Shown here piece by piece: positions 1-64,000 of a DNA stretch of 64,000 bases. The position numbers and the translations under genes are program-made. Origin of the DNA: an uncultured Bacteroidota bacterium (GTDB lineage Bacteria; Bacteroidota; Bacteroidia; Chitinophagales; Chitinophagaceae); assembly GCA_903824665.1 (NCBI GenBank), contig CAIJXT010000029.1, positions 1-64,000 on the forward strand. The letters are read 5' to 3'. The stretch's first letter is position 1, and the number at the start of each line of letters is the position of its first letter. The notes below the pieces were generated by a model. That model was not told the DNA's origin and searched no databases. It saw nothing but the letters and a program-made list of their open reading frames with translations.

Positions 1-207
1 ATCGGCAATGATGGGAAGGTAGGCCGGCTATTCCCTCAATGCGCGGGATTGCTTCTCACCGCGGCAACACACAGGGCCGGGCGCGGTGATCGCAATGACC
101 TTCAAGTTGTGGGTGTATCGGCAGTGATGGGAAGGTAGGGCGGCTATTCCCTCAATGCGCGGGATTGCTTCTCACCGCGGCAACGCACAGGGCCAGGCGC
201 GGTGATC
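1..207. repeat. Two direct copies of a 91-bp GC-rich hairpin repeat
   Basis: Copies span 1-91 and 117-207 (period 116 bp) and differ at only a few positions. Inside each copy two 8-nt arms, TCACCGCG and CGCGGTGA (56-63 and 82-89 in copy 1), are exact reverse complements. In copy 1 the outer bases ATTGC (48-52) and GCAAT (92-96) extend the stem. The layout resembles the GATTGCTTC...GCAATGAC intergenic hairpin repeats seen in many bacterial genomes; this comparison is from memory. The first copy starts at the window edge, so further copies may lie outside. No gene is visible in 1-415. Confidence 0.85.
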
Positions 208-350
208 TCTATAATCCACCAATAGTCGTGAGGTGTGGGCAAAATGCACCGTGATAATCCGTTCCGGATAGTGCCACCCTAATGTGATAACCAACAATGG
301 GCCATATGCACCAGATTAGCGTATTGCCCAACATTAAATAACACTGTGTA

Positions 351-384
351 TTGTTACTTATTTTGGGTTTGTTATATACTTTTG
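351..384 (+). promoter_or_regulatory. Bacteroidota-type promoter for the 416-1009 gene
   Basis: A perfect -7 box TACTTTTG lies at 377-384, with TTG at 351-353, 23 nt upstream. It places the transcript start near 389, about 27 nt before the ATG at 416. This argues against the upstream GTG at 392 as the start. Confidence 0.55.
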
Positions 385-415
385 TGCGACGGTGATACAT
401 TACCCCTGCAAGTAT

Positions 416-1009
416 ATGAAGTCTATTTATGCATTATTGCTGTTGCTGCTGCTTGCAGGTGTATGCCGGGCACAGTTCCCCACATTTGAGAAAACCTATG
501 CAGTAAAGCCCTATATACTGGCCATAGGTATCACCAATCCTGCATCGGCAATGCTGAAGGTGGGTGGCAGCGTAGAATACCGCAGGTACCGTACCTCGTA
601 CCTTGCCAGTTACCATATCTATACTGGTGCCTACTTTGGCAAGCAGTATGATGCGGAATGGAGGTGGTACTTCAGAAAGTATATGCGCCACATCACCAAC
701 AAATGGGTGTATCAGGATTTTTTCTACTTCCGCAGCATACTGGGAGAGATGGGGTATGATGGTCAGAAGTTTGCGATACTGGGGCAGAAGGAAGACAAGT
801 TTGCCGACCCGCAATTCTACCTGGGGTCGGCACCGGGCTATGGCCGCCGTTACCACAAGGGCGCGCTGTTCTTCACCATCCGCAGCGGCATACGTGTGCT
901 CACAATACCCGACCTGGACGAGCAGTACAAGTCGTTGTACCGGCTGTTTTACTTCACCGGTCCGGGATCAATAGTAGAGGTCAATTTTCAGGCAGGTATA
1001 CAGCTGTAG
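416..1009 (+). CDS. Exported protein of unknown function
   Basis: The 197-aa product begins with a clear Sec signal peptide (Lys followed by a leucine run, cleavage near CRAQ at about residue 20). The mature part is rich in Tyr, Phe, Arg and Gly with alternating hydrophobic stretches, as in small outer-membrane beta-barrels of Bacteroidota, but no named family is recognised. An upstream GTG at 392 would add eight residues ahead of the signal peptide. The ATG at 416 is preferred because it makes a normal signal peptide and lies just downstream of the promoter. The next gene is convergent. Location in the outer membrane or periplasm is inferred. Confidence 0.75.
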   Translation: MKSIYALLLLLLLAGVCRAQFPTFEKTYAVKPYILAIGITNPASAMLKVGGSVEYRRYRTSYLASYHIYTGAYFGKQYDAEWRWYFRKYMRHITNKWVYQDFFYFRSILGEMGYDGQKFAILGQKEDKFADPQFYLGSAPGYGRRYHKGALFFTIRSGIRVLTIPDLDEQYKSLYRLFYFTGPGSIVEVNFQAGIQL

Positions 1010-1043
1010 ACTGACGGCAGCATAGCGCCGCAAGCATTGCCAG

Positions 1044-1529
1044 CTATGCCGCGCCCATACCCATGGAGTGCATATAATTGGCACAATAGATCAGCAGCAA
1101 CAACAGGGAAATGTCTTTGCCCTCGGTATAGTTATCGTCTGTTTCGATGGTATAGTTGAACGACAATTCTGACAGCTTGAAGTGCTGGCGCAGTATAATG
1201 ATCTCTTTGTCGTGAGCGGTAAACAAACCGAAGTGGCCATTGATGAAGCCTACTCTTCTGAAAATATAGGCATGGCCGCCCGTGAGCGTGAGAATGATCT
1301 GACCCTTCCAGTTGAATTTGAGGGAGCCTATTTCTGTATCGCCACTGGTAATTTCGACGGAAGTCTGAAAAATGCCGGTAGAACCGATCTCGTACTCCTT
1401 GCCAGACTGAAGTATAATGGCCGATTTGGTGGAAAACCACGACGTGTAGTCGAGCTTGCCGAGGGCTTCGCCAGCTTCGGTAAACAGTTCGAAATGCTTG
1501 TTGTGGGTGCCCTTTACCGTATATTTCAT
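1044..1529 (-). CDS. LURP-one/tubby-like fold protein, hypothetical
   Basis: This 161-aa soluble protein has no signal peptide and is built of short beta-strands with repeated segments of the type (hydrophobic)-G-(hydrophobic)-x-W. It carries F-x-L-F-(T/D)-x-x-G phrases near residues 13-19 and 97-103. That pattern is reminiscent of the LURP-one/tubby C-terminal fold, but the match is by eye and weak. The C-terminus (about 138-155) is hydrophobic and might associate with the membrane. The gene runs opposite to its left neighbour and in the same direction as the cyanophycinase gene upstream of it. No function is claimed. Confidence 0.65.
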   Translation of the reverse strand: MKYTVKGTHNKHFELFTEAGEALGKLDYTSWFSTKSAIILQSGKEYEIGSTGIFQTSVEITSGDTEIGSLKFNWKGQIILTLTGGHAYIFRRVGFINGHFGLFTAHDKEIIILRQHFKLSELSFNYTIETDDNYTEGKDISLLLLLIYCANYMHSMGMGAA

Positions 1530-1611
1530 AGCAGCGTTTTTTTACTACACTAAAGATAGTAAACAAACGCCGGGTTGTACACCGGGCGGTCAGCAAATAA
1601 GAAGCATTTGG

Positions 1612-2484
1612 TTAGTCTTCGTCGTTGATGATGATCTCGCTGCCCTCGAACTGACGGGTATGCAGATTATAGACATCGCCCTTGGACATGATGTGCACAA
1701 TAATATTCTCTACCGAAATAGGCTTGCCAAAACCGATATCGGCAATATTGTTGTACTCAATGTTCTTGCCGTCTATAATGACCACACTGCCCGAGCCGAT
1801 GGCTTTGAGCTCGTGACCGGCAGCGACAATGATACCCGTGTCTTCGCCGAGGCCAATGCCTATGGCACCGGGCTGTGCGGCTACTGCCTGTGCCAACCGG
1901 TTGAACCGACCCCGCTTGTCGAAGTGGGTATCTATGATGACATTCTGCATGAGGCCAAGGCCGGTAGTGATCTTCACTTCGCCCTTGAGGTTGGCGAGGG
2001 CGGCATTGCCCTCATAGATCATGGTATTGCTCATGGCCATAGCGCCGGCACTGGTGCCAGCAATCACAAAATCTTCGGTAGCATAGCGGTGCTTGAGGAT
2101 ATCGAGAAACTCTGTGCCGCCGAAAATGGAAGACAGACGCAGCTGGTTGCCACCGGAGAACATAATACAGTTGCAAGCCTTGAGCCGTTCTATATACTCG
2201 GGTATGGCTACATCTTCGCGGTTGCGTATGCGCATGTGACCTACATTGTCGCAGCCCAGTTTCTGAAAAGCGCTGACATAGTTTTCTGCCACCTCGTCGG
2301 GGATAGAAGACGCAGTAGTGATCACTTCTACCCTGGGCTCGCCGGTGATGATACTGATGATGTTTCTAAGTATGCCCAATTCGAAGAAATTGAGCCTGTT
2401 TCTCTGCACGATACCCTTCTCAAGGTCTGTTCCTTTATCTTCCGCGCCGCCTACAGCTATTAAATGCCCCTGAGGATATATCAC
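1612..2484 (-). CDS. cphB: Cyanophycinase-like serine peptidase (family S51)
   Basis: The 290-aa product matches cyanophycinase, which hydrolyses the beta-Asp-Arg polymer cyanophycin to dipeptides in the cytoplasm. It starts with the family signature IAVGGAEDKG. It contains the S51 nucleophile elbow GTSAGAMAMS near residues 141-150, and further on DTHFDKRGRFNRL and GLGEDTG, both conserved in the family. The start is a GTG at 2484, because the usual N-terminus of the family begins right there and no nearby ATG fits. Cyanophycin synthetase (cphA) and isoaspartyl peptidase, common partners, are not in this window. It could therefore act on imported or turned-over polymer or on another beta-aspartyl peptide. 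Confidence 0.9.
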   Translation of the reverse strand: MIYPQGHLIAVGGAEDKGTDLEKGIVQRNRLNFFELGILRNIISIITGEPRVEVITTASSIPDEVAENYVSAFQKLGCDNVGHMRIRNREDVAIPEYIERLKACNCIMFSGGNQLRLSSIFGGTEFLDILKHRYATEDFVIAGTSAGAMAMSNTMIYEGNAALANLKGEVKITTGLGLMQNVIIDTHFDKRGRFNRLAQAVAAQPGAIGIGLGEDTGIIVAAGHELKAIGSGSVVIIDGKNIEYNNIADIGFGKPISVENIIVHIMSKGDVYNLHTRQFEGSEIIINDED

Positions 2485-2625
2485 TTGCTGATGATAATTT
2501 AATAAAAAAATAAAGGTGCGAAATTACACTATTTTCAGCAAAGGTTGTGGCCGGTAGTGCTGGTAAAGGAAAATGTAGCCGGAATATGCATATTTACCGG
2601 GGTAAAAAGCGGATATTTGCCACTG

Positions 2626-3306
2626 ATGAGATACCTGTTATTTGTTGCAATTGCGCTATTGCCGTTGGTTGGTTTCGGGCAACTGACAGTGGATACAACG
2701 CGCACCACCATCACGGTAAGAGAAAAGTCGGCAACAGCGGTGCGTACGCTGACTATATACCGTTCGTTTGTGCCGGGCAGCGGTATCAGGCATCAGGCCA
2801 TTTACCAGCCAACAGCTACTGAATTTGGGGAGGAGCCGGATATACTGAAGCTGAATTTTGCAGAGGAGTCTGTACACATAAAGCAAATGCTGGATGCGGC
2901 AATGAAAGGCAGGCAGCTCAACTTTTCGAAGCTATCAATCAATGTGCTGCCCTATACCGAGCTGACCGGAAAACTGATAGAGATCTACACCCAGTCGCCG
3001 GAGTGGAACGACTACCTGAAAAAGGCTGCCAACCTGAAGCGGACCGTAACGCTATTTGACGGTTCTGAAATATCGGAAGTGGCGTATAACATAAAAATGG
3101 CTGCATGGGTGCTGGACAAAAGTGATTTTGCCGCAGATATGGCCAAACTCTTTGCCCCTTATGGTTATACTGTGACCCATGGCGGCTTCCCGGATGAGCA
3201 CCAGCAAATACTGAGCCTGGACAAGCTGATGCTGCTGGGCAAGGACAGCAATATGTTTATACCGGTACCGAACCTCTACTTCAACCTTACGAAAACCAAG
3301 AAATAA
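2626..3306 (+). CDS. Exported protein of unknown function upstream of dciA
   Basis: The 226-aa product opens with a signal peptide (MRYLLFVAIALLPLVGFGQ) and cleavage is expected after about residue 19. The rest is soluble and mixed alpha/beta, with no motif I can name. A longer frame opens at 2545, but the ATG at 2626 gives a proper signal peptide and is preferred. The stop codon at 3304-3306 directly abuts the ATG of the DUF721 gene at 3307, so the two are almost certainly co-transcribed. The pairing of a periplasmic protein with a helicase-loader homologue gives no clear functional clue. Confidence 0.75.
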   Translation: MRYLLFVAIALLPLVGFGQLTVDTTRTTITVREKSATAVRTLTIYRSFVPGSGIRHQAIYQPTATEFGEEPDILKLNFAEESVHIKQMLDAAMKGRQLNFSKLSINVLPYTELTGKLIEIYTQSPEWNDYLKKAANLKRTVTLFDGSEISEVAYNIKMAAWVLDKSDFAADMAKLFAPYGYTVTHGGFPDEHQQILSLDKLMLLGKDSNMFIPVPNLYFNLTKTKK

Positions 3307-3588
3307 ATGGGCTCTTACAGCATAGGTGAGGCACTGAATCTGCTACTGGAACGGTCGCACTGGAAACCGAAGGTGGTAGCTGTGCGCATGAGTGATGAAT
3401 GGGAAGCCATAACGGGTAAAACGATTGCGAAGTATACCCGGTCTATCAACATGTTTAACAAAACACTGACCATATATACCGATGTAGCCCCGCTGAAGCA
3501 GGAGCTGCAGATGGGCAGGGAACAACTGATAGTGCGCATCAATGAGTACTTTGGAGAGCAGGTAGTAGACGAGATCGTGATCAAGTAA
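3307..3588 (+). CDS. dciA: DUF721 / DciA-family protein
   Basis: This 93-aa protein has the DUF721 layout: an N-terminal helix (about 4-14), the sequence VRMSDEWEAITGKTIAKYT (about 26-44), a beta segment LTIYTDVAPLKQEL (about 54-67) and a C-terminal helix ending in VDEIVIK. DciA proteins are the ancestral loaders/operators of the replicative DnaB helicase, and in Bacteroidota the gene commonly sits near recF, which is not seen here. The start codon directly follows the stop codon of the preceding gene. The gene symbol rests on family membership only; helicase loading by this copy is inferred. Confidence 0.8.
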   Translation: MGSYSIGEALNLLLERSHWKPKVVAVRMSDEWEAITGKTIAKYTRSINMFNKTLTIYTDVAPLKQELQMGREQLIVRINEYFGEQVVDEIVIK

Positions 3589-3643
3589 GTGTGCTGCAAG
3601 GCAGGCACCAGATACCCGGAATTCAGGATTGGCGATTTACAAT

Positions 3644-3651
3644 TACTTTTG
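3644..3651 (+). promoter_or_regulatory. -7 box 4 nt before the gltX ATG (leaderless candidate)
   Basis: A perfect TACTTTTG ends at 3651 and the ATG begins at 3656, leaving only GGGG between. With usual Bacteroidota spacing, transcription would start at or within a base or two of the ATG. No good -33 TTG is visible at 19-21 nt. Confidence 0.5.
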
Positions 3652-3655
3652 GGGG

Positions 3656-5173
3656 ATGAAAGTAAGAGTAAGATTCGCACCGAGCCCCACAGGCGGCCTG
3701 CACCTGGGCGGCGTAAGAACTGTTTTATTCAATTATTTGTTTGCCCGCGCACATGGCGGCGACTTTATACTGCGCATAGAAGACACGGATCAGGGCAGGT
3801 TTGTGCCCGGCGCCGAGCAATACATAATGGATTGCCTGACATGGTGCGGCCTGGAGCCTGATGAGAGCCCGGTAAAGGGCGGACCACATATGCCGTACCG
3901 GCAGAGTGAGCGCAAGGCAATGTACCAGCAATATGCCCAACAGCTGGTGGCTGCCGGATATGCCTATTACGCGTTTGACACCCCGGAAGAAATAGAAACC
4001 ATGCGCACGGCGCACCGTAAGGATGAGCACAGCCATGCCCAGTATGACGGCAACACGCGCATGCATATGAAGAACTCGCTGACACTGCCAGAAGCAACGG
4101 TGCAGCAACTGCTGGCTGACAAAACGCCCTATGTAGTGCGGATAAAGGTGCCTGCGAATACGACAGTAACACTGAACGATATGATACGCGGCGAGGTGTC
4201 GTTTGACAGCTCGCTGGTAGACGATAAGGTGCTGCTGAAAGCCGATGGTATGCCCACGTACCACCTGGCGGTAGTGGTGGATGACTACCTGATGCAGATA
4301 ACGCACGCCTTCAGAGGGGAGGAGTGGCTGCCCAGCGCACCGGTGCATGTGCTGCTGTGGGAGTACCTGGGCTGGAAGGACCAAATGCCGCAGTGGGCGC
4401 ACCTGCCACTGATACTGAAACCCGATGGCAATGGCAAGCTGAGCAAGCGCGATGGCGACCGGCTGGGTTTCCCGGTGTTTGCGATGAACTGGACTGACCC
4501 GAAAACAAATGAAGTAACTGCAGGATTCAGGGAGATAGGGTTTATGCCCGAAGCTTTTGTGAATATGCTGGCCATGCTGGGCTGGAATGATGGTACAGGG
4601 CAGGAAGTGTTTTCGCTAAAGGAGCTGACAGAAAAATTTGCAATAGAGCGCATACACAAGGGTGGTGCGAAGTTTGACTACGAGAAAGCAAAGTGGTTTA
4701 ACCACCAGCATATACAACGTACTGACGACCAGACACTGGCGCGGCTGGCGCGCCCCTTTATGGAGGCTAAAGGCATAACCGCCGATGAGGCACTGCTGGT
4801 GAAAGTGGCAGGACTAATAAAAGACCGCTGCACGCTACTGCCCGATTTCTATACACAGGGACACTTCTTCTTTGCTACCCCCGAGGTAACAGAAATGGCG
4901 GCAATCACCGAAAAATGGAATGCGCAGAAGCAGGCGTTTTTTGAAGGTTGGAGTGCGGCACTGGCTACCCAGGCCAATGCTGATGCGGCTGCACTTGAAG
5001 CCTCGTTTAACGAGCATGTGCAACAGCACGGCCTGAAGAAGGGCGATGTGATGCTGCCGCTGCGCATCATGCTGGTGGGTGGCAAGTATGGACCGGGTGT
5101 GTTTGCGATAGCAGAGCTGATAGGCATCACGGAAACAATAAACAGAATAACCGCAGTATTGCGTAGCATATAG
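3656..5173 (+). CDS. gltX: Glutamate--tRNA ligase
   Basis: This class I synthetase charges tRNA-Glu with glutamate using ATP. The 505-aa length is normal for bacterial GltX. The N-terminus RFAPSPTGGLHLGG contains the HIGH-type motif (HLGG). The KMSKS-type motif is KLSKRDG near residues 260-266. Between them is the discriminating region with WAHLPLILKPDGNGKLSK. The C-terminal part is the helical anticodon-binding domain. A frame open from 3629 would add nine residues, but conserved GltX proteins begin at this Met. It follows dciA by 67 nt, with its own -7 box directly before the ATG. It ends 109 nt before the convergent receptor gene, with a hairpin terminator between. Confidence 0.97.
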   Translation: MKVRVRFAPSPTGGLHLGGVRTVLFNYLFARAHGGDFILRIEDTDQGRFVPGAEQYIMDCLTWCGLEPDESPVKGGPHMPYRQSERKAMYQQYAQQLVAAGYAYYAFDTPEEIETMRTAHRKDEHSHAQYDGNTRMHMKNSLTLPEATVQQLLADKTPYVVRIKVPANTTVTLNDMIRGEVSFDSSLVDDKVLLKADGMPTYHLAVVVDDYLMQITHAFRGEEWLPSAPVHVLLWEYLGWKDQMPQWAHLPLILKPDGNGKLSKRDGDRLGFPVFAMNWTDPKTNEVTAGFREIGFMPEAFVNMLAMLGWNDGTGQEVFSLKELTEKFAIERIHKGGAKFDYEKAKWFNHQHIQRTDDQTLARLARPFMEAKGITADEALLVKVAGLIKDRCTLLPDFYTQGHFFFATPEVTEMAAITEKWNAQKQAFFEGWSAALATQANADAAALEASFNEHVQQHGLKKGDVMLPLRIMLVGGKYGPGVFAIAELIGITETINRITAVLRSI

Positions 5174-5196
5174 CCAACTACAACGTAACAAAGAAA

Positions 5197-5222
5197 TGCC
5201 CCCGGGTATTGCTCCGGGGGCA
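5197..5222. terminator. Hairpin terminator between convergent genes
   Basis: TGCCCCCGG (5197-5205) and CCGGGGGCA (5214-5222) form a perfect 9-bp stem with an 8-nt loop. On the minus strand it is followed by a T-rich run (TTTCTTTGTT), so it best serves the receptor gene at 5283-7748. It may also stop gltX transcripts. Confidence 0.7.
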
Positions 5223-5282
5223 GCGCTGTAACAGATACAGCTTCACTTGCTAATTGATGAGGCGGGAACATCTTTAGTGGTA

Positions 5283-7748
5283 CTAACCGGTTTGGCTGCC
5301 GGCGCGGCGTTTCTCATCCTCGGCCCCGCCTCTGTGGCGCAGGGATGGTGGCAATGTGCGCTTGCCAAAGCGATAAGTAAATGATACGGATACCTGCCGG
5401 GTGTCGCGGCGGGCAACGAATGACTCGCGGTAGTCGGTGTACTCTGAAATGGCCCTGGGGTAGCCGCGCCAGAAAATATCTGTGGCATTGATGCGGGCTG
5501 TGGCGCGCTTGTCGAGGAAGTTTTTCTGCAGACCCAGGTTGAGCATCCATGTAGGCCTTAACAGCATGTAGCCATATAATTGTGGTGCCTGGTAAAACCC
5601 ACTGACCTCTGCAGACCAATTGTCTGGCAGTATGAAGCTGTTGCTGCTGTTGGCATCGAAGGTGACCCTGCCATCATTGAGCGGTGTACCTGCAATGTTG
5701 CCGGTATACTGTGCATAGTATACGTTTACATTGGTAGAATTGGTCCACCACTTACTGAATCTGAACTGATAAGATCCATTGATGCCGTAGTACGACATCC
5801 CTGCCAGGTTTTTCTGTGTTTGTATGGTTACCTTTTTCTCGGTGAGGCTGGGTTGTATCACCTCGGTGATGGGTGCTGTAGTGCGGGTGAAATTGATATT
5901 GGTGATGAACTTCTGTTTGTAGGTATAAGACAGCTCTGCAGCATAGGACAGCGCAGGCATGAGGTAAGGGTCTCCGGTTTTGTAGGTGGTAGGATCGAGG
6001 TAGTAGGTAGAGGGGTTGAGCTGCTCATAGTTGGGCCGCTCTATGCGCCGGCTGAGGGTAATGCCCAGATCGTTGGCTTTGTCTAAGTGGCGCTGCACGG
6101 CAAAGCTTGGGAATAGCTGTGTGTAGTTTCGTGTAAAAGATGAGTCGCCGGTAGGCCATGTAGCATCCCCACTTGCCAGGGTCTGCTCTGCCCGCAAGCC
6201 CAGCTGGGCACTCCACTTTTCCCAATCCTTGCTGACATTGATGTAAGCCGCATTGATGTTCTCGCGGTATACGAAGTGATTGGTGCGGAGGCTATCGGGT
6301 GTGCGCTTTCCGCCAGCTGTGTTGTAAAACAGCAGGTCGTGGTCGGCGGTGACATAGCTGGTTTTGGCGCCGGCTTCCAGTTTGGCACCGTTGCTCAGTG
6401 GCACTGCGTAGTCGGCCTTTAGTGAGCGGATCTGTGTAAGCCCATCCAGATCGCCATACAGCATTACCGGCGCTATGCCTGATGGTACAGAACTGCCGTC
6501 GGACGAGTCTTTGAAGTATCTGGTTGTGAACTCCTGCCAGCCGCTGCCGGGATAGGTGGCAAAATCGGCATCGAACGTGAGCACCTTGCCGCTGCTGTCG
6601 AATGTATGGCGCAGGTTGAAGTTGGCTGTAAGATTACTCCATGAGTTGGGCGACTTGTTGTCTGTAATAAAGTGGGATAGTGATGGGGTGGCTGCCGGGT
6701 CTGTAACGACAGAATAATTGTAGCCAGTGCGCAGGAACGTGGTGGATTCACCATTGAATGTGACGCCCACATTGGTTTTCCGGGAGAGGGTATAGTCTAC
6801 ACCTATACCACCCAGGTCGGTAACGATATCGTAGAAGTAGTGGTTGCTCTGATCGTAGGCACCGGTAAAAACACCTTTGTCGTAGAACTTACGATCGAGT
6901 GTAAGGTGATTGAAACCCTCGCGATCGGAGTGGTTGTAATTGGCAAACACATTGAACTTTTTGTTGCGGTAGTTCATGTTGAAGCCGCCATTAGCCTTTC
7001 CGTATATGCCCTGGGCATAGGTTGCGTTTAGGCTGCCATTGAGTCCGGCTTTTTTGTCTTTCTTCAGCCTGATGTTAATGATGCCACCGGTGCCGGCGGC
7101 ATCATATTTTGCCGAGGGGTTGGAGATCAGCTCTATGGTCTCCACATTGTTTGAAGGCATGCTCTTGAGCATATTGGCGAGGTCCTGACCAGAGATGGGC
7201 TGAATCTTGCCGTTGATCATGACGGTCACGCCCGGCTTGCCCTTTAGCTTTATGTTGTCGTTGTTGTCGACGGTGACACCCGGCGACCGGGCCAGTACCT
7301 CCAGTGCTGTGCTGCCTGCGCTTACTATACTGCTTTCCACATTCACCACTACCTTGTCGGCATGTGTTTCTATAAATGGTTTCTGGGCGCGGATGGCCAC
7401 CTCGCTGAGTTCTGTGCTCTTTTGCCCGAGGGTTATGGCGGGCAAATTGTAGTTGGCGGTACCTACTGTGAAGGACGGAGAGATGAAAGGTTGATAACCC
7501 AGCATATTGACCTTTACAATAAAATCTCCATCGGCAGAGGGGGTGAGCAGGAACTCACCCTTTTCGTCTGTGAGTTCTGTTCTGACGAGTGTGGAATCTG
7601 CGGCACGGAGCAGCAGTACACTGGCCAGGGAAACCGGTTTTCCTAGATCGTCTGCAATGCGGCCGGATATAGCACCGGTGCGGGCTACGGCTGATTGCGC
7701 CAGGGGTAATACAAGCAACAGAAAGAAGAGGAAGGATCGAGTGGACAT
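5283..7748 (-). CDS. Outer-membrane beta-barrel (TonB-receptor-like) protein
   Basis: The 821-aa protein has a signal peptide, then a carboxypeptidase-like regulatory (CarbopepD_reg) fold at about 25-110 (GAISGRIADDLGKPVSLASV). A plug-like domain at about 125-230 (IKLKGKPGVTVMINGKIQPISGQDL, AGTGGIINIRLKK) follows, and then a long C-terminal outer-membrane barrel. This is the layout of the OMP_b-brl_3 branch of TonB-dependent receptors, which import or sense large substrates; the ligand is unknown. No SusD homologue is adjacent. The frame is open to 7793, but a perfect -7 box lies inside that extension, and the Met at 7748 gives a clean signal peptide. The start at 7748 is therefore chosen. 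Confidence 0.88.
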   Translation of the reverse strand: MSTRSFLFFLLLVLPLAQSAVARTGAISGRIADDLGKPVSLASVLLLRAADSTLVRTELTDEKGEFLLTPSADGDFIVKVNMLGYQPFISPSFTVGTANYNLPAITLGQKSTELSEVAIRAQKPFIETHADKVVVNVESSIVSAGSTALEVLARSPGVTVDNNDNIKLKGKPGVTVMINGKIQPISGQDLANMLKSMPSNNVETIELISNPSAKYDAAGTGGIINIRLKKDKKAGLNGSLNATYAQGIYGKANGGFNMNYRNKKFNVFANYNHSDREGFNHLTLDRKFYDKGVFTGAYDQSNHYFYDIVTDLGGIGVDYTLSRKTNVGVTFNGESTTFLRTGYNYSVVTDPAATPSLSHFITDNKSPNSWSNLTANFNLRHTFDSSGKVLTFDADFATYPGSGWQEFTTRYFKDSSDGSSVPSGIAPVMLYGDLDGLTQIRSLKADYAVPLSNGAKLEAGAKTSYVTADHDLLFYNTAGGKRTPDSLRTNHFVYRENINAAYINVSKDWEKWSAQLGLRAEQTLASGDATWPTGDSSFTRNYTQLFPSFAVQRHLDKANDLGITLSRRIERPNYEQLNPSTYYLDPTTYKTGDPYLMPALSYAAELSYTYKQKFITNINFTRTTAPITEVIQPSLTEKKVTIQTQKNLAGMSYYGINGSYQFRFSKWWTNSTNVNVYYAQYTGNIAGTPLNDGRVTFDANSSNSFILPDNWSAEVSGFYQAPQLYGYMLLRPTWMLNLGLQKNFLDKRATARINATDIFWRGYPRAISEYTDYRESFVARRDTRQVSVSFTYRFGKRTLPPSLRHRGGAEDEKRRAGSQTG

Positions 7749-7767
7749 GGTGGTAGTGTTGACTATC

Positions 7768-7775
7768 CAAATGTA
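7768..7775 (-). promoter_or_regulatory. -7 box for the receptor gene
   Basis: On the minus strand the sequence is TACATTTG, a perfect TAnnTTTG. It lies 19 nt before the ATG at 7748 and inside the longer open frame, so it decides the start codon. Confidence 0.55.
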
Positions 7776-7855
7776 CCTGTGCGCATGCAGCACCCGGTCA
7801 CCCGCCGCGGGTGATTTGCAAAACTGTAACAGATGGGCAAATTATTGCCGATAAG

Positions 7856-8137
7856 CTATGCAAGCACATCCTGATATGCTGCGACTTTGTCGAATACGGC
7901 CTTTGCAAAGGGACAAAGCGGAATGACCTTGATCTGCTGCTTGCGGGCAAAAGATACCAGCACTGCCAGCAGCTCTTTTCCCAACCCCCTGCCTTCAAAA
8001 GCCTCTGCAACCTCTGTGTGGTCTATGATCATGCTTTTGGGACCAGCATACACATAATGCATAGCAGCGATTTCTTTGCCATCATGCTCTAAGTAGAATC
8101 TGCCCTTTGTTTCGGAATCGTGTTGTTTTACATCCAT
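7856..8137 (-). CDS. Small GNAT-like N-acetyltransferase (YjdJ/NATD1 type)
   Basis: The 93-aa product is a minimal GNAT fold of the YjdJ/NATD1 kind. It has IIDHTEVAEAFEGRGLGKELLAV around residues 37-60, where EGRGLGKEL is the acetyl-CoA pyrophosphate-binding loop. The C-terminus VIPLCPFAKAVFDK carries the conserved CPF/Y motif of this subgroup. The acceptor substrate is unknown. The frame extends to 8164, but the Met at 8137 (MDVKQHD) matches the usual family start. It stands alone, upstream of and in the same direction as the receptor gene. Confidence 0.88.
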   Translation of the reverse strand: MDVKQHDSETKGRFYLEHDGKEIAAMHYVYAGPKSMIIDHTEVAEAFEGRGLGKELLAVLVSFARKQQIKVIPLCPFAKAVFDKVAAYQDVLA

Positions 8138-8243
8138 AGCCTGCAGTTTTGTAACAGGATGCAAACATCGGCAATTTCTTTTTGTTGCGCTGCGCGGCGG
8201 AAATAGCCAGGCCAGTCAGACTATATTCTGAAAATGAAAGCGA

Positions 8244-8405
8244 TTATCGAATTCCCTCTTTGCGGGTAATGCCCAATACTAGTGCAATGATGGCCAGCAA
8301 GGCAAGAATATGTATAAATGGTCCGGGCCGCCAGATAAAAAAACCAACTGACCATCCTACAAAGAGGATAATGGATATGATATAAAGTAAGCTTCGCAGT
8401 ATCAT
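8244..8405 (-). CDS. Small two-helix membrane protein (lmo0937-like)
   Basis: This 53-aa ORF is easily missed because of its size. It encodes two hydrophobic helices: LYIISIILFVGWSVGFFIW (about residues 7-25) and an IHILALLAIIALVLGI segment (about 31-46). The linker is RPGPF and the end is basic (TRKEGIR). This is the arrangement of the lmo0937 family of tiny membrane proteins, common in Bacteroidota, whose role is unknown. The ATG is at 8403-8405 and the stop TAA at 8244-8246. A longer antisense-style frame covering galE upstream (to 8853) is not coding. Confidence 0.72.
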   Translation of the reverse strand: MILRSLLYIISIILFVGWSVGFFIWRPGPFIHILALLAIIALVLGITRKEGIR

Positions 8406-8624
8406 CTGAAAAATAATCTTCGGGACAACAGGTGAAAAACGATAGACAGCCGGAACAAACTAATGTAAACAACCTGCCCGGCTTGCCTGTGCTTAACACA
8501 GTAAAAATAGGGAATCTGCAACGAAAATACACGAGTGAAATATATGTTTTATGCAGCAATATGCTACTCATTATATATCCATTTAATCCGGGATAAAAAA
8601 ATTTATCTGAAAAGCCGTGTCCCA

Positions 8625-8632
8625 TATATTTG
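8625..8632 (+). promoter_or_regulatory. -7 box upstream of galE
   Basis: A perfect TATATTTG lies 66 nt before the galE ATG at 8699, giving a leader of about 60 nt. The 8406-8698 interval holds no other gene that I can support. Confidence 0.45.
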
Positions 8633-8698
8633 CAATACCATCGATGCCGTGCAAACAGGGCGGTGGTGAACAGTTTTACTGAATAAAAATTGCAGATC

Positions 8699-9739
8699 AT
8701 GAACAAGATTCTGGTTACCGGCGGATGCGGGTATATAGGTGGACATACGATTGTAGACCTGTTGCAAAACGGATTTGATGTGATTTCAGTCGATGACCTG
8801 TCGAAAGGCTCGCTGAAGATGCTGGAGGGTATTGAAAAAATAACCGGCCGCAAGGTAAAAAACTACAAAGTAGACCTGTGCAATCTGGATGATACCGAGG
8901 CGATCTTTCTGGAGAATCCGGACCTTGTAGGTGTGATTCATTTTGCAGCATTCAAGTCTGTACCTGAATCGGTAAAGGAGCCATTGCTGTACTTCAGAAA
9001 CAACATCAATTCGCTGCTGAACATATTGCAGTGTGCTGAGGATTTTGATGTAGACAATTTTGTCTTTTCTTCTTCGTGCTCGGTATATGGTAATACGGAC
9101 CAATTGCCGGTATCGGAGGATGCTCCGTTTGCAGAGCCTGAATCGCCGTACGCACGCACCAAACAAATGGGAGAGGCTATATGCCGTGATTTCACATTTA
9201 TCCATAAAGATTTCAATACTATTTTGCTCCGTTATTTCAATCCGGTGGGTGCCCATCCATCTGCATTGATCGGCGAGTTTCAGGACCTGTCTGAAAGTGT
9301 GGTACCGGTGATCACCCAGACAGCAATAGGCAAGCGCAAAGAGATGACCGTTTTCGGCAATGATTATGCAACAAGAGATGGTTCGTGTGTACGTGACTAT
9401 ATACATGTAATGGATATCGCCAATGCGCATACCCGTGCATTGCAATACATCATCAACGACAACAACAAGTCGAATTGTGAGATCTTCAACCTGGGCACCG
9501 GCAATGGTGTGACGGTACTGGAACTCATCAATGCTTTCGAGAAAGTATCGGGTGAGAAACTGAACTTTAAAGTAGGTGACCGCCGCCCGGGTGATATCGT
9601 GGAGGTATATGCGAACAATAATAAAGCACGTAAGCTGCTGGGCTGGGAAACACAATACGGACTGGATGCTATGATGGATACTGCATGGCGGTGGGAGCAA
9701 GCCGTGGCTGCAGCCAAAAAGGCTGTACCCGCCACCTGA
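8699..9739 (+). CDS. galE: UDP-glucose 4-epimerase
   Basis: GalE interconverts UDP-glucose and UDP-galactose with bound NAD, in the Leloir pathway and in surface-sugar supply. The 346-aa product shows the Rossmann motif TGGCGYIGGH (residues about 8-17). It has the catalytic segment FSSSCSVYG and the Y-x-x-x-K pair in SPYARTKQ. It also has the usual RYFNPVGAHPS, DGSCVRDYIHVMD and FNLGTGNGVTVLE blocks. The ATG at 8699 is chosen over an upstream TTG at 8690, because the protein must begin with MNKILVTGG. It precedes, but is probably not co-transcribed with, the two-component genes. Confidence 0.96.
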   Translation: MNKILVTGGCGYIGGHTIVDLLQNGFDVISVDDLSKGSLKMLEGIEKITGRKVKNYKVDLCNLDDTEAIFLENPDLVGVIHFAAFKSVPESVKEPLLYFRNNINSLLNILQCAEDFDVDNFVFSSSCSVYGNTDQLPVSEDAPFAEPESPYARTKQMGEAICRDFTFIHKDFNTILLRYFNPVGAHPSALIGEFQDLSESVVPVITQTAIGKRKEMTVFGNDYATRDGSCVRDYIHVMDIANAHTRALQYIINDNNKSNCEIFNLGTGNGVTVLELINAFEKVSGEKLNFKVGDRRPGDIVEVYANNNKARKLLGWETQYGLDAMMDTAWRWEQAVAAAKKAVPAT

Positions 9740-9810
9740 TATCGAACTGTGACAATTATGCCCGGGGTTTCGATGTTGCGGGGTCAATATAAATAAAGGA
9801 AGAAACCGAT

Positions 9811-10488
9811 ATGCATATATTACTGGTAGAAGATGAGCCCAGCATTGCCAATGTGGTAGCCAAGGGGCTAGGTGAGGCCGGCTATATGGTAAGTATAGCG
9901 CCGGATGGCAATACGGGCTTTCAGATGGCGGTAAACCATGCCTACGACTTGTATATACTGGACATCATGCTGCCGGGTATGAATGGCATAGAATTGTGCA
10001 GAATGCTGCGTAAGGCGAAAGACAATAAACCGATTTTACTGCTGACCGCACTGGGTACCACTGAGAATGTTGTGACCGGATTTGAAAATGGTGCTGATGA
10101 CTATCTGGTAAAACCGTTCAAATTTGCAGAACTGCTGGCACGCATTCGTGCGTTGCTGCGCCGGGCAACGGGGAACAATACAGACGAAAACAAATTGCGC
10201 ATAAGCGATCTGGAACTGGACCCTGACGCAAAAATGGTGCGCAGGAATAATACGGAGATCAATCTGACCTCTACAGAGTACCGGATGCTCGAATACTTCA
10301 TGAAAAACCAGCGCCGGGTAATATCGCGCATGGACCTTCTGGAAAATGTATGGGGCGTAGACTTCAACATGGCGACCAATGTAGTGGATGTGTATGTAAA
10401 CTACCTGCGCAAAAAGGTAGATAAGGATTTTGAACCGAAACTGATTCACACCGTGATCGGGATGGGGTACATACTGAAGGATACCTGA
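9811..10488 (+). CDS. OmpR-family response regulator
   Basis: The 225-aa regulator has a receiver domain (about 1-120) with the acidic pair EDE near residue 7, the phospho-acceptor Asp in YILDIMLPGMNG (about 51) and Lys in DDYLVKPF (about 104). It is followed by a winged-helix DNA-binding domain (about 130-225) with LTSTEYRMLEYFMKNQRRVISR and the TVIGMGYIL end. It is likely phosphorylated by the histidine kinase encoded 1 nt downstream. Its operator is probably the set of CTAATCTG direct repeats at 11871-11926, directly after the kinase gene. The stimulus is unknown; CusR/CopR-type metal regulators look similar, but there is no metal transporter beside it. Confidence 0.93.
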   Translation: MHILLVEDEPSIANVVAKGLGEAGYMVSIAPDGNTGFQMAVNHAYDLYILDIMLPGMNGIELCRMLRKAKDNKPILLLTALGTTENVVTGFENGADDYLVKPFKFAELLARIRALLRRATGNNTDENKLRISDLELDPDAKMVRRNNTEINLTSTEYRMLEYFMKNQRRVISRMDLLENVWGVDFNMATNVVDVYVNYLRKKVDKDFEPKLIHTVIGMGYILKDT

Positions 10489-10489
10489 G

Positions 10490-11857
10490 ATGACCATACA
10501 GAAAAAGACAGCACTGATCTTTACCGGTATTACAGCAGCTATTTTGCTGCTTACCAGTTGTGTTGCCTATGTGTTCATGAATGTTTTTGCATTTCAGGAT
10601 TTTTACAAACGTCTGGAAATCCGTGGTATCATCAATGCCAAAGCAAAGCTATCGCAACACCGGTTTGAGGTCGGTGAAGTTTATACCGAAATACGCGAGC
10701 AACATCTGGAACCGCTGCCCGGAGAGCGCGAGTTCTTTTTTCCTGCAGACAGTCTTACCACTTTCAGAAAGTTGAATGTGTCGAAGGAGCTTCCGGAAGC
10801 GTTCTATGTGCGCCTGAAAGAGGGCAAGACAGTAAATGCCAAAAACGGAAGCTACTTCTTTACCGGACTCAAATACTATGATGGCAAAGAAGAGTATATG
10901 ATCATCATAGGTGCGCAGAATGAGGATTTCATACGGTATGCCCGCAAGCTATTGTGGGTATTGGTCACGTGTTGCTTGTGCGGTATCATAATTGCTTATA
11001 CCTCCGGTATCTTTTTCTCCCGCCATGCGTTCAAGCCTGTGCGGGACATTATTGAAAAGGCAAAGACAATAGGTGCGGAAAACCTGAACCAGCGGATAGA
11101 GGATAGGAAGGGTGAAGATGAGCTGTCTGAACTGACAGCAACCTTCAATGACATGCTGAGCAGGCTGGAGACCGCCTTCGAAACACAGAACAATTTTGTG
11201 AGTAATGCCTCGCACGAGTTTCGCACACCACTTACGGCCATTTATGGGGAGGCCGATGTAGCGCTATCGAAAGGGCGCAGCAGCGAAGAATACAAGGCAT
11301 CGCTGGAAACGATACTGAGCCAGACAGAACGCCTGCAGCAACTTACTGACAGCTTACTGAACCTGGCACAAACCGGATTTGACGGGAAGAAACAAAACCT
11401 GAAGAAGATTTTTGTAATGGACCTGCTGCATGAGGTGAAAAACACCATCAACAAGATAATACCGGGCAATAATGTGCAGATAAACCTGGGCAACATACAT
11501 GAAGGTGGAAACAACCCGGCGGTAAACGGAAATTACCAGTTGCTGAGGCTGGGCCTGAGTAATGTGATAGAGAACGGCTGCAAGTATTCGGATAACGCAG
11601 TGGTGAAGGTATCGCTGCGCATAAAAGACGAAAGGCTGTATATAAAAATCGAAGACAGCGGCATAGGGATACCCCGGCAGGAGCTGAAACACATTTACGA
11701 TCCGTTTTTCAGGGCATCTAATACCGGTAAATACGAAGGATACGGGATCGGGTTGCCGCTGACCCGTAATATTTTCAGGCTGCATAAGGGCGAGATACAT
11801 GTAGAGTCGTCGGCCAGCAATGGGACTACCGTAACACTTTCGCTTCCTGTAGCGTAG
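10490..11857 (+). CDS. Sensor histidine kinase of the two-component pair
   Basis: The 455-aa inner-membrane kinase has TM1 (about 10-32) and a periplasmic sensor of some 110 residues. TM2 (about 150-175) leads to a HAMP linker (FKPVRDIIEKAKTIGAENLNQRI) and HisKA, with the phospho-His in NASHEFRTPLTAIYG (about 240). The HATPase_c domain has an N-box (NVIENGCKYS), DSGIGIP and GYGIGLPL boxes. It starts 1 nt after the stop of the regulator gene, so the two form an operon. The short periplasmic loop has no recognised ligand motif. The likely target genes lie just downstream (universal stress protein, SulP). Confidence 0.93.
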   Translation: MTIQKKTALIFTGITAAILLLTSCVAYVFMNVFAFQDFYKRLEIRGIINAKAKLSQHRFEVGEVYTEIREQHLEPLPGEREFFFPADSLTTFRKLNVSKELPEAFYVRLKEGKTVNAKNGSYFFTGLKYYDGKEEYMIIIGAQNEDFIRYARKLLWVLVTCCLCGIIIAYTSGIFFSRHAFKPVRDIIEKAKTIGAENLNQRIEDRKGEDELSELTATFNDMLSRLETAFETQNNFVSNASHEFRTPLTAIYGEADVALSKGRSSEEYKASLETILSQTERLQQLTDSLLNLAQTGFDGKKQNLKKIFVMDLLHEVKNTINKIIPGNNVQINLGNIHEGGNNPAVNGNYQLLRLGLSNVIENGCKYSDNAVVKVSLRIKDERLYIKIEDSGIGIPRQELKHIYDPFFRASNTGKYEGYGIGLPLTRNIFRLHKGEIHVESSASNGTTVTLSLPVA

Positions 11858-11870
11858 CCTTTTCTTATTT

Positions 11871-11926
11871 CATTCTAATCTGAATTTTATTGCATTCTAA
11901 TTCTGTTCTTATGCCTGCCTAATCTG
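11871..11926 (+). promoter_or_regulatory. Three direct repeats with 22-bp period, candidate response-regulator operator
   Basis: Copies begin at 11871 (CATTCTAATCTG), 11893 (CATTCTAATTCTG) and 11915 (CTGCCTAATCTG). The 22-bp period equals two helical turns, as for PhoB/OmpR-type boxes. The array ends 7 nt before a near-consensus -7 box (CACTTTTG, 11934-11941), placing it over the -33 region of the promoter for the downstream stress-protein gene. Confidence 0.6.
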
Positions 11927-12003
11927 CGGGTTGCACTTTTGCCTTGTTTTTCAGTGGTGTATTTATAGCAAAATATTTTGTTGTAACAATAAAACCGGGC
12001 AAG

Positions 12004-12486
12004 ATGATGAATGTATTGATACCAACGGATTTTACAGGCAACTCTCTGGACTCCGTGAATAGTATTGCGAAGGCGATGCCGGAGAAGATGAATATTATAC
12101 TCTTTCATGCATTTGACATGCCCGAAAGCCTACTTGATGCAATGATGAGAAAAGGTATGAACGGCCACAGCAATCTGGTGACAGAGGACTTGCGCCTGAA
12201 GTGCAAGCGGATAAAGCAACAAAACAAGCATGTACAAAATATTTATTTCCGGTCAATGTACGGGACCACGGTTGCCGCCTTCCGGAATTTTGCTGAAGCC
12301 AATGCTATAGCGCTGATCGTGTTACCTGCCGGATACCGTTACCTGCCTACTGTGCGCGAGAGCGTAAACCCGTTGCGTATGTTCCAGAAATCGGGTATCA
12401 GACTGGTTACTGACCTACAGGAGTCTGAGGCCAGGCCGGATATTGACAACTCATTTTTCGGTGGTAACATGGCGATGGCCAATTAG
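12004..12486 (+). CDS. Universal stress protein-like protein
   Basis: The roughly 160-aa protein begins NVLIPTDFTGNSLDSVNSIAKA, a typical first strand and helix of the UspA fold. It continues with an INIILFHAF-like strand and a second half with ALIVLPAGYRYLP. The usual C-terminal G-2x-G-9x-G(S/T) ATP-binding loop is not obvious, so nucleotide binding is uncertain. Start is at 12004 or 12007 (tandem ATGs); a longer frame to 11944 would read across the promoter region. Its location after the two-component genes, with a direct-repeat array in front, suggests it is regulated by them. The SulP gene follows in the same direction. Confidence 0.75.
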   Translation: MMNVLIPTDFTGNSLDSVNSIAKAMPEKMNIILFHAFDMPESLLDAMMRKGMNGHSNLVTEDLRLKCKRIKQQNKHVQNIYFRSMYGTTVAAFRNFAEANAIALIVLPAGYRYLPTVRESVNPLRMFQKSGIRLVTDLQESEARPDIDNSFFGGNMAMAN

Positions 12487-12557
12487 CTGCACCATACCAC
12501 TGCCTGTGGACAAAGCAGTACTCCTATTTAGCAACTACAAATAATAAGATAGCACTC

Positions 12558-13976
12558 ATGAGCAAATCAGCAACACCAACAACGGTAGCCGGCAGACTGC
12601 GGCTGTTCTTCACTTTTTTCGACAGCCGATGGGAAGACCTTTCTGCGCACAACTGGAAGAGCACCGTGTACCGCGATTTCAGTGCAGGGCTGATCGTGGC
12701 GCTCACTGCCATACCGATGGCTATGGGCTTTGCTATGGCCATGGGACTGCGGCCGGAACAGGGCATAATAGCCGGAGCGCTGGCATGTGTGGTTGGCAGA
12801 ACATTTGGCGGGTCTAAGTATCAGGTTTATGGACCTACTGCCGCGTTCATTCCGGTAATAGCCGGGCTTATGGCACATTATGGTCCACAGAACGGAGGCA
12901 CGGCTGCCCAGGCACATGGATACCTGGTGATGGTTTCGATAATAGCCGGTGTAATACTGATGATCATGGGACTTGCCGGACTGGGAAAGTACGTGAATCT
13001 GGTGCCCAACTCTATTGTAGTAGGGTTTACAGTGGGTATAGCTGTTACGATCGCTTTTACGAACCTGGAGGACATACTGGGTCTGGAAAGCTTCACTGAT
13101 ATACTGGGCACCGACGAGAATACACAAGGTGGAATGATGCATAATATATCTATGGCAATGGGCAATCTGAATAAGATAAACCTGTGGTCGGTGATTATAG
13201 GGGTGCTCACATTTGTGCTTACGAAGGGGCTTTTGAGGATATCTATTTTCATACCAGCGCCCCTTTTGGCCATAGCTGTTTCCACTATTCTTTCAGCCAC
13301 AGCATTTGCTGGCAAGGGAATAATACTGGTAAAAGACATTTACGGGTCGATACCCAACAATTTCTTTGTTTTTACGCCCCCTATAATGCCCCCTGTGAGT
13401 GCCGCAATGGTCTTTGACGTTGCCTATTTTGTATTTGCAATCGTATTTGTATCAGGTGTAGAAAGTCTGCTGTGCTCATCTATGGCAGATAAGATGGCAA
13501 ATAACACAAAGACACCATTCAATGCTGATAAAGAATTCTGGGGTCAGGGACTGGTACAGATCATAACGCCACTGGTCAATGGATTTCCGTGCACAGGAGC
13601 ACTTGCCAGAACCGCTACCAGCATTAAAGCCGGAGCACGTACGCCACTTGCCGGATACTTCAAAGCAGCGCTGAAGCTAACCATGGCTTACTTTATTGCC
13701 CCTTACCTGGAGATCATACCGATGGCTTGTATAGGTGGCATATTGGTATGGGTAGCCAGCAACATGATAAAACCTGCGGAAATACGGGAGATGAAGCACA
13801 AAGGCAAGTTTGAATTCTCCATGATGTTCTACACGGCTGTAATGGTACCATTGACCAACTTCCTGACGGGCGTATTGTCGGCATTGGTTATCTACTTTGT
13901 GGTGAAGTTCGTTTTCTCGAAAGTGAGGAAGCCAAAGGTTGTTTATTCTACCGACAAAACAGAGCAGGAGCAATAA
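12558..13976 (+). CDS. SulP/SLC26-family anion transporter without STAS domain
   Basis: The 472-aa polytopic membrane protein has the SulP core. The entry motif is YRDFSAGLIVALTAIPMAM (about 38-56), followed by GPTAAFIPVIAGLM, FTVGIAVTI, and the late signature FPCTGALARTATSIKAGARTP (about 348-368). SulP carriers move sulfate, bicarbonate or other anions. The protein ends soon after the last membrane helix with a short charged tail, so the usual cytoplasmic STAS domain is missing. It lies 71 nt downstream of the stress-protein gene and is probably part of the same regulated unit. Substrate cannot be told from sequence. Confidence 0.9.
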   Translation: MSKSATPTTVAGRLRLFFTFFDSRWEDLSAHNWKSTVYRDFSAGLIVALTAIPMAMGFAMAMGLRPEQGIIAGALACVVGRTFGGSKYQVYGPTAAFIPVIAGLMAHYGPQNGGTAAQAHGYLVMVSIIAGVILMIMGLAGLGKYVNLVPNSIVVGFTVGIAVTIAFTNLEDILGLESFTDILGTDENTQGGMMHNISMAMGNLNKINLWSVIIGVLTFVLTKGLLRISIFIPAPLLAIAVSTILSATAFAGKGIILVKDIYGSIPNNFFVFTPPIMPPVSAAMVFDVAYFVFAIVFVSGVESLLCSSMADKMANNTKTPFNADKEFWGQGLVQIITPLVNGFPCTGALARTATSIKAGARTPLAGYFKAALKLTMAYFIAPYLEIIPMACIGGILVWVASNMIKPAEIREMKHKGKFEFSMMFYTAVMVPLTNFLTGVLSALVIYFVVKFVFSKVRKPKVVYSTDKTEQEQ

Positions 13977-13991
13977 CAACTCTGTGCCATT

Positions 13992-15740
13992 CTAGCCGAT
14001 CTCGGTTTGATGCCGGTATAGTTTGGCATATCGTCCGTTGAGGTGCATGAGCTCCTCGTGCGTACCTTGTTCGGCTATATGGCCATTATCCAGCACGATG
14101 ATTTTGTCGAAAGTCCAGCTAGTGAATATGCGATGGGTGATCACGAAAGTGGTTTTGCCCGGAAGGTAATGCTGCAGGTTGGCCAGAATGGTTTTTTCTG
14201 TTTGTGTATCTACTGCTGACAGGCATTCGTCAAGCAGCAGTATGCCGGTATTTCTAAGCAGTGCACGTGCCAGCACCAACCGTTGTTTCTGACCGCCACT
14301 GAGCGTTACTCCGCGTTCGCCAACCATTGTTTGGTATCCGTCAGGGAAGGATGCTATGTCTTTGTCCAGATCGGCCAATTGTGCAGCTTTCTTTACTTCA
14401 TCGTCTGTAGCGGTATGCCGCCCGAACCGGATATTATTGAAAATGGTGTCGGAGAAAAGATATGCTTCCTGTGGCGTGTAGGCAATGCCTTCGCGCAGCA
14501 TTTGCAGGTCGTAGTTTTTCACATCAGTACCATCAATAATCAGCTTGCCAGCGGTTGTGTCGTACATGCGCAACAGCAGATGGGCTATCGTTGACTTACC
14601 GGAACCGGTGCGCCCTATAATTGCAACCCGCTCACCTGCACGTACCCGCAGGGTAAAGTTAGTGAGTGCAGTAGTGCCGGTATGGGGGTAGGTAAAGGTG
14701 ATATCATCGAAAAACACATCGCCCATAGGTTGTTTTTTTACTGCATCTGGCGGTGTAGTAATGTTGGGTGATGTGTCCAGAAATTCGTCAATTCTCTTTT
14801 GCGAGGCCCCTGCCCGCTGGGTCATGCTGGCCACCATGCCAATGCTGCTGATAGGGAACATGAGCAGATTGATATAGATAACAAACTGGGCAATATTGCC
14901 TGTAGTAATGTGTCCATTGATAGCAAAATACCCGCCAATGAGAATAGTAGACAACATGCTGAGCCCAATGAATAAGTTCATGGCTGGGAAGTAGAAAGCT
15001 TCTGTAAGGGAGAGATTGAGTGTGCTTTTCCGGTATGCCTCTGAAGTGGTTTCAAAAAACCTCATCATATTGCGCTCCTGCACAAAAGACTTAATAACCC
15101 GTATGCCGGAATAGGATTCCTGAGCGGTAGTAGTGAGGGCTGAAAGCTGAGCCTGTATGGTGGTGCTCTTGCGGAAAATGATACGGTTGACGTAGTAAAT
15201 AGAAAGTGCCAGCAGCGGCAAGGGGGCTACCACACAAATGGTCAGCATAACGTCTACCCGTAGCATATCCCAAACACAAAAAATAACCAAAAAAACAACA
15301 GAAGTAAAATACATGATAGATGGCCCGGTGTACATACGCACCCGTGAAACATCCTCCGAAATGCGGTTCATGAGATCGCCGGTGAAGTTGGACTTAAAGA
15401 ACTGTGTGTCGAGCCGTTGATAGTGTGTATAGATCTCGTTTTTCTGGTCATACTCAATGTGGCGCGACATTACGATGATCGTTTGCCTCATCATAAACAT
15501 GAACAACCCGCGCAGCAGGGCCAGTCCCAGCAAAAGCATACCCCCCTTGAAAACAGCCGCAAAAATCTGCTCACGTGGAGTTTGGGTGGCGGCCATCTGC
15601 TGCACCTGATCGAGTATGTTGCGGATGACATTGCCGGGCATAACAGCAAATTTGCTGGAGATAGCGACAAAAAGCAGACCCAGCAACAGCCTCCATTTGT
15701 ACTTCAGAAAGTATTTATTGAGTGATCGCAGGTTTTTCAT
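13992..15740 (-). CDS. ABC exporter, fused permease and ATPase
   Basis: The 582-aa half-transporter has an ABC_membrane domain with six helices (about 15-310) and an ATPase domain (about 330-575). The latter shows Walker A GRTGSGKST, Q-loop (AYTPQEAYLF), signature LSGGQKQRLVLARALL, Walker B ILLLDECLSAVD and the H-loop FVITHR. It is of the MsbA/LmrA/MdlB type and would act as a homodimer in the inner membrane to export lipids, peptides or drugs. It is convergent with the SulP gene, with only a 15-nt gap. A near-consensus -7 box (GACCTTTG) lies 7 nt before the ATG. Confidence 0.93.
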   Translation of the reverse strand: MKNLRSLNKYFLKYKWRLLLGLLFVAISSKFAVMPGNVIRNILDQVQQMAATQTPREQIFAAVFKGGMLLLGLALLRGLFMFMMRQTIIVMSRHIEYDQKNEIYTHYQRLDTQFFKSNFTGDLMNRISEDVSRVRMYTGPSIMYFTSVVFLVIFCVWDMLRVDVMLTICVVAPLPLLALSIYYVNRIIFRKSTTIQAQLSALTTTAQESYSGIRVIKSFVQERNMMRFFETTSEAYRKSTLNLSLTEAFYFPAMNLFIGLSMLSTILIGGYFAINGHITTGNIAQFVIYINLLMFPISSIGMVASMTQRAGASQKRIDEFLDTSPNITTPPDAVKKQPMGDVFFDDITFTYPHTGTTALTNFTLRVRAGERVAIIGRTGSGKSTIAHLLLRMYDTTAGKLIIDGTDVKNYDLQMLREGIAYTPQEAYLFSDTIFNNIRFGRHTATDDEVKKAAQLADLDKDIASFPDGYQTMVGERGVTLSGGQKQRLVLARALLRNTGILLLDECLSAVDTQTEKTILANLQHYLPGKTTFVITHRIFTSWTFDKIIVLDNGHIAEQGTHEELMHLNGRYAKLYRHQTEIG

Positions 15741-16014
15741 GGACGGGCAAAGGTCGGGGAAAAAGGCGATGAAAAGATGAGCTGCAGGGCATTAATGCGA
15801 TTTGGGCATCGCCTTTTGGGGGAGGCATGTTTCCGGGCTGTATTTTTGCATTAAATTGCATCGCACCTGCGATTGCCAATGATCGTTGCTAAAAACTGGC
15901 ATTTGAGAGCATTTTAATTTCGGAACGGCTTCATTTCAAACATCAAAAACAAAGCAGTAGCACATTTTTTACGTAGCATTCTGCCATTTGCGGCAGACTA
16001 TAACTCAGGAACAA

Positions 16015-17004
16015 ATGAAAGTAGCAATAGTAGGTGCCACAGGCCTGGTAGGCAGCACCATGATGAATATACTGGAGGAGCGCAATTTTCCGGTTACGGA
16101 ACTGATACCGGTGGCATCTGAAAAGTCGGTTGGCGGCAGTGTAACATTCAAAGGCCGGCAGTGGCCTGTGGTGTCGGCAGCCGATGCTATAGCCATGAAG
16201 CCTGCCCTTGCCTTGTTCTCAGCCGGTGGTGGTGTGTCGCTGGAGCTGGCGCCACAGTTTGCAGCTGTGGGATGCCGTGTGGTAGACAATTCGTCGGCCT
16301 GGCGCATGCAGGAAGGGATAAAACTGGTTGTACCCGAGGTGAATGGGCATGTGCTGACGGCGGAAGATATGATCATAGCCAACCCCAACTGTTCCACTAT
16401 TCAGATGGTGATGGTGCTGAATCCCATTCACAAGAGGTACGGTATAAAGCGGGTGGTGGTAAGTACCTACCAGAGCGTAAGCGGTACCGGACAAAAGGCC
16501 GTACAGGAAATGATGGCGCAGCGTGCGGGTAGTATGGCGCATGGTGTGTACCCGCATCGTATAGACCTGAATGTGTTGCCACACATAGACGTGTTTCAGG
16601 AGAATGGCTATACAAAGGAAGAGATGAAGATGTCGCTGGAAACCTGCAAGATAATGGGTGACAGTAGCATTAAGGTAACAGCAACTACAGTGCGGGTGCC
16701 GGTAACCGGCGGGCACAGCGAAAGCGTGAATGTAGAGTTGCTGCATGACTTTGAAGAGTCGGATATAAGGGCGCTATTGTCTGACCAGGCGGGCGTAGTA
16801 GTGGTAGATAACCCGTCTATGAATGGCTACCCGATGCCGCTGGACGCGGCCGGGAAAGATGAAGTATTTGTGGGGAGAATACGCCGCGACTATTCGCAGC
16901 CCAATACCCTGAACTGCTGGATAGTGGCAGACAATCTGCGCAAAGGTGCTGCTACCAATGCCGTACAGATAGCTAAGCTGCTGCATAACTATGGATGGAT
17001 ATAG
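16015..17004 (+). CDS. asd: Aspartate-semialdehyde dehydrogenase
   Basis: Asd reduces aspartyl phosphate to aspartate semialdehyde with NADPH, the branch point to lysine/diaminopimelate, threonine and methionine. The 329-aa product has the nucleotide-binding start VAIVGATGLVGSTMM. It has the catalytic Cys in IANPNCSTIQMV (about residue 128) and the active-site region RVPVTGGHSESVNVE. An upstream TTG at 15988 extends the frame, but the protein normally begins at this Met (16015). It stands alone, with no other lysine-pathway gene beside it. Confidence 0.95.
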   Translation: MKVAIVGATGLVGSTMMNILEERNFPVTELIPVASEKSVGGSVTFKGRQWPVVSAADAIAMKPALALFSAGGGVSLELAPQFAAVGCRVVDNSSAWRMQEGIKLVVPEVNGHVLTAEDMIIANPNCSTIQMVMVLNPIHKRYGIKRVVVSTYQSVSGTGQKAVQEMMAQRAGSMAHGVYPHRIDLNVLPHIDVFQENGYTKEEMKMSLETCKIMGDSSIKVTATTVRVPVTGGHSESVNVELLHDFEESDIRALLSDQAGVVVVDNPSMNGYPMPLDAAGKDEVFVGRIRRDYSQPNTLNCWIVADNLRKGAATNAVQIAKLLHNYGWI

Positions 17005-17116
17005 TATAATGTATGATATAATCTTGTTGTTAATCACTAAATCTGTTGCTGCGAAGGAAATGCCATTTTTTGTCGTCTGATAGCATTGGGTAGTACCCTT
17101 TTAAAAAAAATCTGCG

Positions 17117-18802
17117 ATGAAAATGAAGTTGCTGTTTGCCGCCTTTCTGGCTTTTACGTTATCCGGCAGTCTGTATGCACAATACAACCCGTTGGTGATA
17201 CCCGATACGATGGTGGGTACCACCTTCAACCTCACCATGCGCGACACATTTACCCAGATACTTACCGGAAACCAAACCATAACCGGAGGTATCAATGGGA
17301 GTTTCTGGGGACCTACGATGATCTGGAATAAAGGTGATGTGGTACATGTGAATGTGGAGAACCGCCTTACCGACACTACCACTATTCACTGGCATGGTAT
17401 GCATCTGCCGGCAATAATGGACGGGGGTCCGCACCAGCCGATACCACCCTTTACCACATGGAGCCCTTACTGGCAGGTAGACAACAATGCAGCGCTGTAC
17501 TGGTACCATCCGCACCTGCATATGATGGCAGAGGAGCAACTGACCATGGGCCTGGGTGGCATGATCATAGTACGTGACCCTATTGAAAGTGCATTGGCGC
17601 TACCCCGCACCTATGGTGTGGACGATATACCACTGGCACTATCAGACCGCAAGTTTGACGCGCTGAACCAGTTTGTGGTGGCTCCCTACGGTGATAGCAT
17701 GATGACCAATGGAGTAGTGCGTGCCGAGCATACTATACCGGCTCAGGTAGTACGGCTGCGCCTGCTCGATGCAGGAACCGAACGGTCTTATAACATTGGC
17801 TTTAGCGATGGTCGTACGTTTTATGTGATCACTACAGATGGCGGGCTGCTGAACGCACCAGTGCCTGTGACCCGGTTTTTGCTGTCGGCAGGTGAACGTG
17901 TAGAGATACTGGTGAACTGTACAGGGCAAAACGGCACAACAGTAGATCTGCGTGCCTTTAACGCTGAACTGACACCACAGGTGCCCGGCGGAGAATCATT
18001 TGCGGGTGGCCCGTTTGCCAACGCGTTGGGGCATATCAACTTCAATATACTGCACCTGAACATTGGCGCACCGACAACCGGAGCCATAGCTACTGTACCG
18101 GCAACATTGACCACAAACACTTTCTGGGCAGAGTCGTCAGCAGCACTCACGCGCACAGTAACCATCACAGACAGCACAGTTGGCGCTGGCGGGCCTACGT
18201 TCCTGATCAACCATAAACTGTTTCAGATGGACGAAATAGACTACCATGTGCCGTTGGACAACACAGAGATATGGGAGGTGAAGAGCACTTCAGGATTCGG
18301 TCATCCGTTTCATATTCATGATGTTGAGTTTCATATTCTTACTATAAACGGGGTAGCACCGCCCGCTTACCAGAACGGATGGAAGGATGTTGTCTTTATA
18401 CCTTCTAACCAGACAGTAAGGTTCATTGCAAAGTTCAACGACTACTCCGATTCTCTGAAGCCTTACATGTTTCATTGCCATATAGCGCTGCACGAAGATC
18501 TGGGCATGATGGGCCAGTTTGTGGTAGGCAACAGCCCAGCAGGCATAATGAACAAGGTGCAGAACCGTAAGATGAAGCTGTACCCCAACCCCACGAAAGG
18601 GCTGCTCTATTTTGAGATGGATGAACAGATCACTATCAGCAAGGCAACAGTAATCAATATGCATGGTCAGGTGGTGAAAGAGTTTGATCTGAATGACAGC
18701 AAGGCGGAGCTTAATGTGTCGACACTGGCAACCGGCTTGTACTTCCTGCGCCTTACAGACAAGAGCGGAGGATCTTATATCAAATCATATCTGATGGAGT
18801 AG
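17117..18802 (+). CDS. Secreted multicopper oxidase with T9SS sorting domain
   Basis: The 561-aa protein has a signal peptide (about 1-21) and three cupredoxin domains. All four copper-ligand blocks are present: HWHGMH (about 92), WYHPHLH (about 130), HPFHIH (about 395) and HCHIALHEDLGMM (about 453). The T1 site and the trinuclear site therefore look complete, as in CueO, CotA or bilirubin oxidases. It would oxidise cuprous ion, phenols or similar substrates with oxygen. From about residue 488 (LYPNPTKG) it carries a T9SS type A sorting domain, implying export across the outer membrane. The thioredoxin-like gene follows by 26 nt and is probably co-transcribed. Confidence 0.93.
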   Translation: MKMKLLFAAFLAFTLSGSLYAQYNPLVIPDTMVGTTFNLTMRDTFTQILTGNQTITGGINGSFWGPTMIWNKGDVVHVNVENRLTDTTTIHWHGMHLPAIMDGGPHQPIPPFTTWSPYWQVDNNAALYWYHPHLHMMAEEQLTMGLGGMIIVRDPIESALALPRTYGVDDIPLALSDRKFDALNQFVVAPYGDSMMTNGVVRAEHTIPAQVVRLRLLDAGTERSYNIGFSDGRTFYVITTDGGLLNAPVPVTRFLLSAGERVEILVNCTGQNGTTVDLRAFNAELTPQVPGGESFAGGPFANALGHINFNILHLNIGAPTTGAIATVPATLTTNTFWAESSAALTRTVTITDSTVGAGGPTFLINHKLFQMDEIDYHVPLDNTEIWEVKSTSGFGHPFHIHDVEFHILTINGVAPPAYQNGWKDVVFIPSNQTVRFIAKFNDYSDSLKPYMFHCHIALHEDLGMMGQFVVGNSPAGIMNKVQNRKMKLYPNPTKGLLYFEMDEQITISKATVINMHGQVVKEFDLNDSKAELNVSTLATGLYFLRLTDKSGGSYIKSYLME

Positions 18803-18828
18803 TAGTAACAACCAAACACACTTTTTTT

Positions 18829-19434
18829 ATGCGGCACCTGTTTATATTAGTTGTGGGTATCGGAATGATGCTCATGAGTTTCGCGACTGTGGGTGGATAC
18901 AAGCCCGGCGATGTTGTTGAAGATTTTAGGCTGTTGAATGTGGACGGGAAACAGGTATCGATGGCCGACTACAAAAAGGCGAAGGGGTTCATCATTGTTT
19001 TTACCTGCAACCACTGTCCGTTTGCGAAGCTATACCAGCAAAGGCTGAATGAAATGCAAAGCGAGTATGCCCCCAAGGGGTTTCCGGTGCTGGCGATAAG
19101 TGCCAATGACGGAGTGGCTGTACCCGAAGACAACTATGCTGCTATGCAGCAACGGGCCAAGGAGAAGAATTACACCTTTCCCTACCTGTATGATGAGACG
19201 CAGCATGTTGCCCGGGCATTTGGTGCGGTAAAAACGCCGCAGGCATTTGTGCTGTTTAAAGAGGGTGGAAAATGGATACTGAAATACAGTGGTGCGATAG
19301 ATGACAACGGAGCCGAGCCACAGAAAGCAAAGAACAGATTTGTAATAGATGCGGTAGAAGCACTGCTGCACAACCAGCCGGTAAAAGTAAGCACTATGAA
19401 GTCGGTGGGTTGTGCAATAAAGTGGAAAGAGTGA
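18829..19434 (+). CDS. Periplasmic thioredoxin/AhpC-TSA-like protein
   Basis: The 201-aa product has an N-terminal hydrophobic export signal (about 1-22) and then a redoxin fold. It starts YKPGDVVEDFRLLNVDGKQVSMADYK, with the active site TCNHCPFAKL at about residues 61-70 (a CxxC in the sequence C-N-H-C). This family reduces or isomerises disulfides, or acts as a peroxiredoxin-like reductase, in the periplasm. The cis-Pro region is VKTPQAFVLF. Position 26 nt after the multicopper oxidase suggests a joint envelope role, perhaps in copper or disulfide handling; this is inference. Confidence 0.88.
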   Translation: MRHLFILVVGIGMMLMSFATVGGYKPGDVVEDFRLLNVDGKQVSMADYKKAKGFIIVFTCNHCPFAKLYQQRLNEMQSEYAPKGFPVLAISANDGVAVPEDNYAAMQQRAKEKNYTFPYLYDETQHVARAFGAVKTPQAFVLFKEGGKWILKYSGAIDDNGAEPQKAKNRFVIDAVEALLHNQPVKVSTMKSVGCAIKWKE

Positions 19435-19525
19435 TCCGACAGGGCTTTTAGCTTTTTGCGGCAATGTGTTGTTTAATATGCCTTTATTAAAACATCGTGC
19501 GGCATAGCAGCCGAATTATTATTAC

Positions 19526-20479
19526 CTAGCGCTGCACTGCATTATAAAAGTACTCGAACGCCATCGGGGCTTTTCCGTAAAGCTCAGAGTAGCCCTCACT
19601 TGCAAACATCAGCGATACGCTATCCTGTACGACATCATAAATAATGTACCCCGTCAGGTCGGAGGCGGTTTGCTGTTCTGTGAAGTAGTAAATGCCGGAG
19701 CCGGAACGTGCCGGGGTATACTTAAAGTATCGATCGCCGAGCCGCAGCGACTGCTGTCCCGTGAAAACGGAAAGCCCCGGGCTGCCATCCGGCAGAAGGA
19801 AATTGGTTCCGGGATCGCCCGGCGAATTCAGGAAACGCTCGTGCTTGCGGGTAAGGCGAAATTTGCGTTCGGCAATGACCCTGGTTGCAGTATCGCTCAG
19901 GTTGAATATCCTTACAACCACCGAACCGTCGGTAACTGCGCCACCATTGACAGACAGCTGTACGGTGTACCTGCCGGCACTATTAAAGATGTGGTATGGT
20001 GCAGGGTCGGCAGATGTGGTGCCATCGCCAAATGACCACATAACGCTATTGCCTGCCAATAATTGATCTGGCTGGAACCAAATGGTATCTCCGGCAGTGT
20101 GTTTTCCCCGGTACCGAAAGCTGTGAAACGGCTCGCGGATTGTGACTTCCCTGCGGCCGAATATAGTGCTATCTGAAGAACGCACACTGACGGTATAGGT
20201 GCCTGTGGCGCTATAAGTGTGCGATACAATGGAGCCGTCGACAGTGGCCAGTGTGGTGCCGTCGCCAAAATCCCAGAATGGATGTGCCATGTGATGAGAT
20301 GGGCTGAACGATATAGGACGGTCGGCATTTAGCTGACCTGAGTATACTATAGTTGTTTCTCTTGGTTGTACGGCAGGGCCACTATCTGTTTTGCGCTCTT
20401 TCCGGCAACCAGCCAGCATGACAACTGTAATACAGCACATGGCACATGCAATGAAGGAAGGTAGCCGGAGAAAGTTCAT
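19526..20479 (-). CDS. Lipoprotein with two PKD domains
   Basis: The 317-aa protein has a lipobox (VMLAGC, Cys at about 24), so it is probably anchored to the outer membrane. Two PKD domains follow. The first, around 55-110, has HPFWDFGDGTT and HTYSATGTYTVSVRS. The second, around 130-185, has MWSFGDGTTSADPAPYHIFNSAGRYTVQLSV. The C-terminal part (about 200-317) has no known motif. PKD modules generally mediate adhesion or protein contacts at the cell surface. It is transcribed alone, downstream of and in the same direction as the polytopic membrane protein. Confidence 0.85.
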   Translation of the reverse strand: MNFLRLPSFIACAMCCITVVMLAGCRKERKTDSGPAVQPRETTIVYSGQLNADRPISFSPSHHMAHPFWDFGDGTTLATVDGSIVSHTYSATGTYTVSVRSSDSTIFGRREVTIREPFHSFRYRGKHTAGDTIWFQPDQLLAGNSVMWSFGDGTTSADPAPYHIFNSAGRYTVQLSVNGGAVTDGSVVVRIFNLSDTATRVIAERKFRLTRKHERFLNSPGDPGTNFLLPDGSPGLSVFTGQQSLRLGDRYFKYTPARSGSGIYYFTEQQTASDLTGYIIYDVVQDSVSLMFASEGYSELYGKAPMAFEYFYNAVQR

Positions 20480-20540
20480 AAATACTTTAAGACAAATATT
20501 GTGCCAAATAGGTGGCTCCAGTAAATTATAGGACTGGCTG

Positions 20541-21956
20541 CTAAGGTAGAGCAGGGTCTATCTGGTAGCCAGTAGTTGTGTCTGGTAGCCGGAAGTATTT
20601 TGGGTTCAGGCCTTTGTAGGGAACTACATCCCAGTTCACAATCAGGTCTTTGTATTTCTCTGCTGCCCATGCTCTGTGAGCTGGCGAGTCATCAATTATG
20701 ATCGAAGCTGAATAGCCGTTTTCCAATGTAGAAAGGAGCCAGAACTCATAGGGAGAGCCCCATAACATTTGGAGGCGGGCGGCGCCGGCCGTTTTGCTGC
20801 TTACTATCATCTTTTTGTGACCGTACTGTTGCAGAAAACGCCGTTCCCAGTTGACGCGCGCTGTATAGACCGAGTGGCTTGAGTATATCCTCCACCCTCC
20901 GGAGATCATGATCAGTACTGCCATGGCCGCAGCATATTGTGGACGCCAGGCTGGCAATAGGTCGAACAGCAGCGGAAGGGCAAGGAATAAGCCGAGAGGC
21001 AGATACAACACCTCTATGTAGAAAGCCGGTGTTTTGTCGGTCGGGTAGGATGTATTGACGAGCAAAAGATAACCAAGCACCATGCCCGAAAAGAAAAATG
21101 CCATTTTGTACTGCCTATCCTTCACATATTTTGCCAGTGTCAGGATGAATACTATTGCAATCCAGTAGTACTTGGTGGCAATTGTTGCCAGAAAGTTCCG
21201 GTTGGCATAGGTGTCAAAATATTTCGGGAACAGCCTGATGAAATTCTTTATTCCGCTAAGCGAGTGTCGCTCATACTGATCTCGGAAAAATAGCGTTTTT
21301 ACCAACAATGAAAATGCAAAAACAAGCCCTACTGAAAACATCAGTTTTCTGTCGATATGGCTATCATTCCGGAGTATGATAAAGCCTGCAATAAAAAGGA
21401 AACAAAGCGCCATAAGCGGATGAAAGAATGCTATTGTCACAACTAAGGCGGTCGAGATTAGCATCTCCATTTTCCCCAAGTCTGTAGGTTTTTTATTCCA
21501 GAGTGTTGCCAGAAGTACCATTGTCAATGCTATAGCCTGTGGTGCCTGCGAGGTGGGCCAATAGAAAGAGTCTGATACGAACAGAATGTTGACCATGAGT
21601 ATGACAAGTGCCAGCCCATATTGTCGTAAGTATGTGCCACAAATCAGATAGCAAGCAAAGTATACAAGTACAAAGCCAACTGAGTAGAGCTTACAGATAG
21701 TGTGCAGCGGCCGACCTAAAGCATATGCGGCCAATGGCAGTATGCGCGAAAGCCCGTCGCCAAAGCGTGAAATCTGTATGGCAAAATTGCCGTCTTTGGC
21801 AATATGAAAAACAGTAAAGGCAGTGTCCAGAAAAACGATACGTTCAACGAAGAATACTGCTGCTATAATGCACAGAAAAATATAGACGAACAAGCCTGCA
21901 TAATAGAGCTTTCGGTACAGGAGCGAAATTTGATGGGGCTGAAATACCTGCTGCAT
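20541..21956 (-). CDS. Polytopic membrane protein of unknown function
   Basis: This 471-aa inner-membrane protein has about 11-12 predicted helices (for example 20-40, 95-115, 118-135, 165-200, 245-262 and 335-355) and a soluble C-terminal tail of about 100 residues. The layout resembles GT-C-type or EpsG-like membrane glycosyltransferase relatives, but I see no catalytic motif (such as a clear first-loop DxD), so this is only a possibility. A perfect -7 box lies 5 nt before the ATG, suggesting a leaderless or near-leaderless transcript. A similar-sized membrane protein is encoded at 57809-59047. Confidence 0.8.
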   Translation of the reverse strand: MQQVFQPHQISLLYRKLYYAGLFVYIFLCIIAAVFFVERIVFLDTAFTVFHIAKDGNFAIQISRFGDGLSRILPLAAYALGRPLHTICKLYSVGFVLVYFACYLICGTYLRQYGLALVILMVNILFVSDSFYWPTSQAPQAIALTMVLLATLWNKKPTDLGKMEMLISTALVVTIAFFHPLMALCFLFIAGFIILRNDSHIDRKLMFSVGLVFAFSLLVKTLFFRDQYERHSLSGIKNFIRLFPKYFDTYANRNFLATIATKYYWIAIVFILTLAKYVKDRQYKMAFFFSGMVLGYLLLVNTSYPTDKTPAFYIEVLYLPLGLFLALPLLFDLLPAWRPQYAAAMAVLIMISGGWRIYSSHSVYTARVNWERRFLQQYGHKKMIVSSKTAGAARLQMLWGSPYEFWLLSTLENGYSASIIIDDSPAHRAWAAEKYKDLIVNWDVVPYKGLNPKYFRLPDTTTGYQIDPALP

Positions 21957-21961
21957 CGATT

Positions 21962-21969
21962 CAAAGGTA
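21962..21969 (-). promoter_or_regulatory. -7 box 5 nt before the ATG of the membrane protein gene
   Basis: The minus-strand sequence is TACCTTTG, a perfect TAnnTTTG, and the gap to the ATG at 21956 is 5 nt. A leaderless or near-leaderless start is expected. Confidence 0.5.
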
Positions 21970-22022
21970 TTAAGGGCAGCCGATATTTCTGCGATCGGGT
22001 CACAAATGAAGTGTTGCCGGGA

Positions 22023-22055
22023 GCAAAGAGGCCGCGCATATGCCGGCCTCTTTGC
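22023..22055. terminator. Strong intergenic hairpin
   Basis: GCAAAGAGGCCG (22023-22034) and CGGCCTCTTTGC (22044-22055) form a perfect 12-bp stem with a 9-nt loop. It lies 43 nt after the stop of the 22098-23345 gene. No U-tract follows on either strand, so intrinsic termination is likely but not certain. Confidence 0.55.
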
Positions 22056-22097
22056 AACATATCCTTCGTTTGATGTAGAAGGGTTGTACTAGCTTGT

Positions 22098-23345
22098 TTA
22101 TCTGCTTACAACGAATTTTCTGATAGTGGTTTGTTCATTGTTGCTGGCAACTCTGATCAGGTAAAGACCGACTGGGAACCCTTCTGTTTTTATGTTCAAT
22201 ATGGTGCCGGTAGCGACACTTTCGAAAGTGGTTTTTCCGGCGATGTCGCAGATAAGTACATGGCTGCCTGGAGTTATGTTGGTCAGGGTAATGGCATCGT
22301 TTGCCGGATTGGGGTGGACGATTAGGTTGTGCTGCGCATTTGCAGCGTCGGGAATGGCTGAAGGAGGAGGTGGTGTAGTGGGGTTGAGGCCCAGATCAGC
22401 AAGATTGGTAACATAGATAGCGCTGTCGCCCTGAAGCGATGCGATTACAAACTGGCTATTGTATGCAATACAGTTTACCGCATTGTAAGAGGCCGCTCCT
22501 ACAAAAGGCAAGCCAGTGTTGATCTGATTCCAATTGGTGCCAGACTGGTTGGACTGGTAGATGCCGGAATTGTTGGTGCCTCCGAGCAGCGAAGTATCTA
22601 TAGTGGTCAGCGAAAACATAGATTTGGGGAGTACCACATTCCAGTTGGCACCATTGTCTATCGTTTTGTACACGCCTGTAGAGCAGGCTGCATATACACT
22701 GCCGGCCAGTTTGGCAAGCCCGGTAATGATGGGGCCTGACAACCCACTTGAAAACGGGGGCGTGATCCAGGTAGCGCCATTGTCGGCTGTGTACTTCAAG
22801 CCATTATTGGACCCTACATACAGCACTCCGTTTGCCTTGACAAATACCGTAGCGATAAATGGTGGGTAGCCTATGGATACCCAGGTCTGACCGGTGTCGA
22901 CAGACATCTTGGCCTCGCCCAGTCCGGTGCCTATACCGCCATACAAGGTATCGTTGATGGCGTAGAGCGAATAAATGTAGCCAGTGGCTGCGCTGGCACG
23001 CGACCATGTAACTCCATTGTCGGTACTACGGTACAGGCCGTCGGTAGTGCCTGCAAACAATGCACCTTTTGCCTTTACAATCTGCGACTGAACGGCACCG
23101 TAACCGCCGAAGGTAGTAGTGGTAGACACAAATGCGGTGGCGCTGTCGGGCCGGTGAAAGAGGTGATTGGTGAAACCGAGTGTTGCGTTGGTGGCAAGTA
23201 TTGTAGTACCCTCGCCGTATATGTTTTTTGCCTGGAATGTGGGTGCGAGCCCCTCGTTCTTATCACGCCAGTTTTGTGCTATCGCTTCGCCGGCATGAAC
23301 AGATAGAAGCAAAGCGGTAATAGAAGCAGTAAATATCGTTTTCAT
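22098..23345 (-). CDS. T9SS-secreted beta-propeller (Ycf48/sortilin-like)
   Basis: The 415-aa protein has a signal peptide (cleavage after about GEAIA). Five or more repeats of a BNR/Ycf48 type follow, each with an (S/T)xDxGxTW-like phrase: STDNGVTWSRA, SVDTGQTWVSI, TADNGATWITP, TIDNGANWNVV and NQSGTNWNQI. The C-terminus from about residue 340 (IVHPNPANDAITL ... IRKFVVSR) is a T9SS type A sorting domain. The protein is therefore a secreted or surface-bound beta-propeller, perhaps a carbohydrate- or protein-binding module; no catalytic motif is seen. A perfect -7 box lies 22 nt before the ATG. Confidence 0.87.
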   Translation of the reverse strand: MKTIFTASITALLLSVHAGEAIAQNWRDKNEGLAPTFQAKNIYGEGTTILATNATLGFTNHLFHRPDSATAFVSTTTTFGGYGAVQSQIVKAKGALFAGTTDGLYRSTDNGVTWSRASAATGYIYSLYAINDTLYGGIGTGLGEAKMSVDTGQTWVSIGYPPFIATVFVKANGVLYVGSNNGLKYTADNGATWITPPFSSGLSGPIITGLAKLAGSVYAACSTGVYKTIDNGANWNVVLPKSMFSLTTIDTSLLGGTNNSGIYQSNQSGTNWNQINTGLPFVGAASYNAVNCIAYNSQFVIASLQGDSAIYVTNLADLGLNPTTPPPPSAIPDAANAQHNLIVHPNPANDAITLTNITPGSHVLICDIAGKTTFESVATGTILNIKTEGFPVGLYLIRVASNNEQTTIRKFVVSR

Positions 23346-23367
23346 AAAAATTGATTTTAGTTCAGGG

Positions 23368-23375
23368 CAAATGTA
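23368..23375 (-). promoter_or_regulatory. -7 box for the beta-propeller gene
   Basis: The minus-strand sequence is TACATTTG, a perfect match, 22 nt before the ATG at 23345. Confidence 0.5.
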
Positions 23376-23492
23376 TTTGTGCGCACGGGGTAGGCGCTAC
23401 GGCTTTTGTCGTATTTCACTACGTGATTCAACGTAGTGTGGTATGGGTGCTAGTATGTATATATTGTCGGTGACCAGGGTAAGCGCAACAGG

Positions 23493-23740
23493 AATTGCGC
23501 ATTTTTTCTGAATTTTTATTGGTGTGTATGTTTGCGTGCTATGTGTTTGATTTGCAATGTTTTACGTGTTTTGGAGTTACTTATTTTTGCGCAAAAATTG
23601 CGCAGTTGCTGCCTGCGGTACATCATGGATATATGTATTGTGTGGCAGCAGGTTGTGTGTGTGTTATGAAGGTCGGGTGAAGTGACGAAATGCGCAAAAT
23701 GAATTTTTATGACAGACAGTATACGGTATATGATATACCG
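23493..23740. repeat. Diverged third copy of a dispersed intergenic repeat
   Basis: This gene-free interval (23346-23976) holds a 21-nt core at 23584-23604, identical to the cores at 44618-44638 and 45650-45670. The core contains the 14-nt palindrome TTTTTGCGCAAAAA followed by TTGCGCA. A TTGCGCA also occurs at its left edge (about 23495) and TGCGCAA to the right (about 23690). Further right, a 17-nt stretch at 23719-23735 recurs exactly at 45820-45836. Here it is part of the perfect hairpin CGGTATA-TGA-TATACCG (23724-23740). I see no gene in the interval. Confidence 0.6.
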
Positions 23741-23976
23741 CTGCGTGTATATGATAAAAGGTTTTGGAGCTGCGAGCTTGCGCCGGGGGGGCACACCTGC
23801 GGTATACCCGGCCACCTCATATGGATCTAATTCTCCGAATACAGCGACTTCTATAGATTCTGCATTATCCTGTAAACCAACAAGCTGAGCGTGAAGTTTA
23901 TTGTTGACGGTGAGGACTTGTATCTAATTCCGGAATGTATGCTTCCGGTTTAGTTGTGCTCTACGGAAAGAGCAAA

Positions 23977-24750
23977 TCAATACCCTCTTCTGAGCATATC
24001 GGCATATTCGTTGGGCAAATCACTTGCTTCGATTGCCGAGGCGGCTTTTTCAACATCGTAGTCAAAGCGAACGAACTCTACATGTACAGAGTTTTTCAGG
24101 GTTGTGGTGGTGTATTCGTTGATGGTGAGCAGCACATAGCAGCCACGAGGGTCTCCATCTTTGGGCTTGCCTACTGAGCCAATATTGATTGCATGCCTGA
24201 AATGAGCTGTATCGTTGTCTTGCTCCTCCATAATGCGGTGGTATGGTTTGTGGGTGTGCCCAAAACACATAATGTCTGCATCAGCTTCTTTCATGATCCG
24301 CAGCAGGCTTTTCTCTTCCCTTTCTTCAAACAGGTATTCGTTAATTTTTCTTGGGCTGCCGTGCACCAATAGCAGGTTTAGCTTATCGTCATTGAGCTGA
24401 TATTCTACACGGATATGCGCGGGCAGGTTGCGCAGGTACTTTCTTTCCTGTGAATACACGGCATGATTGGTGTAGGAGATAGACACCTTGCCCATTTCTT
24501 TATCTGCATCGGTCTTGTAGGCACAGCCACATTCATCGCTTGTGCGCCCGATACCGAAATCATAATTGCCGGCGATAGTGGGTATCTGCCTGTTGCGAAT
24601 AATGTTGATAACTTCGTTTGGCCATACGTTGTACCCTACCAGATCGCCCAGACAATACACGACATCTGGTTTTCTTGTGTCCATGTCGGCAAGGCAAGCC
24701 TCGAGTGCCGGAAGATTGGCGTGGATGTCACTGAACAAAGCTATTTTCAT
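23977..24750 (-). CDS. Calcineurin-like metallophosphoesterase of an ars-type operon
   Basis: The 257-aa cytosolic enzyme shows the complete two-metal set: FSDIHAN (about 6-12), CLGDLVGY (about 33-40), AGNYDFG (about 60-66), LVHGSPR and CFGHTHKPYH (about 162-171). It belongs to the YfcE/MJ0936-like branch, which hydrolyses phosphodiesters or phosphomonoesters; the substrate is unknown. Its ATG lies only 3 nt after the stop of the aquaporin gene, so both are translated from one transcript. Metallophosphoesterases are recurrent members of bacterial arsenic gene islands, which fits the arsR gene upstream. Confidence 0.9.
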   Translation of the reverse strand: MKIALFSDIHANLPALEACLADMDTRKPDVVYCLGDLVGYNVWPNEVINIIRNRQIPTIAGNYDFGIGRTSDECGCAYKTDADKEMGKVSISYTNHAVYSQERKYLRNLPAHIRVEYQLNDDKLNLLLVHGSPRKINEYLFEEREEKSLLRIMKEADADIMCFGHTHKPYHRIMEEQDNDTAHFRHAINIGSVGKPKDGDPRGCYVLLTINEYTTTTLKNSVHVEFVRFDYDVEKAASAIEASDLPNEYADMLRRGY

Positions 24751-24753
24751 ACG

Positions 24754-25404
24754 TTAGTTTTTGATGTTTGCGGTAAGGTATTTCCATGTGGGTATAGCCA
24801 ATGCTGCACCAATGACGGGTGCAACCAGATACAACCATAGATGTGTGGTATGCCCCGATGCTATGGCCGGCGCAAAAGACCGGGCGGGGTTCATAGAGGC
24901 GCCGCATACGGGCCCGGCAAACATGGCCTCGAGTGCGACAACCGACCCTATGGCCAGCCCTGCAAACATGCCCTGTTCCTTACTGCCTGTGGCAACATTG
25001 ACAATGACCAGCATTAAAAAGAAGGTAAGGATCAGTTCCATAATAAAGGACTGCATCCCGCTGCCGGCAGGTATTGTAGCGCCGAGCATTTCATTGGCAG
25101 GAAACAACATTTTCAGGGTAAGACTGGCCAGTAATGCCCCTGCCAACTGGCTGATGATGTAGCCGGGTAATTGTTTTGGGGAGAAGCGACCCGCAATAGC
25201 AAAAGCGATACTTACGGCGGGGTTGAGGTGAGCTCCGGAAATATTGCCCAGGCTGTATATCATGCTCATGACAATAAGGCCAAAAGTAATGGCAATGCCT
25301 ACATGTGTAATAGCACCTGCCGATTGCTGGTTGATAATGATTGCCCCGGTACCACAAAAAACGAGTGCAAACGTTCCTATTAGTTCTGCTATATAGTTTC
25401 TCAT
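24754..25404 (-). CDS. MIP-family channel (aquaglyceroporin, AqpS-like)
   Basis: The 216-aa inner-membrane channel has six helices and both half-helix motifs. The first is SGAHLNPAVSIAFAI, a canonical NPA at about residue 63. The second is CGASMNPARSFAPAI, NPA followed by R at about residue 179. It opens with the usual RNYIAELIGTFALVFCGTGA. Such channels pass glycerol, water or trivalent arsenite/antimonite. With an arsR gene upstream and a metallophosphoesterase 3 nt downstream, an AqpS-like role in moving arsenite or an organoarsenical is likely. No arsC, arsB or acr3 is seen in the window. Confidence 0.9.
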   Translation of the reverse strand: MRNYIAELIGTFALVFCGTGAIIINQQSAGAITHVGIAITFGLIVMSMIYSLGNISGAHLNPAVSIAFAIAGRFSPKQLPGYIISQLAGALLASLTLKMLFPANEMLGATIPAGSGMQSFIMELILTFFLMLVIVNVATGSKEQGMFAGLAIGSVVALEAMFAGPVCGASMNPARSFAPAIASGHTTHLWLYLVAPVIGAALAIPTWKYLTANIKN

Positions 25405-25405
25405 A

Positions 25406-25537
25406 TTAAAAGCAGTTGCGGAGCGGTGAAATGGATGTGTAATGTATATTATGCCCGATCAGCGACACTTTAGTATAGTCAGGTAAGCAGCACTCAGGCT
25501 GTGCTGACAGAGATCGTTGGTGTACAGATAGCTTCAT
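25406..25537 (-). CDS. Possible 43-aa small protein directly before the aquaporin gene
   Basis: An ATG at 25535-25537 opens a 43-codon frame that ends in TAA at 25406-25408, one base before the aquaporin ATG (25404). The peptide contains adjacent cysteines (PECCLPDY, about residues 14-21) and a third Cys near the end (about 42). Such a spacing would allow translational coupling. It lies in the 213-nt gap between arsR and the aquaporin gene. I know of no family for it. It could be a Cys-rich arsenic-related small protein, a leader peptide, or chance. Confidence 0.35.
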   Translation of the reverse strand: MKLSVHQRSLSAQPECCLPDYTKVSLIGHNIHYTSISPLRNCF

Positions 25538-25617
25538 TTTTGGTGTGCAGTTATATCTGGTTGTTCGTTAGATCGTTTTTTTTTGTTCATAATGTATAGG
25601 GTAAAACGCAAATAAAA

Positions 25618-25953
25618 TCAGCAGCACTTGCTGTCATTGCAGTTTGCAGGCTCACTGAAGAACCCGGAAAAGAATTGCTGATATTGTTTCCACATTTTGG
25701 GGTTGATACAATAGCATACGCTGGTACCCTCTACGGTACCCTGAATGATACCCGCGTTTTTCAACTCTTTGAGGTGTTGCGAAATGGTAGGTTGTGCAAG
25801 CCCTAACTCGTCTACGAGGTCACTGCAAATGCAAGCGTTGGTTTTGACGAGTTGCTGCAGTATGGCGATACGGGCTGGATGGGCTATTGCTTTAGCCATA
25901 TTTGCCAGCTCATTTTGCTGCTCATTAAACAGTCCTGTCTTTGTAGCTCCCAT
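25618..25953 (-). CDS. arsR: ArsR/SmtB-family metalloregulator
   Basis: The roughly 111-aa winged-helix repressor has the ArsR fold ([19 protein letters not shown]), then [32 protein letters not shown]. The C-I-C pair at the start of the recognition helix-turn-helix corresponds to the arsenite-binding CVC of classical ArsR (known for E. coli ArsR). The C-terminus also ends in CNDSKCC, which could add metal ligands. The ATG at 25953 is chosen over a GTG two codons upstream. It heads the cluster of possible small ORF, aquaporin and metallophosphoesterase, and should be autoregulated by arsenite or antimonite. Confidence 0.9.
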
Positions 25954-26216
25954 AATCACCGTAAAAATGCAATATTACGATAAAGGAGGTGATTTTCAAA
26001 AAAGGCGGAAGGAATTGAATGCCTGCGGAACATACGGAAAGAACGATGGTTACTGTTTTTTAGTGTTTGTTGGCGCGGGTCGGGAGACCGATCACAGCAG
26101 TCGACCTAGTCGGAGACTAGCGCCCAATATATATATTTTGGGAACACTGCTTTCAGCTGGGGGGCTTTCACGAAGTAGTCTCCCCGCGCTGGAAAATTGT
26201 TTGAATATCGTGCAAA

Positions 26217-26887
26217 CTATTTTTTTAGCAAATATAGCATTTGTAGATTTGACTCTCTGGTGGACGGGCTATCTAGCGTGTGTAATTGACGATCGTCAAC
26301 ATTTAACCAGCCCAAATGATAGTCATATTTCCAAGTTGCATTTGTCCTTTTTGAAGTTCCGACATGTATACATCCCCGCCCGCTGTCTTTAGTATCATAA
26401 TAGAGCATACTCTTAAATTCTAAATCCGGAATTTCGAAGGGGTAGTCTTTTTCTGATGGTACTTGCACAACCTTCCAATAGTTCTGGTATTGTTTGATCT
26501 GCTCGTTCAAATGGATATCCAATCCTTTTAAGTGGCGATGATAGCTACTCAATATAATTCCCGACATGTCATCAGGATGATATATGCCGAGATTATTGAA
26601 ATATTTGGAAAGTCGTGATCCTTTCCATAATCTCCAGTTATTACGTATCCAAAGGCCAAGGGCAAAGTGGTATGGCCTCTAAATTCCTCTTCTGTCAATG
26701 CTATGGCTTTGGCTTTCGTTGTATCATCCCAGAAATTATCTATTTGATTAATGCAATCATCAAGGTCTTTCGGAATGTACTTGTGCCGCTTTTTTGATAT
26801 GGACTGTTTGTTTGAATGCTTATCCGTTTGGGCCCGGATTACAAAAGTGGAAAGTGTAAGGAATGTAATTAAGATAATATGCTTCAT
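26217..26887 (-). pseudogene. Frameshifted exported DUF6794-like gene
   Basis: Two overlapping minus-strand frames together make one protein. The first (start at 26887) gives a signal peptide and YIPKDLDDCINQIDNFW..., but after EEFRGHTT it leaves the family sequence. The second frame, read upstream of its own Met, continues with LGLWIRNNWRLWKGSRLSKY and so on to MSGIILSSYHRHLKG. This is the pattern I recall for the DUF6794 family. The shift is a single base around 26670-26680, in an ACCACTTTGCCC stretch. It may be a true inactivating mutation or a sequencing error. The AT-rich composition sets it and the next gene apart from flanking genes. Confidence 0.7.
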
Positions 26888-27157
26888 ATATGGCACTCAA
26901 AATTATCAAATTGCAATCAAAGAAAGGCTAAACGTGGCGGATACGCCATGGAAGAAGTCTTCAAAAGCGGTAAATTAGCATTTGCGTGTAGAATTTAGAA
27001 GTACAGACGCTTAGCAAAACAAAAAATGCTAATCAAATAAATGACTGGCTTTTATGCGGTGCGGGCTCGAAAAGGGAAAATGTCGAACCAGATGTAGGAT
27101 GGTTTGGTGAAGATTTATGAGGTGGCAAGGTAATTGTCGTTTTGAGTTAAAAAAGAA

Positions 27158-28258
27158 TTATAACTCTGGGTTGAAGCGATTAAATGACCGCCAATATTTG
27201 TCTTTATATATGTCGTATGAAACGGCAAATTGGTTCTCAAATTTCTTTTGAATTTTCTGCAACACTTTTGATGGTTTGCGAAAGTCAATACAAGCAAAGT
27301 ATATTTCTCTTACGTTTTTGGTTGTCTGCCTTCCGATATTTAGATAACCCTCAATGTCTTTGAGTTCAGAGGTAATATCATTTTCTATTTCATCGAGCAG
27401 TAAACGGGTGTTATCGTCGGGCATTCCGTTACCAATTCCTGCTTTGTATGGTAATTCTATTTGCAAAATCCATGGGTGAGATGGTTTATTATCCCAATTC
27501 AATAAATCGGTATTTATGACAGCAATCAACGGACTTCCATCATCTTCATGGAAAGCGCTCAGTGTTGAATATTCATCATTTTCTGTGTCATGTCGTGAAT
27601 CGCCATATTTCTCAATAAATTCACTCTGGCGCCATTTAAGGTAAGCGCCTAACTTTTCAATCGGGATCAATTTTTGGCTCACTTCGCTTCGCTCTGCGAT
27701 TCTTAAATTGTCAATTACCATAGCAAAATCAAGTTCACCAAGGTAATTGTCGAGGAAAATATATACTCCACTTGCTATTGGTGACTTATTCTCTTCGACA
27801 CAATCGTCATGAACTACCGAGATGTCTATTTCATCTGGGTAGTTAGCTTGTTCGTTTAGGTAAAAGTGTAGATTCTCGCGCGTAAACTTGTATCCTGCCA
27901 TTTCAATATTTACGTCCTTAATATCTAATGCTGGTTTAAGAGCAGTAAACTTCCAGCCATTTATTTTGGGTGCGGCATCTATGAGCTCTTCTACAAACAC
28001 AATATTTTTGATTACCCCATCGGCAGTAATAATTAGCTCAGCGGTGTTATTATCACACATGCCAACTTCATACCAGAAGCCTTCCATTAACTCGTTTAGT
28101 TTTGGCGATAGTTTCCTAAAGAAATTTGTTTCGACATCTCCCTGCTCTTTTATCGCTTTATAGAATACTCGCTCGTTATCACCGAACCACTTCCAAAAAT
28201 CTTTGTAAGATTTTAAAGGGCTGTCATCAGGCCTGACGATATTTTTTAGGAAACCCAT
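27158..28258 (-). CDS. DUF695-domain protein
   Basis: The 366-aa soluble protein has no signal peptide. Its C-terminal part (about 225-360) matches DUF695, with SHPWILQIELPYKAGIGNGMPDD and the following LLLDEIENDI, and later VREIYFACIDFR. The N-terminal half (about 1-215) is a separate DUF-like domain that starts with FWKWFGDNERVFYKAIKEQGDVETNFFRKL, common in Bacteroidota next to DUF695. Function is unknown. The gene and its frameshifted neighbour form an AT-rich stretch of about 2.3 kb that looks more like accessory DNA than the GC-richer genes around it. Confidence 0.82.
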   Translation of the reverse strand: MGFLKNIVRPDDSPLKSYKDFWKWFGDNERVFYKAIKEQGDVETNFFRKLSPKLNELMEGFWYEVGMCDNNTAELIITADGVIKNIVFVEELIDAAPKINGWKFTALKPALDIKDVNIEMAGYKFTRENLHFYLNEQANYPDEIDISVVHDDCVEENKSPIASGVYIFLDNYLGELDFAMVIDNLRIAERSEVSQKLIPIEKLGAYLKWRQSEFIEKYGDSRHDTENDEYSTLSAFHEDDGSPLIAVINTDLLNWDNKPSHPWILQIELPYKAGIGNGMPDDNTRLLLDEIENDITSELKDIEGYLNIGRQTTKNVREIYFACIDFRKPSKVLQKIQKKFENQFAVSYDIYKDKYWRSFNRFNPEL

Positions 28259-28379
28259 TTTAGTTAGATATTATCGTGCCTAAGTTCAAGTATCAAGTGC
28301 AAAACCCTTAGTCAATCTAAGTGTGGAGGTACCCCATCACGTAAATCCCTCATATGCGAAATGCAACACCTACCGCTCG

Positions 28380-30179
28380 CTACTGTGAGCGTACAATTTT
28401 GTGGGTGTATACATTGCTGCCGGCGGTGATGACCAGAAGGTAGGTGCCTGGCGGTGCATTGGCCTGTAGAAGATCGATGGTGGTGGTGCGGCGGTGGTGT
28501 ACGGACTGCGAAAGTATGCGGCGTCCCTGCAGGTTGTACACGGCTATATCGTAGTGTGTGTGGCCGGGAACGGATACATTGAATTGTCCGTTGCCGGGAT
28601 TGGGGTAGACATCGATGGGAGCAGCAGCATTGCCGGACACTGTGGGCACGGAGGATAGAATGGGGCAATCGGCAGCACTGTGGACTATGAGTGCGCGGCG
28701 GGTGCCGGTAGTGCCGCAAGCATTGATAACGGTGTACTGTATGGTATCGGTGCCGGGCGATAGGCCAACGGCGATATTGCCAGACATACCCGCATAGCCA
28801 TAAAGCGAAGACCATACGCCACCTGTGGGTGTGCCGGTGAGGGTATCGGGCAGACTACCCACGCAGGTGTAGCCACGGCCGGTAATGGCGGCCGGAGGCA
28901 GGGCATCGATGGTGACAACGCGTACCGTGCTCATGGTGCCCAGGCGGTAGGTAATGGCCGCAGTGCCAGCAGCTATGCCGCCGGTGAGCCCGGTGGAGCT
29001 GTTGACGGTGGCTATGGCCGGCGCACTGCTGCTCCATACGCCACCTGTGGCGGTATCTGTAAGCGATGTGGTGCTGCCCATGCAGATGCGGGCCGTGCCG
29101 GTAATGTTGGGCAGCATGAGTTTGCGAATGAGCCCATTTGACGCATCGGGGAAGTATATATTGCCCAGCGCATCTACCACCAGGCGGTAAGGGCCATCAA
29201 GGTCTGTGGCAGTGGCGTTGAGTCCATCGCCGTTGAACGCCGGTGCACCGGTGCCGGCAATGGTTGTAATGATACCTGCAGTATTGATCATGCGTATGCG
29301 GTGGCTGTTCTGGTCGGATATATGTACATTGCCAGCTGCATCTACAGCCACACCTGCGGGATACTGGACCTGTGCATCGGTAGCGGGTCCACCATCGCCA
29401 CTGAAGCCATACACACCTGTGCCTGCAATAGTGCTGATGATGCCCGTAGTGCTGACCTTGCGCACACGGTTGTTGTAGAAGTCGGCAATGTAGAGGTTGC
29501 CAGCGGCATCTACCGCCACGGCTTCGGGGGTATTGAGTCTGGAACCGAGGGCACTGATACCGTCGGCGTTGTAGCCCGACGTACCGGTGCCTGCCACCCG
29601 AGTGATGATGCCTGCCGGGTTCACTTTGCGGATCACATGGTTGCCTTTGTCTACGATAAACAGATTACCTGCGGCATCGGCAGTTACAGAAATGGGATCA
29701 GCGAGCTTGGCAGCGGTAGCGGGGCCACCATCGCCGCTGAAACCATAGGTGCCGTTTCCGGCCACCGTGGTGATGATGCCAGATGTGCTGACCTTTCGGA
29801 TACGCTGATTCCAGCTATCGGCAAAGTAGATATTGCCAGCGGCATCGGCGGCAACACCAGTAGGTGTATTGACCTCGGCTGCAGTGGCGGGGCCACCATC
29901 GCCACCGTAGAAGCCTGACCCTGTGCCTGCAATATGTACGATCAGACCAGCATTGTCGACTTTCACTACATAGTTGGAATTGTTGGTAGCTATAAGCACC
30001 TCGCCGGCACTGTTGAGCGCGACACCAGTGGGGAAGTTGAGCGGGACGCCAGTTGCGGGAGTGCCTGTGGCAGACAGTGAACCACTACCACCACCGGCTA
30101 TGCGGGTGATGATCTGGGCAGATAATGAAGCCGCGCAGCCAGTGAACAGCCAAAGTAGAAAGAGCAGGTTTTTTTTCAT
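28380..30179 (-). CDS. T9SS-secreted NHL-repeat protein
   Basis: The 599-aa protein starts with a signal peptide (about 1-21). Six NHL/SMP-30-like repeats follow (about 25-350), each with a phrase such as G-(F/Y)-SGDGGPAT-A followed by VAVDAAGN(L/I)YIAD. These form a six-bladed propeller that usually binds protein or sugar. A Big2/PKD-like middle region (about 355-500, two copies of GGVWSS) follows, and then the T9SS type A sorting domain (DVYPNPGNGQFNVSV ... HKIVRSQ). The protein is therefore exported over the outer membrane. No catalytic residues are recognised. Confidence 0.9.
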   Translation of the reverse strand: MKKNLLFLLWLFTGCAASLSAQIITRIAGGGSGSLSATGTPATGVPLNFPTGVALNSAGEVLIATNNSNYVVKVDNAGLIVHIAGTGSGFYGGDGGPATAAEVNTPTGVAADAAGNIYFADSWNQRIRKVSTSGIITTVAGNGTYGFSGDGGPATAAKLADPISVTADAAGNLFIVDKGNHVIRKVNPAGIITRVAGTGTSGYNADGISALGSRLNTPEAVAVDAAGNLYIADFYNNRVRKVSTTGIISTIAGTGVYGFSGDGGPATDAQVQYPAGVAVDAAGNVHISDQNSHRIRMINTAGIITTIAGTGAPAFNGDGLNATATDLDGPYRLVVDALGNIYFPDASNGLIRKLMLPNITGTARICMGSTTSLTDTATGGVWSSSAPAIATVNSSTGLTGGIAAGTAAITYRLGTMSTVRVVTIDALPPAAITGRGYTCVGSLPDTLTGTPTGGVWSSLYGYAGMSGNIAVGLSPGTDTIQYTVINACGTTGTRRALIVHSAADCPILSSVPTVSGNAAAPIDVYPNPGNGQFNVSVPGHTHYDIAVYNLQGRRILSQSVHHRRTTTIDLLQANAPPGTYLLVITAGSNVYTHKIVRSQ

Positions 30180-30362
30180 AAGGGGAAATTAGCGAATGCT
30201 GGTAATATGTAAAGATACAATAAATGTATATGGCGTGAAGGTGCACGACCGGTAAGGGGATGCGGTAGTGGGTGGAAAAGTATGCTGTATAAGTAGCGCA
30301 ACAAAGATGTGCGTGTTTTACTGTACTTATACTAATGTATACAGCAGCTTGTGGTCACTAGG

Positions 30363-31592
30363 TCAAAACATTCTTCCCGGGAAGATCACGAGTTGAATAA
30401 AGTTGACCTCAAGTGCATCGAATAGTATACTGCCGCCCATGGGCATGGATACCCTGAGCCCCGGAGTGTACCTGAAGTTGCCGCGGAGATAGAACGATTG
30501 CAGGCGGGTGGGGCGTATGTCCCAGCCGAATGCTATGCCGGGGTAGATGCCGGTTTTGCGGGTAGAGGTCCGTGGAGTGGTGGGTGTGGATTCGTGCACA
30601 CTGAGGTTTTCGTAACTGACAGCAGGACCGATAAACGGTGCAAAGCCATGATAGTCGCCAAAGAACCTGTAGCCCTCTGCAACTACCGATCGGCGCCTTA
30701 CATACTGGGTATAGCCATATGCTGCAAGGGTGCTGTTGTAAGATCGGTATACCATACCGGTTTGTATATCGGGGCGGTGCAGGTAGTAGCCGATGCCCAT
30801 ATCACAGAAGATATTGCTGATCTTATGATTGTCGATAAAAGGCAGCGGGATGTTTCGGGATGATTTGCGGGTAAAGAATGCAACCGATGGGGCAACGGTA
30901 ATAGTGAATCCATTGAGCCGGTGCAGGCGTGCAAGGGTATCGGTAAGGCGTTGTGTGTTGCCATTTTTCCAATTCTTTTCTGCGCTCAGTGTTGTTTCGA
31001 GCATCCATTTGTAGCCCATAGAGAAGGCTAGTGGTGGGCCGTATACGGGTACCTGTGTGCCGGGGGTAATGTAGTAGCGGTATTGATTGGCATAGTTCCA
31101 GGTGATGCCGGCATCGAACAACTGTTGCCTGTGGTACAAAGTGACGCCAGTAAGCAGGGGTAGCTTGTTGCGAACGAGTGTAGTGCCCTGATCTTGCCGG
31201 TAAGAGGTGGAAAGATAGCTGAGGCCGGCATATGGGCGCAATTTGTGCTGCCCAATCCGCCAGGGATATACTTTGGCCGCGGTCTCGATACCGGTTGCAA
31301 AACCTGCTGTGTGAGTGTATGCAACCGGGAAAGCCACATAAAAATCGGTATGCCCCCAGAAATGGGTGCCGCCGATTGCCAGCCTTGCCTCTGTAAAGGG
31401 GCTAGTGGTGAAGGGTAAAATGGCGCCTGAGGCAGTAGCTCGGTATGACCTGTCGCCACTGGCGAAAGTGCGGATGTCGGCACCGAAGTTGAGCTGGGCA
31501 AAACGGTGCCTCGTTTGGGCGTCCATGTATGGCTGAGCGGGGGCCATGGTAGTCAAAAAGACGAGCCAAATGAATAGGGTTGCAAATCTCAT
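30363..31592 (-). CDS. Outer-membrane beta-barrel-like protein
   Basis: The 409-aa protein has a signal peptide (MRFATLFIWLVFLTTMAPAQ). The body is rich in alternating Tyr/Phe/Trp and small residues, ending LIVFPGRMF with a terminal Phe, as expected of an outer-membrane barrel recognised by the BAM machinery. No named family is recognised. The frame is open to 31610, but the Met at 31592 makes the signal peptide, and a perfect -7 box lies 15 nt before it, inside the longer frame. Confidence 0.8.
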   Translation of the reverse strand: MRFATLFIWLVFLTTMAPAQPYMDAQTRHRFAQLNFGADIRTFASGDRSYRATASGAILPFTTSPFTEARLAIGGTHFWGHTDFYVAFPVAYTHTAGFATGIETAAKVYPWRIGQHKLRPYAGLSYLSTSYRQDQGTTLVRNKLPLLTGVTLYHRQQLFDAGITWNYANQYRYYITPGTQVPVYGPPLAFSMGYKWMLETTLSAEKNWKNGNTQRLTDTLARLHRLNGFTITVAPSVAFFTRKSSRNIPLPFIDNHKISNIFCDMGIGYYLHRPDIQTGMVYRSYNSTLAAYGYTQYVRRRSVVAEGYRFFGDYHGFAPFIGPAVSYENLSVHESTPTTPRTSTRKTGIYPGIAFGWDIRPTRLQSFYLRGNFRYTPGLRVSMPMGGSILFDALEVNFIQLVIFPGRMF

Positions 31593-31607
31593 ATCGATTT
31601 TTGACTG

Positions 31608-31615
31608 CAAACATA
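31608..31615 (-). promoter_or_regulatory. -7 box for the barrel gene
   Basis: The minus-strand sequence is TATGTTTG, a perfect TAnnTTTG, 15 nt before the ATG at 31592. It overlaps the longer open frame and so supports the shorter start. Confidence 0.5.
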
Positions 31616-31768
31616 TGGTGGCACGCTAACCATGCAAAAAATAAGGGGTAAGCAGCAAACATATGGGAGGAACGCCTGCCAAAGGGGTGAACAACAAGGT
31701 TGCCGGGCCAAACGGCAAGGGCAACCGTTTGGCATGCCGCCAGATGCTAATCGCAGTATCTTCGGGGT

Positions 31769-34700
31769 TTATCCGCGGACCCTGGCGATGCAGCTCATAA
31801 TCTTATTGTACAAAAGTTTCTCGTCTATGGGTTTCGATATGTAGTCGTCCATACCTACTTCGCTGCATTTTTTCACATCGGCAGCGGTCACATCGGCAGT
31901 AAGGGCAATGATTGGTACGCTAGAGTTTAATTGATTGCGGATATAGGCGGTTGAATCGAAGCCGTTCATTTCCGGCATCTGCAAATCCATCAGTACTACA
32001 TCATAACTGCCAGATTGCAGTTTTTCGATAACAGCCAACCCATTGGGTGCAATATCTATCTCAAAGCCGAACTCGAGCAAAATTATTTTTATGAGCATCT
32101 GATTCAGCGCCACATCCTCGGCAACCAGTACGCGTATCTTTCTGGTTTCAGGCTTTGTATCTGCCGGGCTTCCGGTTTCGGGGACAATTGAAAAATTATC
32201 AGGCAATGCTTTTTTGAAACTCAGCACAAAACTAAAAACCGAACCACGGCCGAGTTTGCTGGTTAAGCTTATGGTGCCGCCCTGCAACTCTACCAGTCGT
32301 TTTACAATTGCCAGCCCCAGGCCGGTACCGCCATAAGCGCTGGAGGTTTCGCGTCCGGCCTGTTCAAAGTCGTTGAAAATCGTCTCCAGCTTGTTGGCAG
32401 GCACACCAATGCCTGTGTCGGTCACTTTAAACTCAATACTCAGATCTTCACCATCCTGCGTCTTTATGGCAATGCTGATCTGTATTGTTCCTGCAGCGGT
32501 AAACTTCACAGCATTGCTTAATAGGTTGAGTAATATCTGCCGTAAACGCAACGAATCGCCAATGAGCATTTCGGGAATTGCTTTGTCATATTCAGCGATA
32601 AGTTTCAGGTTTTTTTCTCTGATTTTTGATTCGAATAAATGAAGCACCATACTGACCGATGCAGACAGGTTGAAAGGTGTGTGCTCGAAGGTCATCTTCC
32701 CGGCATCTACTTTGGCGAGGTCCAGAATGTCATCTACCAGTATCAGTAGTGCATCGCCGGATGTTTTTATGGCATTGATATATTCCCGCTGGCTTTCATC
32801 CAGTCTGGTTTTCAGTATTACGTTGGTAAATCCCACAATGGCATTCATGGGGGTGCGTATTTCGTGGCTCATATTTGCCAGAAGCTGCTGCTTGGATTTC
32901 ACAGCATCTTCGGCTATCTCTCTTCTGTGCTCTGCCTTGCCCTTGGCCACTACCAGTTCGTTCTTTGCGATTACATGTTCTGTAACCTCGTAAGAGATGA
33001 TAGAAATGCCTGAGATTGTTTCATCAGCTTCGAGGTAGGGCTGGTAAACAAAATTGAAATAGGCGTCTTCCATTTTGCCGTTTCTATTTAACGGTACAAG
33101 TACTTCGTATCCGTTGTATGGAATTCCTGTAGTGAAGACCTCATCCATCAATGCCGGTACCCCGGTGCGCTTGAGCTCAGGCAATACCTTCAACAGTCTT
33201 TTGCCAACCACGTCATCGCCTTTCCCCCAAATTTCCTTTATGCTGTTATTGGCAAGCACAATAGTTTTTTCTTTTCCCTTTAGAATTGCGAAAGCAAAAA
33301 TTGACTGCATCAGCAACATGTTGTAACGTTTGTTGCTGTCTTCAACTGTTTTGAGCGATGTTTTGCCCGTTTCAAGTAGTATTTCTAACTTCTTTTTTTC
33401 CTTCAGTTGCAGCTCTATAGCTAGTTTCCTTACATCTGTGATGTCTATTATTGTCAGTACGATCAGTTCCTCATTCCGGCTGGGCTGAATGATCCGGTGG
33501 GCATTGAGGAGCAGTGTTTTCGGGCCGATTACCGGGAAGTCGAGCTCAATTTCCAGATCGTGAAAGCGGTTGTTTTTTGGTACAATGTCTTCCAGCAGCT
33601 CGCGCAGACGGGGTATATTCCATTGGTTGTCGCCCAGCTTGTACAATGACACGCCCAGGCACTCCTCTTCGGGCACATGAAAAATTCTGCAAAACGATTT
33701 GTTGGCAGACTTGATGCGGATGTTTTTGTCCAAAATGAGTACCGGCTCATGCACAGTATCAAGAATAATTTCGTAGTAGGTTGAGAGGTCTTCTATCTGC
33801 TGTATGCGGCCGTGGAGTTCCTGATTGCTGGTGGTAAGTTCTTCGTTTGTAGATTCAATTTCTTCTTTCGAAGTTTCGAGTTCCTCATTCAGGCTTTGCA
33901 ATTCTTCGTTGCTCGATATGATTTCTTCATTGGCACTTTGCAGCTCTTCGTTTGCCGCTTCCTGGTCGTCAGTAATAGAGCCCATATCAAAGCGTGCTAC
34001 GGCGAGTTCTTCTTCCAGTTTTTTTATCCGCCGGTCTTTTGCAATGGAATTGCTTTTTCCACCGGCTACAGATGGTTCAGCCTCATCCAGCTCCTGCCCT
34101 GTGAAAACAACAATCAGCAATGGACCTTCTCCATCAATTTGCAGAGGGGCTACCTCCAGATTGACAATGCGCAGAATAAAACCGGGCTTATCGTGGTTGA
34201 TTTCAATTCCTGTTTTACGGACGATCTGCTTTGTTTTGATGGCATTGTGAATAACATTGCGCAGTTCAAATGTTATTTCAAGATGTGCCATCTTTAAGAT
34301 GTTGAAGCTGGCCCTGCCCGATGTATGATTGAGGTAAGTTTTTGTAGCGCCTCTGAATTCCAGTATTTCCATCTCATGATTAATGATCACGCTTGCCGGC
34401 ATGTACCGTGACAGGAGTATGGAATCGAAAGTGCTGCCCAGATTTGTGGTAGCCGTTGCTGTCTTTTTAGGTGTTGTGTAGGTGTTGCCGCTTTGCAGCA
34501 GGCTGTTTTGCGACAACGTAGGTATAAGATCGGGTATTCTGTTGTTTTCTTCTTTTTTCTTGCAGGAGTAGGTCTTGAATTTTTTGTTGAGCGGTGTAAA
34601 GAACTGGGTTGATGTACCGATTGTTTCAGATTTTCCAAGCATCAGCGTGCCGCCATCTTTCAGCGCAAAATGAAAAGTGGAGAGCACCTTTTTCTGAGCA

Positions 34701-36124
34701 AATGCATCGAGATAAATCAGGAGGTTTCGGCAACTGATAAAGTCCATTCGGGAGAACGGAGGGTCTTGCAACACATTGTGTAGCGCGAACACACATACAT
34801 CGCGCAATGATTTGGAAATGCGATAGTGATCCTTTGTTTTTGTAAAAAACTGCTGGATACGCTTTGCCGAAACATTTTTTAGCTGTTGCAACGAATACTC
34901 TCCGATCCGGGCAGTACTTATGGCTTCTGCACTAAGGTCTGAAGCGAATATCTGAAAAGGGATAGTGTTGTTTTTGTTTTTCTGCAATTCAAGGATCATC
35001 ATGGCGATAGAGTACACTTCCTCGCCGGTGGCACAAGCCGATACCCAGATGCGTAACGTTTCGCCCCGCGCCTTGCTTTTGAGCAGGCGGGGCAGCTCCG
35101 TCTTGTATAAATGGAGAAACGCATCTGTGTCTCTGAAGAATTCAGTGACATTGATCAGCAGATCGCTGTAAAGCAGATCCAGTTCGTTTGCGTCTTTAGA
35201 TAGTAAGGCGCCGTATTTTTTTAGTGTCTTTATGCTGTGTATCTGCATTCTGCGCAACATCCGCCGTTTGATCGTGGTCATTTTGTAGTGACTGAAATCA
35301 ACGTTTTTCCTATTAGATAATAGTTGCAGAATGTTTTGAAGGTCGGGGTTGCTGTTCTCGATTTCTGCATCCTGCTGAGGCTTCAGTGCTTTTCTGCCCG
35401 TCAGCGGATACTTGCTTATCCTGTTCAGTTCTTTCGCAATGGCTCTGGGAGATAGCACAAAATCGACTACACCTGAAGCGATAGCTGATTGTGGCATACT
35501 GCCAAATTTTGCAGAATCGTCCTGGGCAAACGTAATGCCGCCTGCCATTTTTATTTCTTTCAGCCCACGGGTGCCGTCACTGGCGCTGCCCGATAGTACT
35601 ATGCCCACAACATTTTCTTTGTGGGTTTCGGCAAGTGAAGAGAAAAGCACATCAATAGAGAGGTTGGAGGTTTTGTGAACGCGCGGTATCAGCTTTATAT
35701 GCCCGTCTGTGACCTCAATGTCTCTGTTGTATGGGATCACATACACATTGTCGGGCTTCATTTGCTCCATATCGTCTATCACCTGCACCGCCATTTTGGT
35801 AGCCCTAGCAAGCAGGGTGCTGAGAATGCTTTTGTGATCGGGGCTCAGGTGCTGTACGTATATGAAGGCCATGCCGGTGGTTGGAGAGAGATTTTTCAGC
35901 AGCTCCATAACGGCTTCGAGTCCACCGGCAGATGCGCCAATAGCTACAACAGGAAAAGAACTGGCAGCAGAACCCGGCTCTGGTGAAACAGAAGTCATTT
36001 CTTTCCTGGTGGCAGATGTTGTTTGCTGTGCCTTGGGTGGGCTGCTTTTTTTAGCTATAGTTTTGCCAGTATCGCCCTTTGGGGGAAGTGGTTTCTTTTT
36101 GCCTGCAATGGGAGTAGCGCTCAT
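31769..36124 (-). CDS. CheB-CheR-PAS-histidine kinase-receiver hybrid
   Basis: The 1451-aa cytosolic hybrid has, in order, a CheB methylesterase domain (about 52-235, active-site Ser in IGASAGG) and a CheR methyltransferase domain (about 260-510). A PAS-like segment (about 560-680) and a long Glu/Asn-rich coiled coil (about 695-785) follow, then two PAS domains (about 785-1060). Next come HisKA with NMSHEIRTPMNAIVG (His about 1084), HATPase_c (DTGIGVP, GGTGLGLAIV) and a C-terminal receiver with LMDLQMPEMNG. It lacks the CheB receiver and any membrane segment. No chemoreceptor is near, so it probably signals rather than adapts chemotaxis; the partner is unknown. Confidence 0.93.
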   Translation of the reverse strand: MSATPIAGKKKPLPPKGDTGKTIAKKSSPPKAQQTTSATRKEMTSVSPEPGSAASSFPVVAIGASAGGLEAVMELLKNLSPTTGMAFIYVQHLSPDHKSILSTLLARATKMAVQVIDDMEQMKPDNVYVIPYNRDIEVTDGHIKLIPRVHKTSNLSIDVLFSSLAETHKENVVGIVLSGSASDGTRGLKEIKMAGGITFAQDDSAKFGSMPQSAIASGVVDFVLSPRAIAKELNRISKYPLTGRKALKPQQDAEIENSNPDLQNILQLLSNRKNVDFSHYKMTTIKRRMLRRMQIHSIKTLKKYGALLSKDANELDLLYSDLLINVTEFFRDTDAFLHLYKTELPRLLKSKARGETLRIWVSACATGEEVYSIAMMILELQKNKNNTIPFQIFASDLSAEAISTARIGEYSLQQLKNVSAKRIQQFFTKTKDHYRISKSLRDVCVFALHNVLQDPPFSRMDFISCRNLLIYLDAFAQKKVLSTFHFALKDGGTLMLGKSETIGTSTQFFTPLNKKFKTYSCKKKEENNRIPDLIPTLSQNSLLQSGNTYTTPKKTATATTNLGSTFDSILLSRYMPASVIINHEMEILEFRGATKTYLNHTSGRASFNILKMAHLEITFELRNVIHNAIKTKQIVRKTGIEINHDKPGFILRIVNLEVAPLQIDGEGPLLIVVFTGQELDEAEPSVAGGKSNSIAKDRRIKKLEEELAVARFDMGSITDDQEAANEELQSANEEIISSNEELQSLNEELETSKEEIESTNEELTTSNQELHGRIQQIEDLSTYYEIILDTVHEPVLILDKNIRIKSANKSFCRIFHVPEEECLGVSLYKLGDNQWNIPRLRELLEDIVPKNNRFHDLEIELDFPVIGPKTLLLNAHRIIQPSRNEELIVLTIIDITDVRKLAIELQLKEKKKLEILLETGKTSLKTVEDSNKRYNMLLMQSIFAFAILKGKEKTIVLANNSIKEIWGKGDDVVGKRLLKVLPELKRTGVPALMDEVFTTGIPYNGYEVLVPLNRNGKMEDAYFNFVYQPYLEADETISGISIISYEVTEHVIAKNELVVAKGKAEHRREIAEDAVKSKQQLLANMSHEIRTPMNAIVGFTNVILKTRLDESQREYINAIKTSGDALLILVDDILDLAKVDAGKMTFEHTPFNLSASVSMVLHLFESKIREKNLKLIAEYDKAIPEMLIGDSLRLRQILLNLLSNAVKFTAAGTIQISIAIKTQDGEDLSIEFKVTDTGIGVPANKLETIFNDFEQAGRETSSAYGGTGLGLAIVKRLVELQGGTISLTSKLGRGSVFSFVLSFKKALPDNFSIVPETGSPADTKPETRKIRVLVAEDVALNQMLIKIILLEFGFEIDIAPNGLAVIEKLQSGSYDVVLMDLQMPEMNGFDSTAYIRNQLNSSVPIIALTADVTAADVKKCSEVGMDDYISKPIDEKLLYNKIMSCIARVRG

Positions 36125-36716
36125 TGTAAGCGTGCTGATTTTATGAAATTGTATTTGCTGTCCTTACATTCTGCCCATTTAGTATATCTGCTAAATAGCT
36201 TCACAATTAAAAAAAGAGCAAGAGCAACATTCTGTATTTCAATTCCGCGCGCGTTAAGGCAAATGTAACCTATTATATTGCTATACAGCCACATTTGTCA
36301 TTGCACAAAGCGTAGCTAACGGTCGCGGATAGTAATGAAATACATGCTTGTATTGGAGGCTTATGCACCTGTTTGATATCAAAAACGGGCTGTGGCTGAT
36401 ACCTGGGTCTGATGTGGATGAATGAGGCGAAACAGAAGTGGAAGTACATCCGTTTGGCCCGGTGAATAGGCCTGCAACAGGGTACGGAGGGGCAGTTGGC
36501 GAACATTCTGGTTGGTTTTTGCGGTTAAAGAAAATGCTGTGCCGTAAATGTATTGAGCATTTATAGTCCAGATGACTGGCCCACCGTATTGTACAGTGCG
36601 AATGGCGTTTAGTAAACCTGAATAATGTAACAAATTCCATAAGTTATGTAACAAATTCCCTTGCTGAAAAGCAAACTTTGTGTAGCGCTATAAACGATAG
36701 CATTAAAAAACAAAAA
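36125..36716. other. Gene-free intergenic region
   Basis: Open frames here (for example 36273-36640 on the minus strand) have no plausible protein character. The only structure seen is the 14-bp direct repeat at 36625-36659, described separately. Confidence 0.6.
36625..36659 (+). promoter_or_regulatory. Two 14-bp direct repeats, candidate activator site
   Basis: ATGTAACAAATTCC occurs exactly at 36625-36638 and 36646-36659, a period of 21 bp (two helical turns). A one-mismatch -7 box (AAACTTTG, 36673-36680) follows 13 nt later and the gene starts at 36717. The repeats therefore cover the -33 region. Confidence 0.5.
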
Positions 36717-37529
36717 ATGAACAGCAGCACAGCAGTGGATACACCGAACGGAATGACTACATTGAAAGTGGGTAATGCAGCACAAAATACCAATCATAAT
36801 CACCAGCTCAGAACTCTGCTGTCTATCAGGAGGTTTAGCGCAGGTCTGCAAGAGCACAGTGACCAACTAAAACAGATTGAGAACGACTTAAATGAACTGA
36901 GCAAAAATGCTGCAGCATTACTGGTAGCGAATAGTGAAGAGGAAGGATATCGGAAATGGGAGGTGGTTTTAGCCAAAGTGAATAGCTGCGTTTATGCAAT
37001 AAACCACCTGCTGAATACTGCCAACACAAAAATTGAACAAAAAGACCGTACAGATTCTTCAGATTTATGGAGGCAGATTGAAGTGCAAATTGCGGCACTG
37101 GAAGAATCTGGTAAGGAAATGGAAGACCAGGGGTTTGAGCTACTGGCAGAGACTGAGCAAAAGAACTGGAATACCTATGTTTTAGACTTTCAGCAATCAA
37201 TACTTCCCCTATTCATCTCGCATGCTATGGCATACAAAGTAGAGTTGCAGCTGATAGAAAAATACACTCCTGAAGAACTGAGCAAGGTTACACAAACCAT
37301 CTTAAATAATATTCCCGACAACTACACGTTTGAGGAAGCAGAAGAATACGAAAGAGCGTATCTGAAAGCTATGGGTGATCTGGAAAAAGAGATGGGACAG
37401 GAGAAAAACCTTTGGGATAAGTTTCTGGATATACTGGCTGGCGGTACACACCAAACGCCTGCTGAGCGCGTAATGCTGGACAAATGGGTAGAAGGAGAAA
37501 AGGGTGAACTGTCGGCCGAGGTGAAGTAG
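36717..37529 (+). CDS. Soluble helical protein of unknown function
   Basis: The 270-aa protein has no signal peptide and is predicted almost wholly helical. Likely coiled-coil segments are at about 30-65 (QEHSDQLKQIENDLNELSKN) and 100-140. A Glu/Lys-rich C-terminal half includes ILNNIPDNYTFEEAEEYERAYLKAMGDLEKEM. I recognise no family. The layout is somewhat like four-helix cytosolic proteins such as hemerythrin relatives, but no His/Glu metal pattern is seen. The Met at 36717 is chosen over an upstream start because the extension is not conserved-looking. Confidence 0.7.
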   Translation: MNSSTAVDTPNGMTTLKVGNAAQNTNHNHQLRTLLSIRRFSAGLQEHSDQLKQIENDLNELSKNAAALLVANSEEEGYRKWEVVLAKVNSCVYAINHLLNTANTKIEQKDRTDSSDLWRQIEVQIAALEESGKEMEDQGFELLAETEQKNWNTYVLDFQQSILPLFISHAMAYKVELQLIEKYTPEELSKVTQTILNNIPDNYTFEEAEEYERAYLKAMGDLEKEMGQEKNLWDKFLDILAGGTHQTPAERVMLDKWVEGEKGELSAEVK

Positions 37530-37577
37530 TATAGCGTTAGGTTGCCGGAAGGATAGAACCGGATTTTCGCATGATGT

Positions 37578-37970
37578 TCACGACGACAAAATCTTCATCA
37601 AGTGCAGTATGTTGGAATTATGCTGCCCTTTGGAATCATTCAGCTCTTTGAATTTTTCCACATCTGATAGCTTTCCAGGATCAATAGACTTAAAACCCAT
37701 CGACCAATCTTCGAAGTGCCGGCTACTGGTCATGCCGTCCTTGAGGATTTGGAAGTATTTGTGGCGGGAATCATTTTCGATTGCCACAGCCAATTGTTTC
37801 ACAGTCGATTCGGCCCCTTCGATCAGTTGTATAAATTTTCCATCAAAATAGTAGAGCATGCCGGTTATGGCAAGTTTCTGATTATTGTCTCTTGCATGAA
37901 CGAGAAGCTCTTTCAGAAGATCATCGTTAAATTCGATAGTTGCATAACTACTATAGATCAGATAATACAT
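37578..37970 (-). CDS. BLUF blue-light sensor
   Basis: This 130-aa stand-alone BLUF protein binds FAD and senses blue light. Visible conserved residues are Tyr in LIYSS (residue 6), the Asn in ARDNNQKLAITGML (about 27-40), and the key Gln in FIQLIEG (about 48-54). RHKYFQILKDGMTSSRHFEDWSMGF (about 72-96) follows, where the Trp/Met region tunes the flavin. No output domain is fused, so it must act through a partner. A longer frame to 38033 uses TTG, but the BLUF fold begins at this Met, and a perfect -7 box ends 4 nt upstream. Confidence 0.92.
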   Translation of the reverse strand: MYYLIYSSYATIEFNDDLLKELLVHARDNNQKLAITGMLYYFDGKFIQLIEGAESTVKQLAVAIENDSRHKYFQILKDGMTSSRHFEDWSMGFKSIDPGKLSDVEKFKELNDSKGQHNSNILHLMKILSS

Positions 37971-37974
37971 ACTA

Positions 37975-37982
37975 CAAAGGTA
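37975..37982 (-). promoter_or_regulatory. -7 box 4 nt before the BLUF ATG (leaderless candidate)
   Basis: The minus-strand sequence TACCTTTG ends 4 nt (TAGT) before the ATG at 37970. The expected transcript start is at or next to the ATG. Confidence 0.55.
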
Positions 37983-38191
37983 TTGATATAAATTATGAAG
38001 GCAAACATGCGTATTATGGAATCTTTTTTGCAATTCTGCCGCCCATCAAAAAAATATTTTTTAAGTGAGAATTGATACAATTCGGGTATTCTTTTTGTGT
38101 TCGCAATATTGCCCTGCAAATCATGTTGGACAATGCTTCAGGAGCAACTGGCTGGCATAATATTTGCAGCGCTGAGTGCACAATACAGACT

Positions 38192-39148
38192 ATGCATAAA
38201 CACCTATTTTTTGTCCTGCTGCTTATCATTTGTTTTTCGGGAGCTTCAGCGCAGAACATATTGCGCAACCCGAATTTTGTTGAGAAATATGACTGTCCGC
38301 AGTATCTGGATGAGCTATTCAAGTGCAAGTACTGGCGATCTCCCACGAAGTCGACTCCCGGCTACTACAACAGTTGCTACGATACAATAGCTGGTATGGG
38401 GCCCGGTCCCGGTGTGCCGCAAAGCTGGTGGGCATACCAGCATTCGAACGATAATGCGTACGTTGGGATCTATGGGCTGCACTATGGTGGCTACCGGGAA
38501 TATATCGCAACTACATTTTCGCCCCTTATACCCGGTGAAACCTACCGGGTAAGTATGCGTATATCCCTCGCCGATTCGGTAGCCATTGCAAGCGCTGGCT
38601 TGGGTGTGTACTTTTATAAGGATGCTGTACCTGACTACCATACGCATGGCAGAATATTTGTAATGCCGCAGGTAGACTACACACACTATGGGATCATTGT
38701 CAATGATACGGAATGGGTGTCGCTGGTTGGTACATTTGTTGCTGATTCGGCATACACCAATCTGGTGATAGGTAATTTTCATTCTGACACTGACGTAATG
38801 AAATTAAGTGTAACAATACGGCCCGGAAAGAAGATCAACTACTACCTTATAGATTCTGTAGCGTTAGAAATGGTTGAGGATGCGGGTATAGGCATTTACA
38901 ATGCCGTAACGGCGACTATTGCTGTGTACCCAAACCCGGCCGGAGGCAGGTATACATTTTCGTTCGGGCGTATTGCTGATTACAACCTTACGCTGTACAA
39001 TGCGGTTGGTGTGGCTGTGGTGAAAAAGGAGCATGTTGTGCAAAAAGACATTACCATTGAGCGCGGCTCGTTGCCGGCGGGGCACTACTTTTATACTGCT
39101 GAAACAGCAGGAAGCATCGCTGGCAGGGGACGCATACTGCTGGAATGA
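38192..39148 (+). CDS. T9SS-secreted protein with Bacteroidota N-terminal module
   Basis: The 318-aa protein has a signal peptide (about 1-21). It continues NILRNPNFVEKYDCPQYLDELFKCKYW, then GYYNSC, VPQSWWAYQHSNDNAYVGIYGLHYGGYREYI and SPLIPGETYRVSMRISLADS. This module is common in Bacteroidota OmpA-like and gliding-related surface proteins (known as a recurrent N-terminal family, name not recalled). From about residue 240 (VYPNPAGGRYTFSF) it has a T9SS type A sorting domain. The Met at 38192 is chosen over a longer frame, since it makes the signal peptide. Its function is unknown, perhaps binding of polysaccharide. Confidence 0.85.
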   Translation: MHKHLFFVLLLIICFSGASAQNILRNPNFVEKYDCPQYLDELFKCKYWRSPTKSTPGYYNSCYDTIAGMGPGPGVPQSWWAYQHSNDNAYVGIYGLHYGGYREYIATTFSPLIPGETYRVSMRISLADSVAIASAGLGVYFYKDAVPDYHTHGRIFVMPQVDYTHYGIIVNDTEWVSLVGTFVADSAYTNLVIGNFHSDTDVMKLSVTIRPGKKINYYLIDSVALEMVEDAGIGIYNAVTATIAVYPNPAGGRYTFSFGRIADYNLTLYNAVGVAVVKKEHVVQKDITIERGSLPAGHYFYTAETAGSIAGRGRILLE

Positions 39149-39286
39149 TGCTGAAAGCTGCCTGTGAAGCAGGCGGATAGCAACCCAAACGGTAGTACAC
39201 ATGTTTGGGCGGCCGCGGACTAAATGCTTAGCACAGACTGAGCAACAATAGAAACCAGATTGTCAAAGCCCCGGTTTGAAAATATC

Positions 39287-40297
39287 TTATGTACGTTGCC
39301 CTACATTTTTGATGTTTTTTTCAAGGTAGTCGTTTAGCTTTCGCGAATAACTATCGAGCTCTATAGTAGCGTTCAGCAAATATGGGATCACTTCGTTTTC
39401 CTCTTCTTCTTTCGAGAAATGTTTGTCTTTTACTAATTGCAGTAACCCCTGGCAAGTCACAATAGGTTTGCGTATTTCGTGTGATACTGTAAATAGCATA
39501 TCCTCTATTGTTTTGAGATAGGTAAGCTTCTCCTCTTCCATTTTCTTTTGCGCATCAATTGGTATTCGGAGCGACAAATATCCGGTTATGGAATCTCTTT
39601 GATCCTTGATTGGAATAATCACAGACTTTACCCAGTAATAGGTGCCGTCTTTGGCTTTGTTTTTTAGTTCGCCTGTCCAGGCAGAGCCGCTTGTTATGGT
39701 TTTCCAGATGTCGACAAAGTGCTCTTTGGAATGGTAGCCCGAATTTACAATTCTGTGCGTCTTGCCTATCAGTTCGGCCTCAGCGTATTTCGAGATTTCA
39801 CAGAATTTTTCATTTGCATAGGTAATGACGCCCTTGCTGTCTGTTATGGTGCAAATGATGTTCATGTCTATAGCTTTGTTGATGGCTGCGAGTGTGGCTA
39901 TAACATTGTCTTTCTCCTGTTTGTTTTTTACAGCATTACTTACATCTTTCCCAACAAAAAGTATCTGAACCAATTTTTCTTCTTTATCAAAAAAACCGGT
40001 GCCTTCCCATTTGATCCACATTGATTCTCCTGAGAAATGATAGTTGTGGGTGGAGGAGAAAAAAGGATTATCAGAATTTATGGTGTTTAGAAAACTGACG
40101 TCTATTTCTTCGCCAATCTCAGAAAAAATGTCGGTGATCTTTGTTCCTACAAGTTCAGCGTCTGGTTTCTGAAGCAGGGCGCAAACTGACTTGTTGGCAA
40201 ACTGCAGCACTGATTGGCCGGTGGAAATAATAATAAAGTCACTAGAATTCGTCAATATACTATAACCTATTTCTGATGTATCTACTCCATTAATCAT
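39287..40297 (-). CDS. PAS-PAS-HisKA protein lacking an ATPase domain
   Basis: The 336-aa cytosolic protein has two PAS domains: about 5-125, and about 135-255 with ITDSKGVITYANEKFCEISKY and NSGYHSKEHF. A HisKA-like dimerisation helix follows, with TVSHEIRKPIVTCQGLLQLV at about 272-291. It stops soon after the second helix, so the HATPase_c domain that would phosphorylate the His is absent. The 138 nt between it and the neighbouring gene are too short to hold that domain. It may be a phospho-relay partner, a dominant regulator of another kinase, or a degenerate kinase. A palindrome at 40408-40421 lies in the upstream gap. Confidence 0.85.
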   Translation of the reverse strand: MINGVDTSEIGYSILTNSSDFIIISTGQSVLQFANKSVCALLQKPDAELVGTKITDIFSEIGEEIDVSFLNTINSDNPFFSSTHNYHFSGESMWIKWEGTGFFDKEEKLVQILFVGKDVSNAVKNKQEKDNVIATLAAINKAIDMNIICTITDSKGVITYANEKFCEISKYAEAELIGKTHRIVNSGYHSKEHFVDIWKTITSGSAWTGELKNKAKDGTYYWVKSVIIPIKDQRDSITGYLSLRIPIDAQKKMEEEKLTYLKTIEDMLFTVSHEIRKPIVTCQGLLQLVKDKHFSKEEEENEVIPYLLNATIELDSYSRKLNDYLEKNIKNVGQRT

Positions 40298-40407
40298 GAC
40301 AACACTATTGATTGACGAGATTTTTTTGGGCTAAAATTAAACAGCTTCGCGAAATTCTACCACAAAAAATAAACAATTAAAAATACTTACCATGTCATTT
40401 TTGAAAC

Positions 40408-40421
40408 ATGACCAAGGTCAT
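40408..40421. promoter_or_regulatory. 14-bp palindrome between divergent genes
   Basis: ATGACCAAGGTCAT is a perfect inverted repeat in the 314-nt gap between the PAS-HisKA gene and the small barrel gene. It could be an operator for either. No regulator is assigned. Confidence 0.3.
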
Positions 40422-40611
40422 TGTTGGAATAAGAAAACTTTATAGTGAAATGCTGTGTTTCGTTTTTTTGCGGATTGCGACACCCGGTCTTTTGCGACGC
40501 CCTACATTTGAGTTCAATTGGTTGTTGACCGGAAAACAGGATCAACGATTTTCAATTTTTTCTATGTTTTTTTGAAAAAACTCATTAACTTTATTTCTAA
40601 AGCTAAGTGCT

Positions 40612-41232
40612 ATGAAACATTTGCTCGCTATTATTGCTGCAATTCTATTGGTTAATCCGGTATTTGCACAGCTGGAAATAGGTATAAACGGCGGGCTGGT
40701 GCGCAACCCTGCTTCTGTGTTATACATACATGATTATAAAGAACAGCGGAAGGCTACGGATTATGCACCAGTGATGACTGCACAGGTGATGTATAACCTG
40801 AAGCACTGGCAGGTGGGGATATCAGCGGCACTCAGGCAACAACAAATCAAGTATACGCAAACAGTACCCGTGGGCTGTTTTGGAATAGAAGAACGTACCA
40901 GCAACGATAAAGAGCAGCTGGTGCCTATACAATTGCAGGTGTCCCGCAAGTTTAATTTTAACAGCATAGAGCCTTATTGCGGCGTTGCAGCAGGGCTGGT
41001 GAAAGGATTCGGCACTGTGCGTGTCACGAGAATAGAACAGGCAGGTGAAACATTCACCTACCAATCATCTGGTATTGCCGCTGGTGCTCATGCCGGCCTT
41101 ACCTGGTACATAACCAGAAAGGTGGGTATCAACACTGAGGTTGCTGCCAGCTATATGAAAGTATCGGGAACTGTGTTGCAGTATGATCCGATTGCTCTCG
41201 CCATGACAGCAGGAATACGATATAGGCTGTAA
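40612..41232 (+). CDS. Small outer-membrane beta-barrel protein
   Basis: The 206-aa protein has a signal peptide (about 1-19: KHLLAIIAAILLVNPVFAQ). It then has eight or so amphipathic beta-strands such as AQVMYNLKHWQVGISAALRQQQ, EPYCGVAAGLVKGFG, IAAGAHAGLTWYITRKVGINTEVAASYMK and IALAMTAGIRYRL. These match an OmpA/OmpX-type eight-stranded outer-membrane barrel (Pfam OMP_b-brl). A near-consensus -7 box (TAACTTTA) lies about 20 nt upstream of the ATG. No specific function can be given. Confidence 0.85.
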   Translation: MKHLLAIIAAILLVNPVFAQLEIGINGGLVRNPASVLYIHDYKEQRKATDYAPVMTAQVMYNLKHWQVGISAALRQQQIKYTQTVPVGCFGIEERTSNDKEQLVPIQLQVSRKFNFNSIEPYCGVAAGLVKGFGTVRVTRIEQAGETFTYQSSGIAAGAHAGLTWYITRKVGINTEVAASYMKVSGTVLQYDPIALAMTAGIRYRL

Positions 41233-41415
41233 AAATGCTACTCAATAGCCTAAAAGTTGGCGTTGGTTGCTTTCCGGTGCCAATTTACGAAAACACACTG
41301 TTTGGAAGTGTTTGAAAAATTGATGTAAACTTAATGTTAAGTTAGTGGCGGATACTGTTTATTTGTAATAATGAGACGTTCCCTCATTTAGTTATATCTA
41401 AGTATAATATCAAAC

Positions 41416-44400
41416 ATGATAAGGTCAATTTCAGTGCTCTTCCGTTTTTTCGTTTTGTTGTTTTTGGGTTTCTTTTTTGGTCCGGCCGGGTATAGCCAGG
41501 TGTTGACTTATACCAATAATACGGCAGGTACACTGGCGACCGTAGCAGCAAATGTAACTGCGACTTCGCTGGCAAGGGTAAATGGTGCAGCAACCCCAGG
41601 TGCGCCTTGCGGATCAGGCTTTTCGATGTCTGCATTTACCAATGTTACTGTGTATAGTGCTGGTCTGGCGGCGGTAGAGGTATCTGTCACTCCCAATACA
41701 GGGTTCACCATTAACATTACGGGGTTTTCGGCGGGGCTGAGGCGTTCTGCATCGGGCCCTGCTAATGTCAGGTATGCATATAGTACAGACGGTGGCGCTA
41801 CCTGGATAGATCAGGGTACAGACCAGGTGCCGAATAATGCAGCCTGCGGCATTACGACTACCGGGACATGGACCACACCTATTAGTGTGCCTGCACCATT
41901 AACACTCAGATTTCGCATCTATGGCTTCAACGCACCAAGCGCAAGCGGTGCACTGCAATTGCTGAACCTTGTTGTAGATGGTACCGTAGCCGCATCTGCT
42001 GCCTGTGCGGTTCCCCCCGGACTTACGTCCACACTCACCACACCATCGTCTGCCACACTTGGCTGGACAGCGATACCCGGCGCGCTCAGTTACAATACCC
42101 GCTACAGACCATCAGGAGGTACAACATGGAGTTTTGCATCCTCTGCAGGTATTGCCACTACTATCAGCGGGCTGACAGCAGGTACAGTATATGAATGTCA
42201 GGTAGAAACAGTTTGTCCGTCGGGAACAAGCGGATATAGTTCTTCTGCTTTCTTTACTACAACTGCCAGCGGCACAGGATCGGCGTCGAGCGGCAAAATA
42301 GCAATATACTTCAACCACCCTGTTGATACAACGGTATCAACGGGGCAAAACGCTGTTTACCTCAACAATGCAATGGCAGACACAATTGTTGCCTACATCA
42401 ACCGCGCCAAATACACACTGGATATTGCCATGTATAGTTACAACCAAAGTGCCGGTTACGCCAATATTGCTGCAGCGATAAATAGCCGGGTTGCAAGTGG
42501 TGTGCGGGTACGCTATATATATGACGGATCGCAGGCGAATACGGGTCTTGCGCTCCTAAGTGCGGGTGTGCATACCTTTTCAAGCCCCACTACAAGTGCC
42601 TACGGTATCATGCACAACAAAATCATGATCATAGATGCCAACTCGTCGGATCCGAATGATGCAATTGTGGCTACAGGGTCTACAAATTGGGGCATCAATC
42701 AGCTCAATACCGATCATAATAACCAGCTTTTTATACAGGATTCCGCATTAGCACATGCTTACCTTAATCACTTCAATATGATGTGGGGCGATACCGGCAC
42801 TACACCCAATACAACGTTGTCAAAATTCGGACCTTTTAAGACTGATCTGGGTGCACATATTTTTACGATCGGTGGCAAAACCGTAGAGCTGTATTTCAGC
42901 CCTGCTGATCACACGGATTCGCATATTCAATCCTCAATCAACTCGGCGAATACCGACCTGTATTTTGGCGTATTTACTTTTACTATCCCAACCTGTGCCA
43001 ATGCCATTGTGTCGCGCAATACATCTGGTGTGTATACACCCGGTATTGTGGATGAGAACAGCTCTACCGGAGGCACGGCATACTCCATACTTACCAGTGG
43101 TTTGGGTAGCCTGATGAAAACGCAGACTGGTGCTACACTGTACCATAGCAAATTGCTTGTTGCAGACCCGTCCAATTCATGCTCTGACCCACTGGTGCTT
43201 ACCGGCTCGCACAACTGGTCTAATGCAGCCGATACCAAGAATGATGAGAATATCATTATTATCCACAGTGATACAATAGCCAATGTTTACTACCAGTCTT
43301 TTCATGCCGACTACGCTGCGCTGGGTGGTACGCTCACCCCTATTGCACCCTGCGCCACTACTACGTGCGGCACACCTACTGGTCTTTCGGTAACATCTGT
43401 GGCCACAACAACAGCTATACTTAACTGGGCTTCGCTTTCGGGTGCGCTGAGCTATAACATACAGTACCGGCAAGCCGGCAGCAGTACCTGGAGCACTACT
43501 ACTGCTGCACTCAATTCGGTAACGATCACCGGGCTGTCTCCGGCAACGGCTTGCGAGTTTCAGGTACAGGCAGTATGTACATCAGGTACCGGTGCATTCA
43601 GTACCATTACTGGTTTCTCCACACTTGCATTGCCATGCAGTGTGCCGTCCGGACTGATGGTGTCTGGTATAGATACTGATATTGCAACCGTATCGTGGAT
43701 AGCGGTGGCAGGCGCGGTGAGCTACAATGTACAATACCGCGCAGTGGGTGCGGGCGCATGGACTACTATTTCTGCCGCTACCAATACCATTACCCTCAGT
43801 TCGCTGGCTACAGCCACGACGTACGAATTTCAGGTGCAGGTAGTATGTGCATCCGGCAGCAGTATATACAGTGCCCCGTCAACCTTTAGCACAACAGCTG
43901 CGCCCATTGTAACAACAGCTTGCCCCACACCTGTTGCAGCTGCCATTCCGATCACAAACTTTACCGGTAGTTCGTGTATATTTCATTGGCTGCCAGTTAT
44001 AGGGGCAGTCAGTTACAATATCAGGCACCATGTTGTGGGTAGCGGTTCGTGGACGAATGCCAGTACAGTTGGTACATCGGCAATGATCACGGGGCTTTCG
44101 CCATGGGCTACTTACGAGTTTCAGGTGCAGGCGGTCTGCTCTGCTACCAGCAAAAGTGCATACAGTGGTTCGTCTTTGTTCACAACAATACTACCTGACG
44201 GCATAGACGATATTGCAGCGGATGACACACGGAGTCTGTCTGTTTTCCCTAACCCAACATCCGGCGAACTGACGCTTTCGTACCGCCTTAGAACTTCCGG
44301 CACAGTAAGCATAGGTATCTATGACCTGGTGGGCAGGGAAATATTGCCTGTTGTTACCTCAGCGCAACAGCCGATGGGCGAACATTTATATAAGGTGAGT

Positions 44401-44478
44401 ATTCCGGTTCCGGGATTGTACTTTGTAAAGTTGTTTATTGGCAATGCTGTGGTTACTCAAAAGGTCATCAAACTATAA
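41416..44478 (+). CDS. Secreted phospholipase D-like protein with FN3 and T9SS domains
   Basis: The 1020-aa protein has a signal peptide and an N-terminal beta-sandwich module (about 25-195, strongly Thr/Ala-rich). A fibronectin type III repeat lies at about 200-285. Two PLD half-domains carry the HKD motif HNKIMIID at about 398 and HSKLLVAD at about 576. After each come GSTNWG and GSHNWS, the expected Asn/Ser parts. Two or three more FN3 repeats (about 650-930, each with a GLSP-x-T-x-YEFQVQAVC phrase) and a T9SS type A sorting domain (VFPNPTSGELTL) follow. It is probably a surface-released PLD-type phosphodiesterase or nuclease; the substrate is unknown. Confidence 0.92.
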   Translation: MIRSISVLFRFFVLLFLGFFFGPAGYSQVLTYTNNTAGTLATVAANVTATSLARVNGAATPGAPCGSGFSMSAFTNVTVYSAGLAAVEVSVTPNTGFTINITGFSAGLRRSASGPANVRYAYSTDGGATWIDQGTDQVPNNAACGITTTGTWTTPISVPAPLTLRFRIYGFNAPSASGALQLLNLVVDGTVAASAACAVPPGLTSTLTTPSSATLGWTAIPGALSYNTRYRPSGGTTWSFASSAGIATTISGLTAGTVYECQVETVCPSGTSGYSSSAFFTTTASGTGSASSGKIAIYFNHPVDTTVSTGQNAVYLNNAMADTIVAYINRAKYTLDIAMYSYNQSAGYANIAAAINSRVASGVRVRYIYDGSQANTGLALLSAGVHTFSSPTTSAYGIMHNKIMIIDANSSDPNDAIVATGSTNWGINQLNTDHNNQLFIQDSALAHAYLNHFNMMWGDTGTTPNTTLSKFGPFKTDLGAHIFTIGGKTVELYFSPADHTDSHIQSSINSANTDLYFGVFTFTIPTCANAIVSRNTSGVYTPGIVDENSSTGGTAYSILTSGLGSLMKTQTGATLYHSKLLVADPSNSCSDPLVLTGSHNWSNAADTKNDENIIIIHSDTIANVYYQSFHADYAALGGTLTPIAPCATTTCGTPTGLSVTSVATTTAILNWASLSGALSYNIQYRQAGSSTWSTTTAALNSVTITGLSPATACEFQVQAVCTSGTGAFSTITGFSTLALPCSVPSGLMVSGIDTDIATVSWIAVAGAVSYNVQYRAVGAGAWTTISAATNTITLSSLATATTYEFQVQVVCASGSSIYSAPSTFSTTAAPIVTTACPTPVAAAIPITNFTGSSCIFHWLPVIGAVSYNIRHHVVGSGSWTNASTVGTSAMITGLSPWATYEFQVQAVCSATSKSAYSGSSLFTTILPDGIDDIAADDTRSLSVFPNPTSGELTLSYRLRTSGTVSIGIYDLVGREILPVVTSAQQPMGEHLYKVSIPVPGLYFVKLFIGNAVVTQKVIKL

Positions 44479-44527
44479 GATACCGAACCCGGGAAGCATG
44501 CCTTAACGATTCTGTAATGCTGTAGAT

Positions 44528-44649
44528 ATTGCGCACTGCGAAGGAAAAATTCTGAGATGCGCAATCTGAAGCATAAACAATTGAAAATCAGCAGTTAGGA
44601 AATTTTGCGGCTTGTTATTTTTGCGCAAAAATTGCGCACTTGCTTCCCA
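44528..44649. repeat. 122-bp dispersed repeat, copy B
   Basis: It aligns without gaps to 45560-45681, with four mismatches in 122 positions. It starts and ends with ATTGCGCACT and contains an inverted TGCGCAA and the 14-nt palindrome TTTTTGCGCAAAAA (44618-44631). It lies between the PLD gene and the stop of the DUF2846-like gene, which is flanked by this copy and copy C in direct orientation. Confidence 0.9.
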
Positions 44650-44689
44650 CTTTGCATTGTGACAGTATGCCAGTGATTTGGGGTTCACT

Positions 44690-45412
44690 TCACTCGGCGT
44701 TGTTGGTTTCTTCCATATACTGTTGCCTGATCAGCTCTTCAATGCCATAGTATGTGGTGGCCATGTAGAAAGACGGACGGCCTACAAATAAACCAGTTAC
44801 CACAGCACAATTCAGATAGTAGACTTTGCCCGGTTGTATGTCGGCATCAATTGTTTCGCGGGCTTCGGTACGGCTCCATATTTTTGTTGGTCCGGTTTGG
44901 GTCAGTTTTATGTTGTATCTGTGCCCATTTTTCACCCGGCATACAATTGAGTCGTTCACATGCAGATTGAATTTGATTGCAGAACCATAATAGCTTTTGG
45001 GTCTGAAAACATACAGCAGTGCATAAGGCGCATTTTCTGGTATCTGGCTTTTCAGCACTGAGTCGACCATTCGCTTCCTGTTTGCGATGTAATCGCCAAC
45101 ATGCTCCAGATAAAAAACATCTGCTTCGATAATAATGTTGGATCTGAAGAGTACCGGGTACTTCACTTTTTGAATCACAATGGTATTCCCTTTTTTCTTT
45201 CCTGCTCTCTTTCCGGCTTTTTCAATGGCTTGGTCGTAGGTTTTGCCAGGCGATACACTAACACGAATACTGGTGATCTTTTTTGCAGTGGGCGGCAAAT
45301 CTGTACCGTCGCTGACCAGCATATTCTGCAAACCAGCAGAAGTCTGACACGGAGCCTCGTAGAAAGACAATGTACAAACCAGCAGTAATAGTAAAGTGAA
45401 GAAACGCCTCAT
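44690..45412 (-). CDS. Exported DUF2846-like protein
   Basis: The 240-aa protein has a signal peptide (about 1-22). The C-terminal half (about 125-220) has the DUF2846 pattern: APYALLYVFRPKSYYGSAIKFNLHVNDSIVCRVKNGHRY, then TEARETIDADIQPGKVYYLNCAVVTGLFVGRPSFYMA. DUF2846 proteins are envelope proteins of unknown function, often found with stress or surface genes. The N-terminal half (about 25-120) is not recognised. The gene lies between two direct copies of a 122-bp repeat, which might mark a duplication or an insertion of the segment. Confidence 0.8.
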   Translation of the reverse strand: MRRFFTLLLLLVCTLSFYEAPCQTSAGLQNMLVSDGTDLPPTAKKITSIRVSVSPGKTYDQAIEKAGKRAGKKKGNTIVIQKVKYPVLFRSNIIIEADVFYLEHVGDYIANRKRMVDSVLKSQIPENAPYALLYVFRPKSYYGSAIKFNLHVNDSIVCRVKNGHRYNIKLTQTGPTKIWSRTEARETIDADIQPGKVYYLNCAVVTGLFVGRPSFYMATTYYGIEELIRQQYMEETNNAE

Positions 45413-45559
45413 AGTAACGGGTTAAAATAAAAGATGATTGACTAACAGGTATAAAGGTACAGCAAAGTACTACGCAGAAACCGGTAACTGTTTTCAGTTT
45501 TCATAGCAGCCCGGGGCAAACAGCGCTTTGCCCGGCTAAAAGCCCCAAATGAGTGCGGA

Positions 45560-45681
45560 ATTGCGCACTGCGGAGGAAAAATTCTGAGATGCGCAATCTG
45601 AAGCATAAACAATTGAAAATCAGCAGTTAGGAAATTTTGTGGCTTGTGATTTTTGCGCAAAAATTGCGCACTCGCTTCCCA
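45560..45681. repeat. 122-bp dispersed repeat, copy C
   Basis: It is ungapped and nearly identical to copy B (44528-44649), in the same orientation. The 21-nt core is at 45650-45670. Further right, a 17-nt stretch at 45820-45836 is shared with the first copy's surroundings (23719-23735). The gene-free interval 45413-46272 also holds the perfect hairpin ACCCTG-N7-CAGGGT (45880-45898) and other palindromes, and no gene that I can support. Confidence 0.9.
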
Positions 45682-46112
45682 TGTTGTTTTGAAATTGGAG
45701 CCGGGTGTTTGGGGGTGCATAGCGATAGATTTCTGGTTTTTGGGTCTAAAGTTCGGGTGCAATGGCGGAGTGGGCAAACTGTTTGTTTGCGCTGTGCAGC
45801 CTGAGGTATATCAAGTGACGTATACGGTATATGATAAAAAATAGTTGCCGCTGTGGGCGCGGGTTTTGGGTGAAAAAGCACCCTGTTGCGCGCAGGGTAG
45901 GTTGTTGACTGATGGGCAGGTAAACGGGCCACCCGCAGGGCTATGCGCCTGATCAACAAGACAAAACCCGAGTAGTACTACTTTGCCCTATCGCTCGTAC
46001 TTTTTTTCTACAGCGAAAGAAAGTACCAAAAAAGCGCCGCCCTTTGCACTATCGCTGCGCGGGGCAAAGGGGTGGCTTCGGTTCTTCTTTCGTTAGGGAG
46101 CAGTGGATGTAA

Positions 46113-46148
46113 CAAGTGGGGAACACTTGCTTGTGCGTGAGGCACAAG
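46113..46148. repeat. Two adjacent perfect hairpins upstream of the GTPase operon
   Basis: CAAGTG (46113-46118) pairs with CACTTG (46124-46129). CTTGTGC (46130-46136) pairs with GCACAAG (46142-46148), which is followed by GTG so that CAAGTG recurs at 46145-46150. The stems could be alternative pairings of one RNA. They lie 125-160 nt before the operon and might be an operator, an RNA switch or a dispersed repeat. The flanking CTTTCTTTCG-like sequence resembles intergenic repeats I have seen in other genomes. Confidence 0.5.
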
Positions 46149-46241
46149 TGGATAAGACTTGCGCCAGTGGGGTTTTCGTCAATATATGCTTGACAATCTT
46201 GCATATTTTTCTTCTTTTCAGCAATGACATTAAAATAATAG

Positions 46242-46249
46242 TACATTTA
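46242..46249 (+). promoter_or_regulatory. Near-consensus -7 box for the GTPase operon
   Basis: TACATTTA matches TAnnTTTG except for the last base and lies 23 nt before the ATG at 46273. A TTTTC at 46215-46219, 22 nt upstream, could serve as the -33 element. Confidence 0.4.
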
Positions 46250-46272
46250 CATTTTATCAAAAAACAGCATAG

Positions 46273-47523
46273 ATGACAGATACTTTTCTACAATCCTTTT
46301 TGAGAACAGGCCTATTTGATATTGGTGACAGTGATGAACGATTAAAATGGCTTAAGCAGGCAATTGAAGCGTTACAAAAGAAATTGAGTGAAGATTATTC
46401 ACTAATTCCTGCTTATACTTTGATATCACTTGACCCAGATGTCTCCGACCAAGAACCTGTTTTAATCGACACGGAAGAAATAGTCACAATGTATTGGCAA
46501 GCATTGAGAGGTAAATACCCGGATATGCCACGGAATATACATAGAGGCGTTATTCTAAATGCTCTATACGCTGTCGGAGCCGCAGATGCGATTGCCGCAA
46601 GAATCATCTATTTAACTGGTACAAACTTTTACCCCTTTGCCAGACTGGGCCGAGAAGCTGAGTTGGTCTCAAATATGTTCTCGGAATTGGCAAACATCGC
46701 AGAGAATAATGCTGTTGAACAATGGTCTTATTTGAGTGAAGAACCGAACCTTAAATTGTCACCCTTAAAAATAACGGGACTTGCATTTGGCAAGGCTACT
46801 TTTGATGAGCCGACATTAAAAGCTGAACTTCAACGCGCTACGAATACCATACAGCCAGCACACAATCTGCATGCCTGGAGCGAACACTTCGGGACTAATG
46901 GGGCCGCAGCTATATCAAAAGTGATAAATTCTGCATTCGAGAGTTTTTCAAATTCTGTTTCTCCTTCAATAATTGAAGCTCCGCTCAATAAATATTTTAC
47001 TGATTTCAAAAAAAGCTTGGATGCAAATTTAAAAATCGCCATCTCTTCGTTAAACGCTGTTGAGCAACGTAGCAAGCTCCTTTGGTGGAAGGAGACGCTG
47101 TATTCCTCGTCTTTGAAGAAAAGTTACCGACAAATAGATAGCAGTTTACGGCCAATGATTATGTGTAGCGATCTAAATGACTTGTTACCTGAGATAACTC
47201 CCATCAGTGTCGATTATTTACTGAAGGATACTTTGTATCTACTTAACGAAAAACAAGATGAGCAATTGACTTTTTTGCAATTCTTTAGTGCAATCGACAA
47301 CAAGGAGAAAAAGGAAATAATAAAAGAGTATTTCGTTGAACTTGCCGAACAGGATGGAAGGATAACGATGACCAATTTTGTTAATTTGTTTGCTCACGAG
47401 CGAGTTACCGTAGAAGATTTAAAGGAAAAAACAGGAATCGATAAATCAGCATCAACCACGCTGGGAAATATTGCCGTTTCCATGTTGCATGATTTATTAG
47501 TTAACCGTCTAATTTCAGAATAA
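46273..47523 (+). CDS. All-helical first protein of the GTPase conflict operon (GASH-like)
   Basis: The 416-aa soluble protein is predicted nearly all alpha-helical, without signal peptide, and has no enzyme motif. It resembles in size, position and composition the GTPase-associated system helical (GASH) proteins described computationally for GTPase-centred conflict systems. The assignment is from memory of these families plus operon layout. A plausible role is a scaffold or sensor that holds the two GTPases and the effector. Its stop codon is followed after 1 nt by the ATG of the next gene. The base composition is clearly AT-richer than that of neighbouring chromosomal genes, consistent with transfer. 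Confidence 0.75.
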   Translation: MTDTFLQSFLRTGLFDIGDSDERLKWLKQAIEALQKKLSEDYSLIPAYTLISLDPDVSDQEPVLIDTEEIVTMYWQALRGKYPDMPRNIHRGVILNALYAVGAADAIAARIIYLTGTNFYPFARLGREAELVSNMFSELANIAENNAVEQWSYLSEEPNLKLSPLKITGLAFGKATFDEPTLKAELQRATNTIQPAHNLHAWSEHFGTNGAAAISKVINSAFESFSNSVSPSIIEAPLNKYFTDFKKSLDANLKIAISSLNAVEQRSKLLWWKETLYSSSLKKSYRQIDSSLRPMIMCSDLNDLLPEITPISVDYLLKDTLYLLNEKQDEQLTFLQFFSAIDNKEKKEIIKEYFVELAEQDGRITMTNFVNLFAHERVTVEDLKEKTGIDKSASTTLGNIAVSMLHDLLVNRLISE

Positions 47524-47524
47524 T

Positions 47525-48496
47525 ATGTCCGGCAAATGTTCTCATTCCGGCTGTCCAGACCCGGATAATATTGGTTGTAATGTTGAAGGACATTTACGGC
47601 TAACCGATTGTCGTTACTATAATAAAAGCGATGGAGACCAGAAGAGTTCTGACGATGCTTCCGGTGATTTATTACGTATCTCTTGGACCGGCAACTCATT
47701 GGGATTAATGGATCTAAACTTCTTAACCGCCTGCTCCAGGCCGATACTCATCGGGATTACAGGCGTTGCAAGTGCCGGTAAAACTTCTTTTCTTGCGTCG
47801 CTCTATTGTTTATTGAGGAGTGGACGACGTATTGGTGAATATAGCTTTTCCGGCTCATTAACGCTCTACGGATGGGAGGACATTGCTTGGTTCTTAAGTT
47901 GGAAAGACAACAGCAACATTCAGTTCCCGCCACACACAACGAACAATTCTGGTCGCGTACCTGGATTATTGCATCTTGCCTTAAGAAACCAACAAAATGA
48001 GAAAATTGATATTATACTTACTGATGCTCCCGGTGAGTGGTTCGATCATTGGCGCAACAATACTCAGAGTGAAAATGCGAAAGGTGCCAGATGGATACAT
48101 GAACATTGTGATGCCTTTTTATTGTTCGCTGATTGCGAGATGATGGCAGGAGCTAAAAGAGGATATGCAAAAATGCAACTCAATACGGTGTCAGATAGAA
48201 TTGCAGAAAATATCGGCAACCGCCCTCTCGCACTTATTTGGTCGAAATCGGACATTGTTGTTAACAGTTCTACTAAAGAACAAATCCTTACCCACATTGG
48301 TGAAAACCAATTCGAGCATTTCCAAGAATTTGAGACCAGCGTTCACGAGGGTGATGATGGAAGGTTTCATCAGGGAATCTGTAATGCAATACAATGGGCA
48401 ATGGAAAAAGTAATAAATAACGAGAATATCTTAGCTAGTTCTGAAACTGTGATCTCAAATGACATGTTTCTTTCAAAAAGGCAGATAAATGAATAA
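47525..48496 (+). CDS. P-loop GTPase with N-terminal Cys/His cluster (DO-GTPase2-like)
   Basis: The 323-aa protein starts with a possible zinc site: C5, C10, C18, H23 and C29. A TRAFAC-type GTPase domain follows, with Walker A GVASAGKT (80-87), the Walker B/G3-like TDAPGEW (about 161-167) and a G4-like WSKSD (about 240-244, in place of NKxD). This is the pattern of the second GTPase (DO-GTPase2) in predicted two-GTPase conflict systems. It probably binds and hydrolyses GTP as a signalling switch, perhaps paired with the next protein. Its end overlaps the start of the next gene by 8 nt, so translation is coupled. Confidence 0.8.
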   Translation: MSGKCSHSGCPDPDNIGCNVEGHLRLTDCRYYNKSDGDQKSSDDASGDLLRISWTGNSLGLMDLNFLTACSRPILIGITGVASAGKTSFLASLYCLLRSGRRIGEYSFSGSLTLYGWEDIAWFLSWKDNSNIQFPPHTTNNSGRVPGLLHLALRNQQNEKIDIILTDAPGEWFDHWRNNTQSENAKGARWIHEHCDAFLLFADCEMMAGAKRGYAKMQLNTVSDRIAENIGNRPLALIWSKSDIVVNSSTKEQILTHIGENQFEHFQEFETSVHEGDDGRFHQGICNAIQWAMEKVINNENILASSETVISNDMFLSKRQINE

Positions 48497-49331
48497 TAAT
48501 ATCTTGGTAATTGGTGGCCCGAACGCGGGTAAGACCCATTTTGGTGGCCAGCTTTATGGACGGTTGAACAGCCGTAAGTTCAGTTATCGCATAGACCCTA
48601 ACAATCGACCTGCAGACCTCACCATCTTCGAAGACGTGATCAACAAGTTGTCGGAAGGGATAAGAGCCGGTCATACTGAGGCCTCTGCGAACAGGAGTAT
48701 AGAACTCAAAATTGATGATGAAAAAGGCAACAAGATTACATTGGCTTTTCCGGACTATGCAGGAGAACAAGTAAAGGAAATCGTTTCAACAAGGAAACTA
48801 AATGCCCTTTGGCAGAATTACATAAAGAGCAGTACCACTTGGATAATGTTTGTCAGATTGGATGAAATCAGCGAACTGGAAGACATTGTCAATCGAGGTA
48901 TTCCTGCGCCGGAGGAAATAGTTCGAAGAAATGCACAACCTCCCCCCGTAAAGATTTCGGATGCAGCCCAATTTGTCGAACTGCTGCAAATTTTGCTATA
49001 CGTAAAGGGAATTTCAACACTCCATAAAACAAATCTGCCAAAACTTTGTGTACTGCTCTCTTGCTGGGATACGCTTGGTGTTGATGATGGGACGATTCCA
49101 GAGAAACTACTTGAAGAGCGCGTACCACTTTTGCATGATTTTGTGAAAAACAACTGGGCCTCAGAGAGTTTTTCCATATTGGGACTTTCCTCAACTGAAA
49201 GAACATTGAGCGATGAACCAGATGAAGAATATATTGACAAGACGCCAATAAGCTTTGGCTATTTCGTTATGCCGAGTGGTATAGAGGAAAGAGACCTAAC
49301 GTTATTAATTTCGAATTTCATTGGAAAATAA
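48489..49331 (+). CDS. Second P-loop GTPase (DO-GTPase1-like)
   Basis: The 280-aa protein has Walker A GGPNAGKT at residues 9-16, a G3-like FPDYAGEQ at about 85-92 and a G4-like SCWDTL at about 195-200. This is typical of the first GTPase (DO-GTPase1) of predicted two-GTPase conflict systems. The ending VMPSGIEERDLTLLISNFIGK has the PxGIExxDL phrase common to it. It is expected to work with the preceding GTPase, possibly as a heterodimer that gates the effector. The reading frame overlaps the next gene by 11 nt; the next gene uses TTG as start. AT-rich like the whole operon. Confidence 0.8.
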   Translation: MNNNILVIGGPNAGKTHFGGQLYGRLNSRKFSYRIDPNNRPADLTIFEDVINKLSEGIRAGHTEASANRSIELKIDDEKGNKITLAFPDYAGEQVKEIVSTRKLNALWQNYIKSSTTWIMFVRLDEISELEDIVNRGIPAPEEIVRRNAQPPPVKISDAAQFVELLQILLYVKGISTLHKTNLPKLCVLLSCWDTLGVDDGTIPEKLLEERVPLLHDFVKNNWASESFSILGLSSTERTLSDEPDEEYIDKTPISFGYFVMPSGIEERDLTLLISNFIGK

Positions 49332-52300
49332 AAGTATAGTTGTCCATCAAGCATATTACGGAGAGGTTAATCGCTCGCATTCATGTATTAATTCTACCAT
49401 TGCATCTGATAAGGATTTAAACTCCTTTTTGCTAACCTTTACCGACAGACCTGGAGCTATACCCCCAGGTGTGCAACTGGCACCATATTTATCTGGTGCT
49501 CCCTATTCTAACTTCTACATTTTTACGAAGACCATTCCTGATGCGCGGGCATCAAGGTCTGGAATGGTCTTTACTCATGCCTTAATAATAGATTTTGGCA
49601 CCATAACTCTAGTCAATAATCTCGAGCCGTTTTTCTCGCTCTTCGTAAATGAAGTACCTCATGATAAAGAGAACCTTGAAGCGCTTAAGATATCATATAG
49701 CCCTATTGCAGATCCGATAAGCAGTCTTAGCCCCAATTACGTTATTGAAAGCCTTGCTGCATTATTAAACGGGGAATCGCCCATTTTATTTTCTGGTACT
49801 TTTGACACATTTAAAGTAGTTCTACAGGCCATTTGGATCGTACCTATACAGGCATTTAGAAATGGAATACGATTTAGAACAAGTTTCACTCCGTCAGACA
49901 TTGAGAGCATTTCCAATTTAACTATTGTAAATATCCAGCAGCCATTTATCCCAAAGTGGTCGGGAAAGAAGATAATTCTATCAGAAGTAACCCGCGGTGA
50001 CCATATTATTACTGACCAGGAAGCTTACATGCTTCATTCTAATGGTGACAGCCCCTTTGCCAAATTTCTGGTTGGACTACAGTTAGATGCCGTTAACCTT
50101 CAAAATATACGGTTTGCCAGTGAAATTTATGACACTTATAAGGCTTTGGATTCCATTTCGGACGGCGATAAAGTAAGACAGGCAATACGGATTATTTCAA
50201 AGATTTCACCATCCCAAAGTAACGGTATACACATAAAGGAGCAATTTATTTCAAAACTCATTGGGCTATATGAATCTGGTGTAGATACAAATCTCAAAGC
50301 GCTTAGGAATGTCACTTGGTCAGCGTTTGAAAATGGTAGTGAGAGAATGGCTTTACTAATTAGTAAGGTAATTGAATTAGGTGACGATAATATTACAGAA
50401 TCGAATACAGATGTATCTGATACCCTCATTTTATCGATATGTGAAGAACCCTATAATTGGTGGCATCAGGCTGTTCAACTTGCTTTCAAAAAGGTAATTG
50501 GCAAGTCAATTCAACCTTATTTACCCGTAATATGGAGTGTGATTATTAAGTCTGAAAATTCGTTAAAAACTATGCTGTCTTTAGTTCCGGATACCGCCAG
50601 AAATGGTGAGGAAATGAGAATGAGCATACCAAAACGAATAAGTACACAAATAGGCTCTGATTTGTATGATAAGCTACTACATTTTGTCGCGAGAAAGAAA
50701 TGGTACATGTTTTATGCAGATTTAAATCTTTTACGTTTAAGTAAAATAGATACTTTGCTTGCACAGATTAGTGTCGAAAAGCATTCAACGATAGACCCCG
50801 CAAGCGGGGTAAAATATGTCGCGGATCAAATCGAAGATGGCGAACTTATTGGAATGACAATATCGAATTGCCAAAAAGAACTAATACACTTGTCTGTTGA
50901 TAGAATATCGAGAACAACCTCTTTATTAAAGAGTATTGAAGTGCAGAATAGTTGTTGGTTGGAGATATGGGCGTCAATTCTTGACGAAGTAAAGAACATA
51001 AGTTATGGAATTGCAGGCGAAGAAAAGCGCCTGGTGTACTTAGTACTTGACCAAATCGTACAAGGCAAACAAATTCCTGACACGATTATCAAATATATTA
51101 GTGTATCTGAATTTGCAAATATTTGCGAATATCCACAAAGGGTGACTATTTGGAAGCGGCTCCCTTCCCTGTACGTTGGGAGCTTCAAGGCTAAAACTTT
51201 GGAAGATGTACTTAGATCTTTTTTAAAAGGACAAATAAATACTGATGATATCGAACAAGATCTTGTGCAGGAACTTACCTCAGATAAATTTGTGTCGAAG
51301 TTCTTAGCAACTAACAGAAATAATTTATCCCTGGTTGTTCAACTATTTGACTCTTTCAGTGGATTGAAGGACGAGTATCTCTCTGAATATATTAAAAACT
51401 ATCGAAGTAATTTATCCAATGAAGAAGCCGAAAATCTGGGGGAAATGGTTAGCCGTCGGCAATATAGAGCAGCTGCCACAAGCATTTATAATAAGTCAAC
51501 CCATAACTCGTCCTTCAAAGGCGCATTGAAATTCTGTGGCGATTTAGTAAAATACGACTGGTGGGGTTCTTTCTTTGGAAGCCGAGATACTGCACATTCG
51601 TATCCATCAAGCAGGGAGCAGACAACAAAATCCGGAATACTTCCTGTAACTGTTGTGCTTACCGCTATCAAAGAGGAATATATGGCTGTGAGAGAGCACC
51701 TTACTGATATAAGGGAGCATAACGAGCGGGATACTATTTATGAAGTTGGGGTGTTTATTGCAAATGGAAAAGAGAGAACTATTGTATTCATTCGAGAATG
51801 TGGTGCCAGAAATACAACGTCTGCACAGGAAACGGAGAGGGCAATTCGTAGTTTTCAACCAAGGATAATATTGTTTGTTGGCATAGCCGGTTCAAGAAAA
51901 CCAAATGATTTCAGAGTGGGGGATGTGATTTTTCCTGAAAAAGTTTATTCCTATGAAGGCGGGAAGGCCACAGAAACGTCATTTAAATCCAGACCTGATG
52001 CAGTCGCGCCATCTTTTAAATTGCTTGAAAAGGCAAAAAGTGTTAGACTGAAAGATGAATGGAAGGAGGTGATTAATGGAAAATATCCGGATTCAGTCAA
52101 AGCAGATATTGGGATCATTGCATCTGGCGAACAGCTAATAGAACATCACAGTTCTGAGATTGGCAGAATATTAGCAGATCATTATAATGATACTTCGGCA
52201 GTAGAAATGGAAGGGTATGGATTTTTGAAAGCGGCTCTAAGGCAAGGTGGACCATCTAATTCTGTACTTGCAGGAGTCGTAAGAGGAATATCTGATATTC

Positions 52301-52431
52301 TTGAATCTTCCGATAATCACAATAATATTAGCGGGCAAGATCAAAATCGCCGGCCTGATGACGCAAAAGTGCTGGCATCAAAGACTGCTGCTGCATTTGC
52401 TTTTTGTCTTATTGACAGAGTCTTACAATAA
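49321..52431 (+). CDS. GAP1-like protein fused to a nucleoside phosphorylase/nucleosidase effector
   Basis: The 1036-aa protein begins IVVHQAYYGEVNRSHSC, followed by TDRPGAIPPGVQLAPYLSG and RSGMVFTHALII. This is the GTPase-associated protein 1 (GAP1-N1) pattern as I recall it. A helical middle of some 550 residues follows. From about residue 772 to the end comes a PNP/UDP phosphorylase-superfamily domain: VVLTAIKEEYMAVREHL, FVGIAGSRKPNDFRVGDVIF (about 853), IIASGEQLI, AVEMEGYGF (about 960) and VVRGISDIL. The last two hold the ribose-binding Glu/Met and the catalytic Asp. It is likely the killing or arresting part of the system. A TTG start at 49321 is required by the GAP1 N-terminus. Confidence 0.85.
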   Translation: MENKSIVVHQAYYGEVNRSHSCINSTIASDKDLNSFLLTFTDRPGAIPPGVQLAPYLSGAPYSNFYIFTKTIPDARASRSGMVFTHALIIDFGTITLVNNLEPFFSLFVNEVPHDKENLEALKISYSPIADPISSLSPNYVIESLAALLNGESPILFSGTFDTFKVVLQAIWIVPIQAFRNGIRFRTSFTPSDIESISNLTIVNIQQPFIPKWSGKKIILSEVTRGDHIITDQEAYMLHSNGDSPFAKFLVGLQLDAVNLQNIRFASEIYDTYKALDSISDGDKVRQAIRIISKISPSQSNGIHIKEQFISKLIGLYESGVDTNLKALRNVTWSAFENGSERMALLISKVIELGDDNITESNTDVSDTLILSICEEPYNWWHQAVQLAFKKVIGKSIQPYLPVIWSVIIKSENSLKTMLSLVPDTARNGEEMRMSIPKRISTQIGSDLYDKLLHFVARKKWYMFYADLNLLRLSKIDTLLAQISVEKHSTIDPASGVKYVADQIEDGELIGMTISNCQKELIHLSVDRISRTTSLLKSIEVQNSCWLEIWASILDEVKNISYGIAGEEKRLVYLVLDQIVQGKQIPDTIIKYISVSEFANICEYPQRVTIWKRLPSLYVGSFKAKTLEDVLRSFLKGQINTDDIEQDLVQELTSDKFVSKFLATNRNNLSLVVQLFDSFSGLKDEYLSEYIKNYRSNLSNEEAENLGEMVSRRQYRAAATSIYNKSTHNSSFKGALKFCGDLVKYDWWGSFFGSRDTAHSYPSSREQTTKSGILPVTVVLTAIKEEYMAVREHLTDIREHNERDTIYEVGVFIANGKERTIVFIRECGARNTTSAQETERAIRSFQPRIILFVGIAGSRKPNDFRVGDVIFPEKVYSYEGGKATETSFKSRPDAVAPSFKLLEKAKSVRLKDEWKEVINGKYPDSVKADIGIIASGEQLIEHHSSEIGRILADHYNDTSAVEMEGYGFLKAALRQGGPSNSVLAGVVRGISDILESSDNHNNISGQDQNRRPDDAKVLASKTAAAFAFCLIDRVLQ

Positions 52432-52975
52432 GAGTCTTTTATTTAATTTCAGGACTTAATTGGATTGAGCACGAATTTCGACCACTATACAAACTGAATT
52501 ATTTCAACCAAAGGTCAATATTTACACCTCAAAGAACGTAATGTGTGTAGAGGAGGGCTCTTATAACCGAGCACCCCCAGGATCGACGTAATGGCCCTTC
52601 TTTCTCTCGATTTCAAGACCGATAATCCGAAGAGCGCAAAGGGCTTGCGAGCAAGGCGGATGTTCGGTTTGAGCCACGAATCACTTCATACCTAATACAC
52701 TTGAAGAAACTTAATGTAACTGCCGGGAAACATTACTAACCGGCCTCGATGGCGGAATTAGTTGACGAGCATGTCCGCAAACTATCGTGCGACTATTTAC
52801 TTTCAACGCTTTCAATCGTCTCGGTCCTATATGCTCAGTTGGGATGAGCACCAACTATGTCCTATCTACAAGTCCGTTGACAGTGCGGCCTTGAAGCAAC
52901 TTTATGGCGAGTTTTAGGGCGACTTGTATAAAACAAAAAAGACCTTGATCGCTCAAAGTCTTGTCTGTATTGAAG
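52432..52975. other. Gene-free interval between the GTPase operon and the tRNA
   Basis: No intact gene is seen in these roughly 540 bp. Short frames (about 34-50 codons) look like remnants, with no recognised family. The tRNA 3' end faces this side, so an integration remnant is possible, but I could not find a direct copy of the tRNA end at the left border of the operon. Confidence 0.5.
52931..52962 (-). terminator. Intrinsic terminator of the tRNA gene
   Basis: On the minus strand a 10-bp stem (AAGACTTTGA and TCAAGGTCTT, one G-U pair, arms at 52953-52962 and 52939-52948) has a GCGA tetraloop and is followed by a TTTTTGTTTTA tract. It lies directly downstream of the tRNA. Confidence 0.85.
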
Positions 52976-53049
52976 TGGGCCCACCAGGACTTGAACCTGG
53001 GACCACCTGATTATGAGTCAGGTGCTCTAACCAACTGAGCTATAGGCCC
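52976..53049 (-). tRNA. tRNA with CAU anticodon (elongator Met or lysidine-type Ile)
   Basis: The 74-nt cloverleaf reads GGGCCTATAGCTCAG at the 5' end. It has the D-loop TTGGTTAGAGC, an anticodon arm CCTGACTCATAATCAGG with CAT in the loop, and the T-arm CCAGGTTCAAGTCCTGG. The acceptor stem is GGGCCTA/TGGGCCC with one G-T wobble. CCA is not encoded. A CAU anticodon can be Met or, after lysidine modification, Ile; the sequence does not decide between them. A perfect -7 box (TACATTTG) lies 33 nt upstream at 53083-53090. Confidence 0.92.
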
Positions 53050-53082
53050 CTTGATATACTTGCGTACATCAAAAATGGATTG

Positions 53083-53090
53083 CAAATGTA
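53083..53090 (-). promoter_or_regulatory. -7 box of the tRNA gene
   Basis: The minus-strand sequence TACATTTG is a perfect match, 33 nt before the tRNA 5' end at 53049. Confidence 0.5.
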
Positions 53091-53125
53091 GGATATTTAC
53101 CCAAAAAGCAGAAATTTTTTCTCGC

Positions 53126-53133
53126 TATTTTTG
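53126..53133 (+). promoter_or_regulatory. -7 box 4 nt before the HAD hydrolase ATG (leaderless candidate)
   Basis: TATTTTTG is a perfect TAnnTTTG and ends 4 nt (AGGG) before the ATG at 53138. Confidence 0.5.
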
Positions 53134-53137
53134 AGGG

Positions 53138-53779
53138 ATGATAACGGGTATCAAACATATTATCTTCGACCTGGGTGGGGTGCTGCTGAATATAGACTAC
53201 ATGCTGACGGAAAAGGCGTTTGTAGACGCAGGTGTAAAACACTTTGCACAACTGTACTCCCAAATGCAGCAGAGTGACATCTTTGACCGCTGGGAAACGG
53301 GCCGCATGACGCGGCAGGAGTTTATAAGCACGATGCAGCAGGCGGCAGACACGCCACTGACGGAGGCACAAGTGCTGCACGCGTGGAACGCGATGCTGCT
53401 GGACTTCCCGATACGGCGGCTGCAGATACTGCAACAACTGCGCCTGCACTACGACCTGCTGCTGCTGAGCAATACGAATGAGATACATGAGGAGGTGTTT
53501 AATAATACGCTGATGCAGGCGCATGGGTTCCCCAACATAGGTGTGTTCTTTGACCGGGTGTATATGTCGCACAGGGTGGGGCTGCGCAAGCCTATGCCGG
53601 AGATCTTTGAGCGGGTGCTGGAGGAAAACGGGCTGAAGGCGGCACAAACACTGTTTATAGACGATAGTCCGCAGCATATAGCGGCGGCGAGCGCGCTGGG
53701 CATACAGACGATATACCTGGAAAAGGGTATGACGATAGAAAAAGATGTGTTCAGACCCAAAACACCCACCGACCAATGA
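53138..53779 (+). CDS. HAD-superfamily hydrolase (subfamily IA)
   Basis: The 213-aa cytosolic enzyme has all HAD motifs: nucleophile in IIFDLGGVLLNID (about 8-20), the Ser/Thr motif LLLLSNTNE (about 109-117), the Lys in VGLRKPMPEIF, and the acidic pair FIDDSPQHI (about 175-183). The cap is helical and inserted after the first motif (C1-type). It would dephosphorylate a small metabolite; the YihX-like branch acts on sugar phosphates, but the substrate here is not known. Its stop overlaps the ATG of the alpha/beta hydrolase by 4 nt (ATGA), so the two are co-translated. Confidence 0.93.
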   Translation: MITGIKHIIFDLGGVLLNIDYMLTEKAFVDAGVKHFAQLYSQMQQSDIFDRWETGRMTRQEFISTMQQAADTPLTEAQVLHAWNAMLLDFPIRRLQILQQLRLHYDLLLLSNTNEIHEEVFNNTLMQAHGFPNIGVFFDRVYMSHRVGLRKPMPEIFERVLEENGLKAAQTLFIDDSPQHIAAASALGIQTIYLEKGMTIEKDVFRPKTPTDQ

Positions 53780-54582
53780 GGCTGCTGCGCAAGATACTGT
53801 TGTGGACAGGTGGCATAGCGCTGGCGCTGTATGTGGCGGTGTGCGCTTTCTTCTACTCCAAGCAGCAGGAGATCCTGTTTGTGCCGCAGAAGCTGAAGGC
53901 AGATTATGCGTTCAGCTTCCCCGACCGGTTTGCAGAACATAATATCACCACTGCCGATGGCACGGTGCTGTCGGGGCTGCTGTTTAGGGCAGATAGTGCA
54001 CGGGGGCTGATCTTTTACCTGCATGGCAATGCCGGTGCACTGCATACGTGGGGCGAGATAGCGGGTGTGTACACTGCGCTGGGGTATGATCTGTATATGC
54101 TGGACTACCGGGGGTATGGTAAGAGCGGGGGCAGCATAGCGAGTGAGGCACAACTGTATAGCGATGTGCAGGCTGCCTACGATGATCTGAAAAAACTATA
54201 CCCGGAAAACAAAATAGTGGTGCTGGGCTACTCGATAGGTACCGGGCCGGCGGCGATGCTGGCGGCAAACAACCACCCGCGGCTGCTGGTGCTGCAGGCA
54301 CCCTACTACAGCATGACGGATATGATGGAACATACCTACTCATTCCTGCCGCGGTTTCTGCTGAAATACCCGCTGAAAACAGGTGAGCATGCTGCAAAAG
54401 CGAATGCGCCGGTGGTGGTGTTTCATGGCACGGCAGACAGGGTGATCTATTACGGATCGGCAGAGAAGCTAAGGGCAAACTTCAGGCAGGGCGATACGCT
54501 GATAACGCTGCATGGGCTGGGCCACAACGGATTTACCAAGAACAATGACTACCTGACGGCATTGCCGTATGTGTTGCAATAG
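53776..54582 (+). CDS. Membrane-anchored alpha/beta hydrolase (BEM46/ABHD17-like)
   Basis: The 268-aa protein has an uncleaved N-terminal anchor (about 9-27). The alpha/beta hydrolase core shows the oxyanion region YLHGNAGALHTWG (about 78-90) and the nucleophile elbow GYSIGTGP (Ser about 156). The acid lies in FHGTADRVI (Asp about 217) and the catalytic His in GLGHNGF (about 250). The layout is that of the BEM46/ABHD17 family of serine hydrolases. It probably acts on a lipid or ester at the inner-membrane face. Translation is coupled to the HAD hydrolase gene (4-nt overlap). Confidence 0.9.
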   Translation: MRLLRKILLWTGGIALALYVAVCAFFYSKQQEILFVPQKLKADYAFSFPDRFAEHNITTADGTVLSGLLFRADSARGLIFYLHGNAGALHTWGEIAGVYTALGYDLYMLDYRGYGKSGGSIASEAQLYSDVQAAYDDLKKLYPENKIVVLGYSIGTGPAAMLAANNHPRLLVLQAPYYSMTDMMEHTYSFLPRFLLKYPLKTGEHAAKANAPVVVFHGTADRVIYYGSAEKLRANFRQGDTLITLHGLGHNGFTKNNDYLTALPYVLQ

Positions 54583-54594
54583 GCTGCGGGCGTG

Positions 54595-55722
54595 CTAGTA
54601 TGCAATGACCTGCTCCTCGAGCATGGCGGGCAGCTCGCGGAACTCGTACTGCTGATTGCGTAGCTGTGGCTCGAAGCCCGCCTCGCGAATGCTCTCCTGT
54701 ATGCTGCGCGATGTGAAGCGGTGGGGCGCACCGGCTGCACTGACCACATTCTCCTCGATCATGATAGACCCAAAATCGTTGGCACCGGCATGGAGGCAAA
54801 CCTGTGCTACCTGCCTGCCTACCGTGAGCCACGATGCCTGAATGTTCTTGACATTGGGCAGCATGATGCGGCTGAGTGCGATCATGCGGATGTACTCCTC
54901 GGGTGTCGTGAGGTTTTTGGTGCCGCGTATGCGCTGTAGCAGTGTGTCTACATCCTGGAATGTCCAGGGTATGAAGGCTAGGAAACCCTTGGCGTGCTCT
55001 GGCTTGCGTGCCTGCACCTCGCGTAGCTTGACCAGGTGCTCGAAGCGCTCGTAGAGGGTTTCTACGTGTCCGAACATCATGGTGGCGCTGGTGGTGAGGT
55101 CGAGCTTGTGGGCCTCGTGCATGACATCGAGCCACTCCTGCGCACCACACTTGCCATTGGACACGAGGCGGCGTACACGATCGTTGAGTATCTCGGCACC
55201 GGCACCGGGCAGGCTGTCGAGGCCGGCCTCTTTGAGGGCTTTGAGTACCTCGTGGTGTGTGCTTTTCTCGAGCTTGGTAATGTGTGCTACCTCTGGCGGG
55301 CCCAGGGCGTGCAGTTTGAGGTTTGGGTATAGCTGCTTGAGCTGCTTGAAGAGGTCGACATAGTATGCCAGACCGAGATCGGGGTGGTGGCCACCCTGCA
55401 GCAGCAGCTGCTGGCCGCCATAGCGGAAAGTCTCGTCGATCTTGGTTTTGTAGGTTTCGATATCGGTAATGTATGCCTCGGGGTGGCCGGGGATGCGGTA
55501 GAAGTTGCAGAATTTACAGTTGGCCACGCACACATTGGTGGTGTTCACATTGCGGTCTATGATCCAGGTAACCTTGCCGTGTGGCACCTGAATTTTGCGC
55601 AGCTCGTTGGCAATAAAAGTAAGGTCGGCAAGGGGGGCATGCTCAAACAGGAAAACACCCTCCTCTGCACTGAGAAAATCGAAGCGCATGGCGCGCTCGT
55701 ACAAACTTTGCAACTCCACCAT
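54595..55722 (-). CDS. mqnC: Cyclic dehypoxanthinyl futalosine synthase
   Basis: MqnC is a radical SAM enzyme of the futalosine route to menaquinone, which makes the spiro-cyclic intermediate from dehypoxanthine futalosine. The 375-aa product has the cluster-binding motif CVANCKFCNF (about 65-74), then QLLLQGGHHPDLGLAYY and LPGAGAEILNDRVR. Also seen are TTSATMMFGHVE and the C-terminal FIPWTFQ and GSIMIEENVVSAAG segments. The related MqnE/CofH enzymes share this pattern; the length and HHPDL support MqnC. No other mqn gene is adjacent, so the pathway must be spread over the chromosome. It converges with the hydrolase gene. Confidence 0.93.
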   Translation of the reverse strand: MVELQSLYERAMRFDFLSAEEGVFLFEHAPLADLTFIANELRKIQVPHGKVTWIIDRNVNTTNVCVANCKFCNFYRIPGHPEAYITDIETYKTKIDETFRYGGQQLLLQGGHHPDLGLAYYVDLFKQLKQLYPNLKLHALGPPEVAHITKLEKSTHHEVLKALKEAGLDSLPGAGAEILNDRVRRLVSNGKCGAQEWLDVMHEAHKLDLTTSATMMFGHVETLYERFEHLVKLREVQARKPEHAKGFLAFIPWTFQDVDTLLQRIRGTKNLTTPEEYIRMIALSRIMLPNVKNIQASWLTVGRQVAQVCLHAGANDFGSIMIEENVVSAAGAPHRFTSRSIQESIREAGFEPQLRNQQYEFRELPAMLEEQVIAY

Positions 55723-55837
55723 CGGTATTGTATTGAGGCGGTAAAATTAGGAAAATAAAAGGGAGGATGCTGTAAATAGATACAGGTGGGGGCTATGTGG
55801 GTATATACCAAAGCTATTGCGGCAGGGTGCGGGCATA

Positions 55838-57712
55838 CTACTCCTGATTGAGCTGGATGAAATCGGGGGCGGTAATGTAGTTGCTGCGGTACCGGAAGCG
55901 GATATTGGCATTGGTAACGACCTTGAAGCCGGTCATGTTTGCCGGGGCAACGGGGAAGAAGAATGCACGCACCTCTATGGTTTCGAAGATGAGGTTCTCG
56001 TTGCGGGCGCGGAGGCCGGCACCCAGGCTGGTATACAATGCCGACTGGGAGAAGCGCTTATTTTCGGGCGTGATCAGGGCGAGATCGCCCCAGGGGAAGG
56101 GAGCAAAGCGGAAGCCCAGCAGCTTGCCGGGCAGGTAAAACGCGGTCTCGAGCTGCAGGCTGAGGCGCTGTGTGCCGTAAACCGAGTCGGACAGGAAGCC
56201 GCGGAGACCATACTGATTATTGAGATAAAGGGGTGCGGTGGTGACCCTGTTGCCGAGGCGGGTGTAGCTGAGATTGGCATATTGCCTGATCATGGTGCGG
56301 TGCCACCGTACAACGCGGCCGTAGGCAGTAGTGCCCGCCAGCAGGCCGGCATCCTGCATACGGTCCTGGTAGTAGTATCCGCCGGTTTTGACATAGAATT
56401 GCAGATAGTCACCACGGTTAGTAGCCATAGATTGCGACACATTGACCCCGGCATAGGGGCGCCTCAGGTACAGTTGGGAATGCCAGCCGGCGGTGAAAGC
56501 TATGTTGTATCCGTATGGCAGATCCTCGGTGGTGCCAAAGCCATAGATATACTGGGTTTTGTAGAAGTCCTGACGGTAAAAGGTAAGCTGGCCGATGATA
56601 GCTTGTGAGCTATTGAAGACCGGGCTGAACGTGCCGCCAACCTGGCGTGGCACCTCGGCAAAGTTGCGGTCGTAGTACCGTACCGCAAAAAAGCGCCTGT
56701 CGCGTATGGCGTTGTTGGTGGCGGTGAGCTTGTTGATAGCAATACTGTAGCCTGCCCATCCGTCGAACTGGCTGTACCTGTATTTCAGGAAAAGGTTTTC
56801 GGGGATCCGGTAGACATTGTATGCCCGGTTGGTACTGAGTACCAGCCCGCCTGCAAACTGTGAGTAGGGCGATACGAGCCGGCGTGAAAGCTCTATATAG
56901 TCGGCGGTTTCCTCGACCCGTGTATAGGGGCTCACCCTCATGGCGCTGTGGCCTATGGTGGCGTCGATATAGGTGTGGCCTACATTGTTTTTGCGGTAGT
57001 AGCCGCCGTAGCCCCAGTGGGGTGTGCGGCCATTGTCGTAAAGGCCTGTGAACTCGAGGCGCTGGCCCATGCCGGCGAGGTTGGCATCGTAGAGCTCGCC
57101 CTGCACCCGTGTGGTGCCATTGGCCGCAGCGCCGCCACCTATGCTGAACAGATCTTTGGTATAAACAGTGATATTGACAGAGTCGGGCATGCCGGGAATA
57201 CTGTCGATAACGATACGGGCATCATTGATGAACTCCAGTGAGCGGATGAAACGCTCATTGTCGGCCACCATAAATGCATTGACGGGCATGCCTTCGTGGA
57301 TGAACAGATTGTTTCTGATCACGAATTTCCGGGTATTGACGTGGAATAGATTCCCCATCCGTGCACCAAAGCTCTTGTCGCGAATGCCGGTATCTTCCAT
57401 AGATCTGTCGAAGCCAATTGTGACCACATCGATGTTCCGGATGTATCTTCCCTGGTAGGGCAGGAATGGTGTTTCGCTCTTACCATCCATTTGTCCACCT
57501 ATGTGATTGGTGTCGGGAGTGCGGCTAATGGCGGCAACGGCTTTCTGAAAACTGTTGTTAATAAACTTGTTGCGGCTTAGGTGTGGCTTGCGCTGATCGC
57601 CCGTTTGCGCGGCACATTGCCGACAGGGCTGAAGGCATACCAACAGCAGCAAAACGATATGTAGGCAGAGGACACGCACAAAGGCAAGGTTGAGCAATGA
57701 ATGTAACCACAA
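55838..57712 (-). CDS. Omp85/BamA-like outer-membrane barrel protein
   Basis: The 624-aa protein (TTG start at 57712; a GTG at 57679 is an alternative that gives a cleaner signal peptide) has an N-terminal region with one or two POTRA-like domains. These lie at about 75-190: RYIRNIDVVTIGFD, FVIRNNLFIHEGMPVN and SVNITVYTKDLFSIG. A C-terminal 16-stranded barrel of the bacterial surface antigen type ends about residue 620 in SNYITAPDFIQLNQE. Such proteins belong to the BamA/TamA superfamily and insert or transport proteins. It is separate from the BAM machinery and its role is unknown. Confidence 0.82.
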   Translation of the reverse strand: MWLHSLLNLAFVRVLCLHIVLLLLVCLQPCRQCAAQTGDQRKPHLSRNKFINNSFQKAVAAISRTPDTNHIGGQMDGKSETPFLPYQGRYIRNIDVVTIGFDRSMEDTGIRDKSFGARMGNLFHVNTRKFVIRNNLFIHEGMPVNAFMVADNERFIRSLEFINDARIVIDSIPGMPDSVNITVYTKDLFSIGGGAAANGTTRVQGELYDANLAGMGQRLEFTGLYDNGRTPHWGYGGYYRKNNVGHTYIDATIGHSAMRVSPYTRVEETADYIELSRRLVSPYSQFAGGLVLSTNRAYNVYRIPENLFLKYRYSQFDGWAGYSIAINKLTATNNAIRDRRFFAVRYYDRNFAEVPRQVGGTFSPVFNSSQAIIGQLTFYRQDFYKTQYIYGFGTTEDLPYGYNIAFTAGWHSQLYLRRPYAGVNVSQSMATNRGDYLQFYVKTGGYYYQDRMQDAGLLAGTTAYGRVVRWHRTMIRQYANLSYTRLGNRVTTAPLYLNNQYGLRGFLSDSVYGTQRLSLQLETAFYLPGKLLGFRFAPFPWGDLALITPENKRFSQSALYTSLGAGLRARNENLIFETIEVRAFFFPVAPANMTGFKVVTNANIRFRYRSNYITAPDFIQLNQE

Positions 57713-57808
57713 AAATCGTGCTACCTGTAAAAACGTTTGCAGATCGTGATTATTGCGGGCATAATGGGCTTTGTGGCACTAATTGCGTGATGAAAGACTT
57801 TCACCTTA

Positions 57809-59047
57809 TCAGGGTGTCTTGCGCATCTTGCTGCGGTCGGGCACAAATTTCCATCCGTCGGGATTGATGTCGATAGCGTCGCGCTTGTGGTCGTAGAACT
57901 CTATTAGCTGCTTTTTCCAATGTTTGTCGCCAAGTGAATACCGCATGTGGTTGCGGTGTACCCAGAAGAAAATGAAGTAAGCACCAATGTAGAAGAGATT
58001 CATCCGGTCGTCGAGGGCTATGATTGTAAGCCAGCCGATGCAGGCGAAAGGGAACAGGTAGTAGCGGGCGTTTTCGAGTGCGAGCACGAAGGATTCATTG
58101 GGCCAGTAGGTTTTGATAAATGCCATGAAACATACCGAAGCCGAAATGAGCAGGACGTATTTGCGGCGTGCATTCGCCTTTTTGTAAATGAGGTACAGAA
58201 CACCTGCTATGGGCAGCAGCATGACCGCAGACATAATGCGCTCGAAGGTGCCGATGGCAAACGGGAACACACCGGATCTGAAAAAGAACATCTGACTTAC
58301 GTTGTTGGTGAACAGGCGGAGCAGGTGGTTGGGCTCTGGCGGTACGGGCACGCCCCTGTAAAATCCGGTATCGATATAGAAGATGTGCACAAACTGGGTG
58401 GCACCGCCGGCGAGTACGAGAATGTAGGGAAGGGCTTTTTTGAAGGTCATTTCTTTGCGCTCGATGATGAGCATGAGCAAAGTGGCAGGGGAAAAGAAGA
58501 GCGAAAATGGCTGGGTAAGGGCCAGAATAAGGATGATGAGCGTGTGCAGGGCATAGATGGCATTGTTGCGGAAAGTGTTGCCCACAAAAATGTAGTTGAG
58601 CAGGTACAGGTTGGCGTACCAGCCGGTGGCACCCATGATCATGGTAAGATCGGGGGCGACGGGCATGAAGAGGAACCATGTGGCGTAGGCGATCTTGTGT
58701 TTCAGCTTCATGTACACAGCACTCTCGTACATGCCATACACTACCAGGAAAGTGATGATAACCGCAGTGATATTGTACAGAACAGGGATAATAAAGTAAC
58801 TGACCGACAGGCTATGGAAAAACAAAACTACCAGCCGCTGCATCAGCAGCAGATAGCCCGAATAAGGAATGAAAAGACTTTTTACACCTTCTTCTTCTAC
58901 TTGTTTGAAGAAGATCAGGCAATCCTCGGCCCATATCTGCGGATTGGTGAACGCATCGAAGCGGCGAAACATGAGTATTGCAATAACGAGAACAAATAAA
59001 ATTACTATGTCTCTGGTTTTGCTGGCGGGTAGTCTCAATAGCTGCAT
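57809..59047 (-). CDS. Polytopic membrane protein of unknown function
   Basis: The 412-aa inner-membrane protein has about ten predicted helices with short loops (for example 10-27, 60-80, 90-112 and 155-172). After the first helix there is a phrase FDAFTNPQIWAEDCLIFFKQ that recalls the acidic loop of GT-C glycosyltransferases, so a membrane glycosyltransferase is possible. The frame is open to 59131, but a perfect -7 box (59071-59078) lies 23 nt before the Met at 59047 and inside the longer frame. The shorter start is therefore chosen. It stands divergent from the helicase gene. Confidence 0.8.
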   Translation of the reverse strand: MQLLRLPASKTRDIVILFVLVIAILMFRRFDAFTNPQIWAEDCLIFFKQVEEEGVKSLFIPYSGYLLLMQRLVVLFFHSLSVSYFIIPVLYNITAVIITFLVVYGMYESAVYMKLKHKIAYATWFLFMPVAPDLTMIMGATGWYANLYLLNYIFVGNTFRNNAIYALHTLIILILALTQPFSLFFSPATLLMLIIERKEMTFKKALPYILVLAGGATQFVHIFYIDTGFYRGVPVPPEPNHLLRLFTNNVSQMFFFRSGVFPFAIGTFERIMSAVMLLPIAGVLYLIYKKANARRKYVLLISASVCFMAFIKTYWPNESFVLALENARYYLFPFACIGWLTIIALDDRMNLFYIGAYFIFFWVHRNHMRYSLGDKHWKKQLIEFYDHKRDAIDINPDGWKFVPDRSKMRKTP

Positions 59048-59070
59048 GCAGATGAATGTATTAGGTGCAG

Positions 59071-59078
59071 CAAATGTA
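59071..59078 (-). promoter_or_regulatory. -7 box for the 57809-59047 gene
   Basis: The minus-strand sequence TACATTTG is a perfect match, 23 nt before the Met at 59047. It excludes the longer open frame as start. Confidence 0.55.
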
Positions 59079-59244
59079 ACCCATATCGCGATAATCAGTC
59101 TGCAATTTTCGTGCATATGAATTATGTGCAATCGAGGGATGCTGGGAAGTTGGTAGCGAGGAAGAAGGTATCAACAGAGCGTTGAGGATGCAATAATATT
59201 TTCAGTATACACAGATAGCGCCGTTCAAATCCATATACCTGCCT

Positions 59245-59252
59245 TAAATTTG
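59245..59252 (+). promoter_or_regulatory. -7 box 4 nt before the helicase ATG (leaderless candidate)
   Basis: TAAATTTG is a perfect TAnnTTTG and ends 4 nt (CCTT) before the ATG at 59257. Confidence 0.55.
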
Positions 59253-59256
59253 CCTT

Positions 59257-61542
59257 ATGCAGAATTATTTAGACGGATTGAATGCACAGCAGCTTGCTGC
59301 GGTGCAGCATATTGATGGGCCCATAATGATAGTAGCAGGTGCAGGCAGTGGCAAGACAAAGGTGCTGACGACGCGAATAGCCCACCTGATGAAAAATGGC
59401 GTTGATCCTTTTAATATTCTGGCGCTCACGTTCACCAACAAGGCTGCTGCCGAAATGAAGGAGCGTGTGGAGAAAGCCCTGGGCAATACTGAGGCCCGCA
59501 ATCTGTATATAGGCACCTTTCACTCCGTGTTTGCCCGCATACTCAGGGCAGAGGCTACCAGACTGGGTTACCCAAGCAACTTTACAATTTACGATACTGA
59601 CGATGCCAAGGGTATCATAAGAAGTATTGTGAAAGATATGAATCTGGACGACAAGCACTACAAGCCTGCATTCATATACAACAGGATATCGGCAGCCAAA
59701 AACGGGCTGGTAGATGCCGCTACTTACCGCAACGATACCCACATACAGCAGGAAGATGCACGCAGCAACCGCCCGCTGCTGGCAGATATTTATGATACTT
59801 ATTCTAAAAGGTGCTTCAAGAACGGAGCAATGGATTTTGATGATCTGCTGTTCAAGATGTATGTACTGCTGACCAACTATCCGGAGGCGCTTGCCAAGTA
59901 TCAGGGCAGGTTCCGGTACATACTCATTGATGAGTATCAGGATACCAATGTGGCGCAGTATGCCATCATAAAAATGCTGGGTGCACGCAATGAGAACATT
60001 TGTGTAGTGGGCGACGATGCGCAGAGTATCTACTCGTTCAGGGGCGCTACTGTACAGAACATATTGCAGTTTCAGGATGACTATGAAGATGCGGTGATTA
60101 TAAAGCTGGAACAGAACTACCGGAGCACACAAACAATACTACAGGTAGCTAACAATGTAATAGGCAACAATGCCAACCAGATACCCAAGGAGTTGTGGAC
60201 AGATAATGCGGAAGGCGAAAAGATACTGCTGGCCCGCACAATGACTGACAATGATGAAGGCAAGTTTGTGGCGGATGCGATAAAGGAGCAGCAAATGCGT
60301 AACCACTATGCCAACAAGGACTTTGCTGTGCTGTACCGTACCAACGCACAGAGCCGCGCTTTTGAAGAGAGCCTGCGCCGGCTGAACATACCCTACAAGC
60401 TGGTAGGTGGCACATCGTTTTACCAGCGCAAAGAGGTGAAAGACTACCTGGCCTATCTGAGGATCATTGTGAACCCGCAGGATGAAGAGAACCTGAAGCG
60501 CATAATCAACTATCCGGCCAGGGGTATTGGCAAGACAACTATAGAACGCGTAATAGTACGTGCAGACCAACTCAATACCACATTCTGGGAAACGATCGCC
60601 AATCCGGAAATAGATGGCCTGAGGTCGTCGCATACAGATGGATTTGTGATGATGATCAACAGCTTCAGGACCATGCTGGAAAAGCAAAATGCTTACGACG
60701 TGGCATTTGCAGTTGGCAAGCATACCGGACTTGTACAGGAACTGTACAACGACAAGACAGTGGAAGGCGTAGCCCGGTACGAGAACGTGCAGGAGTTGCT
60801 GAACTCAATAAAGGAGTTTACAGAAACACCTGATGAAGAAGGAGAGTTGCACGATAAGAGTCTGGGCAGCTATCTGCAACAGATCACTCTGCTTACCGAT
60901 GCCGATCAGGATAAGGGAGTAGATGCCGATGCGGTAAAGCTGATGACCATACATGCTGCGAAGGGTTTGGAGTTTCCGTGTGTTTTTGCGGTGGGGCTGG
61001 AAGAGAATTTGTTTCCCAGCTCTATGAGCCTGTACGATCGTGCTGATCTGGAAGAGGAGAGGAGGCTGTTTTATGTGGCAATAACTCGTGCCAAACACCG
61101 GCTTTGGATTACCTATTCTAACAGCAGGTACCGTTTTGGCAGCTTGGTACAGAATGATCCCAGCAGGTTTATAAAGGAAGTGCCACCCGCATACCTCGAT
61201 ACAACATTTACCGGAACGGGCAACCGGCCGGCGGGCAACACGAGCTCGTTTGGCAGCATGTTCAACCAGTCTTTCGACAACATACCATCGCTGAAGAAGC
61301 TGGCCGATAAGCTGGCTGCACCCAAACCGGCGGCGCATACGCCATCACCCGACTTTGTGCAGGACGATGCCACAGCGATGGATGCGGGTATGCAGGTAGA
61401 GCATCAGAAATTTGGTTTCGGGAAGATCCTTACCGTAGAAGGGGGCACCGCCAACAGGATAGCAAGCATTGACTTTGGGCCGGCACATGGCGTGAAGAAA
61501 ATAATGCTGAATTTCGCGAAGCTGCGGATAGTGAAGTCTTAG
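59257..61542 (+). CDS. uvrD: UvrD/PcrA-type DNA helicase
   Basis: This superfamily 1A 3'-5' helicase acts in nucleotide-excision and mismatch repair and in clearing proteins from DNA. The 761-aa product has the Q-motif LNAQQLAAVQ (about 8-17), Walker A AGAGSGKT (about 27-34) and motif Ia TFTNKAAAEMKERV. It also has Walker B ILIDEYQDTN, motif III VVGDDAQSIYSFRGA, motif IV (LEQNYRST), motif V TIHAAKGLEF and motif VI FYVAITRA. The C-terminal tail (about 700-761) has the FGFGKILTVEG-like motif typical of PcrA/UvrD. The symbol uvrD is by homology; pcrA would be equally fitting. Confidence 0.95.
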   Translation: MQNYLDGLNAQQLAAVQHIDGPIMIVAGAGSGKTKVLTTRIAHLMKNGVDPFNILALTFTNKAAAEMKERVEKALGNTEARNLYIGTFHSVFARILRAEATRLGYPSNFTIYDTDDAKGIIRSIVKDMNLDDKHYKPAFIYNRISAAKNGLVDAATYRNDTHIQQEDARSNRPLLADIYDTYSKRCFKNGAMDFDDLLFKMYVLLTNYPEALAKYQGRFRYILIDEYQDTNVAQYAIIKMLGARNENICVVGDDAQSIYSFRGATVQNILQFQDDYEDAVIIKLEQNYRSTQTILQVANNVIGNNANQIPKELWTDNAEGEKILLARTMTDNDEGKFVADAIKEQQMRNHYANKDFAVLYRTNAQSRAFEESLRRLNIPYKLVGGTSFYQRKEVKDYLAYLRIIVNPQDEENLKRIINYPARGIGKTTIERVIVRADQLNTTFWETIANPEIDGLRSSHTDGFVMMINSFRTMLEKQNAYDVAFAVGKHTGLVQELYNDKTVEGVARYENVQELLNSIKEFTETPDEEGELHDKSLGSYLQQITLLTDADQDKGVDADAVKLMTIHAAKGLEFPCVFAVGLEENLFPSSMSLYDRADLEEERRLFYVAITRAKHRLWITYSNSRYRFGSLVQNDPSRFIKEVPPAYLDTTFTGTGNRPAGNTSSFGSMFNQSFDNIPSLKKLADKLAAPKPAAHTPSPDFVQDDATAMDAGMQVEHQKFGFGKILTVEGGTANRIASIDFGPAHGVKKIMLNFAKLRIVKS

Positions 61543-61623
61543 CAGTTGCGAAGAAAGTGTACCGTCGTTTTTTCGACACGTTTTTTAAACTAACTTTAAC
61601 CAACAAGAAAAAGCAGTTACAAT

Positions 61624-63678
61624 ATGTCATTAGTACAGTTAGCAAACTACGCAGAGGGCAAATGGATCAACGGCAAGAACGAGGGAGAAACCCTGTATAA
61701 TGCCGTGACCGGAGACGCCATATACAATGCCGGCAGTACCGGGCTCGACTTTGGCGCTATGATGCATTATGCCCGTAAGACCGGCGGTCCTGCACTGCGC
61801 AGGCTTACCTTTCAGGAGCGTGGCAGAATGCTGAAAGCACTGGCGCTCTACCTGATGGAGCGGAAGGAAGACTTCTACACTGTTAGTGCTTTTACGGGAG
61901 CTACCCGTGCCGATTCGTGGGTAGATATTGAAGGCGGTATCGGTAACCTATTTGCCTATGCCAGCCTGCGGAAGCAGTTTCCGGATGAGCGGTTTTATGT
62001 GGACGGCGAAGCTGCCAAACTTTCAAAAAACAACACTTTTATCGGACACCACATTATGGTGCCGCGTGAGGGTGTAGCCTTACACATCAATGCGTTCAAC
62101 TTCCCTGTTTGGGGGATGCTGGAGAAAGTAGCGGTGAACCTGCTGGCTGGTGTGCCTGCAATAGTAAAACCTGCTACACTTACCTCTTATCTTACAGAGG
62201 CGGTATTCAGAGAGATCATACGCTCAGGCATACTGCCAGAAGGATCGTTGCAGCTCATTTGCGGATCGGCGCGTGGCATACTGGATCATATAGAGACGCA
62301 GGATGTGGTGACCTTTACAGGGTCAGCATCAACCGGGCGTATGCTGAAGTCGCATCCGCGTATTTTGTCTGAATCAGTGCCTTTTAATATGGAAGCAGAC
62401 TCGCTGAATTGCTGTATACTGGGTGCCGATGTTAAACCGGGCATGCCTGAGTTTGATATCTTTATCAAAGAGGTAGTGCGTGAAGTGACAACAAAGGCCG
62501 GGCAGAAGTGTACTGCTATCCGCCGCATCATAGTGCCGGCAGACAGAGTTGAAGATGTAACTATAGCACTGGGCAAGCGTCTGCAGACCACCACCATAGG
62601 TAATCCTGCACTGAAAGAGGTGCGCATGGGGCCACTGGCAGGCATCACCCAACGCAACGAGGTGCGCGAAAAGGTGCAACAACTGGCACAGTCGCAACAG
62701 ATCGTGATAGGAGATATGGAGCATTTTGAGGTAATGGGTGCTGATAAAGAAAAGGGGGCATTTCTGCCGCCGCTGATCTTCCTCAATACTGATCCATTCA
62801 CGAAAACAGATTGTCACAACATAGAGGCATTCGGGCCGGTATCAACCATTATGCCTTATGATACGATAGACGATGCGATAACACTTGCCAAGATGGGCAT
62901 GGGATCGCTGGTGTGCTCTGTAGTAACTGCCGATGACAACATAGCACGCGACATAGTGCTGGGTGCTGCCAGTATGCATGGCCGTATACTGGTACTCAAC
63001 AACGACTGCGCTAAAGAAAGCACTGGTCACGGATCGCCGATGCCGATGCTGGTGCACGGTGGACCAGGCAGGGCCGGCGGTGGCGAGGAGATGGGCGGCA
63101 AACGTGGTGTGATGCACTATCTGCAGCGGACTGCTATTCAGGGCTCACCCACTACTATAAGCCGGATCACTAATGTATACCAGCAGCATGGCAGGCAGCA
63201 CGAAACAGACGTTCACCCATTCAAGAAGCATTTTGAAGATCTGGAAATAGGTGAAACACTGGTGACAGCAAAGCACACGGTGACGGAATCGGACATCTCG
63301 AACTTTGCCAATGTGAGCGGCGACAACTTCTATGCTCATATGGACGCCACATCTTTGGAAGGTACAATATTCGAAAGGCGCGTGGCGCATGGTTACTTTG
63401 TACTTTCGAAAGCGGCGGGCCTGTTTGTAGATGCAAAGAAAGGACCAGTACTACTCAACTATGGTATCGACGATGCCCGCTTCACCAAGCCTGTGTACCC
63501 GGGTATGACGATAGGTGTGCGGCTGACGGTAAAAGAAAAGGTATCGCAGGAAAAACGTACTCCCGAAGATATAAAGAAGGGTATTGTAAAATGGCTTGTA
63601 GACGTGTATGACGAAACCGGCGAAACAGTAGCCATCGTAACTATACTGACCATGGTGCGGATGAAGGATCAGGAGTGA
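61624..63678 (+). CDS. paaZ: Bifunctional PaaZ: oxepin-CoA hydrolase / aldehyde dehydrogenase
   Basis: The 684-aa enzyme of the phenylacetate pathway has an N-terminal aldehyde dehydrogenase domain (about 1-525) and a C-terminal MaoC-like hydratase domain (about 535-684). In the dehydrogenase, the general-base Glu is in NMEADSLNC (about 258) and the catalytic Cys is in KAGQKCTAIRR (about 295). The HINAFNFPVWGMLEKV and GSASTGRMLKS segments are typical. In the MaoC domain, DFSNFANVSGDNFYAH-like sequence (SDISNFANVSGDNFYAH) and AHGYFVLSKAAG are seen. It opens the oxepin-CoA ring and oxidises the aldehyde product. No other paa gene is in the window. Confidence 0.93.
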   Translation: MSLVQLANYAEGKWINGKNEGETLYNAVTGDAIYNAGSTGLDFGAMMHYARKTGGPALRRLTFQERGRMLKALALYLMERKEDFYTVSAFTGATRADSWVDIEGGIGNLFAYASLRKQFPDERFYVDGEAAKLSKNNTFIGHHIMVPREGVALHINAFNFPVWGMLEKVAVNLLAGVPAIVKPATLTSYLTEAVFREIIRSGILPEGSLQLICGSARGILDHIETQDVVTFTGSASTGRMLKSHPRILSESVPFNMEADSLNCCILGADVKPGMPEFDIFIKEVVREVTTKAGQKCTAIRRIIVPADRVEDVTIALGKRLQTTTIGNPALKEVRMGPLAGITQRNEVREKVQQLAQSQQIVIGDMEHFEVMGADKEKGAFLPPLIFLNTDPFTKTDCHNIEAFGPVSTIMPYDTIDDAITLAKMGMGSLVCSVVTADDNIARDIVLGAASMHGRILVLNNDCAKESTGHGSPMPMLVHGGPGRAGGGEEMGGKRGVMHYLQRTAIQGSPTTISRITNVYQQHGRQHETDVHPFKKHFEDLEIGETLVTAKHTVTESDISNFANVSGDNFYAHMDATSLEGTIFERRVAHGYFVLSKAAGLFVDAKKGPVLLNYGIDDARFTKPVYPGMTIGVRLTVKEKVSQEKRTPEDIKKGIVKWLVDVYDETGETVAIVTILTMVRMKDQE

Positions 63679-63713
63679 TCATCTGCCTCAACAGCAACCA
63701 TTAGATAACATTG

Positions 63714-63753
63714 AAAAAGGCATGCATTCCGTAAAAGGAGTACATGCCTTTTT
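63714..63753. terminator. Bidirectional terminator between paaZ and purH
   Basis: AAAAAGGCATG (63714-63724) and CATGCCTTTTT (63743-63753) form a perfect 11-bp stem with an A-tract on one side and a T-tract on the other. It lies between convergent genes. Confidence 0.85.
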
Positions 63754-63770
63754 CTTGCAGTATCCGGCCT

Positions 63771-64000
63771 TTAGTGTTTAAAATGTCTCAGTTTGGTCAT
63801 TACCATAGCCATATCGTTGGCCTGACAATAGGCAATGCTATCAGCATCGCGTACCGAGCCACCGGGCTGTATGAGTGCGGTTATGCCGGCTTCGTGGGCC
63901 ATACGTGCGCAGTCATCGAAGGGGAAAAAAGCATCTGAAGCGAGTACAGCGCCACCGGTAGTGAACCCTGATTGTTTTGCTTTATCCAATGCATGACGCA
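63771..64000 (-). CDS. purH: C-terminal end of bifunctional purine biosynthesis protein PurH (partial)
   Basis: Only the last 76 or so codons are in the window; the rest lies beyond the right edge. The sequence [30 protein letters not shown], then [19 protein letters not shown] and [11 protein letters not shown] at the end, matches the C-terminus of the AICAR transformylase domain. The full enzyme transfers a formyl group to AICAR and closes the ring to IMP, the last two steps of de novo purine synthesis. Confidence 0.94.

Follow-up and report, generated by a model that had tools for sequence, protein, structure and literature searches.

In an uncultured member of the Chitinophagaceae (Bacteroidota) and in its relatives, a set of genes carries a promoter -7 box exactly 4 nt before the start codon, and these boxes are very probably primary-sigma promoters that start the mRNA at or near the A of the ATG, the genes being leaderless. 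Four such genes lie in the window, which is the whole stretch of 64,000 nt that was analysed. The original prediction named gltX, a BLUF gene, a HAD hydrolase gene and uvrD, and a pattern search for TANNTTTG-N4-ATG gave four matches in the window, one at each of them, with all four ATGs being called gene starts. A fifth gene, proposed to have its box at 5 nt, was recovered by the gene call at that distance (hereafter the gap, counted from box to start codon). The features are as follows.

3644..3651, plus strand: -7 box TACTTTTG, 4 nt before the gltX ATG (pattern search; conserved in gltX orthologues)
3656..5173, plus strand: gltX, encoding glutamyl-tRNA synthetase, predicted to be leaderless (Pfam tRNA-synt_1c match beginning at residue 2; start set by the conserved N-terminus)
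21962..21969, minus strand: -7 box TACCTTTG, 5 nt before the ATG at 21956, near-leaderless candidate (box search, gene call)
37578..37970, minus strand: gene for a BLUF blue-light sensor, predicted to be leaderless (Pfam BLUF match beginning at residue 1)
37975..37982, minus strand: -7 box TACCTTTG, 4 nt before the BLUF ATG (pattern search)
53126..53133, plus strand: -7 box TATTTTTG, 4 nt before the HAD ATG (pattern search)
53138..53779, plus strand: gene for a HAD hydrolase, predicted to be leaderless (Pfam Hydrolase match beginning at residue 5)
59245..59252, plus strand: -7 box TAAATTTG, 4 nt before the uvrD ATG (pattern search; conserved in uvrD orthologues)
59257..61542, plus strand: uvrD, encoding a helicase, predicted to be leaderless (Pfam UvrD-helicase match beginning at residue 8)

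The start codons of the four gap-4 genes are supported by their Pfam matches, which begin at residues 2, 8, 5 and 1 of GltX, UvrD, HAD and BLUF, respectively. The gap-5 gene (20541-21956, minus strand) encodes a 471-residue, hydrophobic-looking product with no Pfam match. The proposal that other window genes have the box at 15-23 nt was borne out in part, with gaps of 19 and 22 for those at 7748 and 23345 (both minus strand) and a gap of 31 for the gene at 416 (plus strand). In the window it is the placement of TANNTTTG boxes that is enriched and not their number, with 45 boxes on both strands against 45.4 expected. The expectation for TANNTTTG-N4-ATG in shuffled sequence is 1.15, four or more being reached in 1 of 100 shuffles, and with 43 called genes and 0.015 boxes expected per given gap the probability of at least four is 2e-9 before allowing for approximately 40 possible gaps. 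All four boxes fit TAHHTTTG and the base at -1 is G at two of the four sites. Among the best matches of GltX in the genome collection, a list that may lack the records closest to the genome of the window itself, are records of Taibaiella (82%) and of Flavipsychrobacter (77%), the latter a genus within the Chitinophagaceae.

The sharp peak at 4 nt that had been forecast for the genome as a whole is seen in a sample made up of the window and 40 fixed stretches (864 of 4729 kb, 18%), where it stands apart from a broad hump at approximately 13-27 nt. Gene starts were called from coding potential and start-codon type only, ignoring upstream sequence and hence blind to the motif, with lowered limits over the 864 kb (an earlier gene call covered 464 kb), giving 551 genes, which is fewer than expected with some genes missed; genes starting less than 150 nt from a stretch end were excluded from the histogram. 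Perfect boxes occur before these starts once at gap 3, 18 times at gap 4, four times at gap 5, twice at gap 6, once at gap 7, twice at gap 8 and 4, 4 and 2 times at gaps 9-11, with the hump beyond and a background of 0.57 per gap at 60-141. The 18 boxes at gap 4 compare with a mean of 2.87 over the other gaps from 0 to 30 (Poisson P 2e-9). The placement, already improbable by chance in the window as had been argued, is repeated outside it. In relatives, represented by 80 gltX-flanking loci with gltX itself left out, 950 genes that share synteny and are not independent gave 20 boxes at gap 4, 26 at gaps 5-8, none at gaps 9-11 and a hump at 15-24, the empty valley at 9-11 being absent from the window's own genome. 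Imperfect boxes at gap 4 are also in excess in relatives, numbering 27 where the background is 6.4; the own genome shows little excess, with 9 such boxes over a background of 3.7 and as many as 15 at gap 16.

Internal ATGs served as controls. In-frame ATGs inside genes have TAHHTTTG at gap 4 in 0/4448 cases in the own genome, 0/6837 in the gltX-flanking loci and 0/1862 in G033, a genome of the same family, and out-of-frame ATGs in 2/7997, 1/13124 and 0/2458, respectively. Conversely, 17 of the 23 places in the own sample where a box precedes an ATG by 4 nt are called starts, compared with 0-40% at other gaps up to 30 (4 of 20 at gap 5). Counts of the box-ATG pattern over the whole own genome (103, 94 and 56 at gaps 4, 5 and 10, respectively) blur the spike. 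The whole genome would hold approximately 100 gap-4 genes when the 18 per 864 kb are scaled up, or approximately 75 when the 103 places are multiplied by 17/23.

The gap-4 boxes bear the marks of promoters. The two n positions are free of G in 17 of 18 gap-4 boxes of the own genome and 19 of 20 in relatives, and the fraction of A or T at the -18 place is 0.86 at gap-4 boxes (n 36, own and relatives pooled), 0.94 at gaps 5-8 and 0.81 at gaps 13-30, compared with 0.55 for boxes inside genes (n 224). Part of the -18 contrast reflects composition, since the surroundings of upstream boxes are more AT-rich than those of boxes inside genes (0.63 vs 0.54); boxes 60-140 nt upstream of genes also reach 0.76 at -18. 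A -33 TTG, starting 21-25 nt upstream of the TA, was found at frequencies of 0.11 for gap-4 boxes, 0.16 for gaps 13-30 and 0.07 inside genes, so that this element is hardly enriched at gap-4 boxes and gave no useful signal. Both marks, and likewise a weak -33, are reported for promoters of Flavobacterium johnsoniae (PMC6847099). The gap-4 genes are mostly first genes, since one of 18 follows a gene of the same direction at no more than 40 nt, compared with 71/551 overall; for gap 13-30 genes the figure is 0/63.

For many promoters of F. johnsoniae the -7 box and the start site are described as 4 or 5 nt apart (PMC6847099), and in F. psychrophilum the box is placed at -12 to -5 (PMC9723704). 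At these distances transcription from a gap-4 box would begin at the A of the ATG or at a base next to it, which agrees with the original prediction of a start at that A to within a base. Leadered promoters gave no sharp initiator base, with A at box+5 in only 0.40. With the position, excess, promoter marks and conservation of the boxes observed, the start of transcription and the leaderless translation of the gap-4 genes can be inferred along the following lines. Ordinary primary-sigma promoters (of the sigma-ABfr type) would be placed directly before the start codon, RNA polymerase would begin at, or a few nucleotides from, its A, and the resulting transcripts would be leaderless mRNAs on which ribosomes recognise a 5'-terminal AUG rather than a leader.

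The strongest case of conservation in the class is gltX. From 80 loci, five duplicate upstreams were dropped and two (L100, L110) had no start, leaving 73 distinct upstreams, of which 63 have a perfect box at gaps 4-9 (20, 6, 15, 11, 9 and 2, respectively) and none has its nearest perfect box at 10-40; the other 10 lack a perfect box in the 40 nt before the ATG, and seven of these carry a box with one mismatch at 4-7. The constant gap originally claimed thus stands as a spike at 4 in the genome sample but need not be exactly 4, given the range of 4-9 in gltX orthologues. The gltX start is fixed by homology, since the conserved core RxRFAPSPTG begins at codon 4-7 and a single in-frame ATG precedes it in 58 of the 63 rows. 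The sequences are related and the counts are not independent events, though mean pairwise identity in the 20 gap-4 rows is only 0.29 upstream of the box, compared with 0.85 within it.

Base -1 is a pyrimidine in all 63 boxed gltX upstreams, and in those with gaps of at least 6 purines occupy 13 of 109 positions from box+5 to -1, compared with approximately half of the positions from box+5 to +8 in promoters with gaps of 14-40. With spacers so nearly free of purines, the A of the ATG is likely to be the initiating purine in gltX orthologues with gaps of 6-9 as well. This bears on the alternative that the promoters are real and yield ultra-short leaders of 1-5 nt instead of truly leaderless mRNAs, which would account for the use of gaps 5-9 besides 4 by gltX orthologues and for the purines in the start window of some gap 5-9 boxes at other genes. 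The spike at exactly 4 in both the own and the G033 samples, together with the purine-poor gltX spacers, makes such leaders unlikely.

Further afield, gltX was surveyed in 30 genomes assigned to families labelled f2-f9 and to other classes. Five genomes of the same family gave gaps of 4, 4 and 6, a one-mismatch box at 4 and a gap of 27; in f3 two genomes show gaps of 5 and 7, the third lacking any box in the nearest 60 nt; in f8 one has gap 4 and two have no box; the two f2 genomes have none, and the single f9 genome has a box at 39 with a one-mismatch box at 4. Gaps of 14-21 were found in all seven f5 genomes and of 17-20 in f4 (two genomes), f6 and f7 (one each), while among five genomes of other classes four have no box and one has gap 30. 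It looks, therefore, as though gltX is leadered in some lineages and leaderless in others.

A second alternative is that the box acts at the mRNA level, as a signal for translation approximately 12 nt before the AUG, with transcription starting further upstream, a notion that suits the fixed distance to the ATG and the reported lack of Shine-Dalgarno sequences in Bacteroidota (PMC6847099). It is very improbable, as the same box lies 13-27 nt before other genes and 14-21 nt before gltX itself in all seven f5 genomes surveyed, carries the G-free n positions and AT-rich -18 of a promoter and, at gap 4, stands mostly before first genes.

Boxes directly before the start codon are conserved at uvrD also, where 30 of 40 matching family genomes were read (own included) and 19 of the 30 have a box of the type TAnnTTTG, TAnnTTGY or TAnnTTCG at exactly gap 4 (4, 11 and 4, respectively); four more at gaps 5-7 bring the number at gaps 4-7 to 23, with seven having none. 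For HAD, where 30 of 32 were read (own included), the perfect box at gap 4 is kept in only seven of 30 orthologues. A search of 39 further genomes of the family at E<=1e-10 gave no homologue of BLUF, so that the BLUF gene (37578-37970, minus strand) may have been recently acquired. Separately, in several relatives a gene starting ATGGCA has its box at gap 8 (L056, L059, L066 and L069) or gap 7 (L060 and L067), perhaps representing another conserved near-leaderless group, its orthology being presumed. Although TANNTTTG is by itself no more frequent in the window than expected, a chance coincidence or an artefact of start-codon calling is scarcely credible in the face of a spike in three data sets with a caller blind to upstream sequence, a flat internal-ATG control at gap 4 and conservation in gltX and uvrD with starts fixed by homology.

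The context of the start codon may lend the predicted leaderless genes partial support. In the own genome A at -3 has a frequency of 0.11 in gap-4 genes compared with 0.47 in gap 13-30 genes, with no such drop in the gltX-flanking relatives (0.45 vs 0.44). A pyrimidine (C or T) at -1 occurs in gap-4 genes at 0.67 (own) and 0.80 (relatives), and in gap 13-30 genes at 0.54 and 0.83, so that outside gltX it is no marker of the class. The start codon is ATG in 17 of 18 own gap-4 genes and GTG in one, which is not distinctive (528 of 551 called starts are ATG). The GTG case, an RF-1 domain gene of the own genome (L112:16984-17382, plus strand) with its box at gap 4, is a possible leaderless GTG gene.

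Pfam was run on 14 of the 18 own gap-4 genes, which besides the four in the window comprise MnmG/GidA, NadA, a homocysteine S-methyltransferase domain protein, OMP decarboxylase, a MerR regulator, methylpurine-DNA glycosylase, the RF-1 domain protein with the GTG start, dCTP deaminase, cytidylate kinase and a GSCFA protein. Housekeeping enzymes form the majority of the 14. The same spike is present in G033, where 11 of 264 genes are at gap 4, and there is no clear spike in G103, G095 and G002 from three other families (2/283, 3/287 and 1/273, respectively). Gap-4 boxes with G-free n positions number 26/815 in own and G033 together against 5/843 in the other families (Fisher P 8e-5), a comparison of sampled gene starts that is thin, each outside family being represented by a single genome. 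Among boxes at gaps 3-40, the share at gaps 3-8 after correction for background is 0.28 in the own genome, 0.29 in the gltX flanks, 0.48 in G033 on small numbers (12 vs 16 boxes), 0.16 in each of f4 and f5 and nil in f3. A lineage survey by whole-genome pattern counts (118 genomes at gap 4, 42 each at gaps 5 and 10) was rejected as misleading, because G002 has 110 matches at gap 4 and 65 at gap 10 yet a single gap-4 start in a 400-kb sample. By this measure, which is unreliable without start calls, G027, G059, G101, G105 and G113 of another class (f22) have far more matches at gap 4 than at gap 10 (44/9, 41/12, 50/13, 33/9 and 28/5, respectively).

Leaderless mRNAs have been reported before in Bacteroidota, such that the claim of an undescribed class holds for its extent and conservation, which appear new, and not for the kind. 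Published figures include approximately 3.7% of 5' UTRs below 10 nt in Bacteroides thetaiotaomicron (PMC7366714), 5.5% leaderless in F. psychrophilum (PMC9723704) and, for those F. johnsoniae genes that have a probable promoter, leaders longer than 10 nt in 87% and hence of 10 nt or less in 13% (PMC6847099), the last being close to the shares of 0.16 in f4 and f5. In F. johnsoniae leaderless mRNA was dropped as an explanation because it is a minority there (PMC6847099). A 2011 survey that sought Pribnow-like boxes reported leaderless genes in one of the 37 genomes that it covered from Bacteroidetes/Chlorobi and classed the signals of Bacteroidetes as atypical (PMC3160421), and a gene-start paper assigned the FCB group non-canonical AT-rich ribosome sites (PMC9581028). 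In the main texts of the open-licence literature, no description of a gap-4 class in Chitinophagaceae was found.

The boxes here share with sigma-ABfr promoters (TTTG / TAnnTTTG) the -7 box, the exclusion of G at the n positions and the AT-rich -18 place, and differ in that some genes have the box only approximately 4 nt before their start codon, with -33 hardly visible. As in the minority leaderless mRNAs of B. thetaiotaomicron, F. johnsoniae and F. psychrophilum, the mRNA is predicted to start at or near the AUG, whereas Chitinophagaceae differ in the gap 3-8 share given above (own and G033), the single-base spike and the conserved genes. The SM5 box TAnnTTGY of F. psychrophilum, reported at mapped start sites (PMC9723704), has the same -12 to -5 place as in 11/30 uvrD orthologues, a match in sequence only and counted relative to the ATG; the window's own uvrD carries TAAATTTG and not SM5. 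Leaderless genes of Actinobacteria and Deinococcus-Thermus also have a promoter box directly before the start codon, Pribnow-like and unlike the box here. What appears new in Chitinophagaceae is thus the sharpness, the share and the gene-by-gene conservation of the leaderless class.

The observation is real and reaches beyond the window, and its reading as leaderless expression is correct as far as sequence can tell. A wider joint reading, held with rather less than even confidence, is that leaderless expression in Chitinophagaceae is a major, gene-specific and inherited mode. Its parts are equally tentative: a quarter to a half of the recognisable primary promoters might fire at the start codon, largely for housekeeping enzymes; this set might cover tRNA charging and modification, nucleotide synthesis and DNA repair; conceivably two or more types of promoter (TAnnTTTG and TAnnTTGY among them) are maintained at the start-codon position; and gltX might have switched between leadered and leaderless states within the class (taxon). 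If true, the leaderless gene set could be translated by a separate route. The gap-4 box would be a usable start-codon signal for gene finders, and a family in which predicted leaderless genes look common and conserved would allow initiation by Bacteroidota ribosomes on a bare AUG to be tested directly.
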